Assembly (NCBI RefSeq): GCF_014193425.1
Contig: NZ_JACHZG010000001.1
Location: 3,534,001 to 3,598,000, forward strand
Length of the DNA: 64,000 nt
Direction of reading: 5' to 3'
Source: Microlunatus antarcticus
Lineage (GTDB): Bacteria > Actinomycetota > Actinomycetes > Propionibacteriales > Propionibacteriaceae
Below the pieces are notes generated by a model. The model was not told the origin of the DNA, did not search any database, and worked only from the letters and a program-made list of their open reading frames with translations. Shown here one piece after another: positions 1-64,000 of this stretch. Each line of letters opens with the position of its first letter. Position 1 is the stretch's first letter. The translations under genes and the position numbers were made by a program.

Positions 1-1
1 C

Positions 2-721
2 GCGCTCGCCTGCCTGCAGGTCGCCAACCACGAGGTCGGCACCCGCCAGCCGTACGCCGCGGCGGCGCAGGCGTGCCGCGCGGCCGGGGTGCCCCTCGTG
101 CTGGACGCCACCACGGCGCTCGGGCGGCTGGACACCACGGCTCTGGGTGACTGGTCGGTGCTGCTCGGCTGGGCGGGCGCGTACGGCGGACCGGCCTCGG
201 TCGGGCTGATGGTCGTGCGGCGCGGCACCCGCTGGCGGGCGCCCTACCCCGCCGACGACCACCAGCAGGGGCGCTGGCCGGGGGTCGTGGACGTCCCCGC
301 CGTCTGGTCGGCCGCCGCGGCCCTCGACACGGTGGTCGCCACGCGTGAGGTCGTCGGCGCGCGTCAGCACGCCCTGGTCGACCGGCTGCGCCGCGAGGTC
401 GCCGCCCGGGTGCCCGACGTCGACGTGGTGGGCGACCCGGACGACCGGGCGCCGCACCTGCTGACCTTCTCGGCCCTCTACGTCGACGGGGAGACCCTGA
501 GCCTCGAGCTGGACCGGGCGGGCTTCGCCGTGGCCAGCGGCTCGGCCTGCAGCGCGAGCAGCGAGCACCCCTCCCACGTCCTGGCCTCCATGGGCGCGCT
601 CACCCACGGCAACGTGCGGCTCGGGCTCACCCGGACGACCACCGAGGCCGAGGTGGAGGCGTTCCTCGACGTGCTCCCCGGGGTCGTCGCCGAGATCCGC
701 GACCGCCTCGGCGCCGCATGA
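2..721 (+). CDS. Cysteine desulfurase-like (class V aminotransferase fold) protein, 5' end outside window
   Basis: The reading frame enters from the left edge and 239 residues are visible. The family is recognised from NHEVGT near the edge, the cofactor-binding aspartate in LDATTALG, and the mobile-loop active-site cysteine in ASGSACSA. In active cysteine desulfurases the SxHK motif supplies the lysine that binds pyridoxal phosphate. Here the equivalent stretch reads LLGWAGAYGGP, and there is no lysine anywhere in the visible protein. The usual Gln of DAxQ is also replaced by Thr. The cysteine is kept, so a sulfur-carrier or scaffold role is possible, but normal desulfurase chemistry looks unlikely. 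It overlaps the downstream TusA-like gene by ATGA. Confidence 0.8.
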   Translation, partial: ALACLQVANHEVGTRQPYAAAAQACRAAGVPLVLDATTALGRLDTTALGDWSVLLGWAGAYGGPASVGLMVVRRGTRWRAPYPADDHQQGRWPGVVDVPAVWSAAAALDTVVATREVVGARQHALVDRLRREVAARVPDVDVVGDPDDRAPHLLTFSALYVDGETLSLELDRAGFAVASGSACSASSEHPSHVLASMGALTHGNVRLGLTRTTTEAEVEAFLDVLPGVVAEIRDRLGAA

Positions 722-990
722 CCGCGCCCCTGGACGGCTCCGACGGCTCCGACGGCTCTGACGGTCCTGACCGCCCGGCCGCCCTCACCCTGGACTGCAC
801 CGGGATGCGCTGCCCGCGCCCGATCATCGAGATCGCCCGGCGCATCGGCTCGGTCGCGGTCGGCGAGACCGTCGAGCTCCTGGCCGACGACCCCGCGACG
901 GCGCCGGACCTCGCCGCCTGGTGCCGGATGCGCGGTCACACCCTCCTCCGCTCCGCCCCGCCCCGCTTCCAGGTGGTCCGCGACCGCTGA
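718..990 (+). CDS. TusA-like sulfur carrier protein
   Basis: This 90-residue protein carries the TusA/SirA/YeeD signature MRCPRPIIEIARRI, in which the cysteine of the CPxP motif (about residue 32) accepts persulfide sulfur. A predicted two-layer alpha/beta fold follows. The start ATG overlaps the stop of the desulfurase-like gene (ATGA), so the two are translationally coupled and probably act as donor and acceptor. The first 20 residues are a low-complexity Asp-Gly-Ser linker encoded by 9-bp tandem repeats. Similar pairs occur fused or adjacent in other actinobacteria. The sulfur destination (thiolation, molybdenum cofactor or other) cannot be told from sequence. Confidence 0.85.
   Translation: MTAPLDGSDGSDGSDGPDRPAALTLDCTGMRCPRPIIEIARRIGSVAVGETVELLADDPATAPDLAAWCRMRGHTLLRSAPPRFQVVRDR
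736..771 (+). repeat. Four tandem 9-bp units in the TusA-like gene
   Basis: Two identical GGCTCCGAC units are followed by GGCTCTGAC and GGTCCTGAC. They encode the Gly-Ser-Asp linker at the N-terminus. The unit is a multiple of three, so copy-number change would alter linker length without a frameshift. Confidence 0.8.
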
Positions 991-1044
991 CCGGAGGTGG
1001 GATCCTGGCTGCTCGGTGGACCGACGACGAGGGAGCCAGGACGT

Positions 1045-3336
1045 ATGAAGGTGGCCATGGTGTCGACCTATCCCCCGCGACCGTGCGGGATCGGGGTCTT
1101 CGCGGCCGACCTGCACGCCGCGGCCCGGGCCGCGGACCCGGCCCTCGAGCTGGAGGTCGTGGCCATCGACCAGGACCTCGGCGGCGACGTGGACCCCACC
1201 GACGCGCTGGACCGGCCCGAGGTCAGGTGGCACCTGCGCCAGCACGACCGGCGCGACTACGACCGGGTCGCCCGTGAGCTGGCCGCCTCCGACGTGGACG
1301 TCGTCCTCGTCGAGCACGAGTTCGGGATCTTCGGCGGGACGGCCGGCGACCACCTCGTGACCCTGCTGGCCGGGGTCGGGCGTCCGGTGGTGCTGACCCT
1401 GCACACCGTGCTCACGCACCCCAGCCCCGCGCAGGCCTCCGCGCTGCGCCGCGTGTGCGCGCTGGCGACGCTCGTGACCGTCTTCACCGAGACCGCCCGG
1501 CGGATGGTCGTGACCTCGGGGGCGGTCCCGTCGGGCCGCATCCGCGTCGTGCCGCACGGCGTGCCCGCGCTCGTCGTCGCGCACGAGGCGGCCCGGGCCG
1601 CGGCGGCCAGCGCGTCGGCCGACGTCTCCGACGACCTCTCGCTGCACGTGCTGCGCGGCCGTACGGTGCTCTCCACCTTCGGCCTGATCTCGTCGGGCAA
1701 GGGCATCGAGCTGGCGATCGAGGCCCTCGCCCAGGTGGTGCCGACCCACCCCGAGGTGCTCTACCTGGTCGCGGGCCAGACGCACCCCGAGGTCGTGCGG
1801 CACGAGGGCGAGGTCTACCGGGAGGGCCTCCAGCGGCTGGTCGCCGAGCTCGGGCTCGGTGACCACGTGCACTTCCTCGACCGGTTCCTCACCGTCGAGG
1901 AGCTGAGCGTGCTGCTCGCCTCCACCGACCTCTACCTGACGCCCTACCGCTCGCGCGAGCAGATCGTCTCGGGCGCCCTGACCTTCGCGGTGGCCGCCGG
2001 CTGCCCGGTCGTGTCCACCCCCTACCTCTACGCCGAGGACCTGCTGGCCAGCGGCGCCGGGCGCCTCGTCCCCTTTGCCGACCCGACCGCCATGGCCGGC
2101 GCGATCACCGACCTGCTGGACCACCCCGAGGCGCTGGCCGAGGCCCGCGCCGAGGCCGTCCGGGTGGGCTCGACGCTCGGCTGGGAGCAGGTGGCCCGCA
2201 CGACGATCGACGTGCTCTCCGAGGCGACCGCCGTCCCGCCGGTCGAGTGGGTGCCACGCCAGGTGCTCCGGCTGGCCCAGCTGGACCGGCTCTGCGACGA
2301 CGTCGGCATCGTCCAGCACGCCGACGGCGTGACGCCGCGGTGGTCGAGCGGCTACTGCACCGACGACGTGGCCCGGATGGTGCTGGTCGGCCTCGGGCTG
2401 GCCTCGCGCCCGGAGCAGCGACCCGAGCCGGTCCGGATGGTCGGCTCGGGGCTGGCCTTCCTCGCGTACGCGCTCGAGCCGGGCCGGGCGGGGCTGCGCA
2501 ACTTCATGGGGCACGACCGCGGCTGGCTGGACGAGCCCCACCAGGGCGACCACGTCGGTCGCGCGGCCTGGGCGCTCGGCGCCGTGGTCGCGGCCCAGCC
2601 CGCGGCGGGCGACGCGAAGCCGGCGCTGCGCGAGCTGGAGGCGCTGGAGCCCTCGCTGGGGGCCGCGCTCAGCCCGCGCACCGTCGCGTACACCCTGCTC
2701 GGACTCGCCCGGCCGGAGCCCGGGCTGCTGCCGGCGAGCCTCACGGCCCTGCTGCGGACCCTGGCGACCCGGCTCACCGAGTCGCTCGACCGCTACGCCG
2801 GCCCGCGCTGGCCCTGGTTCGAGACCTACCTCACCTACGACAACGCGCGACTGCCGCAGGCGCTGCTCGCCGCGGGGCAGCGGCTCGGCGACGACGCGCT
2901 CGTCCGCCGTGGCCTCGAGTCCCTCGACTGGTACGCCGCGCAGTGCGGCCTCGGCACCTCCACGGTCAGGCTGATCGGCAACCGGTGGCGTCAGCAGCCC
3001 GACGGCTCGCCCGCGGCCGGCGGGCCCGGGGACGACGAGGGGGACGGCGACGAGCAGCCGCTCGACGCCGCGGCCCTGGTCGAGGCGTGCGTCGAGGCCT
3101 ACACGGTGACCGGGTCGCCGAGGTACCGGACCTGGGCCTGGGCCGCGTGGTCGTGGTTCTTCGGCGCGAACCGGCTCGGGGTCTCCCTCTACGACCCGGC
3201 CTCGGGCGGGTGCGCGGACGGCCTGACCGAGGACGGGGTGAACGAGAACCAGGGCGCGGAGTCGACCCTGGCGGTCTGGCAGGCCGCCCTGGCGCTGGAC
3301 CACGCCGGGCTGCTGCGGCTGAGCGTCACCGACTGA
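1045..3336 (+). CDS. GT4-family glycosyltransferase with C-terminal all-alpha (glycosidase-like) domain
   Basis: This 763-residue protein has two parts. Residues 1 to about 400 form a GT-B glycosyltransferase of family 4: an N-terminal MVSTYPPRPCGIGVFAADL loop, the conserved ISSGKGIELAIEAL segment, and a donor-binding EQIVSGALTFAVAAGCPVVSTP region. Residues from about 410 onward (PRWSSGYCTDDVARM and several long helices) resemble an alpha/alpha-toroid such as occurs in glycosidases. A retaining transferase using a nucleotide-mannose or -glucose donor is likely, but the substrate is unknown. The GH130 gene follows after 28 bp and probably acts on the same glycan. The ATG at 1045 was chosen because family similarity begins there (MKVAMVST). 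Confidence 0.8.
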   Translation: MKVAMVSTYPPRPCGIGVFAADLHAAARAADPALELEVVAIDQDLGGDVDPTDALDRPEVRWHLRQHDRRDYDRVARELAASDVDVVLVEHEFGIFGGTAGDHLVTLLAGVGRPVVLTLHTVLTHPSPAQASALRRVCALATLVTVFTETARRMVVTSGAVPSGRIRVVPHGVPALVVAHEAARAAAASASADVSDDLSLHVLRGRTVLSTFGLISSGKGIELAIEALAQVVPTHPEVLYLVAGQTHPEVVRHEGEVYREGLQRLVAELGLGDHVHFLDRFLTVEELSVLLASTDLYLTPYRSREQIVSGALTFAVAAGCPVVSTPYLYAEDLLASGAGRLVPFADPTAMAGAITDLLDHPEALAEARAEAVRVGSTLGWEQVARTTIDVLSEATAVPPVEWVPRQVLRLAQLDRLCDDVGIVQHADGVTPRWSSGYCTDDVARMVLVGLGLASRPEQRPEPVRMVGSGLAFLAYALEPGRAGLRNFMGHDRGWLDEPHQGDHVGRAAWALGAVVAAQPAAGDAKPALRELEALEPSLGAALSPRTVAYTLLGLARPEPGLLPASLTALLRTLATRLTESLDRYAGPRWPWFETYLTYDNARLPQALLAAGQRLGDDALVRRGLESLDWYAAQCGLGTSTVRLIGNRWRQQPDGSPAAGGPGDDEGDGDEQPLDAAALVEACVEAYTVTGSPRYRTWAWAAWSWFFGANRLGVSLYDPASGGCADGLTEDGVNENQGAESTLAVWQAALALDHAGLLRLSVTD

Positions 3337-3351
3337 GGCGGGTGCCCGGGA

Positions 3352-3357
3352 TAGCGT
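3352..3357 (+). promoter_or_regulatory. Putative -10 box of a leaderless transcript
   Basis: TAGCGT ends 7 nt before the ATG at 3365, and no Shine-Dalgarno sequence lies between. Transcription would begin at or next to the start codon. No clear -35 is visible. Confidence 0.5.
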
Positions 3358-3364
3358 CGCGGCC

Positions 3365-4324
3365 ATGACCTCGACGTCGGCGGATCGCAGCGCCGCCCTG
3401 TTCACCCGGTACGCCGGCAACCCGATCCTGAGCCCGAGCCGCTGGCCCTACACGGTCAACGCCGTGATGAACGCGGGAGCCGCCCAGGTCGGCGACCAGA
3501 CCCTGCTGCTCTGCCGGGTCGAGGACCGGCGCGGCATGAGCCACCTGACCGTCGCCCGCTCCGACGACGGCTTCTCCAACTGGGTCGTCGACGCCGAGCC
3601 GCTGCTGGCGCCGGAGGCCGGGGTCGTGCGCGAGCAGTGGGGCCTCGAGGACGCCCGCCTCACCTGGTCCACCGAGCTGGAGGCCTGGGCGATCGCCTTC
3701 ACCTCGTTCGGCCCCGGCGGTCCGAGCCTGTCGCTCGCGACCACCACCGACTTCGTCACGGTCGAGCGTCACGGGGTCGTCCGCCCGCCCGAGGACAAGA
3801 ACGGGGCCCTGCTGTCGCGCAAGGTCGGCGGCAAGTACGTCCTGTTCCACCGCCCGGTGACAGGGCACACCCAGCGCGCCGACATCTGGCTGTCCCGCTC
3901 GTCCGACCTGCAGACCTGGAGCCCGTCGGAGCCGGTCATGTCCGCCCGGGAGGGCGGCTTCTGGGACTGCGCGCGGATCGGCATCGGCCCGCCGCCGCTG
4001 GAGACGCCCGAGGGCTGGCTGCTCATCTACCACGGCGTACGCCAGACGGTCGCGGGAGCGCTCTACCGGGCCGGGCTCGCGCTGCTGGACCTGGACGACC
4101 CGTCGAAGGTGATCCGGCGCTGCGCGGAGTGGGTGCTCGGCCCGTCCGAGGTCTACGAGCAGACCGGGGACGTTCCCGGGGTGGTGTTCCCGTGCGGGCT
4201 GCTGCACGACGCCGAGCTGGACCGCCTGCGCCTCTACTACGGCGCGGCCGACACCTGCCTGGCCGTGGCGACCGCGAGCTACTCCGAGGTCCTCGACTTC
4301 GTGCTCACCCACGGCGAGGGCTGA
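3365..4324 (+). CDS. Glycoside hydrolase family 130 protein (beta-mannoside phosphorylase-like)
   Basis: This 319-residue cytoplasmic protein shows GH130 hallmarks: the RYAGNPIL start, a five-bladed propeller pattern, VEDRRGMSHLTVARS near residue 55, GLEDARLTW near residue 97, and the IYHGV motif near residue 224. GH130 enzymes phosphorolyse (sometimes hydrolyse) beta-mannosides, usually beta-1,2- or beta-1,4-linked, to mannose-1-phosphate. Directly upstream is the GT4-toroid protein. Transferase and phosphorylase together suggest synthesis and turnover of an intracellular mannan-like oligosaccharide. That link is inference, and linkage specificity cannot be read from sequence. Confidence 0.85.
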   Translation: MTSTSADRSAALFTRYAGNPILSPSRWPYTVNAVMNAGAAQVGDQTLLLCRVEDRRGMSHLTVARSDDGFSNWVVDAEPLLAPEAGVVREQWGLEDARLTWSTELEAWAIAFTSFGPGGPSLSLATTTDFVTVERHGVVRPPEDKNGALLSRKVGGKYVLFHRPVTGHTQRADIWLSRSSDLQTWSPSEPVMSAREGGFWDCARIGIGPPPLETPEGWLLIYHGVRQTVAGALYRAGLALLDLDDPSKVIRRCAEWVLGPSEVYEQTGDVPGVVFPCGLLHDAELDRLRLYYGAADTCLAVATASYSEVLDFVLTHGEG

Positions 4325-4350
4325 CCGCTCCCGCGTTGGGGTGAAAAGAC

Positions 4351-4391
4351 GAGACGCCCTGCCCCTGGACTCGGTAGGGGCAGAGCGTCTC
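4351..4391. terminator. Bidirectional hairpin terminator
   Basis: A 16-bp stem with one mismatch (4351-4366 pairing 4376-4391) and a 9-nt loop lies between the convergent GH130 and erpA-like genes. It probably ends transcription from both sides. Confidence 0.75.
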
Positions 4392-4440
4392 GGGTCTTCG
4401 GGCGTCGGCCTCGTCGAGGAGGCCGGCGCTCAGCGGCCGA

Positions 4441-4809
4441 TCAGTGGAAGCTGTCGCCGCAGGCGCAGGAACCGGTCGCGTTCGGGTTGTCGATCGTGAA
4501 GCCCTGCTTCTCGATCGTGTCCACGAAGTCGATGGAGGCACCCGTGAGGTACGGCGCGCTCATCCGGTCCGTGACGACGCTGACGCCGCCGAAGTCCTTG
4601 CGGACGTCGCCGTCGAGCTGACGCTCGTCGAAGAAGAGCTGGTAGCGCAGGCCCGAGCAGCCACCGGGCTGCACGGCGACGCGGAGCGCGAGGTCGTCGC
4701 GGCCCTCGGACTCGAGGAGCGCCTTGACCTTGCCGGCGGCGACGTCGGTCAGGAGGACCCCGTCGGCCGGCGGCGCGGTGATGGTGATCGGGCTGGTGGT
4801 GGCGGTCAT
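4441..4809 (-). CDS. erpA: Iron-sulfur cluster insertion protein (ErpA/HesB family)
   Basis: This 122-residue A-type carrier delivers Fe-S clusters to apo-proteins. The three ligand cysteines are present: one in PGGCSGLRYQLFF and two in the C-terminal SCACGDSF. The start at 4809 (MTATTSPITI) is preceded by GGGGAG; an in-frame extension to 4890 lacks family similarity. It corresponds to the HesB gene of the M. tuberculosis neighbourhood (Rv2204c, from memory) and lies next to a glycerate-kinase-like gene as there. Likely clients nearby include NadA and LipA, both [4Fe-4S] enzymes. Confidence 0.92.
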   Translation of the reverse strand: MTATTSPITITAPPADGVLLTDVAAGKVKALLESEGRDDLALRVAVQPGGCSGLRYQLFFDERQLDGDVRKDFGGVSVVTDRMSAPYLTGASIDFVDTIEKQGFTIDNPNATGSCACGDSFH

Positions 4810-4944
4810 GAGGGTCTCCCCTGGTCGGTGAGGATGCTGCTGCTTCGTGGACGCAACTCGCATGAGGCGGATCGTGTTCCCGGACTTCATGGTAGGTCCG
4901 TCCGAACTCCAGGCCCACCCCTGCTGGGTCGGACGTGTCCGGCG

Positions 4945-6003
4945 TCACCAGCGCCAGGTGCGCGCGACCCGCTCGGCGGCCGCCGTCAGCTCGTCCGGGG
5001 TGACCGCGCCACCCGCGCCGCCGGCCGCCGGGTCGCCGGCCGTACGAGCCGCCTCGTGCACCGCGTACGCGGCCTCGATGCCCATCGTGCGCATCTCCCG
5101 GGCCCCGATCAGGACCTCGCCGGCCACGACCACGCAGGGGGCGAGCAGCCGACCGGCCAGCGCGGCGGCCGCGGCGACGACCCCGCCCCCGCGGTGCGCG
5201 AAGTCGAAGACCGAGCAGCCCGTGACGACGAGGTCGACCGGACCGCTGATGCCGCCGAGGGCGAGCTCCGGTCCGCTGGTCAGGCGCCCGCCGAGCGCGA
5301 GCACGGCCAGCGCAGTCCCGCCACAGGCCCCGGCGCCGGGCGTCGCCCCCAGACCCGACCCGGCCAGGTCGGCCAGCCGCTGCAGGCTCGCGTCGGCCGC
5401 GAGCAACGGTTCCGCGTCCTCCTCTGCGGCCCGACCACGGACCGAGGTGATGCCGCGGAGCCCGAGCAGCGGCGTCGTCGTCCGCGTGCTCGGCACGACG
5501 CCGACGAGGTCGAGGTCGCCGAGCCGCTCGAGCGGGAGGCTCAGGTCGAGCCGCGACAGCCCCGCCAGCCCCGCGACGCCGCCGGTCAGGTCGACGTCCG
5601 CCTCCGCACCGAGGGCCGCGAGCAGGCCGGCCCCGCCGTCGTGGACGTCGTCGCTGACCAGGTCGACCAGCAGGGTGCCGCCGTCCGGCAGGGTCTCGGC
5701 GACGAGGCGCCCCAGCGGGAGCGAGCTCGCCGCGTACGGGAGTGGCCCCTCCCCCACGCCCGGCCCGGGCAGCGCCACCGCGGTGAGCGCGCGGGCCTGC
5801 GTCCGGACGCCGACGCGGTCACCGAGGACGACAGGTTCCGCGGCGGCCCCCAGCCGGTCGGCGACCGAGGTGACGAAGCCGGCTCCGGCCTCGCCGACCG
5901 GGACGACGGCGGTCGCACGGCCGTCCCACCCCCGCGCGAGGTACCGGCCGGCGGCGGCGGACGACAGGCCGCCCAGCTCGTCGGAGCAGACCAGGACGCG
6001 CAC
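4945..6003 (-). CDS. Glycerate kinase family protein with altered motifs
   Basis: This 352-residue protein matches the type-2 glycerate kinase fold: an N-terminal VRVLVCSDEL strand, a glycine-rich GATPGAGACGGTALAVLALGG segment, and a VDLVVTG strand. Two catalytic signatures are changed. The usual DKFKG near the N-terminus reads DELGG, and TGEGRxD reads TGCSVFD. A different substrate or a non-catalytic role is therefore possible. The GTG at 6003 is chosen because similarity starts there. It diverges from nadA with 89 bp between. Its position beside erpA matches the M. tuberculosis Rv2205c arrangement as remembered. Confidence 0.7.
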   Translation of the reverse strand: MRVLVCSDELGGLSSAAAGRYLARGWDGRATAVVPVGEAGAGFVTSVADRLGAAAEPVVLGDRVGVRTQARALTAVALPGPGVGEGPLPYAASSLPLGRLVAETLPDGGTLLVDLVSDDVHDGGAGLLAALGAEADVDLTGGVAGLAGLSRLDLSLPLERLGDLDLVGVVPSTRTTTPLLGLRGITSVRGRAAEEDAEPLLAADASLQRLADLAGSGLGATPGAGACGGTALAVLALGGRLTSGPELALGGISGPVDLVVTGCSVFDFAHRGGGVVAAAAALAGRLLAPCVVVAGEVLIGAREMRTMGIEAAYAVHEAARTAGDPAAGGAGGAVTPDELTAAAERVARTWRW

Positions 6004-6080
6004 GGCTGCATCCTGCCAGCGCCGCGGTCCGGGACCGCCCCGGCCGCGGTCGGCCAGGGCTCGCCGGACTCCCCCACGAG

Positions 6081-6086
6081 TAGGTT
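6081..6086 (+). promoter_or_regulatory. Putative -10 box of leaderless nadA
   Basis: TAGGTT ends 6 nt before the GTG at 6093, with no ribosome-binding site. This supports both the start choice and a leaderless mRNA. Confidence 0.5.
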
Positions 6087-6092
6087 GGGGCC

Positions 6093-7277
6093 GTGACGAC
6101 GACGCCCGCACCAGTCCGTACGCCGCTGTCGCTCTTCGTGCTGGGGCGCGAGTCCGACCCCCGTTCGGAGCGCGGCGTCGAGTGCCCCGGCGAGCTGCCG
6201 CCGGCGTCCGACCCGAACCTCGTCGAACGCGCCCGGCGGGCCAAGGCGCAGCTGGGCGAGCGGGTGTTCGTGCTCGGTCACCACTACCAGCGCGACGAGG
6301 TCATCCAGTTCGCCGACGTCACGGGCGACTCGTTCAAGCTCGCCCGCGAGGCGGCGGCGCGGCCCGAGGCCGAGTTCATCGTCTTCTGCGGCGTCCACTT
6401 CATGGCCGAGTCGGCCGACATCCTCACCAGCGCGGACCAGCAGGTGATCCTGCCGGACCTGGCCGCCGGCTGCTCGATGGCCGACATGGCCCGGCTCGCG
6501 CAGGTCGAGGACTGCTGGGACGTGCTGGCCGACGCCGGGGTCGCGGACGTGACCGTCCCCGTCACCTACATGAACTCCTCCGCCGACATCAAGGCCTTCT
6601 GCGGTCGCGAGGGCGGCGTGGTCTGCACCTCCTCCAACGCCAAGAAGGTCATGGAGTGGGCGTTCGCGCGGGGCGAGAAGGTCCTGTTCCTGCCCGACCA
6701 GCACCTCGGTCGCAACACCGCCGTGCTCCAGCTGGGGCTCGGTCTCGACGAGTGCGTCCTGTACGACCCGCACCGGCCGAACGGCGGGCTCACCGCCGAC
6801 GAGCTGCGCGCGGCGAAGGTGATCCTGTGGAAGGGCCACTGCTCGGTGCACGGGCGGTTCACACCCGAGGCCGTGCACGACGTCCGGGCCCGCGTCCCCG
6901 GGGTGCGGGTGATCGTGCACCCGGAGTGCCAGCACGAGGTCGTGCTGCTGGCCGACGAGGTCGGGTCGACCGAATACATCATCAAGGCCGTCGAGTCGGC
7001 GCCGCCGGGCACGAGGTGGGCCGTCGGGACCGAGCTCAACCTCGTGCAGCGCCTGGCCAAGGCGCACCCGGAGCAGGAGGTCACGTTCCTCGAGCAGCAC
7101 GTCTGCTACTGCTCGACCATGAACCGCATCGACCTCCCGCACCTGGTCTGGGTGCTCGAGAACCTCGTCGACGGCCACGTCGTCAACCAGGTCACCGTCG
7201 ACGCCGAGACCGAGCACCACGCCAAGATCGCCCTGCAGCGCATGCTCGACCTGCCGGGCGAGACGACGAAGGACTGA
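6093..7277 (+). CDS. nadA: Quinolinate synthase A
   Basis: This 394-residue cytoplasmic enzyme condenses iminoaspartate with dihydroxyacetone phosphate to quinolinate in NAD synthesis. Family segments are clear: LGHHYQRDEVIQFAD, FCGVHFMAESADIL, LPDLAAGCSMADMA, MNSSADIKAFCG, HPECQHEV and EQHVCYCSTMNRI. The last three regions hold the conserved [4Fe-4S] cysteines. It is transcribed away from the glycerate-kinase-like gene. No nadB or nadC is in the window, which is unusual because these often form an operon. ErpA, about 1.3 kb away, is a plausible cluster donor. Confidence 0.96.
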   Translation: MTTTPAPVRTPLSLFVLGRESDPRSERGVECPGELPPASDPNLVERARRAKAQLGERVFVLGHHYQRDEVIQFADVTGDSFKLAREAAARPEAEFIVFCGVHFMAESADILTSADQQVILPDLAAGCSMADMARLAQVEDCWDVLADAGVADVTVPVTYMNSSADIKAFCGREGGVVCTSSNAKKVMEWAFARGEKVLFLPDQHLGRNTAVLQLGLGLDECVLYDPHRPNGGLTADELRAAKVILWKGHCSVHGRFTPEAVHDVRARVPGVRVIVHPECQHEVVLLADEVGSTEYIIKAVESAPPGTRWAVGTELNLVQRLAKAHPEQEVTFLEQHVCYCSTMNRIDLPHLVWVLENLVDGHVVNQVTVDAETEHHAKIALQRMLDLPGETTKD

Positions 7278-7310
7278 TCCGCGTGGGGCCTCTTGCTCCT
7301 CCCCGGCCCG

Positions 7311-7365
7311 AGCGCGCGCGAATCGTGCGTTCGCGTGCCCCAGGACGACGATCTGCGCGCACTCG
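7311..7365. repeat. Imperfect palindromic element, upstream copy
   Basis: A GC-rich arm (GAGCGCGCGCGAATCGTGCG) is followed by an imperfect complementary arm ending CGATCTGCGCGCACTCG. The last 17 bp (7349-7365) recur exactly at 8234-8250. The element resembles a REP-type palindrome and lies just before a truncated gene. Confidence 0.6.
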
Positions 7366-7425
7366 CTGCCGCATCGTCGGAGTTGTCCACAGGCGGCCCG
7401 GTGATCCGGCGGCTCCCGGCCTCAG

Positions 7426-8196
7426 GTGGGGCAGGGTGCCGGAGTGCTCGGACCGTTCACGGCCGCCCAGGCGACAGCCGCCGGCCTCACCGAGGCGACC
7501 CTGCGCAGCCGCGCGGTGCGACGTGAGCACCACGGGGCGTACGCGCCGGCCGACCTGGAGCCCAGCCTCGAGCTGAGTCTTGCTGCCGCCCGCCTCGTGC
7601 TCCCGGCGGACGCCGTGCTGGAGGGGGTGTCCGCGTTGCACGCGCTGGGCGTGGACGTCGGCGACCACCGGCCGCTGCGGTTCGTGAGCGCTCACCCGCA
7701 CCAGGTGCGTCGCCCAGGTGTACGGGTGCGACGGGTCCGGACCTTGCCGCCGACCGCTCTCGACGGTTCCTGCGTCTCGGCCGAGGCGGCCTTCGTCGGC
7801 GCCGCCCAGGAGCTGTATCTGGTCGAGCTCGTCGCCGCCGGGGACTGGCTCGTCCGGCTGGGGCACTCCTCGCCCGCTGCCCTGCGCGCTGCGGCGATCG
7901 TGAGCCGGAGTCGTGGAGCCGTGCTCGCGCGTCGGGCCGCTGCCCTCGTACGCGAGCGGGTGGACTCGGTGCAGGAGACCCGGTTGCGGCTCTGCCTCCT
8001 CCTGGCCGGGCTACCCGAGCCGGAGGTCAACCCGGTCGTCTTCGCCGGCGGCCGCGCGGTTGGCCGTGTGGACCTGTTCCTCGGCCGCTGGCGGGTCGCG
8101 ATCGAGTACGAGGGAGACCAGCACCGGACGGATCCGCGGCAGTGGAACATCGACATCCGACGTCAGGAGCAGCTCACGACCAACGGCTGCTCACGA
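7426..8196 (+). pseudogene. AbiEi/DUF559-type endonuclease-like protein, 3' truncated
   Basis: Residues 1 to about 250 match a large actinobacterial family: an N-terminal domain like AbiEi antitoxins (FTAAQATAAGLTEATLRSR) and a very-short-patch-repair/DUF559-like nuclease domain at the C-terminus (VGRVDLFLGRWRVAIEYEGD, then QHRTDPRQWNIDIRRQEQLT). Normally this continues as a GWxVVRV strand and final helix. Here it breaks off at NGC, where the palindromic element at 8197 begins. The frame stays open to 8532 but runs through the element and antisense to the next gene, so that tail is probably meaningless. A GTG at 7444 is an alternative start. Confidence 0.6.
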
Positions 8197-8253
8197 GTGC
8201 GCGCTGATCGTGCGCCGCGGAGGGCGATGCTCACGATCTGCGCGCACTCGGCC
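8197..8253. repeat. Palindromic element inside the 3' end of the endonuclease-like gene
   Basis: An 18-bp arm (GAGTGCGCGCTGATCGTG) pairs with CACGATCTGCGCGCACTC with one mismatch across a loop of about 19 nt. It is the sister of the copy at 7311-7365 and begins exactly where protein family similarity stops. Confidence 0.65.
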
Positions 8254-8273
8254 GTGGAAGAACCCGTACGGCG

Positions 8274-8558
8274 TCAGCCGGGGATGAGGCCTTCGGAGGA
8301 CTCGGCCAGGAGGGCCTCGACGTCGGCGAGGCTGGAGCCGACGTCCGGCAGGATCAGCTCGGAGTCGACGATCTGGTCGTCGGCGACCGGCGTGCCGAGC
8401 GAGCGCACCTCGGCGAGGAGCTCGGCCAGCGCGTGCGCCAGCTGGTCCTCGTCCTGCTGCGCGACCGCCTGCTCGACCTGGTCGTCGAGGGCGTTGAGCC
8501 CGTCGACGGCCGAGGCCGGCACGTCCCACTGACCCTCGCCGAGGATGCGGACGATCAT
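8274..8558 (-). CDS. PspA-associated protein (PspAA)
   Basis: This 94-residue acidic protein (MIVRILGEGQWDVP start, helical middle, ending SSEGLIPG) matches the small PspAA family encoded beside PspA in actinobacteria. It is thought to modulate PspA in the membrane-stress response. Its ATG overlaps the pspA stop by 4 bp, so the pair is co-translated. The C-terminal end lies only about 20 bp from the palindromic element that truncates the convergent gene. Confidence 0.85.
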   Translation of the reverse strand: MIVRILGEGQWDVPASAVDGLNALDDQVEQAVAQQDEDQLAHALAELLAEVRSLGTPVADDQIVDSELILPDVGSSLADVEALLAESSEGLIPG

Positions 8559-9412
8559 CGGAGGTCCCCCGCGTTCGGCTGGGCCGGCTGCACCGGTGCT
8601 GCGGGCTGGCTCTGGTAGTCGGTGGCCGCGACCGGCGCCTGCGGGGCGGGCTGGCCCTCGAGCGCCGACGCCTGGCCGCCGCCGATCGCCTGCGTGCCGC
8701 CGGCGGGACCGCCGCCGATCGACGCCTTCATCCGGCTGAGCTCGTTCTCGACGTCGGAGGTCGACGCGAGCTGCTCGAGCTCCATGGTGATGTCGTCCTT
8801 CTGCGTCCCGGTCGCGTCGTCGAGCGCGCCGCTAGCGAGCAGCTCGTCGATCGCGCCGGCGCGCGCCTGCAGCTGCAGCGTCTTGTCCTCGGCCCGCTGG
8901 ACCGCGAGGCCGACGTCGCCCATCTCCTCGCTGATGCCCGAGAACGCCTCGCCGATCCGGCTCTGCGCCTCGGCGGCGGAATACGTCGCCTTGATCGTCT
9001 CCTTCTTGGTGCGGAAGGCGTCGACCTTGGCCTGCAGCCGCTGGCTGGCCCGGACGAGCTTCTCCTCCTCGCCCTGCAGCTGCGCGTGCTGCGCCTGCAG
9101 GTCGGTGAGCTGCTGCTGGATCCCGGAACGACGCGTGAGCGCCTCGCGGGCCAGGTCCTCACGGCCGACCTCGAGCGCCTTCTGCGCCTGCTGGGTCAGC
9201 TTGTCGGACTGCGTGCTGAGCCCGTTGGCCTGCAGCTCGATGCGCTTGCGGCTGGTCGCCACGTCGGCCACCCCGCGACGCACCTTCTGCAGGAGCTCGA
9301 GCTGACGCTGGTAGGAGTAGTCCAGCGTCTGCCGCGGGTCTTCGTACTTGTCCAAGGTCTTGTCCGCCTTGGCTCGGAAGATCAGGGACATGCGCTGAAA
9401 GATGCCGGCCAT
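8555..9412 (-). CDS. pspA: PspA/IM30 family phage-shock protein
   Basis: This 285-residue protein is almost entirely helical: MAGIFQRMSLIFRAKADKTLDKYEDP is the typical start (amphipathic helix 0), followed by a long coiled coil with a Gln/Ala/Lys/Glu pattern. The last 50 residues are a Gly/Gln/Pro/Ala-rich tail not found in E. coli PspA. It binds the inner leaflet and stabilises stressed membrane. The ATG at 9412 was chosen over an extension to 9568 because the family N-terminus is exact there. It is the first gene of a two-gene operon with PspAA. Confidence 0.92.
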   Translation of the reverse strand: MAGIFQRMSLIFRAKADKTLDKYEDPRQTLDYSYQRQLELLQKVRRGVADVATSRKRIELQANGLSTQSDKLTQQAQKALEVGREDLAREALTRRSGIQQQLTDLQAQHAQLQGEEEKLVRASQRLQAKVDAFRTKKETIKATYSAAEAQSRIGEAFSGISEEMGDVGLAVQRAEDKTLQLQARAGAIDELLASGALDDATGTQKDDITMELEQLASTSDVENELSRMKASIGGGPAGGTQAIGGGQASALEGQPAPQAPVAATDYQSQPAAPVQPAQPNAGDLR

Positions 9413-9640
9413 GTTGGTCTCGGAGGTCCTTCCTGGGCCGAGGAGCGGTGCGGGACGTTCGACGAACCCTCCGCGCGAACAGGCCCCCACCGTATCTCCG
9501 GCGCGGGAAGCCCGGTCGTGCGCGGGCCCCGGGGTTTCGGTTTCCGGGGTGAACCCTGGGAGGATCAAGGGTCAGGACGGCCTGCAGCGGTGCGGTCCTC
9601 ACCACCCGCGAGCGGCGCGGGGACGAGCGAGAGGCAGTCA

Positions 9641-10210
9641 GTGGCAATCTTCCGACGCGGGACGAGCGACGGGTCCACGGCGACGACGCCCACGACCCCC
9701 GAGCCCGCGGTCCGCGACCCCTCGGGCCGCAAGCCCGGGCCGACGCCGAGCCGCAAGGAGGCGGAGGCCGCGCGCCGCCAGCGCGTGACGCAGACGTACA
9801 GCAAGAAGGAGTCCCGAGCCCTCGCCTCGCGGCAGAACCGCAGCGAGCGCATGCAGGCCATGGCGGCCCGCGACAACACGCCGGCGAAGGCGCTCATGCG
9901 CGACCACGTCGACGCCCGCTTCAGCATCGGCGAGGTGCTGCTGCCGGCCCTGGTGCTGATCCTCGCGACCAGCTTCCTCAACACGATCTACCCCCGCGCC
10001 GCCGCGATCGGCACGGTCGTCATGTACGCGTACGTGCTGGCCGTGATCTTCGACCTCTTCCTGATGTGGCGCAGCTACAAGAAGGTGCTGGCCGCCCGCC
10101 TGCCGGGGACCACCACGAAGGGCCTGCTCTTCTACGGCGCCAACCGGGCCATCCAGATCCGCCGCTTCCGCATCCCGCAGCCCCGCGTCAAGCGCGGCGA
10201 GAAGTACTGA
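9641..10210 (+). CDS. DUF3043 membrane protein
   Basis: This 189-residue protein has a charged cytoplasmic N-terminus (about 95 residues, rich in Arg/Lys/Gln, containing a KKESRALASRQNRSERMQAM helix), two membrane segments (about 98-116 and 124-143), and a basic tail (RRFRIPQPRVKRGEKY). This is the DUF3043 architecture, widespread in actinobacteria and of unknown function. The GTG at 9641 starts the conserved FRRG segment. It lies where M. tuberculosis has Rv2206 (from memory). A basic helix before two TM segments suggests membrane-surface binding. Confidence 0.85.
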   Translation: MAIFRRGTSDGSTATTPTTPEPAVRDPSGRKPGPTPSRKEAEAARRQRVTQTYSKKESRALASRQNRSERMQAMAARDNTPAKALMRDHVDARFSIGEVLLPALVLILATSFLNTIYPRAAAIGTVVMYAYVLAVIFDLFLMWRSYKKVLAARLPGTTTKGLLFYGANRAIQIRRFRIPQPRVKRGEKY

Positions 10211-10215
10211 GCCGG

Positions 10216-10455
10216 ATGGCGAGCAAGGACGACCTGCTGGAGTGGCACTGGCGGTCGGACCGACCCGCCGGGGCCCGCGGCTCGGGCCCGACCCGCCCGG
10301 TGGGCACCGAGCAGTTCCCGTCCCAGGGCGAGGCCGAGAGCTGGCTCGGGGAGGTCTACCCCGACCTGCTCGCGTCCGGCGTCCACGCGGTCAGCCTCTA
10401 CGACGGCGACCGCTTCGTGTACGGGCCGATGAGCCTGGAGCCCGACCCCGGCTGA
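10216..10455 (+). CDS. Small conserved hypothetical protein
   Basis: This 79-residue soluble protein (MASKDDLLEWHWRSDRP start) begins 5 bp after the DUF3043 stop and so is probably in the same transcript. The second half (EAESWLGEVYPDLLASGV and YDGDRFVYGPMSLEP) looks like one helix followed by two strands. I do not recognise a named family. Codon use is like the neighbours, with GC-rich third positions, which supports it being real. Confidence 0.6.
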   Translation: MASKDDLLEWHWRSDRPAGARGSGPTRPVGTEQFPSQGEAESWLGEVYPDLLASGVHAVSLYDGDRFVYGPMSLEPDPG

Positions 10456-10473
10456 CGCTCGGCGGGACCTGCG

Positions 10474-10479
10474 TAGGGT
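10474..10479 (+). promoter_or_regulatory. Putative -10 box of leaderless NUDIX gene
   Basis: TAGGGT ends 7 nt before the GTG at 10487, with no ribosome-binding site between. Confidence 0.5.
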
Positions 10480-10486
10480 CCCTCTC

Positions 10487-10972
10487 GTGCCGGTGCCCGA
10501 GTTCATCCTGCAGCTGCGTCGCGGGGTCGGTCACGACCCGCTCTTCCTCACCGGGGTGACGGCGGTCGTGGTGCGTCACGACGAGGCCGGGACGCCCGAG
10601 GTGCTGTACGGGCGTCGGGCGGACAACGGCCTGTGGGCGCTGCCGTCGGGCATCGTCGAGCCGGGCGAGCAGCCCGGGAGCACGGTCGTGCGCGAGGTCC
10701 TCGAGGAGCTGCGCGTCGAGGCCGAGGCGGAACGGCTCGCGCTGGTCACCACCGACCCGCCCATCACCTACCCGAACGGCGACGTCTGCCAGTTCGTCAG
10801 CCTGACCTTCCGCTGCCGCTACCTGGGCGGCGAGGCGGCGGTCGGTGACGACGAGAGCCTCGAGGTGGCGTGGCGGCGGGCCGACGACCCGCCGACGGAC
10901 CTCGACGCGCTGCAACGGCGCCGCCTCGCGGTCGCCCTCACCGACGACTCAGCCTGCGTCTTCGACCGCTGA
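10487..10972 (+). CDS. NUDIX hydrolase
   Basis: This 161-residue protein carries a full Nudix box, GIVEPGEQPGSTVVREVLEEL, with the catalytic REVLEEL helix near residues 68-75. These enzymes hydrolyse nucleoside diphosphates linked to another group. The N-terminus (PVPEFILQLRRGVGHDPLFLTGVTAVVVR) is typical of actinobacterial NUDIX proteins of unassigned substrate. It is convergent with the small membrane protein at 10949, and their 3' ends overlap by 24 bp. Confidence 0.88.
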   Translation: MPVPEFILQLRRGVGHDPLFLTGVTAVVVRHDEAGTPEVLYGRRADNGLWALPSGIVEPGEQPGSTVVREVLEELRVEAEAERLALVTTDPPITYPNGDVCQFVSLTFRCRYLGGEAAVGDDESLEVAWRRADDPPTDLDALQRRRLAVALTDDSACVFDR

Positions 10973-11293
10973 GGGCCGACCGTCCCGCGGGCGGCGCCGC
11001 AGGTCGGCGACCAGCAGCGCTCCGCCGAACCCGGCCATCAGGACGCCCAGGCCGGCGACGACGGGCTGCGCCGAGCGGCGCGTGGCGATGCGCTGCTCGT
11101 ACGTCTGGCCCTCCGACCCGTCGGCCTTGAGGCACACCGAGCCCGGCGTCATGACGGCGTCGTGGCAGCGGAGCGCGGGCGAGCCGCCGAGCGTGAGGGC
11201 GTACCCGATCACGACCAGCCCGGCCAGCAGCAGCACCAGGTGGGCCACCCGGGTCCGCGTACGCCCGGTCCGGGGGGTGTCGACGGCGGTCAC
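10949..11293 (-). CDS. Small two-TM membrane protein
   Basis: This 114-residue protein has two membrane segments (about residues 15-33 and 80-98) and an extracytoplasmic loop with two cysteines ([18 protein letters not shown]). The MxPGxxC loop recurs in small actinobacterial membrane proteins of unknown function. The GTG overlaps the gcvT stop (GTGA), so it is translationally coupled to gcvT. A direct role in glycine cleavage is not implied. Confidence 0.7.
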
Positions 11294-12417
11294 CGGACGT
11301 GGGACGGGACGAAGGGCGGACGGACGACGCGGAACGGCTCGCGCCGGGCACGGACGTCCACGGTCACCTCGTCGTCCTCGGTCACCGCGGCGTCGAGCAG
11401 GGCGAGCGCCACGCCGGCCTTCAGCGAGGGCGAGAACGTGCCGGAGGTCACGACGCCGACCTCGGACCCGTCCGGGTCGCGCACGACCATGCCGGCGCGC
11501 GGGATGCCGCGCCCGTCGGCGCGCAGGCCGCGCAGCACCCGGGTCGGCCCGGCCTGCTTCTCCGCGCGCAGCGCCTCCGCACCCTGGAACGTCGGCTTCG
11601 ACCACCCGACGGCCCAGCCCAGCCGGGCCTGCACGGCGGTGATCGTGGAGGACAGGTCCTGCCCGTGCAGCGGGTAGCCCATCTCGGTCCGCAGCGTGTC
11701 GCGGGCCCCGAGCCCGGCGAGTCGCAGGCCTGACGGCGCGCCGGCCGCGACCAGCGCGTCCCACACCGCCGGCGCCGCCGCGGTCGGGACGAGCAGCTCG
11801 TAGCCGCGCTCGCCGGTGTAGCCCGTACGGCAGACCACGACCTCCGCGCCGCCGACCTCGGTCACGGCGAAGGCCATGTAGTCCAGCCCGAGCGGCAGCC
11901 CGGCGGCGGTCAGCACCGCGTCGGCCCGCGGGCCCTGCAGGGCGAGGACGGCGAGGTCGTGGTGGCGGTCCTGGACGACCACGCCCTCCGGAGCGGCGGC
12001 CTCGAGGTCCGCGGCCACGGCGGCGGCGTTCGCGGCGTTGGGCACGAGGAGCAGCTCGTCGGGCCCGGTCAGGTAGGCGATCAGGTCGTCGACCACGCCG
12101 CCGTCCGGGTTGGCCAGCAGCGTGTACTGCGCCTGCCCGGGACCGATGCGTCCGAGGTCGTTGGTCAGGACGGTGTTGACGAAGGCGAGCGCGCCCGGCC
12201 CGGTGACGCCGACCTTGCCGAGGTGGCTGACGTCGAACAGCCCGACGGCCTCGCGGACCGCGGTGTGCTCGGCGAGCACGCCGCCGCCGGCGTACTCGAC
12301 CGGCATCGACCAGCCGCCGAACGCGGCGAAGCGCGCTCCGGCCGCGACGTGCCGCTCGTGCAGCGGCGAGGTCCGCAGCTGCTCGGGCGGCGTCTCGGTC
12401 GCCTCGTCGGTGCTCAC
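11290..12417 (-). CDS. gcvT: Aminomethyltransferase, glycine cleavage T protein
   Basis: This 375-residue protein moves the aminomethyl group from lipoyl-H protein to tetrahydrofolate. It has the full GcvT fold: [36 protein letters not shown] at the N-terminus, [16 protein letters not shown], the central [12 protein letters not shown], and [19 protein letters not shown]. The C-terminal barrel domain is present ([21 protein letters not shown]). No gcvP or gcvH is in the window, as in M. tuberculosis where gcvT is also separate. It diverges from pepA across 78 bp. No glycine riboswitch is visible upstream. Confidence 0.95.
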
Positions 12418-12482
12418 TGGTCTCCTCCGCGGCCGCTGTCAACCGGGTCCGTGGGGCCCGGTTCGATCGCAGGCGAACCTAC

Positions 12483-12488
12483 TAGCCT
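12483..12488 (+). promoter_or_regulatory. Putative -10 box of leaderless pepA
   Basis: TAGCCT ends 7 nt before the GTG at 12496. No Shine-Dalgarno sequence is present. Confidence 0.5.
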
Positions 12489-12495
12489 GACCGAC

Positions 12496-13998
12496 GTGCC
12501 GACTCCTGTGCTGCCCACGCTCACCCTCGCGACGTCCCTGCCCCGAGGCCCGGTGGTCCTGGTCGTCGGCCTCGGCGCCGAGGGGGTCCGCTCGGTCCCG
12601 GCCGCGGTCGACCAGGCGTACGCGGCGCGCTTCGGCAGCGACGTCGCCGCGCTCGCGACCTCGGTCGGCGCCACGGCCAAGGCCGGGCACACGCGCACGC
12701 TGCCGGGCGTCGACGACGTCCGCGTCGTCGTGGTCGGGCTGGGCACCGACGGCGTCGACGCCCCGGCGCTGCGCGACGCGGCCGCCTCGGGCGTGCGTCA
12801 GGCCGGCGGCCTGGCCGAGGACGGGGCCACCGTCGACGTCGTCGTCGCCCTGGGCGCCACGACCGCCGAGGAGGCGCTGGCGGTGTCCGCGGGCGCCCTG
12901 CTGGGGACGTACGCGTACGCCGGCGTCACCGCCAAGGAGACCCCGGCCAAGATCGGCACGATTGCGGTGCTGCACGACGGCGACGCCCGTACGGCCGCCG
13001 GTGAGGACGTCGCCCGGGTCGCGAGCGTGCTGGCGACCGCGGTCGCCACGGCCCGCGAGTGGGTCAACGTCCCGGCCAACCTGCTCTACCCCGAGTCGTT
13101 CGCCGACGAGGTCGAGACCCTGGCCAAGGGGACGAAGCTCAAGGTCGAGGTCCTGGACGAGACCGAGCTGGCCGCGCAGGGCTACGGGGGCCTGATGGCC
13201 GTGGGCGGCGGCTCTGCGCGCCCGCCCCGCCTCGTCCGGCTGACCTACCGCCCGCGCGGCGCCACGGCGCACCTCGCCCTCGTGGGCAAGGGCATCACCT
13301 TCGACACCGGCGGGCTGAACCTCAAGCCGGCCGACGGGATGTACACGATGAAGTGCGACATGGCCGGCGCCGCCGCCGTGCTCGCCGCGACGTGGGCGAT
13401 CGCCGAGCTCGGGCTCCCCGTGCAGGTCACCGCCTACGGCGCCCTCGCCGAGAACATGCCGTCCGGCTCGGCCTACCGGCCCTCCGACGTGCTGACGATC
13501 TACGGCGGCACGACGGTCGAGAACGCCAACTCCGACGCCGAGGGCCGTCTGGTCATGGCCGACGCGCTGGCCCGCAGCAACGCCGACTCCCCCGACCTGG
13601 TCGTCGACGTGGCCACCTTGACGGGGGCCGCGATCGTCGCGCTGGGCGACCGGACCGCGGGCGTCATGGCGACCGACGACCCCACGGCGCGCCGCGTGCT
13701 CGACGCGGCCGACCGCGCGGGCGAGCCGTTCTGGCAGCTGCCCATCCCGCCGGAGACGCGGGGCAAGCTCGACTCCACCGTCGCCGACCTCCGCTCGTCG
13801 GGCACCGACCGGGCAGGCGGCGCGCTCGCGGCGGCCGCGTTCCTGCGGGAGTTCGTGGACGCCGGGACGCCGTGGGCCCACCTCGACATCGCGGGTCCGG
13901 CCTTCCGCACCGGCTCGGCCGAGGGCGCCTTCAGCGCGGGCGGCACCGGGGTCGGGGTCGTCACGCTGGTCGAGCTGGCGCGCACGCTGGCCGGCTGA
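12496..13998 (+). CDS. pepA: Leucyl aminopeptidase (M17)
   Basis: This 500-residue two-metal aminopeptidase has a variable N-terminal macro-like domain and a catalytic C-terminal domain. Metal and substrate residues lie in KGITFDTGGLNLKP (Lys265, Asp270), TMKCDMAGAAAV and NSDAEGRLVMADAL; the usual NTDAEGR has Ser for Thr. DVATLTGAAIVALG follows. The GTG at 12496 is set by the -10 box just upstream; a longer frame from 11959 would cover the divergent gcvT. It corresponds to pepB (Rv2213) of the mycobacterial neighbourhood as remembered. It acts in cytoplasmic peptide turnover. Confidence 0.95.
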   Translation: MPTPVLPTLTLATSLPRGPVVLVVGLGAEGVRSVPAAVDQAYAARFGSDVAALATSVGATAKAGHTRTLPGVDDVRVVVVGLGTDGVDAPALRDAAASGVRQAGGLAEDGATVDVVVALGATTAEEALAVSAGALLGTYAYAGVTAKETPAKIGTIAVLHDGDARTAAGEDVARVASVLATAVATAREWVNVPANLLYPESFADEVETLAKGTKLKVEVLDETELAAQGYGGLMAVGGGSARPPRLVRLTYRPRGATAHLALVGKGITFDTGGLNLKPADGMYTMKCDMAGAAAVLAATWAIAELGLPVQVTAYGALAENMPSGSAYRPSDVLTIYGGTTVENANSDAEGRLVMADALARSNADSPDLVVDVATLTGAAIVALGDRTAGVMATDDPTARRVLDAADRAGEPFWQLPIPPETRGKLDSTVADLRSSGTDRAGGALAAAAFLREFVDAGTPWAHLDIAGPAFRTGSAEGAFSAGGTGVGVVTLVELARTLAG

Positions 13999-14396
13999 GA
14001 CACCGGGCGGGAGGAGCCGCGCCGACCCCCCTGGACCAGCGCGGCTCCGGCGTGGGTGACCGCCCCCGGAAGGGGCCCGGCGTCGTGCGCCCGGCCCTCC
14101 ACCCACACGTCTCTCGGGTCAACCACCCGGCACCTCCTCGAGGGAGGTGCCGGGCGGGACCACGAGTGAACCGCACCGGCGGCGCCCCGGCGCCCAGGTG
14201 GCCATCCCACCCCTGGCACGCCCCCCGCCGGCACGGAGTGCGGAGCGCGCGGCCCAGAGGGCCGAGGACTTGTCAGGTAGTCCCCCGAAGGACGCCCGCA
14301 CTGGTCGAGATTCGGAGCGGGCCGGACTGAGGTTTGGGTGGGGCGGGACTGATCGGGCGGCTTTGCGGTGTGGCCTGCGCCACGTCCGGGCGTCCG
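13999..14396. other. 398-bp intergenic region between convergent genes
   Basis: This is the only long gap in the window. It holds one strong hairpin (14126-14154) and otherwise GC-rich sequence in which I see no credible gene, RNA or promoter. Confidence 0.6.
14126..14154. terminator. Hairpin terminator after pepA
   Basis: A perfect 12-bp stem (CCCGGCACCTCC pairing GGAGGTGCCGGG) with a 5-nt loop lies between the convergent pepA and the 14397-14729 gene. There is no T-run, as is usual in actinobacteria. Confidence 0.75.
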
Positions 14397-14729
14397 TCAG
14401 CGCAGGTCGGGGTGCTTCTTGTTGCGCGTGTTGTAGTCGCGCATCCGCTGCGGGTAGCCGACCACCGCGGCGTCGTAGCCGGGGATCTGGAGCGACTCCG
14501 CGAAGGCGTGCGCCCACTGCGGCGACGGCACGACACGCCGGGTCCACTCGCCGTCGTACGCCACCAGCAGCAGGGTCGTCCGGGTCACCGACGTCTGCGG
14601 CTCCACGAAGGCCTCGACCCCGCGCCGGCTCCGCGCGAAGGTCGTCAGGTGAGTGGTGGTGGCCTCGTCGACCTTGCCCGACGCACCGCCGCGTCGCACC
14701 TTGCCCCTGGCGCGGCTGAACAGACCCAT
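14397..14729 (-). CDS. Conserved actinobacterial small protein
   Basis: This 110-residue protein starts MGLFSRARGKVRRGG and has a mixed alpha/beta body with TLLLVAYDGEWTRR and GYPQRMRDYNTRNKKHP near the end. Databases often label related proteins 'oxidoreductase', but I see no cofactor motif and do not accept that name. The gene diverges from lpdA with about 100 bp between and is convergent with pepA. Confidence 0.7.
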   Translation of the reverse strand: MGLFSRARGKVRRGGASGKVDEATTTHLTTFARSRRGVEAFVEPQTSVTRTTLLLVAYDGEWTRRVVPSPQWAHAFAESLQIPGYDAAVVGYPQRMRDYNTRNKKHPDLR

Positions 14730-14830
14730 GACCCGAGTTTAATTGCCTCCGCTCCGCTCCGGCGCGGATCGTGCGGTGGTCGGGTCGAGCGCTCCGGCTG
14801 GCCGTCCCGCCCCGGGCGGACAATGGGTGG

Positions 14831-16237
14831 ATGAGCGAAGACGCGTACGACCTGGTGGTGCTGGGCGCGGGGAGCGGGGGCTACGCCTGCGCGCTGCGGG
14901 CGGCGCAGCTCGGGCTGCGCGTGGCCCTGGTGGAACGTGACCTCGTCGGCGGCACGTGCCTGCACTACGGCTGCATCCCGACCAAGGCGATCCTGCACGC
15001 GGCCGAGGTGGCCGACGGTGCCCGGGACGGCGCCCGCTTCGGGGTCCACGTCAGCGTGGACAAGATCGACCTCGCCGGCGTCCGGTCGTACGCGGAGGGG
15101 GTCGTCGCCCGCCTCTACAAGGGCCTGACCGGGCTCGTGTCCTCCCGCGGGATCACCGTCGTCACGGGCGAAGGGCGTCTGGTGCCCGGAGACGGCGTCC
15201 CGGCCGTCCAGGTCGACGGCCGCACGCTCACCGCCCCGTACGTCGTGCTGGCGACCGGCTCGCAGTCCAAGTCCCTGCCCGGCCTGGTGCCCGACGGCGA
15301 ACGCGTGCTGACCAGCACCGACGCGATCCGCCTGCAGACCCTGCCGACGTCCGCGGTGGTGCTCGGCGGCGGTGTGATCGGCGTCGAGCTCGCGTCCGCG
15401 TGGCGCTCCTTCGGGGTCGAGGTGACCGTCGTCGAGGCGCTCGACCGCCTCGTCCCGGGCGAGGACCCGGCCGCGTCGGCGGCCCTGCTGCGCGCGTTCC
15501 GCAAGCGCGGGATCACGGTGCGCACGGCGAGCCCGGTGCGTTCCGTGGAGACCCTCCCGACCGGCGTCCGGGTGGCGCTCGACGACAAGGACGGCACGAC
15601 GCTGGAGGCGGACCTCGTCCTCGTGGCGGTCGGCCGCGGTCCACGTTCCGCGGGGATGGGCTACGAGGAGGCGGGCGTGACGCTCGACCGCGGCTACGTC
15701 ACCGTCGACGACCGCCTGCGCACCTCGGTGCCCGACGTGTACGCCGTCGGCGACCTGGTCCTGGGGCTGCAGCTCGCCCACCGCGGCTTCGCCCACGGGA
15801 TCTTCGTGGCCGAGGACGTCGCGCACCGCACGGGCCGCCTCGACCGCGCTCCGGTCCTGGTCCCCGACGAGCAGATCCCGCGCGTCACCTACTGCGACCC
15901 CGAGGTCGCGTCGGTGGGGCTGAGCGAGGAGGTGGCACGGGCCCGCTTCGGCGACGTCGAGACCCAGACGTACGACCTCGCCGGCAACGGCAAGGCGCAG
16001 ATCCTCCAGACCTCGGGCTTCGTGAAGCTCGTCCGGCGCACCGACGGGCCCGTCGTCGGCGTGCACATGGTGGGGGCCCGGGTCGGCGAGCTGATCGGCG
16101 AGGCGCAGCTCATCACCTCCTGGGAGGCCTGGCCCGACGAGGTCGCGTCGCTGCCGCACGCGCACCCGACGCTGGACGAGGCCCTGGGCGAGGCGCACCT
16201 GGCCCTCGCGGGCCGCCCGCTGCACGCGCACCGCTGA
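14831..16237 (+). CDS. lpdA: Dihydrolipoyl dehydrogenase (E3)
   Basis: This 468-residue flavoprotein reoxidises dihydrolipoyl groups of 2-oxoacid dehydrogenases and glycine cleavage with NAD. The FAD-binding fold opens with LVVLGAGSGGYACALRA. The redox disulfide is GGTCLHYGCIPTK (Cys43/Cys48), the NAD fold is VVLGGGVIGVELAS, and the second FAD motif is VYAVGDL. The C-terminal HAHPTLDEALGEAH supplies the active-site His-Glu pair to the partner subunit. The start is the ATG at 14831. It lies 137 bp before sucB, forming a lipoyl-enzyme unit. Confidence 0.96.
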   Translation: MSEDAYDLVVLGAGSGGYACALRAAQLGLRVALVERDLVGGTCLHYGCIPTKAILHAAEVADGARDGARFGVHVSVDKIDLAGVRSYAEGVVARLYKGLTGLVSSRGITVVTGEGRLVPGDGVPAVQVDGRTLTAPYVVLATGSQSKSLPGLVPDGERVLTSTDAIRLQTLPTSAVVLGGGVIGVELASAWRSFGVEVTVVEALDRLVPGEDPAASAALLRAFRKRGITVRTASPVRSVETLPTGVRVALDDKDGTTLEADLVLVAVGRGPRSAGMGYEEAGVTLDRGYVTVDDRLRTSVPDVYAVGDLVLGLQLAHRGFAHGIFVAEDVAHRTGRLDRAPVLVPDEQIPRVTYCDPEVASVGLSEEVARARFGDVETQTYDLAGNGKAQILQTSGFVKLVRRTDGPVVGVHMVGARVGELIGEAQLITSWEAWPDEVASLPHAHPTLDEALGEAHLALAGRPLHAHR

Positions 16238-16275
16238 CCTCCACCGGCGCGCGGCGGTGCCTGGCGGGGCACCGC

Positions 16276-16281
16276 TAGGCT
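16276..16281 (+). promoter_or_regulatory. Putative -10 box for sucB
   Basis: TAGGCT lies 93 nt before the sucB ATG. Unlike the leaderless genes nearby, sucB also has an AAGGAG ribosome-binding site about 13 nt before its start. Confidence 0.35.
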
Positions 16282-16374
16282 GACCTCGTCCGGGCCTGAT
16301 CCGTCGGGCTGCCGACCCACGGTCGTGCAGCCGGACCGAGCCCAACGTCGCGCGAGAAGGAGCACCACACCGCC

Positions 16375-18336
16375 ATGTCGACTTCGGTCACCCTGCCGGC
16401 CCTGGGCGAGAGCGTCACCGAAGGGACGGTCTCCCGCTGGTTGAAGCAGGTCGGAGACACCGTCGCGGAGGACGAGCCGCTCCTGGAGGTGTCGACCGAC
16501 AAGGTCGACACCGAGATCCCGTCCCCGACGGCGGGCGTGCTGCTCGAGATCAAGGCCGCCGAGGACGAGACCGTCGAGGTCGGCGCCGTGCTCGCAGTCA
16601 TCGGCAGCGCCGAGGAGGCCGGTTCCGGCTCCGGCGGCACCGACGCCCCGGCGGGTGAGCCCGCCGCCGAGCCCGAGACCTCCTCCGCGAACGACGCGGA
16701 CGCCGAGATCGAGGCCGAGGACCCGACCCCGGTCAGCGCCGGCACCACCGGTGAGGGCCCCGGGTCGAACGCCGCCACCCCGCAGTCCACCGACGCGGAC
16801 GTGGCCTCCCAGTCCGACCCGCAGTCCGACGCGCCCGCCGGCAGCGGTCCCGCCGAGGGCACCGAGGTCCGCCTGCCCGCCCTGGGCGAGAGCGTCACCG
16901 AGGGCACCGTCACCCGTTGGCTCAAGCAGGTCGGCGACGAGGTCGCCGCCGACGAGGCGCTCCTCGAGGTCAGCACCGACAAGGTCGACACCGAGATCCC
17001 CTCCCCCGCGGCGGGCACGCTGCTCGAGATCCGCGTGGCCGAGGACGAGTCCGTCGAGGTCGGCGCCGTCCTGGCGGTGATCGGCGACAAGTCCGCCGCT
17101 CCGGCCGCACCCGCTGCGCCCGCCGCCCCGGCTGCGCCCGCCGAGCCCGCCCAGCAGACCGCGCCGCCGAAGGTCGAGCCGGGCCAGCAGGCCGCCCAGG
17201 CCTCGCCCAGCGACACCAAGCCCGTGCCGCCGTCCTTCAGCGACGCCGACCGCAGCCGCCTCGGCGGTGGGTCGTCGCCCGCGCCGCAGGACCCGCAGCC
17301 CGAGCAGCACGGTCCGGCCCGCACCGCCGCGCCGTCGCCGGTGGCCGGCGACTACGAGGGCTACGTGACCCCGCTCGTCCGCAAGCTCGCCCGCGAGCAC
17401 GACGTGGACCTCAGCACGGTGACCGGCACCGGCGTCGGGGGCCGCGTCCGCAAGCAGGACGTGCTCGCCGCCGCCGAGGCCGCCAAGCAGGCGGCGGAGG
17501 AGGCCGCGAAGCAGGCCGCCGCACCGCCCGCCCCCGCGGCGAGCCCGGCTCCGGCCGCCGCGTCGACCCCGGCTCCCGCCGCCGCCTCGGCGCCGGCCGG
17601 CCAGCCGAGCAACCTGCGCGGCACGACGGAGAAGATGTCGCGCCTGCGCTCGACGATCGCGCGCCGGATGCTGGAGTCCCAGCAGGTCGCCGCGAGCCTC
17701 ACCGCCACGGTCGAGGTCGACCTCACCGCGATCTCGCAGATCCGGGCCCGGGCCAAGGACGACTTCAAGCGGCGCGAGGGCGCGAGCCTGTCGTACCTGC
17801 CCTTCATCACCAAGGCCACGGTCGAGGCGCTGAAGGTCTTCCCCAAGGTCAACGCGACGATCGACACCGAGGCCGGGACCATCACGTACCCCGACGCCGA
17901 GCACATCGGCATCGCGGTGGACACCGAGAAGGGCCTGCTCGTCCCGGTGATCAAGGACGCCGGCGACCTGAACATCGCCGGCCTGGCCAAGAAGATCGCC
18001 GACCTCGCTTCGCGGACCCGGTCCAACAAGGTGACGCCGGACGACCTCAGCGGCGGCACGTTCACCATCACCAACTACGGCTCGGCCGGCACCCTGATGG
18101 ACACGCCGATCATCAACCAGCCGCAGGTCGCCATCCTCGGCACCGGCGCGCTGGTCAAGCGGCCCGTCGTGCTGACCGTCCCCGGGGTCGGGGACACCAT
18201 CGCGGTGCGCGACATGATGTACCTGTCGATGACGTACGACCACCGCCTGGTCGACGGCGCTGACGCCGCGCGGTTCCTGAGCATGGTCAAGGCCCGGCTC
18301 GAGGGCGGCGACTTCGCCTCCGAGCTCGGGTTCTGA
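16375..18336 (+). CDS. sucB: 2-oxoglutarate dehydrogenase E2 (dihydrolipoyl succinyltransferase)
   Basis: This 653-residue protein has two lipoyl domains (residues 1-80 and about 163-240) that are nearly identical, each with the lipoylated lysine in [11 protein letters not shown] (Lys43, Lys203). Long Ala/Pro/Ser linkers follow, then an E3-binding domain ([33 protein letters not shown], about 328-360). The catalytic acyltransferase domain contains [14 protein letters not shown] (His623, Asp627). In mycobacteria this protein (DlaT) serves both pyruvate and 2-oxoglutarate complexes and peroxide defence. It clusters with lpdA, lipB and lipA, whose products it needs. Confidence 0.95.
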
Positions 18337-18364
18337 GGGGTCGGCGGGCCAGGAGGACGTCCCG

Positions 18365-19282
18365 GTGACCACCTGGCTGCTGGCCGGCGCCTCGGGGTTC
18401 CTGGGCACGGCGCTCCGGGTGCAGCTGGCGACCGACGGTGACGAGGTCGTCCGCCTCGTCCGCCGGGAGCCGGCGGCGCTCGCCGAGCGCCGGTGGGACC
18501 CCGCGCGCGGCGAGCTCGACCCAGCGGTGCTCGACGGCGTCGACGCGGTCGTGGACCTCGCTGGTGCTCCCGCGTTCACCGGGCTGTGGACGCAGGCGCG
18601 ACGCGAAGCGATCCTGTCCTCGCGCGTCGAGACGACCTCGACCCTGGCCCGCGCGCTGGCCACCCGCGGGGCGGACGCGCCGGTGCTCGTCCAGGCCGGC
18701 GGGATCTCCTTCTACGGCGGTCGGCGCACGGAGACCCCGCACACCGAGGCCGACCCAGTCGCGCCCGACTTCTTCGCCCAGGTCTGCGCCCGCTGGGAGG
18801 AGGCGGCCCAGCCGGCCGTCGACGCCGGGGGCCGCGTCGTCTTCCTGCGGACCAGCCCCGTGCTCGACCGCAGCGGCGGCCCGTTCCTGCCGATGCGGCT
18901 GGCCTGGGGCGCGGGCCTCGGCACCGTGCTCGGCGACGGCACGCAGCGGATGCCGCTGATCAGCCTGGCCGACTACCTCGGCGTCGTGCGCTGGGCGGCC
19001 TCGACCCCGCACGCGCGCGGCCCGTACAACCTGACGATCCCGCAGCCCTGCACGAACGCGGAGTTCACCGACGCCCTGGCCCGCGCGCTGCACCGGCCGC
19101 GACTGCTCAAGGCCCCGGCCGCGGTCCTGCGCACCGCGCTCGGCGAGCTTTCGGGCCAGCTGCTGAACGACATGTGGGTGCTGCCGCAGCGCCTGCTGGA
19201 CGACGGCTACGTGTTCCAGGCGCCGGACGTCACCAGCACGGTCGCCACGGCGCTGCGCGGCGTCCCCACCGCCGCCGCCTGA
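18365..19282 (+). CDS. TIGR01777-family epimerase (SDR39U1/YfcH-like)
   Basis: This 305-residue NAD(P)-fold protein begins with the Rossmann loop LLAGASGFLGTALRVQL. Family segments are VDLAGAPAFTGLWT, SRVETTSTLARAL, QAGGISFYGGR and PLISLADYLGVV. The DUF1731 C-terminal domain (LLKAPAAVLRTALGELSGQLL) is complete. Function is unproven; the family is a nucleotide-sugar-epimerase relative. It lies where Rv2216 occurs between dlaT and lipB in M. tuberculosis (from memory). The start is a GTG 28 bp after sucB. Confidence 0.88.
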   Translation: MTTWLLAGASGFLGTALRVQLATDGDEVVRLVRREPAALAERRWDPARGELDPAVLDGVDAVVDLAGAPAFTGLWTQARREAILSSRVETTSTLARALATRGADAPVLVQAGGISFYGGRRTETPHTEADPVAPDFFAQVCARWEEAAQPAVDAGGRVVFLRTSPVLDRSGGPFLPMRLAWGAGLGTVLGDGTQRMPLISLADYLGVVRWAASTPHARGPYNLTIPQPCTNAEFTDALARALHRPRLLKAPAAVLRTALGELSGQLLNDMWVLPQRLLDDGYVFQAPDVTSTVATALRGVPTAAA

Positions 19283-19286
19283 CCGC

Positions 19287-19829
19287 GTGCCCCCGTCGGT
19301 CGAGGTCCGGCTGGTCCGGCCCGCGGACGCGGCCGCGCTCGCCAATCTGGTCCTGCGCAACCGGGAGGCGCTCGCGCCCTGGGAGCCGGTGCACGCGGAG
19401 GACTACTTCACCCCCGCCGGGCAGGAGCGCGGGCTGGCGCAGGCCCTCGCCCGGCAGGCCCGCGACGAGCAGCACCCGTTCGTCGTGCTCGTCGACGGCA
19501 GGCCCGTCGGTCGGATGAACCTCAACGACGTGGTCCGCGGCGCCTTCCAGAACGCGCACCTCGGCTACTGGATCGACGTCGACCACCAGGGCCGCGGCGT
19601 GGCCACCGCCGCCGTACGCGCCGTGCTGGCGATCGCCTTCGGCGAGCTCGGGCTGCACCGCGTCCAGGCCGGCACGCTGCTGCACAACCACGCATCTCGG
19701 CGGGTGCTCGCGAAGAACGGCTTCACCGAGATCGGGGTCGCGCCCCGCTACATCCGCATCGCGGGGCGCTGGCAGGACCACGTCCTGCACCAGCGCCTCG
19801 TGGACGACCCACCCGTGGCGCGGTCCTAG
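19287..19829 (+). CDS. GNAT-family N-acetyltransferase (RimJ/RimL-like)
   Basis: This 180-residue protein has the GNAT acetyl-CoA site at [20 protein letters not shown] (about residues 93-112) and the RimJ-type [30 protein letters not shown] segment after it. The N-terminal APWEPV motif is typical of ribosomal-protein acetyltransferase relatives. The actual substrate is unknown. It begins 4 bp after the TIGR01777 stop and is likely part of the sucB transcript. Confidence 0.85.
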
Positions 19830-19832
19830 ACT
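19827..19832 (+). promoter_or_regulatory. Putative -10 box of leaderless lipB
   Basis: TAGACT overlaps the end of the acetyltransferase gene and ends 7 nt before the lipB GTG at 19840. Confidence 0.5.
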
Positions 19833-19839
19833 CGCGAAC

Positions 19840-20571
19840 GTGAGCCTCGACGTGCGCTACCTGGGCCTGGGCGGCGACCTGACCGACTACCGCGACGGCT
19901 GGGACCTGCAGCACCGGCTCCACGCCGACGTCGTCGCCGGGCAGGCGCCGGACACCCTGCTGCTGCTCGAGCACGCGTCGGTCTACACCGCCGGCAAGCG
20001 GACCGAGCCGCACGAGCGACCCCTCGACGGCACCCCCGTCGTGGACGTCGACCGGGGCGGCAAGATCACCTGGCACGGCCCGGGCCAGCTCGTCGGCTAC
20101 CCGCTCGTCCGGCTGCCCGAGGCCTTCGGCGTCGTCGACTACGTGCGCCGCCTGGAGCAGGCCCTGATCGACGCCCTCGCCGAGCTCGGGCTGACGACCG
20201 GCCGGGTGGCCGGGCGCTCGGGCGTCTGGCTGCCCGTCGACGTCGCCACCGGCCGCCCCGAGCGCAAGATCGCCGCCATCGGCGTACGCGTGGCCGGCGG
20301 CGTCACCATGCACGGCTTCGCACTCAACGCCGACCCGGACCTGGCGGCGTACGACCGGATCGTCCCCTGCGGGATCGCCGACGCCGGCGTCACCTCGATC
20401 GCGGCCGAGCTGGGCACCTCTCCGGCGCTGACGTCGCTGGCGTACGTGCTCGTGCCGCACCTCGAGCGCCTCCTCGCCTTCGAGCCGTACGACCGGACGC
20501 CCGACGTGGCCTCCCTCCCCGAGCCGGTCGCCGCCGGCACGACGTACGGCCTGACCGTCTCCGTCCGGTAG
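19840..20571 (+). CDS. lipB: Lipoyl(octanoyl) transferase
   Basis: This 243-residue enzyme moves octanoyl from acyl carrier protein to lipoyl domains. The active-site lysine (Lys143, in [10 protein letters not shown]) and cysteine (Cys177, in [13 protein letters not shown]) match the Cys/Lys dyad described for M. tuberculosis Lip[18 protein letters not shown] is the signature. The acceptor domains are encoded upstream in sucB. In many actinobacteria lipA follows directly; here a two-gene ABC transporter separates them. Confidence 0.96.
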
Positions 20572-20657
20572 TCCTCAGACCCTGGTCTGACGCCGGGACC
20601 GCCCGCGGACCGACGACAGGGCCCGCGCGGCACGAGAGCCTGAGGTCGCCGCGCCGC

Positions 20658-20663
20658 TACCGT
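20658..20663 (+). promoter_or_regulatory. Putative -10 box for the ABC transporter pair
   Basis: TACCGT lies 27 nt before the ATG at 20691, in the middle of a small inverted repeat (GCCGCT / AGCGGC). The spacing fits a short leader. Confidence 0.35.
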
Positions 20664-20690
20664 GAGCGGCCCCCGACGAGAAGCGAGCCG

Positions 20691-21734
20691 ATGACCACGA
20701 GCGCTCCCCCGCGCCACGCCCGGGCCCCCGAGCTGGCGGTCTCCACGACCGCGCTGCGCAAGACCTACCGCACCCGCAAGGGCCGGCGCGTGGCCGTCGA
20801 GGGGCTCGACCTGCGGGTGCCGCGCGGCGGCGTGCACGGCTTCCTCGGCCCGAACGGGTCCGGCAAGACGACGACGATCCGGATGCTGCTCGGGCTCATC
20901 CGGCCCGACTCGGGCACGATGACCGTCTTCGACCAGCCCGTCCCCGAGCACCTGCCCGCCGTGGTCGACCGCGTCGGCGCGATCGTCGAGCAGCCGAAGT
21001 TCTTCCCGGCCTTCACGGCCCGACGCAACCTCGAGCTGCTCGCCGGCGGCATCGGCGCCCCGGCCTCCCGGGTGGACCAGGTGCTCGCCGAGGTCGGCCT
21101 GGGCGAGCGCGGCGGCGACCGCTTCCGCTCGTACTCGCTGGGGATGAAGCAGCGGCTGGCCATCGCCGGCACGCTGCTCAAGGACCCGGAGCTGCTGATC
21201 TTCGACGAGCCCACGAACGGGCTCGACCCGGCAGGCATCCACGAGATCCGCGAGACGATGCGGGGCCTGGCCGACGCGGGCCGCACGGTGCTCGTCTCCA
21301 GCCACATCCTGAACGAGGTGCAGCAGGTCGCCGACACGGTCACGATCATCGGCCGCGGCAGGCTGCTGGCCGAGGGCGACGTGGACGAGATCCTCGCCCG
21401 CGGCGGCACCGAGGCCGTCCGCGTCCGCGTCCCCGACCCGGCGACCGCCGCCCGGATCCTGCTCGAGGCGGGCTTCGCCCCCGAACCCGGCCCGCCCGGC
21501 ACGGTGCTCGTCCGGGCCGGTGCCGGCCGCCCCGCCCTGAACGCCGCGGAGGTCACCCGCACCCTCGCCCAGCGCGAGATCTACCTCGCCGAGCTGGTCT
21601 GGCAGCGACCCGACCTGGAGGAGGTCTTCCTCAGCCTCACGTCGGAGGAGCACCTGGGTGCGGGCGGCCCGCACGTCGCGCCACCCGCCCCGCTCCCCCC
21701 GAGCGCCCCGCGCCGGAGCGGGGGCCGGTCGTGA
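20691..21734 (+). CDS. ABC transporter ATP-binding protein
   Basis: This 347-residue ATPase has Walker [12 protein letters not shown] (about residue 55), the signature [13 protein letters not shown] and Walker [14 protein letters not shown]. It is similar to the ATPases of BcrA/CcmA-type drug or lantibiotic exporters, with an extra domain of about 100 residues at the C-terminus ending in a Pro-rich tail. Its stop overlaps the permease start (GTGA). The pair interrupts lipB-lipA, so it may be a lineage-specific insertion. Substrate unknown. Confidence 0.88.
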
Positions 21735-22711
21735 CCGGCGTCGTCCGCCTCGTCGCCACGGAGCTCCTCCGGCTCCGGTCGCGCCGGGTCAGCATCGTCG
21801 CGGCCGTGGTCGTGCTCGCGGCCGTCGCCCTGTTCCAGTTCGGCATCCGCTCCGAGGTGGCCCCGTCGGCCGCGGCGCAGGCCGACGCGGCGCAGGCGTA
21901 CGCGGCCGCGCAGCAGCAGTGGCAGGAGAGCCACGCCGCGAACGTCGCCGACTGCGTCCAGCAGGGCGGCGGCACGCAGGAGGAGTGCGAGAGCTACGAC
22001 CCGGCCCCCACGCCGGAGCAGTACCAGGTCACCCCGCCGCCGTTCGACGTCGTCGGCCAGGCGGGCGTGACCACGGCCGCGTACCTGGCCATGTTCGCCA
22101 GCTTCCTGGCCGGGGCGTCCTTCATCGGCGCCGAGTACTCGACCGGGTCCCTGGCCAACTGGCTCACCTTCGTGCCGCAGCGGCTCAAGGTGTTCGCCTC
22201 GAAGGGCATCGCCGTCGTGCTCGGCTCGACGGTGCTCGGAGCGGTGGCCGTGTTCGCCACCTTCGGTCTCACGGCGGCCCAGGTGTCCAACCACGGCGAG
22301 CCGCTCGTCCGGCTCGGGCACGTCGCGGCCGCCGGTGGACGTGCGGTGGCCCTGGTCGCCCTCGCCGGTCTGGCCGGCTACGTCATCGCCCTCGTCGCGC
22401 GTCACACGGTCGCGGCGATCGCGGTCCCGCTGGCGTACGGCCTCGTCCGCGCCGTCCTGTCCGCGTTCACCTCGGACGTCGACGCGCCCCTCGCGTGGCT
22501 GCCGCCCTACCTGCCCGAGCTCAACCTCACCGCGTTCCTGGAGCACGGCACGACCTACACCCAGTACCGGAGCGTCCTGGCCGACGGCAGCGACTACACC
22601 GAGGTCGAGAAGCACATCTCCTTCGCCCACAGCGGCCTCTACTGGCTCACCCTCGCGGTGGTCTCCGTCGTCGTCGGCGTCCTCGTCTTCCGGCGTCGCG
22701 ACGTCACCTGA
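21731..22711 (+). CDS. ABC transporter permease (ABC-2 type)
   Basis: This 326-residue membrane protein has about six predicted segments: one near residues 15-38, then four to five from about 115 onward, ending at residue 320 before an RRRDVT tail. Between the first and second lies an extracytoplasmic loop with two cysteines, [19 protein letters not shown] and EECESY. Together with the preceding ATPase it forms a complete half-size exporter. No known resistance gene is nearby. Confidence 0.85.
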
Positions 22712-22740
22712 GAGCCACGGTTCCTGTGCGTGGGTGCGGG

Positions 22741-22746
22741 TATCGT
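22741..22746 (+). promoter_or_regulatory. Putative -10 box of leaderless lipA
   Basis: TATCGT ends 6 nt before the GTG at 22753. This lets lipA be transcribed independently of the upstream ABC genes. Confidence 0.45.
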
Positions 22747-22752
22747 GACCGG

Positions 22753-23703
22753 GTGACCGTGACGCCCGAGGGACGCAAGATGCTCCGGCTGGAGGTCCGC
22801 AACGCCGCGGTCCCGATCGAGAAGAAGCCGAGCTGGATCAAGACGACCGCGCGGATGGGTCCGGAGTACCGCGACCTCCAGGCGCTGGTGAAGTCCGAGG
22901 GGCTCCACACGGTGTGCCAGGAGGCCGGGTGCCCCAACATCTTCGAGTGCTGGGAAGACCGTGAGGCCACGTTCCTCATCGGGGGCGACCAGTGCACGCG
23001 GCGCTGCGACTTCTGCCAGATCGACACCGGCAAGCCGGCCGATCTCGACACGGGCGAGCCGCTCCGCGTGGCCGAGTCGGTGCAGAAGATGGGCCTGAAC
23101 TACGCGACCATCACCGGCGTCTGCCGCGACGACCTCCCCGACGAGGGCGCCTGGCTCTACGCCGAGACGATCCGCAAGGTGAAGGAGCTCAACCCGGGCA
23201 CCGGCGTCGAGATGCTGGCCCCGGACTTCTCGAGCAACACCGACTACCTGGACCAGCTGTTCTCCGCAGGCCCCGCGGTGTTCGCGCACAACGTCGAGAC
23301 GGTGCCGCGGATCTTCAAGCGCATCCGTCCCGGCTTTCGCTACGACCGGTCGCTCGGCGTGCTCCGCTACTCCCGCGCGGCCGGCATGGTGACCAAGTCC
23401 AACCTCATCCTGGGCATGGGCGAGACCCGCGAGGAGGTCTCGGAGGCGCTGCGCGACCTGCACGACGCCGGCACCGAGATCATCACCATCACCCAGTACC
23501 TGCGGCCCTCGCCGCGGCACCACCCGGTCGACCGCTGGGTCAAGCCGGAGGAGTTCGTCGAGCTCGCGGCGGAGGCCAAGGAGATCGGCTTCGCCGGGGT
23601 CCTGAGCGGGCCGCTGGTCCGCTCGTCCTACCGGGCCGGCCGGCTCTACCGCGAGGCGCTCGAGTCGCGCGACCTCCTCTCGCCCGAGGGGGCTGCCCGC
23701 TGA
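22753..23703 (+). CDS. lipA: Lipoyl synthase
   Basis: This 316-residue radical-SAM enzyme inserts two sulfurs into octanoyl groups made by LipB. Both clusters are evident: the radical-SAM CTRRCDFC (Cys81, 85, 88) and the auxiliary, sacrificial cluster [12 protein letters not shown] (Cys55, 60, 66). The C-terminal serine ligand is in [12 protein letters not shown]. The GTG at 22753 fits the -10 box and gives a length close to the mycobacterial enzyme (about 311). Its stop overlaps the DUF4191 ATG. Confidence 0.97.
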
Positions 23704-24479
23704 TGGCCGACCGCAAGACGACGACGGTGACGCCCACCGCCAAGGAGGCGAAGGCGCTGGCCAAGCAGGCCCGCGCCGCCGCCAAGCTCCGTCGCAAGAC
23801 CAGCACCGACCCCGCCGACATGGGGCGCCTCAAGCAGATCCAGCAGGCGTACAAGGTCACCCACGAGTACGACCGCCAGCTCCCGTTCCTGCTGCTGGGC
23901 ACGTTCCTGCTGCCGGTGGTCGTCGGTCTCGTCATCGGCCTGCTCGTCGACCACGTCGTCTACGCCATCGTGATGGGCGCACTGCTCGGCGTCCTGCTGG
24001 CGATGGCGCTGCTCGTACGGCGGGCCAAGGGGGCGACCTACAAGCGGTACGCCGGCCAGACCGGCTCCGGCGAGGTCGCGCTGTCGATGCTCCCGAAGCA
24101 GTGGATCTCGACGCCGGTCGTCGCCGCCACGCGCCAGAAGGACGTCGTGCACCGCACGCTCGGCCCTGGCGGTCTGGTGCTGATCGGCGAGGGCGACCCG
24201 GCGCGGGCGCGTCAGCTGCTCGGCAGCGAGGCGCGCAAGCACGAGCGGGTCGCGTACGGGGTCCCCGTCACGACGCTGATGATGGGCGACGCGGCCAACC
24301 AGGTCCCCCTGGACAAGCTCGCCGACCGCATCCGCAAGCTCCCCAAGACACTGCAGCCCAACCAGGTCACCGACCTCAAGGCCCGCCTGCGGGCCCTCGA
24401 CGCCGTCCGACCCGTCATCGGCATGCCCAAGGGCCCGATGCCCACGCGCGCCTCGAAGCAGGCGACCCGCGGGCGCTAG
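23703..24479 (+). CDS. DUF4191 membrane protein
   Basis: This 258-residue protein has a Lys-rich N-terminal helix, two membrane segments (about residues 60-78 and 82-104), and a cytoplasmic C-terminal domain (GLVLIGEGDPARARQLL and KLPKTLQPNQVTDLKARL). It is the conserved neighbour of lipA (Rv2219 in M. tuberculosis, from memory) and of unknown function. The ATG overlaps the lipA stop (TGATG). The 3' end overlaps the stop of the opposing LysR gene at CTAG, so the two have no intergenic space. Confidence 0.88.
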   Translation: MADRKTTTVTPTAKEAKALAKQARAAAKLRRKTSTDPADMGRLKQIQQAYKVTHEYDRQLPFLLLGTFLLPVVVGLVIGLLVDHVVYAIVMGALLGVLLAMALLVRRAKGATYKRYAGQTGSGEVALSMLPKQWISTPVVAATRQKDVVHRTLGPGGLVLIGEGDPARARQLLGSEARKHERVAYGVPVTTLMMGDAANQVPLDKLADRIRKLPKTLQPNQVTDLKARLRALDAVRPVIGMPKGPMPTRASKQATRGR

Positions 24480-25438
24480 GCCCCCGGCCGGTCCCCCCGG
24501 GGTCGCATCAGCAGGTCCCGACCGACGGCGACCGTGACGCTCGTCGCGTCGCGGACCGCGGACTCCCGCATCAAGGCGATGACGTCGGAGACCTCCCTGC
24601 GCCTGTCGTCCACGCGGCGCGCGGCGACGTAGCGCACCTCTGCCACCTCCGTCAGGGCAACCGTCCGCACACAGCTTGGCAAGTAGCGGGCCTGGGGGGC
24701 GTGGACGACGGTGACGGCGCGGTCCTCGGCGACGGCACGGATCACGTCGGCCACCCCCCGCGCGGAGACATCGACCAGGCGGGCGGCGGAGGTCGGTCGG
24801 AGATCAGCGAGCACCCACGGTGCCATCCAGCCCCGGTCGACGGTCGGGTCGCGGAGCAACGGCAGCTCGGCGAAAGCGCCGCCGTCGACCTCGTTGCCCG
24901 GGAGCCGGTGAGATCGAGCGACCAGACCCACCCGTTCGACGGCGGCTAGAACGGTCTGGTGCTGCCGCAGGGCCGCGTGCTCGATGGTCCAGAGGACGTC
25001 CACGAGCTCGCGGTCGAGGCTCTCGTCGAGCAGGGGCAGCGGCACGCCGAGGAACCGGAGGTGCACCGACGGACGCCGGGCGAGGGCCCGGGCACGAAGC
25101 CCGTCCAGCAGCCGTCGGCTGGGGTAGTCGCCCACCGCCCCCGGCAACCCCACCCGGAGCGTCATGGTGCCGGCTCCGCCGGCCGTGGTGCGTCCTACCG
25201 TCCGCGCGTGCTCCAGCAGCGCTGGTCCGGAACCCCGCAGCCGCTCCCCCGCCGGCGTCAGCCGCTCGAACCCCGCCGGTCCCCGCTCGATCAGACGGGT
25301 GCCGAGCTGCTGCTCCAGGTGCTGCACCTGGCGGGTGAGGGCGGAGGCGCTGAGGTGGAGCCGACGAGCGGCGCGCGCATAGTGGGCCTCCTCGCAGACC
25401 ACGAGGAAGGCGGCCAGGCCGTCCAGGTCGAGATGCAC
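24476..25438 (-). CDS. LysR-family transcriptional regulator
   Basis: This 320-residue protein has an N-terminal winged helix-turn-helix (LAAFLVVCEEAHYARAARRL to VQHLEQQLGTRLIERG, residues 8-50) and an effector-binding domain after about residue 90. It diverges from the tail-fibre-like/metalloprotease pair. The space between carries GTTGC-N7-GCAAC, a T-N11-A LysR-type box. It is therefore probably the regulator of that pair, perhaps with autoregulation. The inducer is unknown. It lies at the border where the conserved housekeeping block stops. Confidence 0.88.
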   Translation of the reverse strand: MHLDLDGLAAFLVVCEEAHYARAARRLHLSASALTRQVQHLEQQLGTRLIERGPAGFERLTPAGERLRGSGPALLEHARTVGRTTAGGAGTMTLRVGLPGAVGDYPSRRLLDGLRARALARRPSVHLRFLGVPLPLLDESLDRELVDVLWTIEHAALRQHQTVLAAVERVGLVARSHRLPGNEVDGGAFAELPLLRDPTVDRGWMAPWVLADLRPTSAARLVDVSARGVADVIRAVAEDRAVTVVHAPQARYLPSCVRTVALTEVAEVRYVAARRVDDRRREVSDVIALMRESAVRDATSVTVAVGRDLLMRPRGDRPGA

Positions 25439-25499
25439 GTCGCGCCTCCGAGCCCGACCCGGCCGCGAGCCCCCACTCGTCCGTCCCGGGTCAAGACGC

Positions 25500-25516
25500 G
25501 TTGCCGATCATGCAAC
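25500..25516. promoter_or_regulatory. Candidate LysR box (GTTGC-N7-GCAAC)
   Basis: A perfect 5-bp inverted repeat with a 7-bp spacer (fitting T-N11-A) lies between the divergent LysR gene and the 25611 gene, 95 bp before the latter. Confidence 0.5.
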
Positions 25517-25610
25517 ACCACGGGCTCGGCGCGGGAGCGGGGGTCAGGGTGGGCTCGTCGAGGTCGGCGCGACAGAGCGCCACCGCAGAGATCCAGGACG
25601 AGGAGCCATC

Positions 25611-26636
25611 GTGGGCACACCCATCGACGTCACGTCGGCAGACGGGGCGACCACCGCGGTGCACGCCGTGAACACCAGCGGCGGGCTCGCGGTCGACGCG
25701 CGAAGCGACACCGGCAACGCGTTGCGAGGGACGTCCGTGAAGGGGCGCGGCGTGGTCGCGGCGAGCGACAGCGACTACGGGTTGGTCGCCTTCAGCCGCG
25801 CCATGCCGGGCCTTCGTGCCGACTCCGAGCTCGGCAACGCGCTCGAGGGCTGGGCGAAGGGCGGACCGAACGGGGTCCTCGGGCTGCACGCGGGCCAGGG
25901 CGTGGGGACCGCCGGCCGTTGCGACGCAGGGACGGGGGTGGACGGGGCGAGCACCACCGGGGTGGGGGTGCACGGGTCGAGCCAGAACGGCGACGGAGTC
26001 GTCGGACAGGGTCACCGCGGGGTCGTCGGGACCAGCACCGACTTCCAGGGCGTCTACGGGCACAGCGACACCAATGCGGGGGTCGTCGGTGAGAGCCAGA
26101 CGTTCGACGGTGTCTTCGCGGTGACCCACAACCCGCGAGCGGCGGCGGTATCCGGGCACAACCCAGGCGGGCTCGCCGGGTGGTTCGACGGGAACGTCGT
26201 CGTGACGGGCGACCTGGTCCTGGCCGGGGCGGACTACGCCGAGAACTTCGACGCCGCGCCCTCCGACGGGGTGCCGCCCGGGACGGTGGTGGTCCTCGAC
26301 GACGAGGGCCGGGTCCAGCCGTGCACCAGCGCGTACGACCGCCGCGCCGTCGGTGTCGTGTCGGGAGCGGGACGCTACCGACCCGGGGTGGTGCTCGACG
26401 GCTCCACCGCCACCGACCATCACGTGAGCCTGGCGCTGATGGGCAAGGTCTACTGCCTCGTCGACGCGACCTCCGACCCGGTCGAGGTCGGGGACATGCT
26501 GACCACCTCTGCGCGGCCCGGGCACGCGATGCGGGTGTCGGACACCACCAGGGCCTTCGGTGCCGTGATCGGCAAGGCACTGGCACCCGCCCGGGGGGAC
26601 GGGGCCCTCATCCCCGTCCTCGTGACGCTGCAGTGA
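25611..26636 (+). CDS. Tail-fibre-like repeat protein with peptidase-G2/IMC-like C-terminus
   Basis: In this 341-residue protein, residues about 80-175 hold at least eight short repeats of the type G-V-x-G-x-S (GVDGAS, GVVGTS, GVYGHS, GVVGES), which predicts a trimeric beta-helix or spike shaft as in phage tail fibres. The C-terminal part (ADYAENFDAAPSDGVPPG, AVGVVSGAGRY, LMGKVYCLVDA, then VEVGDMLTTSARPGHAM) resembles the intramolecular-chaperone/auto-processing domains on such fibres. The peptidase-G2 match is my recollection, not a search. There is no signal peptide. The GTG is preceded by GAGGAG. It overlaps the metalloprotease gene (GTGA). Confidence 0.65.
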   Translation: MGTPIDVTSADGATTAVHAVNTSGGLAVDARSDTGNALRGTSVKGRGVVAASDSDYGLVAFSRAMPGLRADSELGNALEGWAKGGPNGVLGLHAGQGVGTAGRCDAGTGVDGASTTGVGVHGSSQNGDGVVGQGHRGVVGTSTDFQGVYGHSDTNAGVVGESQTFDGVFAVTHNPRAAAVSGHNPGGLAGWFDGNVVVTGDLVLAGADYAENFDAAPSDGVPPGTVVVLDDEGRVQPCTSAYDRRAVGVVSGAGRYRPGVVLDGSTATDHHVSLALMGKVYCLVDATSDPVEVGDMLTTSARPGHAMRVSDTTRAFGAVIGKALAPARGDGALIPVLVTLQ

Positions 26637-27829
26637 GCACGCTCCGGCAGTCCGTCGAGATCCAGAAGGCCGCGGGTCGGGTCCCGAAGGACGAGAACAC
26701 CGGCCTGCGCGCCCTCGCGAGGCGTTTCCCGCCCTCCCCGCCCGGGTCAGCCCGCGGCGTGGTGCGGTCGATGGGCAGCGACGAGCCCAAGCCGTGGGCC
26801 ATCATCCTGTGCCGGCTGAAGGGCGAGCCGGCGGACCAAGCCAAGGAGGCGCCGGCGGAGACGCTCTACCGCGCCGTCTTCGCGAACCGCTCCGGCGGCG
26901 TCGGCGACTACTGGCGTGACGCCTCGCTGGGCCACATCGACGTGCGGGGGTCGCAGGTGTTCGGCTGGGTCACGGTCTCCCTGACCCGGGCTCAGGCCGG
27001 CGGGTCAGGCGCCACGACCCCGCCCGGGCCGGGACGGCGCGGCCTGTGCCAAGCCGGGATCGACGCGTTGCGCGCGACCGGGGTGGACACCTCGCCGTTC
27101 GCCGGCTTCGTCGCGGTCTACGTCGAGAACTGGTCCAAGGACGGGGTGATCCCGCCCGGGAAGACGCAGGAGGACATCCCGTGGGCGGTCTGGGCCCCGT
27201 TCTGGCTGGACGGCAGCGCGTCCGGCAGCTTCACCACGCTCACCCCGCCGCACGCCGCCGACATCGTGTGCCACGAGATGGGCCACGGCTTCGGGCTGCA
27301 GCACGACCGCACGCCCGGTCTGACCAAGGACTACGCCGACCCCTGCTGCCTGATGAGCCAGCGACCGCTCGCGTGGGACGACACCTACGGCACGAACTTC
27401 GGCCCTCGCGTCTGCGCCACCCACCTGCTGCAGAACGGCTGGATCTACGAGCACCGGGTGCTCCGCGACGACGGCGGTTGGTTGCGGTCTGGCAGCGGGA
27501 CCACGGTCGCGCTCGCCGCCACGGACGACGCCGGCGCGCGGGCCAACCTCCTGGCGATCCTGCGTGCGCAACCGGCTTGGGACTACCACCTCGAGCTGGC
27601 GCGGCCGACCGGGTGGGACCGCGGCCTCGACGCGGACCTTCTCCTGATCCGGCGCGTCGACCTCGACGAGAGCAAGAATCCGACGGCGATCATCCTGGGT
27701 CAGGTGGCGGTGCCCACTCGCCCCGGCGAGACCGCTTCTACGACCGAGCCGACCGGCAACGTGCTCTTCGAGGTGCGGCGCGGTGACGAGACGGGCCGTG
27801 TCGCGCTCGTCACGGCCACCGCACTGTGA
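26633..27829 (+). CDS. Metzincin-type zinc metalloprotease, no signal peptide
   Basis: This 398-residue protein has the zinc motif HEMGHGFGLQHD (HExxHxxGxxH; His214, Glu215, His218, His224) and a Met-turn candidate, CCLM (Met241). This is the metzincin pattern. Upstream (SGGVGDYWRDASLGHIDVRGSQVFGW) resembles the M6/immune-inhibitor and related clan MA pre-active-site region. The N-terminus (MSTLRQSVEIQ) has no signal peptide or propeptide cleavage signature. Its start overlaps the stop of the tail-fibre-like gene, so the pair is co-translated and perhaps co-delivered. The substrate is unknown. Confidence 0.75.
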   Translation: MSTLRQSVEIQKAAGRVPKDENTGLRALARRFPPSPPGSARGVVRSMGSDEPKPWAIILCRLKGEPADQAKEAPAETLYRAVFANRSGGVGDYWRDASLGHIDVRGSQVFGWVTVSLTRAQAGGSGATTPPGPGRRGLCQAGIDALRATGVDTSPFAGFVAVYVENWSKDGVIPPGKTQEDIPWAVWAPFWLDGSASGSFTTLTPPHAADIVCHEMGHGFGLQHDRTPGLTKDYADPCCLMSQRPLAWDDTYGTNFGPRVCATHLLQNGWIYEHRVLRDDGGWLRSGSGTTVALAATDDAGARANLLAILRAQPAWDYHLELARPTGWDRGLDADLLLIRRVDLDESKNPTAIILGQVAVPTRPGETASTTEPTGNVLFEVRRGDETGRVALVTATAL

Positions 27830-27864
27830 CGTGCGGGAGCCGGGCTCCAGCGCAGGGTGGCAGG

Positions 27865-28275
27865 TCAGCCGCGAGGCGTCAGGCGGAGCACCGGGATCAC
27901 CCGGTCGGTCTTCGCCTCGTACGCGCGGAAGCCGTCGGACATCTGCTTGAACCGCGCCCACGCGGCGTCGCGCTCGGCGCCGTGCAGGTCGGTCACGTGG
28001 ACCTGCTCCACCCCGTCCGGCGTCTCGACGGTGACGTCGGGGTGCGCGAGCAGGTTGTGGTACCAGTCGGGGTTCTTGTCGGCCCCGGCCGCCGAGGCGG
28101 CGACGAGCCGTGAGCCGTCGTCCTCCCGGATGTTCGCCACGGGGTTGATCCGTTCCTCGCCCGACCGGGCACCGAGGTGGTGGACCAGGACGAGGCCGCG
28201 GCCGAAGCCCATGGTCTCGACGATGCCATCGTTCGCGCGGAACTCCTCGATGATCTGCTGGTTCCAGTCGGCCAC
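27865..28275 (-). CDS. Deazaflavin (F420)-dependent nitroreductase family protein
   Basis: This 136-residue split-barrel protein matches the Ddn family: NQQIIEEFRANDGIV at the start, LVLVHHLGARSGEERINPV, SAAGADKNPDWYHNLLAHPDV, and VIPVLRLTP at the end. F420-dependent members reduce quinones or nitroimidazoles, but family assignment does not fix the cofactor. It diverges from the ABC-F gene with 64 bp between and is convergent with the metalloprotease. Confidence 0.88.
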   Translation of the reverse strand: MADWNQQIIEEFRANDGIVETMGFGRGLVLVHHLGARSGEERINPVANIREDDGSRLVAASAAGADKNPDWYHNLLAHPDVTVETPDGVEQVHVTDLHGAERDAAWARFKQMSDGFRAYEAKTDRVIPVLRLTPRG

Positions 28276-28339
28276 GCGTCATCATCACCCCGTCCAGCGA
28301 CGACCCGCCACCCCCGCGACGTGGAACACTTGGCCTCCT

Positions 28340-30121
28340 ATGGCCAACCTCGTCAACGCCGAACGTCTCACCATCACCTTCGGCACCCGCACCCTGCTCG
28401 ACGAGGTCAGTCTCGGACTGTCCCGCGGCGACGTCATCGGCGTCGTCGGACGCAACGGTGACGGCAAGACCACCCTCCTCCGCATCCTCACCGGGACCGC
28501 CGAGCCCGATTCCGGCCGCGTCACGCGGACGGGACGGGTGTCGATCGGCTACCTCATCCAGACCGACGACGTGCCGCCCGGGACCACCGTCCGCTCGATC
28601 ATCGTCGACGGCCAGCCGGACCACGTCTGGGCCGCCGACGCCGGCACCCGCGCGGTCGTCGAGCACCTGCTGGCCGACGTCGACCTCGACACCGAGCTCA
28701 CCACCCTCTCGGGCGGCGAGCGACGTCGCGTCGCGCTGACGGAGCTGCTGCTCGGCGACCACGACCTGCTCGTGCTCGACGAGCCGACCAACCACCTCGA
28801 CGTCGAGGCCGTCGCCTGGCTCGCCGACGCGCTCAACGCGCTGCAGGCCCGCTCGGTCGCGATGCTCGTCGTCAGCCACGACCGGTGGTTCCTGGACGCG
28901 ATCTGCACGCGCATCTGGGAGGTCCACGACGCCCGCGTCGACGCGTACGACGGGGGCTACGCCGCGTACGTGCTCGCCCGCGCCGAGCGCGCCCGGCAGG
29001 CCAGCGCCGCCGACGCCCGCCGCAAGAACCTGCTGCGCAAGGAGCTGGCCTGGCTGCGCCGCGGCCCGCCCGCGCGGACCTCGAAGCCGCAGTTCCGGAT
29101 CGATGCGGCCAACGCCCTGATCGCCGACGAGCCGCCGCCGCGCGACCGGTTCGAGCTGCAGCGCTTCGCCACCAGCCGGCTGGGCAAGGACGTCTTCGAC
29201 CTCAAGCACGTCGACCTCTCGGTCGGCGAGCCGCCGAAGGTGCTGCTCGAGGACCTCACCTGGTCCATCGGCCCGGGCGACCGCATCGGCCTGGTCGGGG
29301 TCAACGGCGCCGGCAAGTCGTCGCTGCTGCGCCTGCTCGACGGCGAGGCCCAGCCGACCTCGGGCACGGTCAAGCAGGGCAAGACGCTCAACATCGGCCA
29401 CCTCGGCCAGACGCTCATGCAGCTCGAGGGCCTCACCGGCTCCGAGCGCGTGCTCGAGTCGGTCGAGGGCGTCAAGCGCCAGGTCCGCGTCGCCACCGGG
29501 ACCGAGGTGTCGGCCAGCACCCTGCTCGAGGGCTTCGGCTTCACCGGCAACAAGCTGACGACCCGCCTCGACGACCTGTCCGGCGGGGAGCGACGCCGCC
29601 TGCAGCTGCTCCGCCTGCTGCTCGCGGAGCCGAACGTGCTGCTGCTCGACGAGCCGACGAACGACCTCGACATCGACACCCTCAACGTCGTCGAGGACTA
29701 CCTGGACGGCTGGCCGGGCACGCTGATCGTGGTCAGCCACGACCGGTACTTCCTCGAGCGGGTCTGCGACGTCACGTACGCACTGATGGGCGACGGAACC
29801 TGCGTGCTGCTGCCCGGCGGCGTCGAGCAGTACCTCGAGGTGCGCCGCCAGCGGGCCGCCGCCGGGGATCTGCCGACCGGTCCGGTGTCGAACGGCACGA
29901 CCGCCAACGCCGACCTGCGCACCGCCCGCAAGACCATGTCGCGGGTCGAGTCGCAGATCGGCAAGGTCGACAAGCGGATCGCGACGCTGCACACGCAGAT
30001 GGCCAAGGCGGCGGCGGACTACAGCAAGCTCGCCGACCTGCAGCGCGAGCTCGACGCGGCCACCGCGGAGAAGGACGACCTCGAGCTCGCGTGGCTCGAG
30101 GCCGCGGACCTCGTCGGTTGA
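28340..30121 (+). CDS. ABC-F family ATPase (Uup-like)
   Basis: This 593-residue protein has two ABC domains and no membrane segment: Walker [12 protein letters not shown] and [11 protein letters not shown], signatures [12 protein letters not shown] and [12 protein letters not shown], and Walker B DEPTNHLD and DEPTNDLD. The inter-domain linker and the charged C-terminal coiled coil (about 520-590) are like Uup/EttA-type proteins acting on the ribosome. The start is the ATG at 28340. Its stop overlaps the TTG start of kynureninase, an odd partner. A resistance role is possible but not shown. Confidence 0.9.
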
Positions 30122-31362
30122 TCACGCGCGAGGACTGCGTACGGCTCGACGCGGCGGACCCGCTGGCAGCGCTCCGCGACGCGTTCGTGCTGCCGCCCGG
30201 GGTCTACCTGGACGGCAACTCGCTCGGTGCGCGACCGAAGGCGGCCGCCGCCCGGGCGGCCGCCGTGGTCGAGCGCGAGTGGGGCCAGGACCTGATCGCC
30301 AGCTGGAACACGGCCGGCTGGTGGGAGCTGCCCGTCCGGCTCGGCGACCGGCTCGCTCCCCTGATCGGCGGCGGCCCGGGGAGCACGGTCGTCACCGACA
30401 CCACGTCGGCCAACCTGTTCAAGGCCCTCGCCGCGGCCCTCGCGCTCCAGGCGAGCGCCGACCCGCGCCGGACGGTCGTGGTGAGCGAGCGCGACAACTT
30501 CCCGACCGACCTCTACATCTCCCACGGGCTGACCGAGCTGCTGGGCCGCGGTCACGAGCTGCGCCTGGTCGACAGCCCCGAGGAGCTCGCCGCGGCGCTC
30601 GACGACACCACGGCCGTCGTCACGCTGAGCCACGTCAACTACCGCACGGGCGCGCTGTGGGACCTCGCCGCGGTCACCGCGCAGGTCCACGCAGCCGGAG
30701 CGCTCGTGGTGTGGGACCTCGCGCACTCGGCCGGCGCCCTGCCCATCGGCCTGACCGCCGCCGACGCCGACTTCGCGGTGGGCTGCACGTACAAGTACCT
30801 GAACGGCGGGCCGGGCTCCCCCGCCTTCCTGTGGGTCAACCCGCGTCACGTCGAGAGCAGCCGCCAGCCGCTCACCGGGTGGTGGGGGCACGCCCGGCCC
30901 TTCGCGATGGAGGACGTGTACGAGCCCGCGCCCGGCGTGGCCCGGTTCCTCGGCGGGACCCAGCCGGTCGTCTCCCTCGCGCTCGTCGAGTGCGGCCTGG
31001 ACGTCGCGCTGCGCGCCGACCTGGAGGAGGTCCGCGCCAAGTCGCTCGCCCTGGGTGACCTGTTCCTCGACCTCGTCGAGGAACGGTGCGGCGGCGAGCT
31101 CACCCTCGTCACGCCCCGCGAGCACGAGCGCCGGGGCAGCCACCTCACCTTCGCGCACCCGGAGGCGTACGCCGTCGTCCAGGCGCTGATCGCCCGCGGC
31201 GTGGTCGGCGACTTCCGCGAGCCGGACTGCCTGCGGCTCGGACTCACCCCGCTCTACCTGCGCCACGTCGACGTCTACGACGCCGTAGAGATCCTGGCCG
31301 ACGTCCTCGCCACGCGGGCGTGGGACGACGACCGCTACAAGGTGCGTTCCGCGGTCACCTGA
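30118..31362 (+). CDS. kynU: Kynureninase
   Basis: This 414-residue PLP enzyme cleaves kynurenine to anthranilate and alanine. Family landmarks: [46 protein letters not shown], and the PLP lysine in [19 protein letters not shown]. The only start at the domain edge is a TTG overlapping the ABC-F stop (TTGA). No tryptophan dioxygenase or formamidase is in this window, so the rest of the kynurenine pathway must lie elsewhere, if present. Confidence 0.92.
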
Positions 31363-31454
31363 GACTGACGCTCCCTCCAAACTTCTGTGCGGAAAACCAC
31401 CTCTGGTGTCGTTCCTACGTCAGAAGTTCGAGAGAGCAGGGTCAGGGAGCGGCG

Positions 31455-32039
31455 TCAGGGCGTGCGGAGGCCCTGGGACGCGCGCGAGACGATCTCGGTC
31501 ACCCGCTTCTCGCGGGTGGCGGCGCGCTTGGCGCTGCCCAGCCACACCAGCGCGGCGCGCTTGGGCGACCGCGGGAACGCGTCCCACTGCCGTCGGGCCT
31601 CCGGGTCCGTGTCGAGCGCCGCTGCGAGCTCGGGGGGTTCGGTCAGGGTCTCGGCGTCGTCGAGCAAGGTCCAGGCCCCGCTCGACCGGGCCTCGTCGAC
31701 GACCGCCTGACCGCGCGGCAGCATCAGCCCGGCCGCCTCCAGCTCGGCGACCCGCTGCTGGTTGGTCCGCGCCCAGCCGCTGCCCGGTCGGCGCGGGGTC
31801 AGCCGGATGGCGCTGCGTCCCTCGTCCACGCCCCGGGCCTGACCGTCGATCCAGCCCACGCGCAGGCACTCGCGCACGACGGCCTCGTACGCGACGTGCC
31901 GCTCGGGGTCGGCGCTCCGCTTCCACGTCACCAGCCAGACGCCGGGCGCGGAGGTGTGGTGCTCGGCGAGCCAGGCCTGCAGCTCCGCGAGGTCGGTGAC
32001 CTCGAGCTGCTCGAGCTCCACCCTCGGCGTCTGTGCCAC
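31455..32039 (-). CDS. YdeI/OmpD-associated family protein
   Basis: This 194-residue protein matches the YdeI family: HTSAPGVWLVTWKR, AYEAVVRECLRVGWIDGQ, RLTPRRPGSGWARTNQQRV, and the C-terminal FPRSPKRAALVWLGSAKRAATREKRVTEIV. Its role is not established. The GTG at 32039 is where similarity begins. It is convergent with kynU and divergent from glnII. Confidence 0.85.
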   Translation of the reverse strand: MAQTPRVELEQLEVTDLAELQAWLAEHHTSAPGVWLVTWKRSADPERHVAYEAVVRECLRVGWIDGQARGVDEGRSAIRLTPRRPGSGWARTNQQRVAELEAAGLMLPRGQAVVDEARSSGAWTLLDDAETLTEPPELAAALDTDPEARRQWDAFPRSPKRAALVWLGSAKRAATREKRVTEIVSRASQGLRTP

Positions 32040-32093
32040 GGGGCCAGCATCGCAGCGGACCCGTCGCGAGATCGTCACGGGCCGTCCGGGCGT

Positions 32094-32131
32094 GTGCGCC
32101 CGGGGAAACCTCGCCGACACGGCGCCGACAT
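32094..32131 (+). promoter_or_regulatory. Candidate GlnR-type array upstream of glnII
   Basis: Pentamers GTGCG, GAAAC, GACAC and GACAT are spaced by exactly 6 bp (11-bp phase), 65 bp before the glnII ATG. The GlnR consensus is gTnAc-n6-GaAAc repeated; the fit is partial. Confidence 0.35.
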
Positions 32132-32195
32132 CACGCCCGACCAGGATGCGTCGAGGACGCCGCGCACCAGCGTGGGGGCAGAAGGAGTTCTCGGG

Positions 32196-33206
32196 ATGCC
32201 GTATCAGGCGGAGTACATCTGGATCGACGGCACGAAGCCGTCGCCGATCATGCGGAGCAAGACGCGCATCGTGGCCGACGGCAAGGAGCCCGACATCTGG
32301 GGCTTCGACGGGTCGAGCACCAACCAGGCTCCAGGCGCCAACTCCGACTGCGTGCTCCAGCCGGTCTACACGGTGCCGGACCCGCTGCGCGGCCGCGACA
32401 ACATCCTCGTCATGTGCGAGGTCCAGCTGACCGACTTCACCCCGCACCCCACGAACACGCGGGCAGCCTCCGTGGCGGCGGCGGAGAAGTACGCCGACCA
32501 GAACCCGATGTTCGGCATCGAGCAGGAGTACACGTTCATGCAGGCCGGGCGTCCGCTCGGCTGGCCCGAGAACGGCTACCCCGCCCCGCAGGGCCCGTAC
32601 TACTGCGGCGTCGGCGGCGAGAAGATGGTCGGCCGCGACATCATCGAGCGCCACACGCAGGCCTGCCTGGACGCCGGCCTCGCGATCGAGGGCACCAACG
32701 CCGAGGTCATGATGGCGCAGTGGGAGTTCCAGATCGGGGTGCTCAACGCGCCCATGATCGGCGACCAGATGTGGATCGCCCGCTGGCTGCTGCACCGCAT
32801 CGCCGAGGACTACGACGTCACCGTCAGCTTCGACGCGAAGCCGATGAAGGGTGACTGGAACGGCGCCGGCGCGCACACGAACTTCTCGACCAAGGCGACG
32901 ATGGACGGCTACGACGCGATCGTCGTGGCGTGCGAGGCCCTGGGCAAGAACGCCGAGGCGCACGTCCTTGCGTACGGGGCCGGCATCGAGGACCGCCTGA
33001 CCGGTGCGCACGAGACGGCGAGCTTCAAGGAGTTCAGCTGGGGTGCCTCGGACCGCGGCGCCTCGGTCCGCATCCCCTGGGCCGTCGAGAAGGCCAAGAA
33101 AGGCTGGCTCGAGGACCGTCGGCCCAACGCCAACATGGACCCCTACCTGGTCACCGGCATGATCATCGACACCTGCTGCAGCGCACTGGCGGAGGCGGGC
33201 TTCTAA
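32196..33206 (+). CDS. glnII: Glutamine synthetase type II
   Basis: This 336-residue eukaryotic-type glutamine synthetase is unrelated in length and layout to bacterial type I. Signatures: YIWIDGTKPSPIMRSKTR, WGFDGSSTNQAPG, FGIEQEYTFM, GTNAEVMMAQWEFQIG, GAGAHTNFSTKAT and RGASVRIPW. It is not regulated by adenylylation, and in actinobacteria expression usually rises under nitrogen limitation through GlnR. The start is the ATG at 32196 after GGAG. Type I glnA and glnA2 are also in the window. Confidence 0.97.
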   Translation: MPYQAEYIWIDGTKPSPIMRSKTRIVADGKEPDIWGFDGSSTNQAPGANSDCVLQPVYTVPDPLRGRDNILVMCEVQLTDFTPHPTNTRAASVAAAEKYADQNPMFGIEQEYTFMQAGRPLGWPENGYPAPQGPYYCGVGGEKMVGRDIIERHTQACLDAGLAIEGTNAEVMMAQWEFQIGVLNAPMIGDQMWIARWLLHRIAEDYDVTVSFDAKPMKGDWNGAGAHTNFSTKATMDGYDAIVVACEALGKNAEAHVLAYGAGIEDRLTGAHETASFKEFSWGASDRGASVRIPWAVEKAKKGWLEDRRPNANMDPYLVTGMIIDTCCSALAEAGF

Positions 33207-33207
33207 C

Positions 33208-33231
33208 CCTTCGACAGGCTCAGGAGCGTTC
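33208..33231 (+). repeat. Dispersed CCTTCGACAGGCTCAGG-type repeat
   Basis: CCTTCGACAGGC at 33210-33221 sits just after the glnII stop. The reverse complement of the same 12-mer, with one more base on each side, recurs near 61620. Similar sequences are, from memory, common intergenic repeats in Nocardioides-type genomes. Confidence 0.5.
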
Positions 33232-33262
33232 GGCGAGCTCCAGGGGCCGTCGGCTCCAGCAC

Positions 33263-33297
33263 GAAGGCCCGTCACCCCTCAGGGGTGGCGGGCCTTC
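33263..33297 (+). terminator. Terminator hairpin after glnII
   Basis: A 17-bp stem with one mismatch (33263-33279 pairing 33281-33297). Its core GGCCCGTCACCCC is shared with the glnA terminator at 35985-36020. Confidence 0.8.
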
Positions 33298-33307
33298 GCG
33301 GTGCCAG

Positions 33308-33353
33308 GGCGGACGACGCTGTCCTCCCGGGGTCAGGGGCGGACGACGCTGTC
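33308..33353 (+). repeat. Two copies of a 16-bp direct repeat, 30 bp apart
   Basis: GGCGGACGACGCTGTC occurs at 33308-33323 and 33338-33353 in the space after glnII. It looks like a short tandem duplication. No function is apparent. Confidence 0.6.
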
Positions 33354-33382
33354 GGCCCCGAGCTCGGTGCTGGTCGTGCGGG

Positions 33383-33811
33383 TCAGTAGCGGGCGGCGAC
33401 GAGGGGGTCGGGCTCCTCGACCTCGTGCAGGGCGTAGAGGACGATGTCGGCCAGCTTCATGTCCATCGACGCGTCGCCGACGTCGTCGGTCTCGACGAAC
33501 GGGCCGGGCATCCCCTTCGCGCGCCAGGCGCGCTCGATCGAGGAGTGCGTGCCGCCGAGCGCCTTGGACGAGCCGACGATCGCGACGAGGTCCTCGTAGC
33601 GGGCACGGCCGGGAGCCGCCTTGGCGACCGCGCGGATGTACTCCACGCGGTTGTGGCCGTAACCCCGGAGCAGCGCGATCACCTTCTGGTGGATGGCCTC
33701 GGGGTCGGTCGTCGCGGCGTCGGAGGCAGCCGAGAGACGGTCGAGGACGGCGCGGGCCTTGCTCAGGTCGGCCGCGTCGTCGGGGTCGAATGTTACGGTG
33801 ACGTTAACCAT
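33383..33811 (-). CDS. Hypothetical protein
   Basis: This 142-residue soluble protein of unrecognised family begins MVNVTVTFDPDDAADL, has a helical middle (AIHQKVIALLRGYGHNRVEYIRAVAKAA), then YEDLVAIVGSSKALGGTHSSIERAWRAKGM, which could pack as a small helical or helix-turn-helix-like domain. The tail is acidic. The start ATG is followed upstream by a 7-bp inverted repeat (GACCAGG-N6-CCTGGTC). It lies alone between glnII and an RDD gene. The composition is like that of the neighbours. Confidence 0.6.
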   Translation of the reverse strand: MVNVTVTFDPDDAADLSKARAVLDRLSAASDAATTDPEAIHQKVIALLRGYGHNRVEYIRAVAKAAPGRARYEDLVAIVGSSKALGGTHSSIERAWRAKGMPGPFVETDDVGDASMDMKLADIVLYALHEVEEPDPLVAARY

Positions 33812-33813
33812 GA

Positions 33814-33833
33814 GACCAGGATGGCACCTGGTC
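33814..33833. promoter_or_regulatory. Inverted repeat upstream of the 33383-33811 gene
   Basis: GACCAGG-N6-CCTGGTC begins 3 bp upstream of the start codon. It could be an operator or hairpin; no regulator is obvious. Confidence 0.3.
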
Positions 33834-33889
33834 TACTCGCTTTCAAGTGCACTGCACGTGCACGTCCTGAATTGTTACGACGAGGATCG

Positions 33890-34330
33890 TCAGCGCCGGT
33901 TGACGACGACCGTGCCGGCGGCCAGGTCGTGCAGACCCCGTCGGTCGGTGCCGATCACGACGGCCGGCAGGACCACGCAGACCATCGCCGCCCGCAGCGC
34001 CGAGCGCACGAGGCCGAGCTGGGTGCGGTCGACGCGGCCCACGGCGAGGCGGCAGATCAGCTGGCCCGCGCTCCCCCCGGCCAGGACGCAGAGGACCGTC
34101 GTCTCGACGAAGAACACGGACAGCGTCATCCAGCTGGTCCAGCCCTGACCGGTGACGACCCGGGTCCCGAAGAGGAGGACGGCCACGACGGTGCAGATCA
34201 CCCAGTCGACGATCAGCGCCGCGATGCGGCTCCCCCAGCTGGCCAGCGATCCCGGCCCCGCCTGCGGCAGGCCGACGCGCTCGCCCGGGTAGTCGCTCTC
34301 GCCGGCCGTACCGGCGGCCTGCTCAGCCAC
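33890..34330 (-). CDS. RDD family membrane protein
   Basis: This 146-residue protein has three to four membrane segments (about residues 32-55, 63-85 and 105-125). The RDD hallmarks are [33 protein letters not shown] and a C-terminal [15 protein letters not shown]. The family function is mostly unknown. An RDD gene also lies beside glnA in M. tuberculosis (Rv2219A, from memory), so this placement is part of the ancestral order. It diverges from glnA. Confidence 0.85.
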
Positions 34331-34399
34331 ACGTCGAGCGTACGCGGGCGCTCCGCCCGACCCTCGTGAACGACGACCCGCGACCTCGTGTGAGGTGGC

Positions 34400-34437
34400 G
34401 TTACGCGCGCGGAACGTCGCGGAAACCCGGACGCAAC
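34400..34437 (+). promoter_or_regulatory. Candidate GlnR operator upstream of glnA
   Basis: Four pentamers, GTTAC, GGAAC, GAAAC and GCAAC, are separated by exactly 6 bp each. This matches the GlnR layout gTnAc-n6-GaAAc-n6-gTnAc-n6-GaAAc well, 108 bp before the start codon. Confidence 0.6.
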
Positions 34438-34544
34438 CGGGTCTCCCTACGTTCGGATACCGAGGACGTTACGGTCGTGCCCTGCGGCACCCCTGCGCAC
34501 GCACGGCCGTATCTCGCACCGCACGCCTACCCACCGGAGGACAG

Positions 34545-35966
34545 ATGTTCCAAGGCGCCGACGACCTGTTGGCCTACATCAAGAACGAGGGCGTCGAGAT
34601 CGTCGACATCCGGTTCTGCGACCTGCCTGGCCAGATGCAGCACTTCACGGTGCCCGCCGGGTCGTTCGACGAGGCCGTCTTCAGCGACGGCCTGGCCTTC
34701 GACGGCTCCTCCATCCGTGGGTTCCAGAAGATCCACGAGTCGGACATGGCGCTGCTGCCCGACCCGACGACGGCGTTCATCGACCCGTTCCGCAAGGCCA
34801 AGACCCTTGCGCTGAACTTCTTCGTGCACGACCCGTTGACCAAGGAGCCCTACAGCCGCGACCCGCGCAACATCGCGCGCAAGGCGGAGAACTTCCTGGC
34901 CTCCACGGGCATCGGCGACACCGCGTTCTTCGCGCCCGAGGCCGAGTTCTACGTCTTCGACGACGTGCGCTTCGAGACGAAGCAGAACACCGGCTACTAC
35001 TCGATCGACTCCGTCGCCGGCGCCTGGAACACCGGGCGCGTCGAGGAGGGCGGCAACCGCGGCTACAAGGTCAAGTACAAGGGCGGCTACTTCCCGGTCC
35101 CGCCGGTCGACCACTTCGCCGACCTGCGCGACGACATGACCAAGCACCTCGAGGGCTCCGGCCTGATCGTGGAGCGTGCCCACCACGAGGTCGGCACCGC
35201 GGGGCAGGCGGAGATCAACTACCGCTTCAACACGATGCTCGCCGCGGGCGACGACGTGCAGAAGTTCAAGTACATCATCAAGAACACGGCGTGGGCCGCG
35301 GGCAAGACCGCCACCTTCATGCCGAAGCCGATCTTCGGCGACAACGGTTCCGGCATGCACGTGCACAGCTCCATCTGGAACGAGGGCACGCCCCTGTTCT
35401 ACGACGAGGCCGGCTACGGCGGTCTCTCGGACCTCGCCCGCTGGTACATCGGCGGCGTGCTCAAGCACGCGCCGTCGCTGCTCGCCTTCACCAACCCGAG
35501 CGTCAACTCGTACCACCGCCTGGTGCCGGGCTTCGAGGCGCCGGTGAACCTGGTCTACAGCTCGCGCAACCGCTCGGCCGCGATGCGGATCCCGATCACG
35601 GGCTCCAACCCGAAGGCCAAGCGCGTCGAGTTCCGGTGCCCGGACCCGTCGTCGAACCCGTACCTCGCGTTCGCGGCGATCCTCATGGCCGGCATCGACG
35701 GCATCCAGAACAAGACCGAGCCGCTGGCCCCGGTCGACAAGGACCTCTACGAGCTGCCGCCCGAGGAGCACGCGAACGTTCCCACGGTCCCCGACAGCCT
35801 CGGCGGCGTCCTCGACACCCTCGAGGCCGACCACGAGTTCCTGCTGGGCGGCGACGTCTTCACCCCCGACCTGATCGAGACCTGGGTCGAGCTGAAGCGC
35901 ACCGAGATCGACGCCATCCGGCTCCGCCCGACGCCCCACGAGTTCGAGCTCTACTACGACGTGTGA
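34545..35966 (+). CDS. glnA: Glutamine synthetase type I
   Basis: This 473-residue dodecamer subunit makes glutamine from glutamate and ammonia. Signatures: [35 protein letters not shown], the ATP-binding [16 protein letters not shown], and [10 protein letters not shown]. The adenylylation site is [10 protein letters not shown] (Tyr402), the target of GlnE (58591-61563). The ATG at 34545 follows a clear GGAGGA; an in-frame extension to 34395 covers the operator. It is a stand-alone unit ending in its own terminator. Confidence 0.98.
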
Positions 35967-35984
35967 TCCAGCACCCGTAGGCCT

Positions 35985-36020
35985 CGAGGCCCGTCACCCC
36001 TTCCGGGGTGGCGGGCCTCG
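35985..36020 (+). terminator. Terminator hairpin after glnA
   Basis: A 16-bp stem with one mismatch and a TTCC loop (35985-36000 pairing 36005-36020). Stem and context are nearly the same as the terminator after glnII. Confidence 0.8.
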
Positions 36021-36073
36021 TGCCGTTCAAGGGCGGCGGAGTACGTAGGTGCGCAGTTCCGCACCCCACACGC

Positions 36074-36096
36074 CGCACTCCAGGTGCGGGAGTGCG
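36074..36096 (-). terminator. Short hairpin after the FGGY kinase gene
   Basis: CGCACTCC pairs with GGAGTGCG (8 bp, 7-nt loop) immediately beyond the stop of the leftward kinase gene. Confidence 0.45.
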
Positions 36097-36099
36097 CAG

Positions 36100-37638
36100 T
36101 CAGGATGCGCGGCCGGCCTCCGCTGAACGTTCCTGGATCCGGGACAGCGTGCCCAGCACGGGCTTCACCGCCGGGTAGAGCTCGAGGTACGCGGCGTAGA
36201 GCTCGTCGTACGTGGACCGGAGGCTCGGGTCGGGGACCACCGCGGTGGCCTCGGTCGCCCAGCTGGTGTCCGGCGGCACCAGCCCGACGCCGATCGCCGC
36301 CATCAGGGCGCTCCCGTGGCTCGCACCGATCGTCACGGCGGGCACGGACTGCACCTGACCGGTCACGTCGCTCACGATCTGCGGCCAGAGGCGGCTCTGC
36401 GTGCCCCCGCCGACGGCGACGACGCGGCGGACCCGTGCCACGCCCGCGCCGAGCAGCTCGAGGATCTGGCGGACCCCGTACGCGACGCCCTCGTAGACCG
36501 CGCGGGCCAGGTGCGCCCGCGTGTGGTCGAGGGTGAGGCCGGCCACGACACCGCGGGCCCGGGGGTCGAAGACCGGCGTGCGCTCGCCGGCGAAGTAGGG
36601 CAGCACGAGCAGACCGTCGGAGCCGGCCGGCGCCGCGGCCGCCTCCCGGGCGAGCGTGGCGAAGTCCGGCGCTCCCACGAGGTCCCGGACCCAGGCGGTG
36701 AGGAGGCCGGCCGTGGCCATGCCCGCCGCCAGCGTGTACGAGCCGGGGTCGATGCCGGTCGTCGTCCACAGCACCGGGTCGGCCTGGGGCCGCTCCAGCG
36801 TCTGGACGAGGAACAGGGTCGACCCGTACATGATCATCAGGTCGCCGGGGGCACGCACCCCTGCGCTGAAGGACTCGGCCCAGGCGTCGACGGTCCCGGC
36901 GCTGACCGGCGTGCCGACCGGCAGACCGGTCTCGGCCGCTGCCGCGGCCGTCACGGTCCCCACGACCTCCGACGGCCAGGCGAGACGCGGCAGCTCCAGG
37001 TGACGCACGACCCGGTCGGCCCACGGCTGCGCCCAGCCCAGCGCGTGCACGTCGTACAGCGGGTCGCACTGGCTCGCGGTGTGGTGGTCCTGCACGTACT
37101 CCCCGGTGAGCCGGCGCACGAGGTAGGAGCTCGACCCGAACCACCGGCGGGCACGGCCGAAGGCCTCGGGCTCGTGCTTCGCCACCCACTCCAGCTTGGG
37201 TCCGACGGCCTGGCTGGACAGGGTCTTGCCGCACCGCTGGAGAATCTGTTCACGGCCCAGCTCGTCCGTCAGCTCCTCGATCTCGACCTGCGCCCGCATG
37301 TCGATGCCGTAGAGGATGGCGGGGCGCACCGGACGGTCGTCCTCGTCGCAGAGGACCAGGCAGGGGCCCACCCCGCTGACGCAGACCGCGGCGATGCGGC
37401 CGCCCGCAGCCGCGACCAGCTCTCGGCTGAGAGAGACCACGTCGGCCCACCAGACCGCGTCGGCGTCGACCTCGGCCCAGGTCGGCCGCGGCCGGCTCAT
37501 GGACCGCGGGCGGTCGCGGACGGCGGTGGCGACCACGAGGCCGTCCGCGGTGGTGAGCACGCCCTTGCTGCTCGCCGTGCCCAGGTCGATGCCCAGCAGG
37601 AGAGGTCCGGCGGGCTCTCTCGGGGCCGACAGGTTCAC
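36100..37638 (-). CDS. FGGY-family carbohydrate kinase
   Basis: This 512-residue sugar kinase has the phosphate-1 loop LLGIDLGTASSKGVL, the central GTVDAWAESF region (usual GxxD), and the C-terminal ADP-binding VVAVGGGTQSRLWPQIVSDV. Family members phosphorylate xylulose, glycerol, erythritol and related polyols. The GTG overlaps the SorC regulator's stop, making a two-gene leftward operon. Brucella's eryA erythritol kinase is also FGGY with a SorC-type regulator (eryD), so a tetritol or pentulose substrate is likely; which one cannot be read from sequence. Confidence 0.85.
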   Translation of the reverse strand: MNLSAPREPAGPLLLGIDLGTASSKGVLTTADGLVVATAVRDRPRSMSRPRPTWAEVDADAVWWADVVSLSRELVAAAGGRIAAVCVSGVGPCLVLCDEDDRPVRPAILYGIDMRAQVEIEELTDELGREQILQRCGKTLSSQAVGPKLEWVAKHEPEAFGRARRWFGSSSYLVRRLTGEYVQDHHTASQCDPLYDVHALGWAQPWADRVVRHLELPRLAWPSEVVGTVTAAAAAETGLPVGTPVSAGTVDAWAESFSAGVRAPGDLMIMYGSTLFLVQTLERPQADPVLWTTTGIDPGSYTLAAGMATAGLLTAWVRDLVGAPDFATLAREAAAAPAGSDGLLVLPYFAGERTPVFDPRARGVVAGLTLDHTRAHLARAVYEGVAYGVRQILELLGAGVARVRRVVAVGGGTQSRLWPQIVSDVTGQVQSVPAVTIGASHGSALMAAIGVGLVPPDTSWATEATAVVPDPSLRSTYDELYAAYLELYPAVKPVLGTLSRIQERSAEAGRAS

Positions 37639-38636
37639 ATCCGGTCCAGCACGAGCCGTGCGGTCTGCGGGTCGGTCACCAGGTGGTCGAAGAAGCCCGC
37701 GCGGGCCGCCGCGATCAGGGGGGCGACCTTGTCCGCACCGGAGGCGACGGCGATGACGACCGGCACCTGCTTGAGGGTCTCGAGGTCCAGCGCGATGAGC
37801 CGCTCGCTGCCCGGGAAGGTGACGGGCGCCCCGGACCGCGAGAAGAACCGCGAGCAGATGTCGCCGATGGCCTCGACCAGCCCCGCCGACGAGGTGTCGA
37901 TGAACTGCGGGGCCTGGGCGCGCAGCAGCGGGGGCGCTCCGATCCCCGTCAGGACGCAGCGCGCGTGCGGCCACAGGTGCAGGACTCGCTGGATCGTCGG
38001 GTCGTGCTGGAGGGTCTCGTAGAGCTCGGGGCCGGGCAGCGCGGGGGCGAAGAGGTACATCGCCCGCCCGCCGATCCGCTCGGCGACGAGCCGGGTGATC
38101 TCGTTGGTCTGGTACCAGGCCTCGGGCTGGTCGGTGCCGCCGACGGTGGGGGCGACGACCACGCCGGGCAGGCGTGGGAGCTCGTAGCGGGCGACCTCGT
38201 AGACGGTCCGGCCCGACGAGACCAGCAGGACGTCGCCCGGGCTCAGCCCGACGCTGTCGAGCGCCCGACCCACCGCGGGGGCGAGGACGCTGCCCAGCAC
38301 GTCGGCGGCGCCCGGGCCGGTGGCGGGGAAGGGTGCGGACAGCTCGACCGAGGTGAGCCCCAACGCCGTCGCCAGCCGCGCGGCGAGGTTGTCGGCCCCC
38401 GACTCCTCGGGGGCGATCACCTGGATCTTGACGATCCCCTGACGCCGGGCCTCGGACAGGAGCCGCGACACCGTCGCCCGGCTCGTCCCCAGCTGCGCCG
38501 CGACCTCGGCCTGCGTCGCGTCCTCGAGGTAGTAGAGCTTCGCGACGGCGTAGAGCATCGACGGGTCGAAGCGGCTGCCGTCCGTGCCACCCACCCGGTA
38601 GCCCGACGCCGTCTCGGGTCGCGGTGCCGCCGCCAT
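37635..38636 (-). CDS. SorC/DeoR-type sugar-binding transcriptional regulator
   Basis: This 333-residue protein has an N-terminal helix-turn-helix (AVAKLYYLEDATQAEVAAQL, then TSRATVSRLLSEARRQGIV, residues about 27-68) and a SorC-type sugar-phosphate-binding domain. It diverges from the dehydrogenase operon across 170 bp containing an 18-bp perfect palindrome, its likely operator. Brucella EryD is the closest functional model: a repressor released by erythritol. The ATG at 38636 starts the family-like region. Confidence 0.88.
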   Translation of the reverse strand: MAAAPRPETASGYRVGGTDGSRFDPSMLYAVAKLYYLEDATQAEVAAQLGTSRATVSRLLSEARRQGIVKIQVIAPEESGADNLAARLATALGLTSVELSAPFPATGPGAADVLGSVLAPAVGRALDSVGLSPGDVLLVSSGRTVYEVARYELPRLPGVVVAPTVGGTDQPEAWYQTNEITRLVAERIGGRAMYLFAPALPGPELYETLQHDPTIQRVLHLWPHARCVLTGIGAPPLLRAQAPQFIDTSSAGLVEAIGDICSRFFSRSGAPVTFPGSERLIALDLETLKQVPVVIAVASGADKVAPLIAAARAGFFDHLVTDPQTARLVLDRM

Positions 38637-38705
38637 GCGGGAAGTATCGCAGCAGCCCGTCGCCCTGAACGGGTGTGCAGGCCAAGAACCGGCCAGAACA
38701 TTCGT

Positions 38706-38723
38706 GCTGGACATATGTCCAGC
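38706..38723. promoter_or_regulatory. 18-bp perfect palindrome, probable SorC operator
   Basis: GCTGGACATATGTCCAGC is fully self-complementary and lies 7 bp before a TAGCGT -10 box, between the divergent arms of the polyol cluster. Confidence 0.7.
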
Positions 38724-38730
38724 CGGCCGC

Positions 38731-38736
38731 TAGCGT
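38731..38736 (+). promoter_or_regulatory. Putative -10 box of the polyol operon
   Basis: TAGCGT begins 7 bp after the palindrome, so a bound regulator would block RNA polymerase. The operon's leader is about 65 nt. Confidence 0.5.
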
Positions 38737-38806
38737 GTCCGTCGCACCACCGAGCGGCAGGTCTACGACCTGGACCGCCCCAGATCCCGAGCAGAGAGGC
38801 TCGTCG

Positions 38807-39931
38807 ATGGCCCTCGACACGAGCGCGGACGTCACCACCACCCGGGCGTCCACCGAAGTCCCGACCACGATGCAGGCCGTGGTCAACCACGGACCCGAGG
38901 ACTACCGCCTCGAACAGGTCCCCGTCCCCACCCGCGGACCCGGCGAGGTCCTCGTCAAGGTCGAGGCCGTCGGCATCTGCGCCAGCGACCTGAAGTGCTA
39001 CCACGGCGCCGCCAAGTTCTGGGGCGACGCCAACCGCCCAGCCTGGGCCGAGACCGAGGTCATCCCCGGCCACGAGTTCACCGGCCGCGTCGTCGAGCTC
39101 GACGACGAAGCCGCCGCGCACTGGGACATCACGGTCGGCGACCGCGTCGTCGCCGAGCAGATCGTGCCCGACTGGACGTGTCGCTACTGCCTCGACGGCG
39201 CCTACCACATGTGCGCCCGCCACGACATGTACGGCTTCAAGCGCGCCACCCCCGGCGCCATGGCCTCCTACATGGTCTTCACCACCGACAGCCTCGTGCA
39301 CAAGGTCAGCGCCGACATCCCCCCCGCCCACGCCGCCTTCGCCGAACCGCTCTCCTGCGCCCTGCACGGCGTCGAACGCGCCCGCCTCACCTTCGACGAC
39401 GTCGTCGTCGTCGCCGGCTGCGGCCCCATCGGGCTCGGCATGATCGCCGGCAGCAAGGCCAAGAACCCCCGCCTGGTCATCGCCCTCGACCTCGACGACA
39501 ACAAGCTCGCCATCGCCGCCCGCACCGGCGCCGACCTCACCATCAACATCGGCCGCGAAGACGCCGTCGCCCGCGTGAAAGAGCTCACCGGCGGCTACGG
39601 CGCCGACGTCTACATCGAGTCCACCGGCCACCCCTCAGCCGTCGGCCAGGGCCTCAACCTGCTCCGCAAGCTCGGCCGCTACGTCGAGTACAGCGTCTTC
39701 GGCAGCGACGTCAGCGTCGACTGGTCGATCATCAGCGACGACAAAGAGCTCGACGTCCTCGGCGCCCACCTCGGCCCCCACTGCTGGCCCGCCGCCATCC
39801 GCCTCATCGAGTCCGGCGTGCTGCCCATGGACGAGATCTGCACCCACCAGCTCCCCCTCGCCGACTTCCAGAAAGGCCTCGACCTCGTCGCCAGCGGCAA
39901 GGAATCCATCAAGGTCACGCTGATCCCGTGA
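38807..39931 (+). CDS. Zinc-dependent polyol dehydrogenase (erythritol/L-threitol dehydrogenase-like)
   Basis: This 374-residue medium-chain dehydrogenase has the catalytic zinc region GICASDLKCYHG, GHEFTGRVVE and EPLSCALHG, and the NAD fold VVVAGCGPIGLGMIAG. The structural zinc site reads DWTCRYCLDGAYHMC, with Asp in place of the first of the usual four cysteines. Length and motif set fit the erythritol/L-threitol dehydrogenase described in M. smegmatis. It opens the operon 170 bp from the regulator. Codons in this gene lean more to C-ending triplets and AAA/GAA than its neighbours, perhaps recent transfer. Confidence 0.8.
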   Translation: MALDTSADVTTTRASTEVPTTMQAVVNHGPEDYRLEQVPVPTRGPGEVLVKVEAVGICASDLKCYHGAAKFWGDANRPAWAETEVIPGHEFTGRVVELDDEAAAHWDITVGDRVVAEQIVPDWTCRYCLDGAYHMCARHDMYGFKRATPGAMASYMVFTTDSLVHKVSADIPPAHAAFAEPLSCALHGVERARLTFDDVVVVAGCGPIGLGMIAGSKAKNPRLVIALDLDDNKLAIAARTGADLTINIGREDAVARVKELTGGYGADVYIESTGHPSAVGQGLNLLRKLGRYVEYSVFGSDVSVDWSIISDDKELDVLGAHLGPHCWPAAIRLIESGVLPMDEICTHQLPLADFQKGLDLVASGKESIKVTLIP

Positions 39932-40758
39932 CCGTCCTCCACGCGAGGACCGAGCCTCGACCCCTGTGGCTGGGCACCAGCTGGAAGATGACCAAGACCC
40001 TCGCCGAGTCGCGGGCGTACGTCGAGGAGCTCGGCCACACCGTCGTCCCGGAAGGCGTCCAGGCCTTCCTGCTGCCGCCGCTCACGTCGCTGCACGTCGT
40101 CCTGGACGCTCTTCCGACGGGTTCGCCCGTGCTGGTGGGCGTGCAGAACGCCCACTGGGGTCCGGACGGTCCGATGACCGGTGAGGTCTCGATGACCCAG
40201 GTGCGCGACGCCGGGGCGCAGGTCGTCGAGATCGGTCACTCCGAACGCCGCGGCCTGCTCGGCGAGACCGACGAGATGGTCGCGGCCAAGGTGGCCGCCG
40301 CCCTCGACGCGGGTCTCGTCCCCGTGCTCTGCGTCGGCGAGCCCTGGTCCGTACGGTCCGCCGGCCGGGCCGACGCGTACGTCGCCGACCAGGTCCGCAG
40401 CGCCCTCGCCGACGTCGACCCGGACGACGTGTCCCGGGTCGTCGTCGCGTACGAGCCGGTCTGGGCGATCGGGGAGGGCGGCCGGGCCGCCGAGCCCGCC
40501 GACGTCGTCGGTGTCCTGGACGCGATCCGCGGGGCCGTCGCCGACCTGGCACCCGGCGTCCGGCTCCGTGCGCTCCTCTACGGCGGCAGCGTGACCACCG
40601 AGAACGCCACCGACCTGCTCGACCTCGACCTCGACGGGCTCTTCGTCGGCCGCGCCGCGTGGACCGCCGCCGGTTTCACCGCGCTGCTGTCCCTCGGCGG
40701 CCGGGCGGTCGACCGCCGGGACGAGCTCTCTTCCACCCACCAGCCCAGGAGCCGTTGA
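39928..40758 (+). CDS. Triosephosphate isomerase-like (probable erythrulose-phosphate isomerase)
   Basis: This 276-residue TIM-barrel isomerase has the lysine in LWLGTSWKMTK, the general-acid histidine in VVEIGHSERRGLLGE, the catalytic glutamate in VVAYEPVWAIGEG, and the phosphate loop LLYGGSVTTENATDLL. In Brucella (EryH/TpiA2) and M. smegmatis (LerI), such TIM paralogues isomerise L-erythrulose-1-phosphate to D-erythrulose-4-phosphate. Its place beside the dehydrogenase and kinases supports that role rather than glycolysis. The GTG overlaps the dehydrogenase stop; its own stop overlaps the next ATG. Confidence 0.82.
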   Translation: MTVLHARTEPRPLWLGTSWKMTKTLAESRAYVEELGHTVVPEGVQAFLLPPLTSLHVVLDALPTGSPVLVGVQNAHWGPDGPMTGEVSMTQVRDAGAQVVEIGHSERRGLLGETDEMVAAKVAAALDAGLVPVLCVGEPWSVRSAGRADAYVADQVRSALADVDPDDVSRVVVAYEPVWAIGEGGRAAEPADVVGVLDAIRGAVADLAPGVRLRALLYGGSVTTENATDLLDLDLDGLFVGRAAWTAAGFTALLSLGGRAVDRRDELSSTHQPRSR

Positions 40759-41438
40759 TGGCCACGGTCAAGACCGCCACCTCGTCCCGCCGGCTCTCGC
40801 CGGCCCGGATCGTCGGGGTCGTCGCCCTCGTCGCCCTGGTCGTCGCGATGGCGCTGAGCACCAAGTTCCTCACCCCGGCCGAGCTGGCCACGATCGCGCC
40901 GAAGCCCTTCGACCCGGTCGCGACCGCCGAGGACCTCTACGGCCGGGCCAAGACGACGATCCCCGGCGAGGCGGCCGACCTCGGGAAGGTCGTCCCGGCC
41001 TTCCAGTCGGACCCCCGTAGCGCCGCCGACACCTACAAGGCCGTGTCGCCGAGCGAGAACTCCTACGTCTTCGACGTCAAGGCGACGGGCACGGTCGTCG
41101 AGGCCAGCGACGCCTCGCTGCGGCTGCAGGTGGACGGGGTGCCGAACCAGACGGTCGTCCTGGTCCCGCTGACCACCGCCGTGAACGGCAGCGTCCTGCG
41201 CGACGCCATGGGCTTCAAGTTCGCCGACGCCCCCGGCCAGACGCAGTACCAGTACGTGTCCGACGAGATCAAGAAGCTCATGCTCGCCGACCTGCAGTCC
41301 TCGGTGCCCGACCCCGCGTCGCTGCAGGGCAAGAAGGTGACGGTCGTCGGCGTCGTGAGCGTGACCTCCACCGGCGGCGGCCCCGTGCCGCGGGCCAAGC
41401 CGGTCAACGTGCAGCCGCTCACCATCGAGGCCTCCTGA
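40758..41438 (+). CDS. DUF2291 protein of a ribose-type ABC operon
   Basis: This 226-residue protein has one N-terminal membrane anchor (residues about 17-35) and an extracytoplasmic domain (GKKVTVVGVVSVTSTGGG). It matches DUF2291, seen in sugar-alcohol ABC transporter operons. Unlike annotated family members it has no lipobox cysteine, so it is anchored by the helix. Function unknown; it may help assemble the transporter. It is joined by 1-bp TGATG overlaps to the isomerase and ATPase genes. Confidence 0.7.
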   Translation: MATVKTATSSRRLSPARIVGVVALVALVVAMALSTKFLTPAELATIAPKPFDPVATAEDLYGRAKTTIPGEAADLGKVVPAFQSDPRSAADTYKAVSPSENSYVFDVKATGTVVEASDASLRLQVDGVPNQTVVLVPLTTAVNGSVLRDAMGFKFADAPGQTQYQYVSDEIKKLMLADLQSSVPDPASLQGKKVTVVGVVSVTSTGGGPVPRAKPVNVQPLTIEAS

Positions 41439-43048
41439 TGAGCGACGCCGGGAACGCCCGGGCTACCGCCGTGGCGGACCGTCCCACCGGCGAGGTCGTG
41501 CTGCGCGCGATCGACATCAGCAAGACGTACGGGGTGACCCGCGCGCTCAAGGGCGTGAACTTCGAGGTCCGCCGCGGTCAGGTCACCGTGCTGTTCGGGG
41601 AGAACGGCGCCGGCAAGTCGACGCTGATGAAGATCCTGTCGGGCGTCGAGAAGCCGACAGGCGGCCAGCTCGAGCTCGACGGCGAACCGGTCGACCTCGT
41701 CTCGACGAGCGACGCGGTCGACCGCGGGATCTCGATCATCCACCAGGAGCTGAACCTCTGCTCCAACCTCAGCGTGCGCGACAACGTCTTCATCGGCCGC
41801 GAGCTGCGCTCGCGCACCGGGGGGATCGACTACGCCCGGGAGAACGAGATCACCCGCGGCCTGATGGAGCGGCTCGAGGAGCCGATCCGACCCACGACCC
41901 TCGTGCAGGACCTGCGGGTCGGCCAGCAGCAGATCGTCGAGATCGCGCGTGCCCTGCAGACCGACACGCGAATCCTGATCATGGACGAGCCGACCTCGGC
42001 GCTGAGCGCGAACGAGGTCGAGGTTCTCTTCAAGGTCATCCGCGAGCTGACCAGCCAGGGGGTGGCGATCGTCTACATCTCCCACCACCTGGAGGAGGCG
42101 ATCGAGATCGCCGACCACGCCGTCGTGTTCCGCGACGGCGAGCTGGTGGCGACCGAGGAGGCCGCGAACATCGACCTGCCCTGGGTCGTACGCCAGATGG
42201 TGGGGCGCGAGGCCGACTACGACTTCCGCGACGCGCCGCGCGAGTTCGGCGAGGTTGCCCTCTCCGTCCAGAACGTCACCGTCGCCGAGCTCGACACCGG
42301 TCGGGTGGCGGTCAACGACGTCTCCCTCGACGTGCGGCAGGGCGAGATCGTCTGCCTCTACGGCCTGATGGGCGCCGGCCGGACCGAGCTGATGGAGGCC
42401 ATCGCCGGCCGCGACCCGATCTCCGGCGGGCGGATCCTGCTCGACGGGACGGACCTCGGCACCACCAGCGTCAAGGACCGGATCGCCCTCGGCCTCGGTC
42501 TGGTGCCCGAGGACCGGCAGCGGGACGGGCTCGTGCAGATGATGAGCGTCGGCGCGAACATGTCGCTCGCGAGCCTGCTGTCGACGGTCAAGAACCTCTT
42601 CATCCAGCGCCGCCCGGAGCGGGCGAACATCGAGAAGGAGATCGCCGAGGTCCGGGTCAAGACCTCCGGGCCGAACGCGCTGATCACCTCGCTGTCCGGC
42701 GGCAACCAGCAGAAGGTCGTCATCGGCAAGATGCTGCTGACCGCCCCCAAGGTGCTGCTGCTCGACGAGCCCACCCGCGGCATCGACGTCGGGGCCAAGG
42801 GCGAGATCTTCTCGCTGCTGTTCCGCGAGGCCCAGAAGGGCCTGGCCGTCCTCTACGTCACCTCCGAGGTCGGCGAGGCCCTCACCGCCTCGCACCGCCT
42901 GATCGTCATGAGCCGAGGGCGCTTCGTCCGCGAGCTCGACCCCCGCACCTGCACCCGGGACGAGGTGATGGCGGCCTCCGGCGAGCACGAGCCCGTCGAG
43001 GACCCCTCCCCCACCCACGTCAACGTCGACCGAAACGGAGCGTCATGA
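41438..43048 (+). CDS. Sugar ABC transporter ATP-binding protein (RbsA-like)
   Basis: This 536-residue protein has two fused ABC domains. The first has Walker A GENGAGKSTLMK and Walker B LIMDEPTSALS. The second has a degenerate GLMGAGRTELMEA Walker A, as usual in RbsA-type proteins, and LSGGNQQKVVIGKM with LLLDEPTRGIDVG. It powers the import made by the following permease and binding protein. It overlaps its neighbours at both ends. Confidence 0.93.
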   Translation: MSDAGNARATAVADRPTGEVVLRAIDISKTYGVTRALKGVNFEVRRGQVTVLFGENGAGKSTLMKILSGVEKPTGGQLELDGEPVDLVSTSDAVDRGISIIHQELNLCSNLSVRDNVFIGRELRSRTGGIDYARENEITRGLMERLEEPIRPTTLVQDLRVGQQQIVEIARALQTDTRILIMDEPTSALSANEVEVLFKVIRELTSQGVAIVYISHHLEEAIEIADHAVVFRDGELVATEEAANIDLPWVVRQMVGREADYDFRDAPREFGEVALSVQNVTVAELDTGRVAVNDVSLDVRQGEIVCLYGLMGAGRTELMEAIAGRDPISGGRILLDGTDLGTTSVKDRIALGLGLVPEDRQRDGLVQMMSVGANMSLASLLSTVKNLFIQRRPERANIEKEIAEVRVKTSGPNALITSLSGGNQQKVVIGKMLLTAPKVLLLDEPTRGIDVGAKGEIFSLLFREAQKGLAVLYVTSEVGEALTASHRLIVMSRGRFVRELDPRTCTRDEVMAASGEHEPVEDPSPTHVNVDRNGAS

Positions 43049-44169
43049 CCACCACGAGCACCGCGCCTGCACCGCAGGCCGCCGGTCCCGGCCCGGCCGG
43101 GACGAAGGCCGGGCGGTCGTTCAACCTCAACTCGGTCCTCGTCGAGGGTCGCGCCCTGATCGCCCTGCTGATCATCATCGCGATCTTCGCCGTGCTGAGC
43201 GACAACTACCTCACCGCCGGCAACCTGACGACGATCACCAAGCAGGTCGCCTTCAACGCCATCGTCGCGCTGGGCATGCTGCTCGTCATCCTGAACGGGG
43301 GCATCGACCTCTCGGTCGGCTCGACCGTGGGGCTCACGGCCGCCGTCGCGGGCACGCTGTTCCGGGGGCTGAACCTGCCCCTGACCGAGGCGATCATGTT
43401 CCCGCAGGTGTGGGTGATCGTCGTCCTGTCGGTCGCGGTCGGCATGCTCGTGGGCTGGGTGAACGGGTTGTTGATCGCCCGGCTGAACCTCGCCCCGTTC
43501 ATCACGACGCTCGGCATGCTCTACGTCGCCCGTGGCCTCACGGAGGTGCTGCTCAACGGCCAGAACATCACCAACGAGCTCAGCGGCCAGCCCTACCTGA
43601 ACAACACCGGCTTCTTCACGGTCTTCGCGAGCCGCCCGCTCGGGCTGCCGATCTCGGCCTGGGTGATGATCCTCTTCGCCGTCGTCTTCTCGATCGTGCT
43701 GACCCGGACGCCGTTCGGCCGCTGGCTGTACGCGACCGGCAGCAACGAGCGCGCCGCCCAGCTCTCCGGCGTGCCGGTCAAGCGGATCCGCACGCGGATC
43801 TACGTCCTGTCCGGGCTGTGCGCCGGCGTGGTCGGGATCCTGCAGATGGCCAACATCAGCTCCTCCACCGCCGACCTCGGCACCTACTACGAGCTGAACG
43901 CGATCGCCGCCGTCGTCATCGGCGGGGCCGCGCTCTCCGGCGGCCGCGGCACCGTGCGCGGCACGATCATCGGCGCCTTCGTCATCGGCTTCCTCGCCAA
44001 CGGTCTCGTCATCGTCGGCGTCTCGCCCTTCTGGCAGAAGGTCATCACCGGCGCGGTGATCATCCTCGCCGTCGCCGTCGACCAGATCCAGCAGATCATC
44101 GGCCGGCGCCGCAACGCCCGGCGAGCCGTCGCCGCGGTCCGCCAGGGCACCGGCGCCAAGGCCGGCTGA
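43045..44169 (+). CDS. Sugar ABC transporter permease (RbsC-like)
   Basis: This 374-residue membrane protein of the BPD_transp_2 family has about ten segments. NGGIDLSVGSTVGLTAAVAG and AVVIGGAALSGGRGTVRGTIIGA (ATPase contact loop) are typical of ribose-type permeases. It forms a homodimer with the RbsA-like ATPase. Substrate, from context, is a C4 polyol. The ATG overlaps the ATPase stop. Confidence 0.93.
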   Translation: MTTTSTAPAPQAAGPGPAGTKAGRSFNLNSVLVEGRALIALLIIIAIFAVLSDNYLTAGNLTTITKQVAFNAIVALGMLLVILNGGIDLSVGSTVGLTAAVAGTLFRGLNLPLTEAIMFPQVWVIVVLSVAVGMLVGWVNGLLIARLNLAPFITTLGMLYVARGLTEVLLNGQNITNELSGQPYLNNTGFFTVFASRPLGLPISAWVMILFAVVFSIVLTRTPFGRWLYATGSNERAAQLSGVPVKRIRTRIYVLSGLCAGVVGILQMANISSSTADLGTYYELNAIAAVVIGGAALSGGRGTVRGTIIGAFVIGFLANGLVIVGVSPFWQKVITGAVIILAVAVDQIQQIIGRRRNARRAVAAVRQGTGAKAG

Positions 44170-44231
44170 ACCTCCCCCGCACCACCCCGTCCAACCACCA
44201 CCCCACCTGCACGCCACCGAAAGGAACATCG

Positions 44232-45230
44232 ATGTTCAACCTCCGCCGGAGCGGTCCCCTGCTGACCGCCGCCGCCCTCATGGTCACCCTCGCCGCCTGC
44301 GGCGGTGGCGGCGACGCCCAGCCCGCCGCCTCCGCCAGCGCGGGGGGTGGCGCCCCCGCGGGCGGCACCATCGCGATCATCACCGTCGACCCGAGCAACC
44401 CGTACTGGAAGGCGGAGGCCGACACGGCCCAGGCCGCGGTGGAGAAGCTCGGCTACAAGGCCACGGTCTCGGCCAACAACAACGACCCCGAGACCCAGAA
44501 CCAGCTGATCGAGACCGCCATCAACGACAAGGTCGCGGGCATCCTGCTCGACCCGGCCGGCGCCGACGAGAGCGTCGCCGCCGTGCAGAAGGCCGTGGAC
44601 GCCAAGATCCCGGTCGTGCTCATCAACGCCGAGATCTCCAAGACCGGTCTGGCCAAGGCGCAGATCGTGTCGAACAACGCGCAGGGCGCCGGCCTCGGTG
44701 CCGAGGCGTGGGCCGAGGCGATGGACTACAAGGGCACCTACGTCGAGCTCTTCGGCAAGCCGAGCGACAACAACGCGCAGGTCCGCTCCGACGGCTACAA
44801 GTCGGTCATCTCGCAGTACCCCGACCTGAAGAAGGTCGGCCTGGAGATCGCGAACTGGGACCGCCAGACGGGCCAGGAGAAGATGGAGTCGCTGCTCAGC
44901 AAGAACCCTGACGTCAAGGGTGTCGTCGCCGGCAACGACGAGATGGCGCTGGGCGCGATCAACGCGCTCAAGGAGAAGGGCAAGCTCGACCAGGTCAAGG
45001 TGCTGGGCTTCGACGGCAACCAGGACGCGGTCGACGCGGTGAAGAAGGGCGAGATGGTCGCCACGGTCCTCCAGCCCATCGTGGAGGGCACGAACAAGGC
45101 CATCACCGAGCTCGACGGCGTCATCAAGAACGGTCAGACGGGGGTGCCCGACGAGAAGCAGGCGCTGGACTGCACCCTGATCAACAAGGACAACGCCGCT
45201 CAGGTGAACAACTTCCAGCTGAGCAGCTAG
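44232..45230 (+). CDS. Sugar-binding lipoprotein of the ABC transporter
   Basis: This 332-residue protein has a lipoprotein signal peptide with the lipobox VTLAACGGG (cysteine near residue 23) and a Gly/Ala/Ser linker. The type I periplasmic-binding fold is close to RbsB: IAIITVDPSNPYWKAEADTAQ, ILLDPAGADESVAAVQKA, AGNDEMALGAINAL and LGFDGNQDAVDAV. It captures the substrate outside the membrane for the permease. The ATG follows AAAGGAA. A strong hairpin follows the gene, as is common after binding-protein genes that need higher expression. Confidence 0.92.
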   Translation: MFNLRRSGPLLTAAALMVTLAACGGGGDAQPAASASAGGGAPAGGTIAIITVDPSNPYWKAEADTAQAAVEKLGYKATVSANNNDPETQNQLIETAINDKVAGILLDPAGADESVAAVQKAVDAKIPVVLINAEISKTGLAKAQIVSNNAQGAGLGAEAWAEAMDYKGTYVELFGKPSDNNAQVRSDGYKSVISQYPDLKKVGLEIANWDRQTGQEKMESLLSKNPDVKGVVAGNDEMALGAINALKEKGKLDQVKVLGFDGNQDAVDAVKKGEMVATVLQPIVEGTNKAITELDGVIKNGQTGVPDEKQALDCTLINKDNAAQVNNFQLSS

Positions 45231-45235
45231 TCCGA

Positions 45236-45272
45236 GCGGGAGGTCCCGGGCCACCGGCTCGGGACCTCCCGC
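45236..45272 (+). terminator. Hairpin after the binding-protein gene
   Basis: A perfect 13-bp stem (GCGGGAGGTCCCG pairing CGGGACCTCCCGC) with an 11-nt loop. It may partly stop transcription or protect the upstream mRNA 3' end before the DhaKL gene. Confidence 0.75.
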
Positions 45273-45311
45273 CCCAACCCGCTCCGTGCACCGCCGCCCC
45301 AGGAGATCCGC

Positions 45312-47048
45312 ATGACCCACGTCTACGACGACCCCGCCGCCTTCAAGGACGACGTCCTGGTCGGTTTCGCCGCCGCCTACCCGACCTACGTCCAGCGCGT
45401 CCCCGGCTCCTCCGGCTTCGTGCGGGCGGGCGGGCCGCTCGAGGGCAAGGTCAGCCTCGTCCTCGGCGGCGGCTCGGGCCACTACCCCTCGTACAGCGGC
45501 ACGGTCGGGACCGGGTTCGCCGACGGCGCGGTGCTCGGCGACCTGTTCGCCTCCCCGTCGGCCGAGCAGGTCTACCGGATCTGCAAGGCGGCCCACGGCG
45601 GCGCCGGGGTGGTCATGGGCTTCGGCAACTACGCCGGCGACCGGCTCAACTTCAAGGTCGCCGCCGACCGGCTCGAGGCCGAGGGCATCGACGTCCGGAT
45701 CGTCTGGGTCACCGACGACATCGCCTCCGCCTCGCTCGACGAGCAGGAGAAGCGGCGGGGGATCGCGGGCACGTTCACCGTCTACAAGGTCGCCGGCGCG
45801 GCCGCCGAGGCCGGGCTCGACCTCGACGGCGTCGAGCGCGTCATGGCCAAGGCCAACGCCGCGACGTACTCCTTCGGCGTGGCCTTCGACGGCTGCACGA
45901 TGCCGGGCGCGGACGAGCCGCTGTTCCACGTCGAGCCCGGCCAGATGGACTTCGGCCTCGGCATCCACGGCGAGCCCGGCATCACCTCCGACGCCTGGAT
46001 GCCCGCCCCCGCCCTCGCGGCGCGGCTGGTGGAGACGGTGCTCGCGGAGCGCCCCGAGTCCGCCGACGGACGCGCGGCCGTCCTCGTCAACGGTCTGGGC
46101 GCCACCAAGTACGAGGAGCTCTTCGTCCTCTTCGCCTCCATCGCCCCCCTGCTCGAGCAGGCCGGCGTCACGCTGGTGCAGCCCGAGGTCGGGGAGCTCG
46201 TGACCAGCCTCGACATGGCCGGCTGCTCGCTCTCGGTCACCTGGCTGGACGACGAGCTCGAGGGCTACTGGACCGCGCCGGCCGACACCCCCGCCTACCG
46301 CCGCGGTGCGGCCACGACCAGCGAGCGCTTCACCCGGCACCTCGAGGTCACCGAGGAGACGCTCGAGACCCCGGTCGCCGAGTCGAGCGAGGACTCCCGC
46401 GCCGCGGCCGAGGTCGCCCGGCGCGCGGTCGCCGTGCTCAGCGCGACGGTCGAGGAGCACAAGGACGAGCTGGGCCGTCTCGACGCCATCGCCGGCGACG
46501 GCGACCACGGCATCGGCATGTCCCGCGGGGCGAAGGCCGCGACCGAGGCGGCGGACGCCTCGGGCGAGGCCGGGGGCGGCGTGCAGACCGTGCTGGCCGC
46601 CGCGAGCGCGGCCTTCGGCGACAAGGCCGGCGGGACCAGCGGCATCCTCTGGGGGCTGCTGCTCGACGGCGTCGGCCAGCAGCTCGGCGACGTCGACCGC
46701 GTGACCGACGAGGGCGTCGCGCACGCGGTGCAGAGCTCGGCGACGCGGCTGCAGGAGTTCAGCAAGGCCTCGCTCGGGGACAAGACGATGCTGGACGCGC
46801 TGTTCCCCTTCGTCGACGCCCTCGTCGGAGCCGTCGACGGCGGCACGCCGCTCGCGCAGGCCTGGCGGGACGCCGCGGTCGCGGCGACCGAGGCCGCCGA
46901 CGCCACGGCCGCGCTCGTCCCCAAGATCGGTCGCGCCCGGCCGCTCGCCGAACGTAGCGTCGGCACCCCCGACCCCGGCGCGGTCTCCCTCGCGCTGATC
47001 GCCACGGCGATCGGCGGCGTCCTCGCCGACGCACCCGACCCGTCCTGA
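45312..47048 (+). CDS. DhaK-DhaL fused kinase (L-erythrulose kinase-like)
   Basis: In this 578-residue protein, residues 1 to about 335 are a DhaK domain: LVLGGGSGHYPSYSGTVG, GFGNYAGDRLNF, and the substrate-binding histidine in GIHGEPG (His219). The C-terminal part is a DhaL nucleotide domain: DAIAGDGDHGIGMSRG and KAGGTSGILWG. ATP-dependent dihydroxyacetone-kinase fusions in M. smegmatis phosphorylate L- or D-erythrulose (LerK/DerK), which fits this cluster better than dihydroxyacetone. RBS AGGAGA precedes the ATG. Confidence 0.85.
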   Translation: MTHVYDDPAAFKDDVLVGFAAAYPTYVQRVPGSSGFVRAGGPLEGKVSLVLGGGSGHYPSYSGTVGTGFADGAVLGDLFASPSAEQVYRICKAAHGGAGVVMGFGNYAGDRLNFKVAADRLEAEGIDVRIVWVTDDIASASLDEQEKRRGIAGTFTVYKVAGAAAEAGLDLDGVERVMAKANAATYSFGVAFDGCTMPGADEPLFHVEPGQMDFGLGIHGEPGITSDAWMPAPALAARLVETVLAERPESADGRAAVLVNGLGATKYEELFVLFASIAPLLEQAGVTLVQPEVGELVTSLDMAGCSLSVTWLDDELEGYWTAPADTPAYRRGAATTSERFTRHLEVTEETLETPVAESSEDSRAAAEVARRAVAVLSATVEEHKDELGRLDAIAGDGDHGIGMSRGAKAATEAADASGEAGGGVQTVLAAASAAFGDKAGGTSGILWGLLLDGVGQQLGDVDRVTDEGVAHAVQSSATRLQEFSKASLGDKTMLDALFPFVDALVGAVDGGTPLAQAWRDAAVAATEAADATAALVPKIGRARPLAERSVGTPDPGAVSLALIATAIGGVLADAPDPS

Positions 47049-47090
47049 CCCACCTCCTGATCCACAGCACCGCACGAAGAGAGGCTCACC

Positions 47091-47567
47091 ATGGCTGACG
47101 GCATCCGTCTGCTGCTCGGCGGCGACAGCGCCGGCTACCACTACAAGGACGCGATCCTGGCCGACGCGCGTCAGGACCCGCGGGTCGCGAGCGTCGAGGA
47201 CCTGGGCGTGAACGAGAGCGACCCGAAGGCGGGCACCTACCCGTCCGTGGCCATCGCCGCCGCGACCAAGATCATGGCCGGCGAGGCCGACCGGGCGATC
47301 CTCGTCTGCGGCACCGGCATCGGCGTCTCCATCGCCGCGAACAAGGTCAAGGGCATCCGCGCGACGGTCGCCCACGACTCGTTCAGCGTCGAGCGCTCGA
47401 TCCTGTCCAACGACTGCCAGATCCTGACCATGGGCGAGCGCGTCATCGGTCTCGAGCTCGCCCGTCGGCTGGCGAAGGAGTGGCTCGGGTACGCCTTCGA
47501 CCCCAGCAGCCACTCGAAGGCCAACGTCGACGAGATCGTCGACTACGAGGGCGCGGCGAGCGACTGA
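47091..47567 (+). CDS. RpiB/LacAB-family isomerase (erythrulose-4-phosphate isomerase-like)
   Basis: This 158-residue Rossmann-like isomerase has the RpiB motifs LLGGDSAGYHYKDAI, LVCGTGIGVSIAANKVKGIRA (active-site cysteine) and HDSFSVERSILSNDCQILTMGERV. EryI and DerI of tetritol pathways are members and convert D-erythrulose-4-phosphate to D-erythrose-4-phosphate, which enters the pentose-phosphate pathway. AGAGAGG precedes the ATG. It ends the catabolic operon. Confidence 0.85.
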   Translation: MADGIRLLLGGDSAGYHYKDAILADARQDPRVASVEDLGVNESDPKAGTYPSVAIAAATKIMAGEADRAILVCGTGIGVSIAANKVKGIRATVAHDSFSVERSILSNDCQILTMGERVIGLELARRLAKEWLGYAFDPSSHSKANVDEIVDYEGAASD

Positions 47568-47577
47568 CGCGAGAGCC

Positions 47578-47583
47578 TAGGAT
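47578..47583 (+). promoter_or_regulatory. Putative -10 box of leaderless HAD gene
   Basis: TAGGAT ends 7 nt before the GTG at 47591, so the HAD gene may also be transcribed separately from the polyol operon. Confidence 0.45.
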
Positions 47584-47590
47584 CCCCGAC

Positions 47591-48331
47591 GTGGTCCCCA
47601 CCCCCGCGGTCGACCGGCTCCGCGAGGTCCGGACCGTCCTCTGCGACGCCGACGGCAACCTCTTCCCGAGCGAGGAGCCGGCCTTCGTCGCGTCGAGCCA
47701 GGTGATCAACCGCTACCTCGCCGAGCACGGCGTCGACCGCCGGTACGGGGCCGAGGAGCTCCGGCTGGCCGCGACCGGCATGAGCTATCGCCTCGTCCTG
47801 GCCACGCTGGCCCGCGAGCACGGCCTGCCGGCCATCGGTCCCGACGAGCTCGAGCACTGGGTCCAGGTGGAGAAGGACGCCGTGACGGCGTACCTGAGCC
47901 AGGAGCTCCGTCCCGACCCGGACGTCCTGGGTCCCCTGGCCACGCTCGCCGAGCACCACGGCATCGCCGCGGTCAGCTCGAGCGCGGACGCGCGGATCGC
48001 CGCCTGCTTCGAGGTGACCGGGATGGCGGGCTGGTTCCCGCCCGAGCGGCGCTTCAGCGCCGAGGACTCGCTCGCGGTGCCGACGAGCAAGCCCGACCCC
48101 GCGATCTACCGCTACGCGCTCCACGTCCTGGGGCTGGCGCCCGCGGAGGCCGTGGCGGTGGAGGACTCCGGCACCGGCGCCACCTCGGCCGTAGCGGCCG
48201 GCATCCCGACGCTGGGGAACCTGCAGTTCGTGCAGCCCGCCGAGCGCGAGGAGCGACGGCGGCTGCTGCTCAACGTCGGAGTCACCGCCGTCGTCGAGAG
48301 CTGGTCCGAGGTCGTCGACCTCCTCGTCTGA
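47591..48331 (+). CDS. HAD-superfamily hydrolase
   Basis: This 246-residue protein has HAD motif I LCDADGNLFPSE (nucleophile Asp), a helical cap, motif III lysine in TSKPDPAIYRYAL, and motif IV VEDSGTGATSAVAAGIP. A sugar-phosphate phosphatase or phosphoglucomutase-like role is usual for such proteins. It follows the tetritol operon by 23 bp and could drain a toxic phosphorylated intermediate, but that is inference. Confidence 0.82.
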   Translation: MVPTPAVDRLREVRTVLCDADGNLFPSEEPAFVASSQVINRYLAEHGVDRRYGAEELRLAATGMSYRLVLATLAREHGLPAIGPDELEHWVQVEKDAVTAYLSQELRPDPDVLGPLATLAEHHGIAAVSSSADARIAACFEVTGMAGWFPPERRFSAEDSLAVPTSKPDPAIYRYALHVLGLAPAEAVAVEDSGTGATSAVAAGIPTLGNLQFVQPAEREERRRLLLNVGVTAVVESWSEVVDLLV

Positions 48332-48440
48332 TCGACCTCTGCTTCCCACCGCGTAAATCGTTGCCAGGAGGTGGCGAGGACATCGCTTTGCGCGCAGTTG
48401 GAGGAGGTTCAATGCGTACCGTTCCCGGTCGTGAGAAGGG

Positions 48441-49118
48441 TCAGCGGAACTGACGCCTCTGCGCCTCGACCAGGGCGAGGACGTCATCGTCCTGAAGCTG
48501 CACGACCTCGAGGCACACGCCCATCTGCCGGATCGCGGCCCCTTGCCAGGAGGTACCGCGGAGGTGCTTGACGGCGGCCTCGTCGCTGACGCAGAGGAAC
48601 AGACCTGCAGGACGTGGCGAGAGCCACGTAGCAGCCCACTGCAGTTTGGCAGCGTCGTTGACGAGCTTGTACTTCTGCGCCACCTTGGCCGTTCCTTGGT
48701 GAGCCCAGCACTCGACCAGCACGGAGTTGTTCGTTGCGACGCCGTCCACATCGATGAACGCGCCGTCCGGCGAGTGCAGGCGACGTGGCGCAAGCGTGAT
48801 GCCGAGCTTCTGCTGCAGCAGCGTCAGCATCAGCATCTCGACCCGCCGCTGCTCGCTCGAGTCACCGGCAGCCGTGGACGTCTCGACCGCCTCGCCGACT
48901 CTCACGAAGGTGACCGACTCTCCGACTTTGGTCTCGGCTCTCGTGAATCCTGCTTCTTTCCAGGCTCGTACGTGGGGTCTGTCACCCGACCACCACGCTC
49001 GGTGGTCGGTGGCACTCGCGGGCAGGCCCCCCACTATGTCGTTCAGCTCGGACCAGCCAAGGACGACAGTCGGACCCGCGCTGCGCAGGTACTGACTCAG
49101 GGCACTCCAGTCGGCCAA
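48441..49118 (-). CDS. DUF7662-type N-terminus with nuclease-like C-terminal domain
   Basis: In this 225-residue protein, residues 1-60 (WSALSQYLRSAGPTVVLGWSELNDIVGGLPASA and HRAWWSGD) match the pattern I associate with DUF7662. The C-terminal half (FIDVDGVATNNSVLVECWAHQG then KVAQKYKLVNDAAKLQWAATWL) has an Asp...Glu-x-W spacing and Lys-rich helix reminiscent of PD-(D/E)xK nucleases. That family assignment is tentative. The gene stands alone, with GC visibly lower than neighbours, next to accessory transporter genes. A defence or DNA-repair role is possible. Confidence 0.6.
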   Translation of the reverse strand: MADWSALSQYLRSAGPTVVLGWSELNDIVGGLPASATDHRAWWSGDRPHVRAWKEAGFTRAETKVGESVTFVRVGEAVETSTAAGDSSEQRRVEMLMLTLLQQKLGITLAPRRLHSPDGAFIDVDGVATNNSVLVECWAHQGTAKVAQKYKLVNDAAKLQWAATWLSPRPAGLFLCVSDEAAVKHLRGTSWQGAAIRQMGVCLEVVQLQDDDVLALVEAQRRQFR

Positions 49119-49196
49119 CTCCCTACCTCCCCCTCGCGATCACGTCGAAAAGGTCAGTAGTGCTGCGCTTCTTGGCGCAGCCCTGCCGGCCTGCGG

Positions 49197-50603
49197 TCAG
49201 GAGCCGCCGACCGACTCGTTGTAGCTGGCGACCGACTCCGCCACGTTTTCCTGGACCGTCACCAGGGAGGTCTTCGGGTCCTTGCCGATGAGCGCACGTT
49301 CCAGGCCCTCCTCCAGCGCCTTGCGCATCTGCGGCATGGGACCGGCGGCGCAGCCCGTCGTGGCCGGCGACACCTCGGTCTTGTCGAGCGAGTCGATGGC
49401 GACCTGGAACAGCGGGTTCGCCGCGACGAACTCCTTGTCCACGGGCTCGTCCAGGGCCTTGTCGGTCAGCGGGAAGTAGCCGGTCTGCGTGTGCCACTCG
49501 GCCTGGGAGTCCGGCTGGGCCAGGAACTTCGCCAGCTGCCACGAGGCCTCCTTCTCGGCCTCGCTGTGCCCGGGGCCGGAGATCCACAGGCTGCCGCCGC
49601 CGATCGAGGGGCCGTTACCGGGCTTCACGGTCCCCGACACCACCGGGTACGCCGCGGCGCCGAGCTCGAACTTGCCCTTCGCCGCAGTCGTGAAGCCCTT
49701 CACCTGGCCGGTGGACTCCAGCGTCATCGCCGTCTGGCCCGCCTTGAACGCGTCCTGCGCGTCCTTCGACACGCGGCCCGTGTTCACGGCCAGCCCGTCC
49801 GCGACCATCTTCTGCCACCACTCGACGGCCTCGGTGATGGTCGGCGAGGCCATGTTCGCCGCGGTGACGCGCTGCCCCGTACGGCCGTTGTCGGCGTTGC
49901 AGAACGCCTCGCCGTTGGTCGCCGCGAACTGCTCGAGGAACCACCCGTAGATCGCCGCGCCGAACCCGTACGCGACCGGCCCGCCGTTGACCTTGCTCAG
50001 CTTCTCCGCGGCGGCGCGGATCTCGGCGAGGTTCTGCGGCGGCTTGTCGGGGTCGAGGCCGGCCGCGGCGAAGGCCGTCTTGTTGTAGTAGAGCAGCGGG
50101 ACGGAGCTGTTCAGCGGCATCGACCACTGGGTGCCGCCGACCGTGTACGTACCGGCGATGTTCTTCTGGATGGCGCCGAGGTCGTAGCCGTCGCGCTGCG
50201 CGAAGCCCGCGACCGGCACCACCTCGCCGGAGTCGACCATGAACTGCGTGCCGATGTCGTAGATCTGGATGACCGACGGCGTCGTGCTCGACTGCACCGA
50301 CGCCTTGTACTTGGTGATGGCGGTGTCGTAGTCGCCCTGGAAGATCGGCTTGACGACGATCTTGCCGGCGTGGGCGGCGTTGAACTTGTCCACGAGCGCG
50401 TTCAGCGCGACGCCGTTGCCGGCGTCCATCGAGTGCCAGAAGGTGACCGTCGTGACGCCGGTCGCCGTGTCCACCGCGTCCGCGGCCGGGACGTCGAGGT
50501 TGCCCTCGGGACGACCGGCGCCGCAGCCCGCGACGACGACGAGGAGCAGGACGCCGAGCGCGGCGAGCAGCCGGCGGACGACCGGCACGCGCACGGCGCT
50601 CAC
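49197..50603 (-). CDS. ABC transporter substrate-binding lipoprotein (UgpB-like)
   Basis: This 468-residue protein has a lipoprotein signal peptide with lipobox VVVAGCGAG (cysteine near residue 27). The mature part resembles UgpB: VTFWHSMDAGNGVALNALVDKFN, PSVIQIYDIGTQFMVDSG, and QWSMPLNSSVPLLYYNKTAF. Likely ligands are glycerol-3-phosphate, glycerophosphodiesters or oligosaccharides. The GTG overlaps the permease stop. Gene order is permease, permease, binding protein, the reverse of E. coli. It is transcribed away from the Fic module. Confidence 0.85.
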   Translation of the reverse strand: MSAVRVPVVRRLLAALGVLLLVVVAGCGAGRPEGNLDVPAADAVDTATGVTTVTFWHSMDAGNGVALNALVDKFNAAHAGKIVVKPIFQGDYDTAITKYKASVQSSTTPSVIQIYDIGTQFMVDSGEVVPVAGFAQRDGYDLGAIQKNIAGTYTVGGTQWSMPLNSSVPLLYYNKTAFAAAGLDPDKPPQNLAEIRAAAEKLSKVNGGPVAYGFGAAIYGWFLEQFAATNGEAFCNADNGRTGQRVTAANMASPTITEAVEWWQKMVADGLAVNTGRVSKDAQDAFKAGQTAMTLESTGQVKGFTTAAKGKFELGAAAYPVVSGTVKPGNGPSIGGGSLWISGPGHSEAEKEASWQLAKFLAQPDSQAEWHTQTGYFPLTDKALDEPVDKEFVAANPLFQVAIDSLDKTEVSPATTGCAAGPMPQMRKALEEGLERALIGKDPKTSLVTVQENVAESVASYNESVGGS

Positions 50604-51493
50604 CGGCCTGACCCCGCCGTGAGCCCGCGGACGATGAAGCGCTGGCCGAAGAGCACCAGGGCCAGCGTGGGCAGCAGCGCGAGCACGACGCCGGCGAGCA
50701 CCATGCCGGGGTCGTTCGCGTCCACGGACTGGAGCTGGGCGATGCCGATCTGGATCGTCTGGTTCTCCGGCGCCTGGGTGATCAGCAGCGGCCAGAAGTA
50801 CATGTTCCAGGCGGACAGGAACGACCACACCCCCAGCGCGGCGATCGTCGGGCGGGTCAGCGGCACGAGGATCCGCCAGAGGAAGCCGAAGCTGCCGACC
50901 CCGTCGACGCGGGCGGCGTCGCGCAGCTCCATCGGGAAGGTGAGGAACGCCTGCCGCAGCAGGAACACCCCGAAGCCGGCCGCGAGGTAGGGCAGCGCGA
51001 GGGCGGCGACGGTGTTGATCAGCCCGAGCTCGGCCATGGCCAGGTAGTTCGGGATGATGATCGCCTCCCAGGGGATCATCATCGTGCTCAGCAGCAGCGC
51101 GAACCAGAAGCGCCGGCCGCGGATCCGCAGGAAGACCAGCGCGTACGCGGCCAGGACGCTGGTGACCAGCTGCCCGACCACGACGAGCACGGCCACGGCG
51201 GCCGAGTTCAGGTACTGGCGGGCGAGCGGGATGACCTCGAGGGCGTTGGCGTAGTTCTCGGCGACGAAGCCGCTGACCGGCCAGAGCCGGGGCGGGAAGG
51301 TGTTGATGTCGCTCGGGCTCATGAAGCTGCCGACCAGGCCGTAGTAGACCGGGAAGAGCAGGACCAGGAAGAGCACGCCGAGCAGCACGTAGTTGAGGAC
51401 GCGGCCGCCGCCGGAGCGGTGCCGGGCGGACGTGGGACGGCGGGCGGCGGGTGGCCGCGCGGCGGTCGGGGCCGGGGAGGTCGCGGTGGCCAT
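50600..51493 (-). CDS. ABC transporter permease (UgpE-like)
   Basis: This 297-residue protein has six membrane segments and a conserved EAA-type loop (MELRDAARVDGVGSFGFLWRILVPLTRP) for docking an ATPase. The first 25 residues are a Pro/Ala/Arg-rich cytoplasmic tail. It is the second permease of the Ugp-type transporter. Its ATG overlaps the upstream permease stop (ATGA). Confidence 0.88.
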   Translation of the reverse strand: MATATSPAPTAARPPAARRPTSARHRSGGGRVLNYVLLGVLFLVLLFPVYYGLVGSFMSPSDINTFPPRLWPVSGFVAENYANALEVIPLARQYLNSAAVAVLVVVGQLVTSVLAAYALVFLRIRGRRFWFALLLSTMMIPWEAIIIPNYLAMAELGLINTVAALALPYLAAGFGVFLLRQAFLTFPMELRDAARVDGVGSFGFLWRILVPLTRPTIAALGVWSFLSAWNMYFWPLLITQAPENQTIQIGIAQLQSVDANDPGMVLAGVVLALLPTLALVLFGQRFIVRGLTAGSGR

Positions 51494-52437
51494 CAGGAGT
51501 AGAACACCTTCCGCTGGAGGAACCCGAACTGGAACGCGGTGATCGCCAGCACCACGACCAGCAGGACGATCGCCTGGGCCGAGCCGGCGCCGAAGTTCGA
51601 GTTGTTGTTGGCGAACGCCACGTCGTAGATCGAGTAGACGAGCGTCTGCGTCGAGCGGTCGGGTCCCCCGCGGGTCAGGATGTGGATCTGGCCGAAGCTC
51701 TGCAGCGCCTGGACCGTTCCGGTGACGGCGAGGAAGAACAGCTGCGGGCTGATCAGCGGCAGGACCACCCCGGTCTGCAGCCGCAGCCCCGAGGCCCCGT
51801 CGAGCCGGGCGGCCTCGAGCACGTCGTCCGGCACGGCGCCGAGCCCGGCGGACAGGACGAGCAGGTTGTAGCCGACCTGCATCCACACCGACGTCGCCGC
51901 GACGGCGAGCAGCGCGGTCGACGGCTCGGTCAGCCAGCCGACGGGAGCGACGCCGACGTACGAGAGCAGGCCGTTGACCACGCCGGTCGCGGGGTTGAGC
52001 ATCACGCCGAAGACGACCGCGGCCGTGGCCACGGAGAAGGCGAAGGGCAGTGCGAAAGCCGTGCGGAAGAAGCGCACCGCCCGGATCCGCTCCTGCAGGG
52101 CGAGGGCGAGCACCAGCCCGATGAGGATGCTCGGGATCACCGTGAGCAGCGTGAAACCGAGGGTCACCAGGAGCGTCTTGCCGAAGCCGGGGTCGGTGAA
52201 GAGGTCGGTGTAGTGCTCCACCCCGACGAAGCCGCGCGGACGGCCGAAGAGGTCGCTGCGCTGGAACGAGAGGTAGATCGAGCGCCCGAGCGGGAAGAAG
52301 AAGAACGCGACGAACACGACCAGCGCGGGGACCAGGTAGACGACGGCGCCCCACGACCCCGGCTCGCGCCGGGACCGCGGGCGTCGGGCCTCGCCGACCT
52401 TGCCCACCGCTGCCGGGGTGGGCGCCGTCGTCGTCAC
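51493..52437 (-). CDS. ABC transporter permease (UgpA-like)
   Basis: This 314-residue membrane protein has six predicted segments and an EAA loop in VLEAARLDGASGLRLQTGVVLPL. It pairs with the downstream UgpE-like permease. The transporter lacks an ATPase gene in the window, so it probably shares a housekeeping MsmK/UgpC-type ATPase. It is the first gene of the leftward operon. Confidence 0.88.
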   Translation of the reverse strand: MTTTAPTPAAVGKVGEARRPRSRREPGSWGAVVYLVPALVVFVAFFFFPLGRSIYLSFQRSDLFGRPRGFVGVEHYTDLFTDPGFGKTLLVTLGFTLLTVIPSILIGLVLALALQERIRAVRFFRTAFALPFAFSVATAAVVFGVMLNPATGVVNGLLSYVGVAPVGWLTEPSTALLAVAATSVWMQVGYNLLVLSAGLGAVPDDVLEAARLDGASGLRLQTGVVLPLISPQLFFLAVTGTVQALQSFGQIHILTRGGPDRSTQTLVYSIYDVAFANNNSNFGAGSAQAIVLLVVVLAITAFQFGFLQRKVFYS

Positions 52438-52507
52438 CGCTCCGCCTCGGGCGGGTCGGTCACGATTCTTTCGAGGTCCAGCATCCGCCGGACGCTACAC
52501 CGCGGGG

Positions 52508-52864
52508 TCAGTCCGCCGGCGGCGCGTACAGCTGCAGGTCGTTGCCCTCGGAGTCCTTGAACGGCGCGATCCGACCCCACGGGTGGTCGCTGATGCCGCC
52601 GGTGAAGGTCACGCCCTCGGCCTGCAGACGCTCGACCTCGGCGTCGATCCCACCCTCGGGCGTGAAGGTGATGACCGCGCCGCCGTCGGCGTGCGCCGAC
52701 GTGCCCTCGCGGGCGTTGAGCCCGATGGTCAGGTTGCCGGCGTCCACCTCGCTCCACTCCGGGGTCTCCTTGCCCACCTCGAAGTGCAGGGTCTCGCCGT
52801 AGAACTTCTTCGCCCGGTCCATGTCGTCCACGGGCACCCACACGGTTGCGACTGACTTCGCCAT
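52508..52864 (-). CDS. VOC/glyoxalase-fold protein
   Basis: This 118-residue protein is one vicinal-oxygen-chelate repeat (VATVWVPVDDMDRAKKFYGETL at the start, IAPFKDSEGNDLQLYAPP at the end). Such proteins dimerise to form a metal site for glyoxalase, dioxygenase or resistance activities; function is not assignable. The ATG at 52864 follows GAGGAACG. It lies between the Ugp genes and fic. Confidence 0.82.
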   Translation of the reverse strand: MAKSVATVWVPVDDMDRAKKFYGETLHFEVGKETPEWSEVDAGNLTIGLNAREGTSAHADGGAVITFTPEGGIDAEVERLQAEGVTFTGGISDHPWGRIAPFKDSEGNDLQLYAPPAD

Positions 52865-52946
52865 CGTTCCTCCTCGGATCTCGTTGCTGTCCCCGGAACC
52901 TTGCCCACTCCGGGTCCGGTCAGACAGGGCGTCGACCCCACAGTGC

Positions 52947-54050
52947 TCAGGCGTCGAGCTCCTCCAGCTCGTCACGGAGCAGCACCTCGAGGAAGCGGTG
53001 GTTGACGAACAGCCGTTCCCGACCGGTCCGCCGCTCGGACAGCACGTCGGCGCCGACCAGGTCCGACAGCCAGGCCGTGGCGGTCGGTCGTGAGACCTCG
53101 CACCGCTCCACCACTGTCTTGATGCGGACGTACGGCTGCTCGAACAGCAGAGTCAGAAAGGTCGCGTCCCGCCCCCCACGGGTCACGGTCCGCGCACGCT
53201 CGGATACCTCGTCCTGGATCGTCCGGATGCCGGAGATCTTGATCAGGGTCGACCGGGCCGTCAGCTCGACGGCGCGCAGCACGTAGAGGATCCAGTCCTC
53301 CCATGCCTCCTCGCTCGTGACCGCGTTCAGGAGCCGGTAGTACTCGCTCTTGTGCCGGATGAGGTACCGCGACAGGTAGAGCACAGGCTCGGCGATCAAC
53401 CCCTCCTCGACCAGCGCGAGGATGTTGACGATGCGGCCCGTCCGCCCGTTCCCGTCGTGGAACGGGTGGATCGCCTCGAACTGGTAGTGCGCGATCGCCA
53501 TCCGCACCAGCGGGTCGAGACCGAGGGCGTCGTCGTGGAGGAACCGTTCCCAGTTCGCCAGCTTGTCGGAGATGACGTCGAACCCCTCGGGCGGGGCGTA
53601 GACGACGCGGCGCGTCGCCGGGTTGGCGATCCTGGTCCCCGACATCCGACGGATCGTCATGTCGACGTCCTTGATGCGCGAGCACACCGCCGTGGCGGTG
53701 CCGAAGGTCAGCGGACGTCGAACGAGCGCGGAGACCCCCTCGTAGAGGGCCGCGCGGTAGCGGAGCGCCTCCTTGGTGGCGTGGCCTCCCACCTCGTCGC
53801 TCTCCGCGTAGCGGAACAGCTCGTCCGCGGTCGTGACGATGTTCTCGATCTCCGAGCTCGCCTGAGCCTCCAGCAGGGTCGCCGCGTTGAGCAGCACGGC
53901 GGGGTTCGGCAGGAGACGAGCCGCCTGGTCGAGCGCCGCCAGAGCTGCCCGCGCCGCGATCGTCGCCTTCAGGACAGCACGGGTCTCCTGCTCCCCCGTG
54001 GGGGGCAGCAGCGGGAGGTCGTCGTAGGGCACCTCGGGGTCCCAGTTCAC
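52947..54050 (-). CDS. Fic-domain protein with winged-helix C-terminus
   Basis: This 367-residue protein has the Fic motif HPFHDGNGRTGR (His195 start), which transfers AMP or other groups to target hydroxyls. The N-terminal inhibitory helix SSEIENI, characteristic of self-inhibited Fic proteins, is present (about 81-87). The C-terminus (VRIKTVVERCEVSRPTATAWLSDLV, then GADVLSERRTGRERLFVNHRF) is a winged helix. The GTG at 54050 is chosen because AAGGAG lies 7 nt before it; an ATG at 54080 lies inside a palindromic operator and lacks a ribosome site. It is divergent from an EamA transporter. Confidence 0.85.
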   Translation of the reverse strand: MNWDPEVPYDDLPLLPPTGEQETRAVLKATIAARAALAALDQAARLLPNPAVLLNAATLLEAQASSEIENIVTTADELFRYAESDEVGGHATKEALRYRAALYEGVSALVRRPLTFGTATAVCSRIKDVDMTIRRMSGTRIANPATRRVVYAPPEGFDVISDKLANWERFLHDDALGLDPLVRMAIAHYQFEAIHPFHDGNGRTGRIVNILALVEEGLIAEPVLYLSRYLIRHKSEYYRLLNAVTSEEAWEDWILYVLRAVELTARSTLIKISGIRTIQDEVSERARTVTRGGRDATFLTLLFEQPYVRIKTVVERCEVSRPTATAWLSDLVGADVLSERRTGRERLFVNHRFLEVLLRDELEELDA

Positions 54051-54075
54051 GGAAGATCTCCTTCGTCGTGCAGCA

Positions 54076-54110
54076 GACATGTAAAGAATCGACCCAAACG
54101 TTTACATGTC
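54076..54110. promoter_or_regulatory. Palindromic operator between fic and EamA
   Basis: GACATGTAAA and TTTACATGTC are perfect 10-bp inverted repeats separated by 15 bp. The AT-rich arms stand out from a GC-rich background and lie just upstream of the fic start. The Fic protein's own winged helix is the likely binder. Confidence 0.6.
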
Positions 54111-54152
54111 ACCGTGGATGTGGCAAGAAGATTTCGTCGAGCGCCGCCCCCC

Positions 54153-54158
54153 TACCCT
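54153..54158 (+). promoter_or_regulatory. Putative -10 box of leaderless EamA gene
   Basis: TACCCT ends 6 nt before the GTG at 54165, with no ribosome-binding site. Confidence 0.45.
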
Positions 54159-54164
54159 GACGCC

Positions 54165-55043
54165 GTGCTCTTCGTCGTCCTTGCGGGTGTATCGGGCCTC
54201 GTCTGGGGCGTCGGGGACTTCGCGGGCGGCAAGGCGACGCAGCGGGCGGGCGCGCTCCCGGTCGTGTGGCTGTCCAAGCTCTTCAGCCTGCCGCTCCTGG
54301 CGCTCTACCTGGTCCTGCTCCCCACCCGCCCCGACCCCGGCGGCCTCGCCTGGGGCGCCCTGGCCGGGGTCTTCGGGGCGGTGGGCGTGGTCGTCTTCTA
54401 CCGTGCGCTGTCGGCCGGGGCGATGACGGTGGTCGCACCGGTCGCCTCCGTCACGTCGGCGGCGATCCCCGTCGTGGTCGGCCTCGCCTCCGGCGAACGT
54501 CCCGGCCCCGTGGCGCTGACCGGCGTCACGTGCGCGCTGGTGGCGATCGCGCTGGTCAGCCTCGCTCCCCCGCGGCCGGGGGTCGTCTCGGTCGTCACCG
54601 GTCGGCTCGTCGGCCAGGCCGTCGTGTCCGGCGTCGGCTTCGCGCTCTTCTTCGTCTTCCTCGCCCGCGCCAACGTGGCCGCCGGCGGCGACGCCGGGCT
54701 CTGGCCCATCGCGAGCGCGCAGCTCGCCGCCCTCGTCCTGACCGGCACGCTCGTCCTGGTGTCGCGCTCCAGGCGCTCGTCGGGCCCCGGGACGCGCCTG
54801 TGGCCGGGCGGCCGCTCGCTGGCCTGGAGCGCGGTCGCCGGCCCCCTCGACATGTCCGCGAACGCGCTGTTCCTGGTGGCGACCCGCTACGGCGACCTCA
54901 GCCTGGTGGCGCCGCTCGCCGCGCTCTACCCGGTGACCACCGTGCTGCTCGCGGTGGTCGTCGACCGTGAGCGGCTGCGCCCGCTGCAGGTCGTCGGCCT
55001 GGTGCTGGCCCTGGCCGCCCTGCTGCTCGTGAGCCGGCCCTAG
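54165..55043 (+). CDS. EamA/DMT-family transporter
   Basis: This 292-residue membrane protein has about ten segments in two EamA repeats. The first repeat has VWGVGDFAGGKATQRAG and ALSAGAMTVVAPVASVTSAAIPVV; the second ends FLVATRYGDLSLVAPLAALYPVTTVLLAVV. Family members move amino acids, nucleobases or other small metabolites, usually outward; the substrate is unknown. The start is the GTG at 54165, placed by a -10 box upstream. The Fic module diverges from it, so the shared spacer regulates both. Confidence 0.87.
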   Translation: MLFVVLAGVSGLVWGVGDFAGGKATQRAGALPVVWLSKLFSLPLLALYLVLLPTRPDPGGLAWGALAGVFGAVGVVVFYRALSAGAMTVVAPVASVTSAAIPVVVGLASGERPGPVALTGVTCALVAIALVSLAPPRPGVVSVVTGRLVGQAVVSGVGFALFFVFLARANVAAGGDAGLWPIASAQLAALVLTGTLVLVSRSRRSSGPGTRLWPGGRSLAWSAVAGPLDMSANALFLVATRYGDLSLVAPLAALYPVTTVLLAVVVDRERLRPLQVVGLVLALAALLLVSRP

Positions 55044-55131
55044 GCGGACGCCGCGCGGCACTACGCTGGGCCGGTCAGGCGGCGTGGCCGCGAGCACCCG
55101 GTCCAGCACCGGCAGGGAGACGGGCGGCGGC

Positions 55132-56418
55132 GTGGACGTGTCGGTGGACTACCCCCGGCGCGTCGCGATGATCAGCCTCCACACCTCCCCGCTCGCCGTG
55201 CCCGGCGTCGGTGACGCCGGCGGGCTCAACGTGTACGTCGCCGAGGTCGCCCGACGCCTCGGCGAGCGCGGGCTGCAGGTCGACGTCTTCACCCGCGACG
55301 ACGGTTCCGCGCCGGCCGAGGTCGTCGAGGTCACCGACAACCTCCGGGTCGTCCACGTCCCCGCCGGGCCGCGGGGGCCGGTGGCCAAGGAGGACCTGCC
55401 CGACCTCGTGCCGGAGTTCGCCGACCGGCTCGAGGCGCGGGGCTCGGCGTACGACCTCGTGCACAGCCACTACTGGTTGTCGGGGATGGTCGGGCTCGCC
55501 CTGCGCCGCCGCCACGGCCTCCCGCTGGTCCACACCATGCACACGATGGCCCGGGTCAAGAACGTCAGCCGCCCCGCGGCCGGACCCACCGAGCCCGACC
55601 TGCGCGGGCTGGGCGAGACGCAGATCGTCTCCGGCGCCGAGGTCCTGACGGCCAACACGACCGACGAGGCCGCCGACCTGGTCCGCGCATACGGGGCCCG
55701 CCCGGACAAGATCGCCGTGGTCCCGCCGGGGGTCGACCTGCACACCTTCCACCCGTGCGACCAGCAGCAGTCCCGCGAGCTGCTGGGCGTCGACCCCGAG
55801 GCGCAGGTCGTGCTCTTCGTCGGCCGGATCCAGCCGCTCAAGGCGCCCGACGTCCTGATCCGCGCGGTGGCACGCCTGGTCGAGCGCGAGCCACGGCGCC
55901 GCGAGCACCTCCGCCTGATCGTCATCGGCAGCGCCAGCGGGCCCGACGCGGGCTGGTCGGGGACGCTCGCCCCGCTCGCCGCCGGGCTGGGCGTCGCCGA
56001 CCTCGTCGAGCTCCGGCCGGCCGCCGAGCGCTCCGAGCTCTTCCGCTACTACTGCGTGTCCGACGTGGTCGGCGTCCCCTCGTACAGCGAGTCGTTCGGC
56101 CTGGTGGCGCTCGAGGCCCAGGCCTGCGGGCGCCCGGTCGTCGCTACCGACGCCGGCGGTCTGCGCCACGCGGTGCACGACGGCCACACGGGTCGTCTCG
56201 TCGACGGCCATGACACCGACGCCTGGGCCGACGCGCTCGCCGAGCTGCTCGACCACCCGGCCGAGCGCGCCCGCCTGGGCGCCAACGCGGCCGCCCACGC
56301 CTCCCGCTTCAGCTGGTCCACGACCGCCGCCGCCACGCTCGAGGCCTACGGCGACGCGCTGAAGGCCGCCCGCAGGCAGGCCTTCATGACCGGCGCCTGG
56401 TTCGAGCGCGGCAGGTAG
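55132..56418 (+). CDS. mshA: D-inositol-3-phosphate glycosyltransferase
   Basis: This 428-residue GT4 enzyme (from the GTG at 55132; an earlier GTG at 55084 would add 16 residues) joins GlcNAc to inositol-phosphate, the first step of mycothiol. The family opening RRVAMISLHTSPLAVPGVGDAGGLNVYV is exact. Donor-site motifs are FVGRIQPLKAPDVLIRA and SYSESFGLVALEAQACGRPVVATDAGGL. A TACGCT -10 lies at 55062. Mycothiol is the main actinobacterial thiol, consistent with the proposed phylum. Its 3' end is 7 bp from a convergent USP gene. Confidence 0.93.
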   Translation: MDVSVDYPRRVAMISLHTSPLAVPGVGDAGGLNVYVAEVARRLGERGLQVDVFTRDDGSAPAEVVEVTDNLRVVHVPAGPRGPVAKEDLPDLVPEFADRLEARGSAYDLVHSHYWLSGMVGLALRRRHGLPLVHTMHTMARVKNVSRPAAGPTEPDLRGLGETQIVSGAEVLTANTTDEAADLVRAYGARPDKIAVVPPGVDLHTFHPCDQQQSRELLGVDPEAQVVLFVGRIQPLKAPDVLIRAVARLVEREPRRREHLRLIVIGSASGPDAGWSGTLAPLAAGLGVADLVELRPAAERSELFRYYCVSDVVGVPSYSESFGLVALEAQACGRPVVATDAGGLRHAVHDGHTGRLVDGHDTDAWADALAELLDHPAERARLGANAAAHASRFSWSTTAAATLEAYGDALKAARRQAFMTGAWFERGR

Positions 56419-56425
56419 TCGCGCG

Positions 56426-56965
56426 TCAGCGGCTCACGGGTCGCTGGTACCCGGGTCGCCCGGCGGTGCCGGCGGCGGCGAGGACGTTCCGGCCGACCGC
56501 TCCCGCCACGCGGCTGAGCACGGTCGGCGGCTCGCCCGAGAGGTGCGGCGGCATGACCACGACCGGGCAGGACGCGGCGTAGATCAGCCGGTGCGCGAAC
56601 ATCGGGCCCGCCAGCAGCTGGCGCGGGGCGTCGACCACGAGCAGGTCGGCCTCCTCGGCCGCCTTCAGCAGCACCCCGAACTTGCTGCCGCGGACCAGGC
56701 GCACCTCGGCGCCGTGGTCCTCGCCAAGGGTGGCGGCGACGTCGCGCTCGAGCCGTGCGCGCGCCTCCTCCTCCACGTCACCTGCCTGGGAGATCCGGCC
56801 GGCGGGCGTGCCGGACGGCGTCGCCTGGGGGTTGGGCAGGCGCCAGGCCCGGACCGCGACGACGCGGCCGTGGCTCCCGGCCTGCGCGCGGGCCCAGTCG
56901 AGCGCGGTCGGGGACTTCGACGTCGCGCTGACGCCGACGACGACGGTGTACGGACGATCGGCCAT
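56426..56965 (-). CDS. Universal stress protein family
   Basis: This 179-residue protein has a single UspA-type domain (YTVVVGVSATSKSPTALDWARAQA at the start; VRLVRGSKFGVLLKAAEEADLLVVDAPRQ in the middle; CPVVVMPPH near the end). The usual ATP-binding GxxGxxG near the C-terminus is absent or degenerate, so nucleotide binding is uncertain. The last 45 residues are a non-conserved tail. It lies downstream of the MFS gene. Confidence 0.82.
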   Translation of the reverse strand: MADRPYTVVVGVSATSKSPTALDWARAQAGSHGRVVAVRAWRLPNPQATPSGTPAGRISQAGDVEEEARARLERDVAATLGEDHGAEVRLVRGSKFGVLLKAAEEADLLVVDAPRQLLAGPMFAHRLIYAASCPVVVMPPHLSGEPPTVLSRVAGAVGRNVLAAAGTAGRPGYQRPVSR

Positions 56966-56987
56966 CTCGCTGCTCCTCCCTCGGGAC

Positions 56988-58460
56988 CTAGACCGGCAGC
57001 TTGGTCAGCTGGTTGCCCTGCTCGTCGTACGTGCTGAGCGGCGGGGCGATGTCCTCCAGCGCCTTGCCCTCGGCGTCGACGCCGAACTTGAACGCCACCA
57101 GACCGCCGATGAGCATGATCACCGAGGCGCCGACGTAACCCCAGAACAGCGGGCCGCGCTCGACCCCGCCGCCGATCAGCGCGCCGAAGATCAGCGGGCC
57201 GACGGCGCCGAAGAGCTGGGCGATGGAGAAGAAGTACGAGATGGCCTGCCCGCGCACCTCGAGCGGGAAGATCTCCGACACCGTCAGGTAGCCGGCCGAG
57301 GCGCCCGCGGAGGCGAAGAAGAACGACAGGCACCAGAGCGCGGTGTGCGTGCCGGCCGAGAGCAGGTCGGCCTTGAAGAGCAGGGCGGAGACGAAGAGCA
57401 CCGCCGCGGCGATCGAGTACGAGCCGCCGATCATCTTGCGCCGACCGACGGTGTCGAAGAACCGGCCGAGCAGCAGCGGCCCGAGCAGGTTGCCGATGGC
57501 GAAGGGGAAGAAGTACAGCGCGGCGCTCGAGGACGTCTTGCCGTAGAAGTTCTGCAGCACCAGCGACGAGGTGAAGAAGATCGCGTTGTAGAGGAACGAC
57601 TGCGTGATCATCAGGGTCAGGCCCAGCAGCGTCCGCGTGGGGTACAGCTTGAAGAACACGTAGCGCAGCTGCTTGAACGTGACGCCCTCGTGCGCCTTGA
57701 TCCACCAGCCCTGGGACTCGTCGAGGTGCGGCGTCTCCTGCCCGTTGGCGCGGACGGACTGCTCGATGCCGTCGACGATGCGTTCCGCCTCCTCGCCGCG
57801 GCCGTGCGTGACCAGCCAGCGGGGGCTCTCCGGGATGTGGCGGCGCAGGAAGATGATGATCAGGCCGAGGACCGGGCCGATGAAGAAGGCGATGCGCCAG
57901 CCGATGTTCTCGGCGAAGCGGTCGGTGTCGAGCAGGTAGAAGCTGCCGAGCGACCCGAGCACGGCGCCGGCCCAGTAGGTGCCGTTGATCGCCAGGTCGA
58001 CGCGCCCGCGGTACTTGCCCGGCATGAGCTCGTCGATGGCGGAGTTGATCGCGGAGTACTCGCCGCCGATGCCCATGCCGGCCACGAAGCGGAAGAACCA
58101 CAAGAACCCGACGTTGGGCGAGAAGCCGGCCAGGCCGGACCCGATCAGGTAGACGAGCAGCGTGATGATGAAGAGCCGCTTGCGGCCCAGCTTGTCGGTC
58201 AGCCGGCCGAAGAACAGGGCGCCGACGACCTGCCCGACCAGGTAGACCGTGGCCGTCGCCCCGACCTGGGCGTCCGACATCCCCAGGTCCTTGGCGTAGC
58301 CGGCCGAGGCGACGATCTGGATCTCCAGACCGTCGAGGATCCAGGCCGTCCCCAGGCCGAAGATGACCATCCAGTGGAACTTCGACCAGGGCATCTTGTC
58401 CATGCGGACGGGGATCAGGCTCCGGACGGGCCGGTCCTCGGTCTGTGCTGGTGATGACAT
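56988..58460 (-). CDS. MFS transporter, sugar-porter type
   Basis: This 490-residue 12-segment transporter has LGTAWILDGLEIQIVASAG in TM1, the sugar-porter RLTDKLGRK loop between TM2 and TM3, and RFVAGMGIGGEYSAINSAIDELMPGKYRGR. PESPRWLVTHGR and GRFFDTVGRRKM mark the linker and second half. Related proteins import aromatic acids, inositol or metabolites. The ATG at 58460 is placed by GAAGG 8 nt upstream; a GTG at 58469 is less likely. Confidence 0.88.
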   Translation of the reverse strand: MSSPAQTEDRPVRSLIPVRMDKMPWSKFHWMVIFGLGTAWILDGLEIQIVASAGYAKDLGMSDAQVGATATVYLVGQVVGALFFGRLTDKLGRKRLFIITLLVYLIGSGLAGFSPNVGFLWFFRFVAGMGIGGEYSAINSAIDELMPGKYRGRVDLAINGTYWAGAVLGSLGSFYLLDTDRFAENIGWRIAFFIGPVLGLIIIFLRRHIPESPRWLVTHGRGEEAERIVDGIEQSVRANGQETPHLDESQGWWIKAHEGVTFKQLRYVFFKLYPTRTLLGLTLMITQSFLYNAIFFTSSLVLQNFYGKTSSSAALYFFPFAIGNLLGPLLLGRFFDTVGRRKMIGGSYSIAAAVLFVSALLFKADLLSAGTHTALWCLSFFFASAGASAGYLTVSEIFPLEVRGQAISYFFSIAQLFGAVGPLIFGALIGGGVERGPLFWGYVGASVIMLIGGLVAFKFGVDAEGKALEDIAPPLSTYDEQGNQLTKLPV

Positions 58461-58590
58461 CGTCGGCACCTTCCCTTCGCCCGCGAGAGAGCCCTCGGCT
58501 CTTCATGTCGGCGGAGAAGTTACTCCTGGACGCGGGTACATCGTTGGGCGGGCTATGCGGCGCCCGCCCGGGCCGCGGGCCGGACCGGCC

Positions 58591-61563
58591 TCAGCCGAGA
58601 CCCCAGAAGACCCGGTCCACCACCGCACGCGCCCGACGCGTGACCCGCCGGTAGTCGGCGAGCAGGTGGGACGACTCCCCCGGCCCGTAGCCGAGGAGCT
58701 CGGCCAGGGAGGCCAGGTCCCGGGTGTCGCCGGGGATCGAGTCCGACGCGCGGCCGCGCATCAGCATGATCGAGTTCCGGATCCGGCTGGCCAGGAGCCA
58801 GGCCTCCTCGAGCTGCCCGGCGTCGAGGGGGTCGACGAGGCCGGCGTCGCGCAGCGCCCGCAGCGCCACGATCGTCTGGGTCGACCGCAGCGCGGGCAGC
58901 CGGTGCGCGTGCTGCAGCTGCAGCGTCTGCACCGTCCACTCGACGTCGGCCAGCCCGCCCGGGCCGAGCTTGGTGTGCCGTTCCGGGTCGGCGCCGCGCG
59001 GCAGCCGCTCCGCCTCGACCCGGGCCTTGAGCTTGCGGATCTCGACGAGCTGGCCGTCGGTCAGACCGTCCTCGGGCCACCGGCGGCGGTCGATCTCGGC
59101 CATCAGCCCGGCCCCGACCTCGGGGTCGCCGGCCAGGGCGTCCGCGCGGACCAGCGCCTGCAGCTCCCAGGTCGAGGACCAGCGCTGGTAGTAGTTCCGG
59201 TAGGCCGCGAGCGAGCGGATGAGCGCCCCGCCCTTGCCCTCGGGCCGCAGGTCCGCGTCCACCGCCAGCGCCGGGTCGGCACCGGGCCGGCTCAGGAGCT
59301 TGCGGAGCTGGGCGATGACGGCCGCCGCCGCCTTGGTCGGGTCCTCCGCCGAGGGCTCACCGTCGCGGGGGTCCGCCATGACGAACATCGCGTCCGCGTC
59401 GGAGGCGTACGAGAGCTCGCGCCCGCCCCAGCGACCCATCGCCACGACCGCGATCCGCGGGACCGCCCCGTCGGCGTCGGCCCGGACGGTCTCGAGCGCC
59501 GCGTCGATCGTCGCCGACGTGACGTCGCTCAGGGCCTCGCCGACCTCGAGCACGTCGATCTCGCCGAGCACGTCGGCGGCCGCGACGCGGAAGAGCTCGC
59601 GCCGGCGGATGGCCCGTACGGCCTCGACCGCCGCCGCGCTGCCCGACTGGCGCCGCGCCGCCGAGAGCATCTCGCTGCGGATCTCGGCCAGGGGCCGGGG
59701 CTGCAACCGCGACTCCGACGCGAGCATCTGGACGGTCTGGGGGGCTCGGGTCAGGAGCGAGACCGCGTACCGGCTGCTCGCGAGGATCCGGGCGAGACGT
59801 TCCGCCATGGCGCCCTCGTCGCGCAGGGCGCGGAGGTACCAGGGCGTCGAGCCGAGCGCCTCGGACACCTGCCGGAAGGCGAACAGCCCGGCGTCGGGGT
59901 TGGGCGCCTCGGCGAACCAGCCGAGCATGGCCGGGAGGAGCTGGCGCTGGATGCCGGCCTGCCGGCTGACGCCCTGGCTGAGCGCCGCGATGTGGCGCAG
60001 CGCGGCCGCGGGGTCGTCGTAGCCGAGCGCCTGCAGCCGGTCCTCGGCCGACCGCGTGGTGAGGCGCAGCTCGCTGGTCGGGATGCGGGCGACCGCCTCG
60101 AGGAGCGGGGAGTAGTAGAGCCGCTCGTGCAGGCGCCGGACGCCTGCGGCCACGTGCCGCCACGTCGACAGCAGCTCGGCGACGGGCTCGGGGTAGCCGA
60201 GCGAGCGCCCGATCCGCCGCAGGTCCTCCTCGGCCTCGGGCAGCACGTGCGTACGACGGAGGCGGTAGAGCTGGATCCGGTGCTCGAGCACGCGGAGGAA
60301 GCGGTACGACAGCGCCAGCGTCTTGCCGTCCTCGCGGCCGACGTACCCGCCCTCGACGAGCAGCTTGAGCGCGGGCAGGGTGGCCCGGACGCGCAGGGAC
60401 TCGTCGACCCGGCCGTGCACGAGCTGCAGCATCTGCACCGAGAACTCGACGTCGCGCAGACCGCCCTCCCCCAGCTTGAGCTCGCGGCCCGCGTCGCGCG
60501 CGGGGATGTGGGCGACGACCCGGCGCCGCATCGCCTGGGTGTCGTGGACGAAGCCCTCCCGCTCCGCCGCGCGCCAGACGTACGGCGTGACGACCTCGAC
60601 GAACTCGGCCCCGAGCGCGAGGTCGCCCGCCGCGGGACGGGCCTTGAGCATCGCCTGGAACTCCCAGGTCTTGGCCCAGGTGGAGTAGTACTTCGCGTGG
60701 CTCGACAGGGTGCGGACCAGCTGGCCGGCCTTGCCCTCCGGGCGCAGGGCGGCGTCGACCTCCCAGATGGTCCCGGCGGCGGTGTGGGCGGAGCAGATCC
60801 GGGTCATCTCCGCGGCCATCCGCGTGGTCAGGCTGACCGCGCGGTCGGTGGGGATCAGCGGCTCGCCGTCGGCGTCACGCACGGGCTCGGCGACGAAGAG
60901 GACGTCGACGTCGCTGAGGTAGTTCAGCTCCTGGGCCCCGGTCTTGCCGAGCGCCACCACGGCGAGCCGGGTGAGCAGCGCCTCGGGCCCGACCTTGGCC
61001 CGCGCGATCGAGAGCGCCGCCACCAGGGTCGCGTCGGCCAGATCGGAGAGCTCGTCGGCGACGCCGTCGACCGCCTCGATCGGCTCCGGGGCGCAGAGGT
61101 CGCGCGCGGCGATCCTCAGCAGCGCGGCGCGGTAGGCCAGCCGCATCGCGTCGCCGACCAGGTCGGTGGCCACCGGCACCGACGCCTCCGGGTCCGCGCC
61201 CACCGCGCGCAGCAGCTCCGCACGGAGGTCGGCGGCCGACGTCCGGGTCAGCCGACCGGTCAGGGCCTCGACCAGCTCGGGGTGCGCGACGAGGTGCTGG
61301 CCGAGCGCCAGGCTCGCGCCGACGACGGCGACGAGGTGGGAGCAGAGCTGCCGGTCGGCGACCAGGCGGTCGAGCAGCGCCGGGTCGGCGTCGTTCAGGC
61401 GGTCGAGGGTCGCCAGCGCGAGGTCCGGGTCGGCCGCCTGCCCGATCGTGCCCAGCAGCTCGAGCTGGTGCAGCGACCAGGGGGCGAGTCGGCGTTCGGC
61501 GCCGGCCGCGTCGGAGAAACCCCGCCGCGCCAGCGCGCCCTGCGCCGTCTCGATCCTCATCAC
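58591..61563 (-). CDS. glnE: Glutamine-synthetase adenylyltransferase/deadenylase
   Basis: This 990-residue protein has two nucleotidyltransferase domains: one near residue 216 (ELNYLSDVDVLFV) and one near residue 720 (ELSYASDADAMFV), each with the DxD metal motif, and linking helical domains. The N-terminal domain removes AMP and the C-terminal one adds it to the tyrosine of GlnA (Tyr402 at 34545-35966). It lies beside glnA2, as in M. tuberculosis (Rv2221c/Rv2222c, from memory). No PII gene is visible here. Confidence 0.96.
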   Translation of the reverse strand: MMRIETAQGALARRGFSDAAGAERRLAPWSLHQLELLGTIGQAADPDLALATLDRLNDADPALLDRLVADRQLCSHLVAVVGASLALGQHLVAHPELVEALTGRLTRTSAADLRAELLRAVGADPEASVPVATDLVGDAMRLAYRAALLRIAARDLCAPEPIEAVDGVADELSDLADATLVAALSIARAKVGPEALLTRLAVVALGKTGAQELNYLSDVDVLFVAEPVRDADGEPLIPTDRAVSLTTRMAAEMTRICSAHTAAGTIWEVDAALRPEGKAGQLVRTLSSHAKYYSTWAKTWEFQAMLKARPAAGDLALGAEFVEVVTPYVWRAAEREGFVHDTQAMRRRVVAHIPARDAGRELKLGEGGLRDVEFSVQMLQLVHGRVDESLRVRATLPALKLLVEGGYVGREDGKTLALSYRFLRVLEHRIQLYRLRRTHVLPEAEEDLRRIGRSLGYPEPVAELLSTWRHVAAGVRRLHERLYYSPLLEAVARIPTSELRLTTRSAEDRLQALGYDDPAAALRHIAALSQGVSRQAGIQRQLLPAMLGWFAEAPNPDAGLFAFRQVSEALGSTPWYLRALRDEGAMAERLARILASSRYAVSLLTRAPQTVQMLASESRLQPRPLAEIRSEMLSAARRQSGSAAAVEAVRAIRRRELFRVAAADVLGEIDVLEVGEALSDVTSATIDAALETVRADADGAVPRIAVVAMGRWGGRELSYASDADAMFVMADPRDGEPSAEDPTKAAAAVIAQLRKLLSRPGADPALAVDADLRPEGKGGALIRSLAAYRNYYQRWSSTWELQALVRADALAGDPEVGAGLMAEIDRRRWPEDGLTDGQLVEIRKLKARVEAERLPRGADPERHTKLGPGGLADVEWTVQTLQLQHAHRLPALRSTQTIVALRALRDAGLVDPLDAGQLEEAWLLASRIRNSIMLMRGRASDSIPGDTRDLASLAELLGYGPGESSHLLADYRRVTRRARAVVDRVFWGLG

Positions 61564-61619
61564 GCTGCGATGTTACGGACGTGCGACACGCACGGCGGCC
61601 AGACCCGGGTACGTTCCGT

Positions 61620-61633
61620 GGGCCTGTCGAAGG
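61620..61633 (-). repeat. Second copy of the dispersed CCTTCGACAGGC repeat
   Basis: GGGCCTGTCGAAGG is the reverse complement of CCTTCGACAGGCCC and matches 12 bases of the repeat after glnII (33210-33221). It lies in the spacer between glnE and the next gene. Confidence 0.5.
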
Positions 61634-61655
61634 GTCGGAGCTGGGGAAGAGGGTC

Positions 61656-62462
61656 GTGGTGCGGACGCGGAAGACACCGGGCGAGGCCCTGGTCGAGCAG
61701 AGCTGGGCCCTCCACGACTGGCTCGACGGGCTGGAGCCGGAGGCGTTCGCCCGCCCAACCGTGCTGGAGGGCTGGGACGTCCACGCACTGCTGGCGCACC
61801 TCGTCCAGATCGTCCAGGGGCTGCTCGACGACCTCGGCCGGCCCAGCGGGCTGACGCCGCTGACGAACGAGGTGCTGGTCTCCCGCTACGCCGCGGGGGC
61901 CGCGCGGATCGAGGCGCGCGAGGTCGCCCTCGCGACGCAGCACGACGCGTCGCAGCTGCTCGGGCTGCTCGCGTCGGCGCTCGGCCAGGCCGAGTCGAGG
62001 CTCGCACCCGGCGCCGGGCTGCCGGCCACGGTCGCCTCGGCCGAGGGACCGGTCAGCGCCGACGACCTCGTCGCCACGCGCGTCGTCGAGCTGGTGGTCC
62101 ACGCGGACGACCTGTCCCGCAGCCTCGCCGAGCACGAACCCGTACCCCTGCTGCGCCCCGCGCTCGGCGTCGCCTCCCGGGCGCTGGCGGGCATCCTCGC
62201 CGACCGCTTCCCGGGGCGTTCCGTGGAGGTCCGCGTGCCCCCGTACGCGGCGGTGCAGTGCTCGGCCGTCCGCGACGGCGTGCTCGACCCCGGTCCCACC
62301 CACACCCGAGGGACCCCGCCCAACGTCGTGGAGACCGACGCGGTCACGTTCTTCCGGCTCTGCACCGGGCGCACGGCGTGGGACGACGCGCTCAGGTCCG
62401 GCGTGATCGCCGCCTCGGGCCTGCGCGCGGACCTGTCCGAGATGGTGCCGCTGCTGGCGTGA
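61656..62462 (+). CDS. Maleylpyruvate isomerase/sterol-carrier family protein
   Basis: This 268-residue protein has an N-terminal DinB/mycothiol-dependent maleylpyruvate-isomerase-like helical bundle (LEGWDVHALLAHLVQIV and VVELVVHADDLSRSL hold the metal-type histidines) and a C-terminal sterol-carrier-like domain (SVEVRVPPYAAVQ to DAVTFFRLCTGRTAWDDALRSGVIAASG). Members often use mycothiol as cofactor, consistent with mshA being 6 kb away. The GTG at 61656 follows GGGAAGAGGG. It diverges from glnE. Confidence 0.8.
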   Translation: MVRTRKTPGEALVEQSWALHDWLDGLEPEAFARPTVLEGWDVHALLAHLVQIVQGLLDDLGRPSGLTPLTNEVLVSRYAAGAARIEAREVALATQHDASQLLGLLASALGQAESRLAPGAGLPATVASAEGPVSADDLVATRVVELVVHADDLSRSLAEHEPVPLLRPALGVASRALAGILADRFPGRSVEVRVPPYAAVQCSAVRDGVLDPGPTHTRGTPPNVVETDAVTFFRLCTGRTAWDDALRSGVIAASGLRADLSEMVPLLA

Positions 62463-62613
62463 GCGGTCATGCTCGTCGGCGCCCGAGCGAGCGGGACGTC
62501 GGAGCGGACGGGCTCAGAGCGGACGGTGAAGGAGGCCATACGTACGACCGGCGCGAGCCGCCCTTGACCGGGAGCGACGAAGAGCCGGCGATCGGCCCAC
62601 CCGTCGCAGGTGC

Positions 62614-63951
62614 TCACAACACAGGTAACAGCCGCTCGAGCTCCTGCGGAGTGACCTGTCGGCGGTACTCGGCGAACTCAGCGCGCTTGTTGCGCAGGAA
62701 GAAGTCGAAGACGTGGTCGCCCAGCGTCTCGGCGACGAGCTCGGAGCTCTCCATCGCGCGGATCGCCTCGTCGAGGTTGCGCGGGAGCGGGGCGATGCCG
62801 AGCGCCTGGCGCTCACGCTCGGTGAGCGACCAGACGTCGTCCTCGGCCCCGTCGGGGAGCTCGTACTCGCCCTCGATGCCGGCCAGCCCGGCGGCGAGGG
62901 TGACGGCGAACGCCAGGTACGGGTTGGCCGCGGAGTCGATCGAGCGCAGCTCGACGCGCGCCGACGACGCCTTGTTCGGCTTGTACATCGGCACCCGGAC
63001 GAGCGCGGACCGGTTGTTGCGGCCCCAGCAGACGTAGCTCGGCGCCTCGCCGCCACCCGCCATCCGCTTGTACGAGTTCACGTACTGGTTGGTGACGGCG
63101 CTGATCTCCGACGCGTGCCGCAGCAGGCCGGCGATGAAGTGCCGTGCGACCTTGGACAGGTGGTTCTCGGCGCTCGCGTCGTAGAAGGCGTTGTTGTCGC
63201 CCTCGAAGAGCGACATGTGCGTGTGCATCGCCGAGCCGGGCCAGTCGGTCGCCGGCTTGGGCATGAACGAGGCGTGGATGCCCTGGCTGAGCGCGACCTC
63301 CTTCACCACGACCCGGAAGGTCATGATGTTGTCCGCCGTCGACAGCGCGTCGGCGTAGCGCAGATCGATCTCCTGCTGGCCCGGGCCCGCCTCGTGGTGG
63401 GAGAACTCGACCGAGATGCCCATCTGCTCGAGCATCGTGATGGCCTTGCGGCGGAAGTCGCTGCCGGTGCTCTGCGGGGTGTGGTCGAAGTAGCCCGAGT
63501 GGTCCACCGGCTCGGGCGTGACGCCGGGCAGCAGCGGGTCCTTGAAGAGGTAGAACTCGACCTCGGGGTGGGTGTAGAAGGTGAAGCCGAGGTCGGCCGC
63601 CTTGCCCAGTGCCCGCTTGAGGACGTAGCGCGGGTCGGCGTAGCTCGGGGAGCCGTCCGGCATCGAGATGTCGCAGAACATCCGCGCCGTCGCCGGCTTG
63701 GAGTCGCGCCACGGCAGGATCTGGAACGTCGCCGGGTCGGGGTGGGCGATCATGTCCGACTCGTAGACCCGGGCGAAACCCTCGACCGCCGAGCCGTCGA
63801 AGCCCATCCCCTCGGCGAAGGCCCCCTCGAGCTCGGCCGGCGCGATCGCGACCGACTTCAGGAAACCGAGGACGTCGGTGAACCACATCCGTACGAACCG
63901 GACGTCCCGCTCTTCGATCGCGCGGAGCACGAACTCCGTCTGCTTGTCCAC
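62614..63951 (-). CDS. glnA2: Glutamine synthetase GlnA2-type (type I, short form)
   Basis: This 445-residue protein is close in length to M. tuberculosis GlnA2 (about 446). Signatures: FTDVLGFLKSVAIAP, GFDGSAVEGFARVYESDM, HPEVEFYLFKDPLLPG, SHHEAGPGQQEIDLRY, and the ATP site NNRSALVRVPMYKP. The GlnA adenylylation tyrosine is replaced: the aligned stretch reads DDVWSLTERE, so GlnE cannot control it in that way. The GTG at 63951 fits the family start; a longer frame to 63981 lacks support. The promoter is mostly beyond the window. Confidence 0.93.
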   Translation of the reverse strand: MDKQTEFVLRAIEERDVRFVRMWFTDVLGFLKSVAIAPAELEGAFAEGMGFDGSAVEGFARVYESDMIAHPDPATFQILPWRDSKPATARMFCDISMPDGSPSYADPRYVLKRALGKAADLGFTFYTHPEVEFYLFKDPLLPGVTPEPVDHSGYFDHTPQSTGSDFRRKAITMLEQMGISVEFSHHEAGPGQQEIDLRYADALSTADNIMTFRVVVKEVALSQGIHASFMPKPATDWPGSAMHTHMSLFEGDNNAFYDASAENHLSKVARHFIAGLLRHASEISAVTNQYVNSYKRMAGGGEAPSYVCWGRNNRSALVRVPMYKPNKASSARVELRSIDSAANPYLAFAVTLAAGLAGIEGEYELPDGAEDDVWSLTERERQALGIAPLPRNLDEAIRAMESSELVAETLGDHVFDFFLRNKRAEFAEYRRQVTPQELERLLPVL

Positions 63952-64000
63952 CGGGTCAGTGTGCCTGCCCCGGCGTAACACTCTGATTACAGGGGTGACG

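Follow-up and report, generated by a model that had tools for sequence, protein, structure and literature searches.

The C-terminal domain of phage phi29 gp12 cleaves itself, and structure 3gqh is a C-terminal gp12 fragment that starts at residue 692. Cohesin-dockerin pairs and encapsulin cargo peptides combine a constant scaffold with a short portable module carried by many enzymes; an SL[RK] step is likewise present in encapsulin cargo peptides. Effectors of contractile injection systems (eCIS) use N-terminal signals, in which, according to the part of the source consulted, a conserved sequence was not found (PMC11297309). In this study, we analysed a gene pair, A and B, in a window of 64,000 nucleotides from Microlunatus antarcticus. 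An initial annotation had described a leaderless fibre-like protein and a leaderless metzincin, a GTGA overlap of their genes, and a LysR box upstream; all were confirmed in the sequence (Table 1). The A/B pair is apparently an example of a two-part arrangement that is widespread in bacteria and, by record titles, in archaea, and that seems to be undescribed. There is good support for regarding A and tagged cargo proteins as a system. No description of such a system was found in the open-licence literature searched, including the consulted parts of PMC8213781, PMC11297309, PMC12923769, PMC6542822, and PMC11476376, a search that leaves most subscription papers and preprints outside its scope; the suggestion that the pair is undescribed thus holds for that literature.

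Compared with phi29 gp12 and the family Peptidase_G2, A scores below the Pfam cut-off (16.7 bits against 25) and is a cellular protein, encoded next to tagged enzymes rather than within a phage tail operon. Tail fibres of uncultured Caudovirales have the same domain, but the viral copies lie outside the cellular clade and their neighbours never have three tag motifs (0/72). B scores below the NCBIfam cut-off for M6 (immune inhibitor A) metzincins (TIGR03296, 40.2 bits against 110.8), and two relatives of B without A have a Sec-type signal at the position of the tag. The eCIS effectors and fibres are alike in combining a leaderless effector that has a short terminal signal with a phage-derived fibre. 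They are unlike in that the A/B genome has no sheath or cap gene and that the tag is conserved in sequence and can stand at either end. As for cohesin-dockerin and encapsulin systems, no scaffoldin or shell is known for the A system, and the fold and repeats differ.

Table 1. Features of the A/B locus, numbered by position in the window
Feature	Position	Strand	Remarks
LysR-family regulator gene, divergent	24476..25438	-	PF00126, E 1.7e-17
LysR-type interrupted dyad GTTGC-N7-GCAAC	25500..25516	none	contains T-N11-A; local regulation
Gene A	25611..26636	+	341 aa, leaderless fibre-like putative carrier protein; GTG start, GAGGAG upstream
A residues 1-198, variable shaft	25611..26204	+	GVxGxS-type repeats; from sequence and alignment
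A residues 199-341, conserved C-terminal domain	26205..26633	+	phi29 gp12-like; from alignment and predicted fold
D208-x-A-E-x-F213 signature	26232..26249	+	common to phi29 gp12 D692-F-A-E-Y-F697
GTGA overlap	26633..26636	+	B start codon inside A stop
Gene B	26633..27829	+	398 aa, leaderless metzincin (M6-like), putative cargo
B residues 1-48, degenerate three-helix tag	26633..26776	+	TLRQSV, GLRALARR, SARGVVRSM; predicted helices 2-13, 25-31, 40-46
B residues 49-272, metzincin catalytic part	26777..27448	+	
HEMGHGFGLQH zinc-binding motif of B	27272..27304	+	
Met241 of B, likely Met-turn	27353..27355	+	invariant in alignment with orthologues

Genomic setting of the pair

Gene starts were picked by our own composition score and not by a gene caller. 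The overlap of A and B makes translational coupling likely. The LysR-type dyad is the single match in the window (shuffle mean 0.03), and the LysR-family regulator probably controls the pair at this locus. LysR control as part of the system, which had been proposed with the pair, proved local to the window: the ORFs of the 91 further loci described below (including the best 80 of at least 327 relatives) contained no LysR homologue at E 1e-4, and the regulator was rejected as a conserved component. An F420H2-dependent reductase gene (PF04075, E 2.2e-24) lies 3' of the pair on the opposite strand. Phage structural genes were not found near A/B; the region of 22-31.5 kb holds the LysR gene, the F420-dependent reductase gene, and housekeeping-type genes, and the genome has no PF04984 sheath and no PF14065 cap, in agreement with the earlier statement that no phage or contractile-injection genes are nearby. 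A is single-copy in this genome (G000) save for one DNA match of 65 bases elsewhere (G000:C1:263596-263660, L002), which has 79% identity to the A shaft and probably belongs to another glycine-rich repeat protein.

Protein A and its relatives in cells and viruses

The window's A and eleven relatives were aligned. Residues 199-341 showed 40-55% identity and 22 invariant columns, and the N-terminal parts differed. The predicted fold of the C-terminal domain is that of the Peptidase_G2/phi29 gp12 autocleavage domain, so the self-processing fibre-type C-terminus expected from the initial annotation is borne out at the level of a predicted fold. The structure predictions of single chains suggested in that annotation succeeded for this domain; the shaft gave no confident fold, and the model of B was poor. 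The signature alignment of A and gp12 has an E of 2.7 and is not significant alone. Peptidase_G2 was matched by 3 of 12 A relatives at E<=0.1 (best 0.0003), and A had no match in NCBIfam or PHROGs; its C-terminal domain was matched in BFVD with E down to 5.5e-15. At the position equivalent to gp12 Ser691, the window's A has Ala, with the DxAExF signature kept; Ala or Gly precedes D208 in 86 of 91 A relatives, which include the best 80 of at least 327.

A scan of genome contigs confirmed at least 327 A relatives, of which the best 80 loci were kept. By record titles, these represent numerous bacterial phyla as well as four archaeal MAGs (L024, L036, L063, and L083), for which contamination is possible. 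A tblastn search with A yielded 11 plasmid records (Streptomyces, Paraburkholderia, Rhodococcus, Hymenobacter, Acaryochloris, Rhodobacteraceae, Runella, and Leptospira). The working set of 92 loci consists of these best 80 of at least 327, nine plasmid loci, L004, L005, and the window; two Leptospira records are outside the set. Across the 91 other loci (again including the best 80 of at least 327), the gp12-like domain is at or near the C-terminus behind variable shafts, and a hydrophobicity scan flagged three A proteins, of which one, in Runella (L022), has a real-looking signal peptide. In that plasmid locus, the Sec-type A relative is followed by an exported untagged protein with a type IX sorting domain, perhaps an exported variant. 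By reading, LysM-like domain and zinc-ribbon-like N-termini replace the shaft in the A relatives of L078 and L080. L100 and L039 each contain two A-type frames.

B orthologues with 47% and 43% identity follow A relatives in L040 and L079; the gene pair thus recurs in other genomes, where the initial annotation had proposed to look for it, and its main refuting outcome, homologues that are never found together, did not arise. A genome-contig scan with B alone gave 24 pattern matches, none of which was confirmed. Within the window's family, A is present in 3 and B in 6 of 197 genomes, and both occur together only in the window's genome.

No relatives of A or B were found in 50,697 phage records. 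Relatives of A with 31-41% identity were found in IMG/VR as tail-fibre proteins of uncultured Caudovirales. The DxAExF signature, searched as a simple pattern, is kept in 51 of the 78 viral relatives with an A-type ORF, and 72 of the 78 have a downstream ORF. Forty-two of these viral neighbours have no tag motif, 18 have one, 12 have two, and none has three; nine of the 12 belong to one phage protein family, with matches six residues apart. In a FastTree analysis of 145 distinct domains (a single run, no outgroup), one branch of length 1.24 and support 1.0 splits all 92 cellular from all 53 viral domains. The cellular members include the best 80 of at least 327, and distant cellular forms are therefore under-sampled; within these sampling limits, the split fits a single capture of the phage domain by cells.

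Downstream genes and the terminal tag

A downstream candidate was present in 89 of the 92 loci (none for L024, L069, and L099). Six were dropped for a gap >170 nt (L019, L028, L051, L080, L091, and L098) and three (L020, L048, and L057) were taken out manually because they were spurious or broken. A co-directional gene thus starts <=170 nt downstream of A in 80 of the 92 loci, which include the best 80 of at least 327 relatives. Sixty-four of these neighbours start within 50 nt and 74 within 100 nt, three overlap A, and the median is 22 nt. On the same basis of loci (best 80 of at least 327 included), the 80 neighbours form 28 groups unlinked by BLASTP at E 1e-3, the largest (n=27) containing the window's B, and HExxH occurs in 31 of them. 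Thirty products of A loci and one unlinked relative were scanned against Pfam; two reached a family cut-off (Metallophos in L034 and FlgD_ig in P0019), and sub-threshold matches include Peptidase_M6, Reprolysin, HEAT, and GDSL lipase. The proposed fibre-linked protease pair is thus a recurring one, but not a protease-specific module, since A-type proteins pair with variable, often tagged neighbours.

Several loci depart from the simple order. L019 has tagged genes upstream of A (protease, HEAT protein, A), L021 likewise has a HEAT-repeat protein beside protease cargo, and L028 has a tagged gene at 352 nt. In L015 and L041, the gene of a small protein with no family assigned separates A from the gene that follows; in L015, that following gene encodes a metalloprotease (P0007) with an SVR element. 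In the Acaryochloris plasmid locus (L020), the downstream frame at 5442-5735 has a start resembling that of a tagged metzincin but is then cut short, and looks like a decayed cargo gene.

Many cargo proteins begin or end with the tag, a series of two or three helices capped by Ser (S-[LV]-[RK]-x-[LA]-[LAV]). Its N-terminal form is M-x-S-[LV]-R...S-[LV]-[RK]-x-[LA]-[LAV]...P-h-S-[LV]-R-x-L-L; some cargo proteins without it have motifs at the extreme C-terminus. The first 60 residues of the 80 neighbours contain 84 strict motifs, where shuffling gave 14.6 on average and at most 27 in 2000 rounds, a count for which the motif was discovered and first tested on the same proteins. At least one motif is present there in 49/80 proteins and at least two in 24/80, against 2 and 0 of 77 in residues 81-140. 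After removal of eleven redundant proteins, 69 non-redundant cargo proteins remained (from loci including the best 80 of at least 327). A leave-one-out model found at least two motifs at one end in 42/69 and at least three in 18/69; shuffled ends gave means of 4.8 and 0.5 (largest 13 and 4 in 200 rounds). Sixteen of the 28 neighbour groups contain a member with at least two motifs. Fewer than two motifs at either end were found in 27/69, 11 of which have none. Among other ORFs of A loci, 15/215 have at least two motifs, and five of these 15 are cargo by reading (L005 and second genes in L034, L050, L053, and L094). In 14 aligned metzincin cargos, M1, S4, S20, G151, C153, H181, E182, H185, N197, and M199 are invariant and S38 nearly so; two tag serines are conserved as strictly as the zinc site.

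B itself has the HExxHxxGxxH motif, the likely Met-turn, and the predicted fold of the metzincin clan. Its structure prediction was poor (mean pLDDT 56.6, alignment of 7 sequences); Foldseek returned no match for the model at E<=0.001, and a second look returned metzincins. PHROGs gave a single chance-level match. Strict motifs are absent from the window's B, and GLRALAR is its single segment above the motif threshold, so its tag assignment depends on the orthologues and the poor prediction. B has no signal peptide, probably because the three-helix segment occupies the place of the Sec-type signal in two A-less relatives. B-like proteins occur in five other genomes of the window's family, all without A; of three such proteins read, one is leaderless, and in the other two a Sec-type leader immediately precedes the protease part.

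A search of 396 genomes of the window's phylum found strong A matches in five, including the window, and weak ones in two. All four new strong-A genomes have a neighbour with at least three motifs: in L107 a putative cysteine peptidase, in L108 a metalloprotease-like protein, in L109 a metzincin, and in L110 a protein whose motifs are C-terminal. These cargos have homologues among the proteins used for training. No tagged gene was found within 1.5 kb of the two weak A matches or of L113, a second A gene in genome G424. L110 and L113 are both in G424, as two A-type genes ~1.5 kb apart on opposite strands, with a tagged neighbour in view for one. A tag-only profile run on ten genomes gave 12 matches at E<=1, three of them the profile's own members. 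Of the nine others, two adjoin an A gene (L122, the best at E 0.004, and L126 at the L046 locus), one lies two genes after A (L127 at the L053 locus), and six have no A within 1.5 kb; the profile missed tagged cargo in G041, G259, G424, and G548. A metzincin cargo profile matched in 5/396 genomes. The G548 match, beside A, alone aligns from position 1; the other four cover the catalytic part only, in genomes without strong A, and by reading the first is a fusion with other repeats, another starts with a Sec-type segment, a third contains a membrane segment, and the last has neither.

A carrier reading and its alternatives

Calculation established the gene pairing, the C-terminal domain and its fold, the link between the tag and A, the absence of the tag from the A-less protease relatives examined, and the lack of signal peptides. 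In our preferred reading, to which we assign a probability of about 0.6, A is a domesticated carrier of the phage-tailspike type and B its docked enzyme cargo, with docking, export route, target, and substrate as the inferred parts. A and B would be made together from their overlapping, coupled genes. Three A chains would form a fibre, whose variable shaft may bind some surface and whose gp12-like C-terminal domain would be the constant part. The tag of B would comprise three short N-terminal helices, each starting with Ser, or a residue in its place, followed by a hydrophobic residue and Arg; the same tag is carried, at either chain end, by otherwise dissimilar proteins beside other A genes. 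It could dock the enzyme to A, most simply with each subunit of the C-terminal trimer binding one motif. The fibre might then bring the tethered protease, or elsewhere another enzyme or a binding protein, to a target, after release by lysis or some exporter. The general form of this proposal is more tentative, at somewhat below even odds: a phage-fibre C-terminal domain domesticated in many phyla as a universal carrier, on whose trimer three Ser-capped helices dock, one per subunit, so that a fibre with affinity for a target would take up any enzyme bearing the tag at its N- or C-terminus, for delivery or display without an injection machine.

A mere folding chaperone would also produce this pattern of a constant C-terminal domain after a shaft that varies. 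The domain could thus be an intramolecular chaperone of the shaft that is later cut off, with cargo and tag binding the shaft or something else; the gp12 fold and a DxAExF signature kept in viral relatives too (51/78) fit such a role. The viral neighbours, of which 12/72 reach two motifs and 0/72 three, and the separate clade of cellular domains favour a cell-specific role, without being proof of docking to the domain, and we consider the chaperone explanation unlikely. The tag could instead be an eCIS loading or recognition signal, with A as a spare fibre or tube partner, both riding particles encoded elsewhere. The eCIS cap domain Pvc16_N was found in 17 of 37 A-bearing genomes searched (those of 35 of the 91 other loci, G000, and G041, the genome of L005), against 29/396 in the window's phylum and 34/178 in that of G211, backgrounds unmatched in taxa and genome size, so that the excess may reflect lifestyle. 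It occurs in 4/6 A-bearing Bacteroidota (by record titles) and, within the window's phylum, in 2/5 strong-A genomes against 27/391 of the rest. The eCIS effectors, too, carry N-terminal signals, but the A-system tag has a conserved sequence and can be C-terminal, unlike these signals as presented in the part of the source consulted (PMC11297309). Moreover, 20 of the 37 genomes have no Pvc16_N, the A gene is distant from Pvc16_N on the same contig in G041 and G424, and the window's genome has neither a Pvc16_N nor a sheath match, so an injection machine is not required and an association is possible. On balance, the eCIS explanation is improbable.

The overlapping genes, missing signal peptides, and protease cargo would also suit A as a protein that inhibits B or confers immunity to it, or the pair as an intracellular toxin-antitoxin or phage-defence module. 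One conserved domain paired with 28 BLAST neighbour groups, including proteins without HExxH, is unlike a specific inhibitor, and PADLOC models matched neither A nor B (E<=0.01), while of five other proteins tested one had a match, to a generic phosphoesterase; we regard this explanation as very improbable. Even fainter is the prospect of a chance neighbourhood of two unrelated genes under a LysR regulator. The family distribution (A in 3/197, B in 6/197, both only in the window's genome) speaks for it, but the orthologous pairs in distant phyla (L040 and L079) and the tag statistics contradict it.

If the carrier reading is true, a family without a Pfam or NCBIfam name (for the copies searched) would be the constant part of a modular system across bacteria and, by record titles, archaea. 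The short tag would offer a route to cargo, most of which, among the proteins scanned, has no Pfam family above cut-off. The system would then be a phage-derived device that needs neither a sheath nor a secretion signal, and its rule would be three tag helices for a three-fold carrier.
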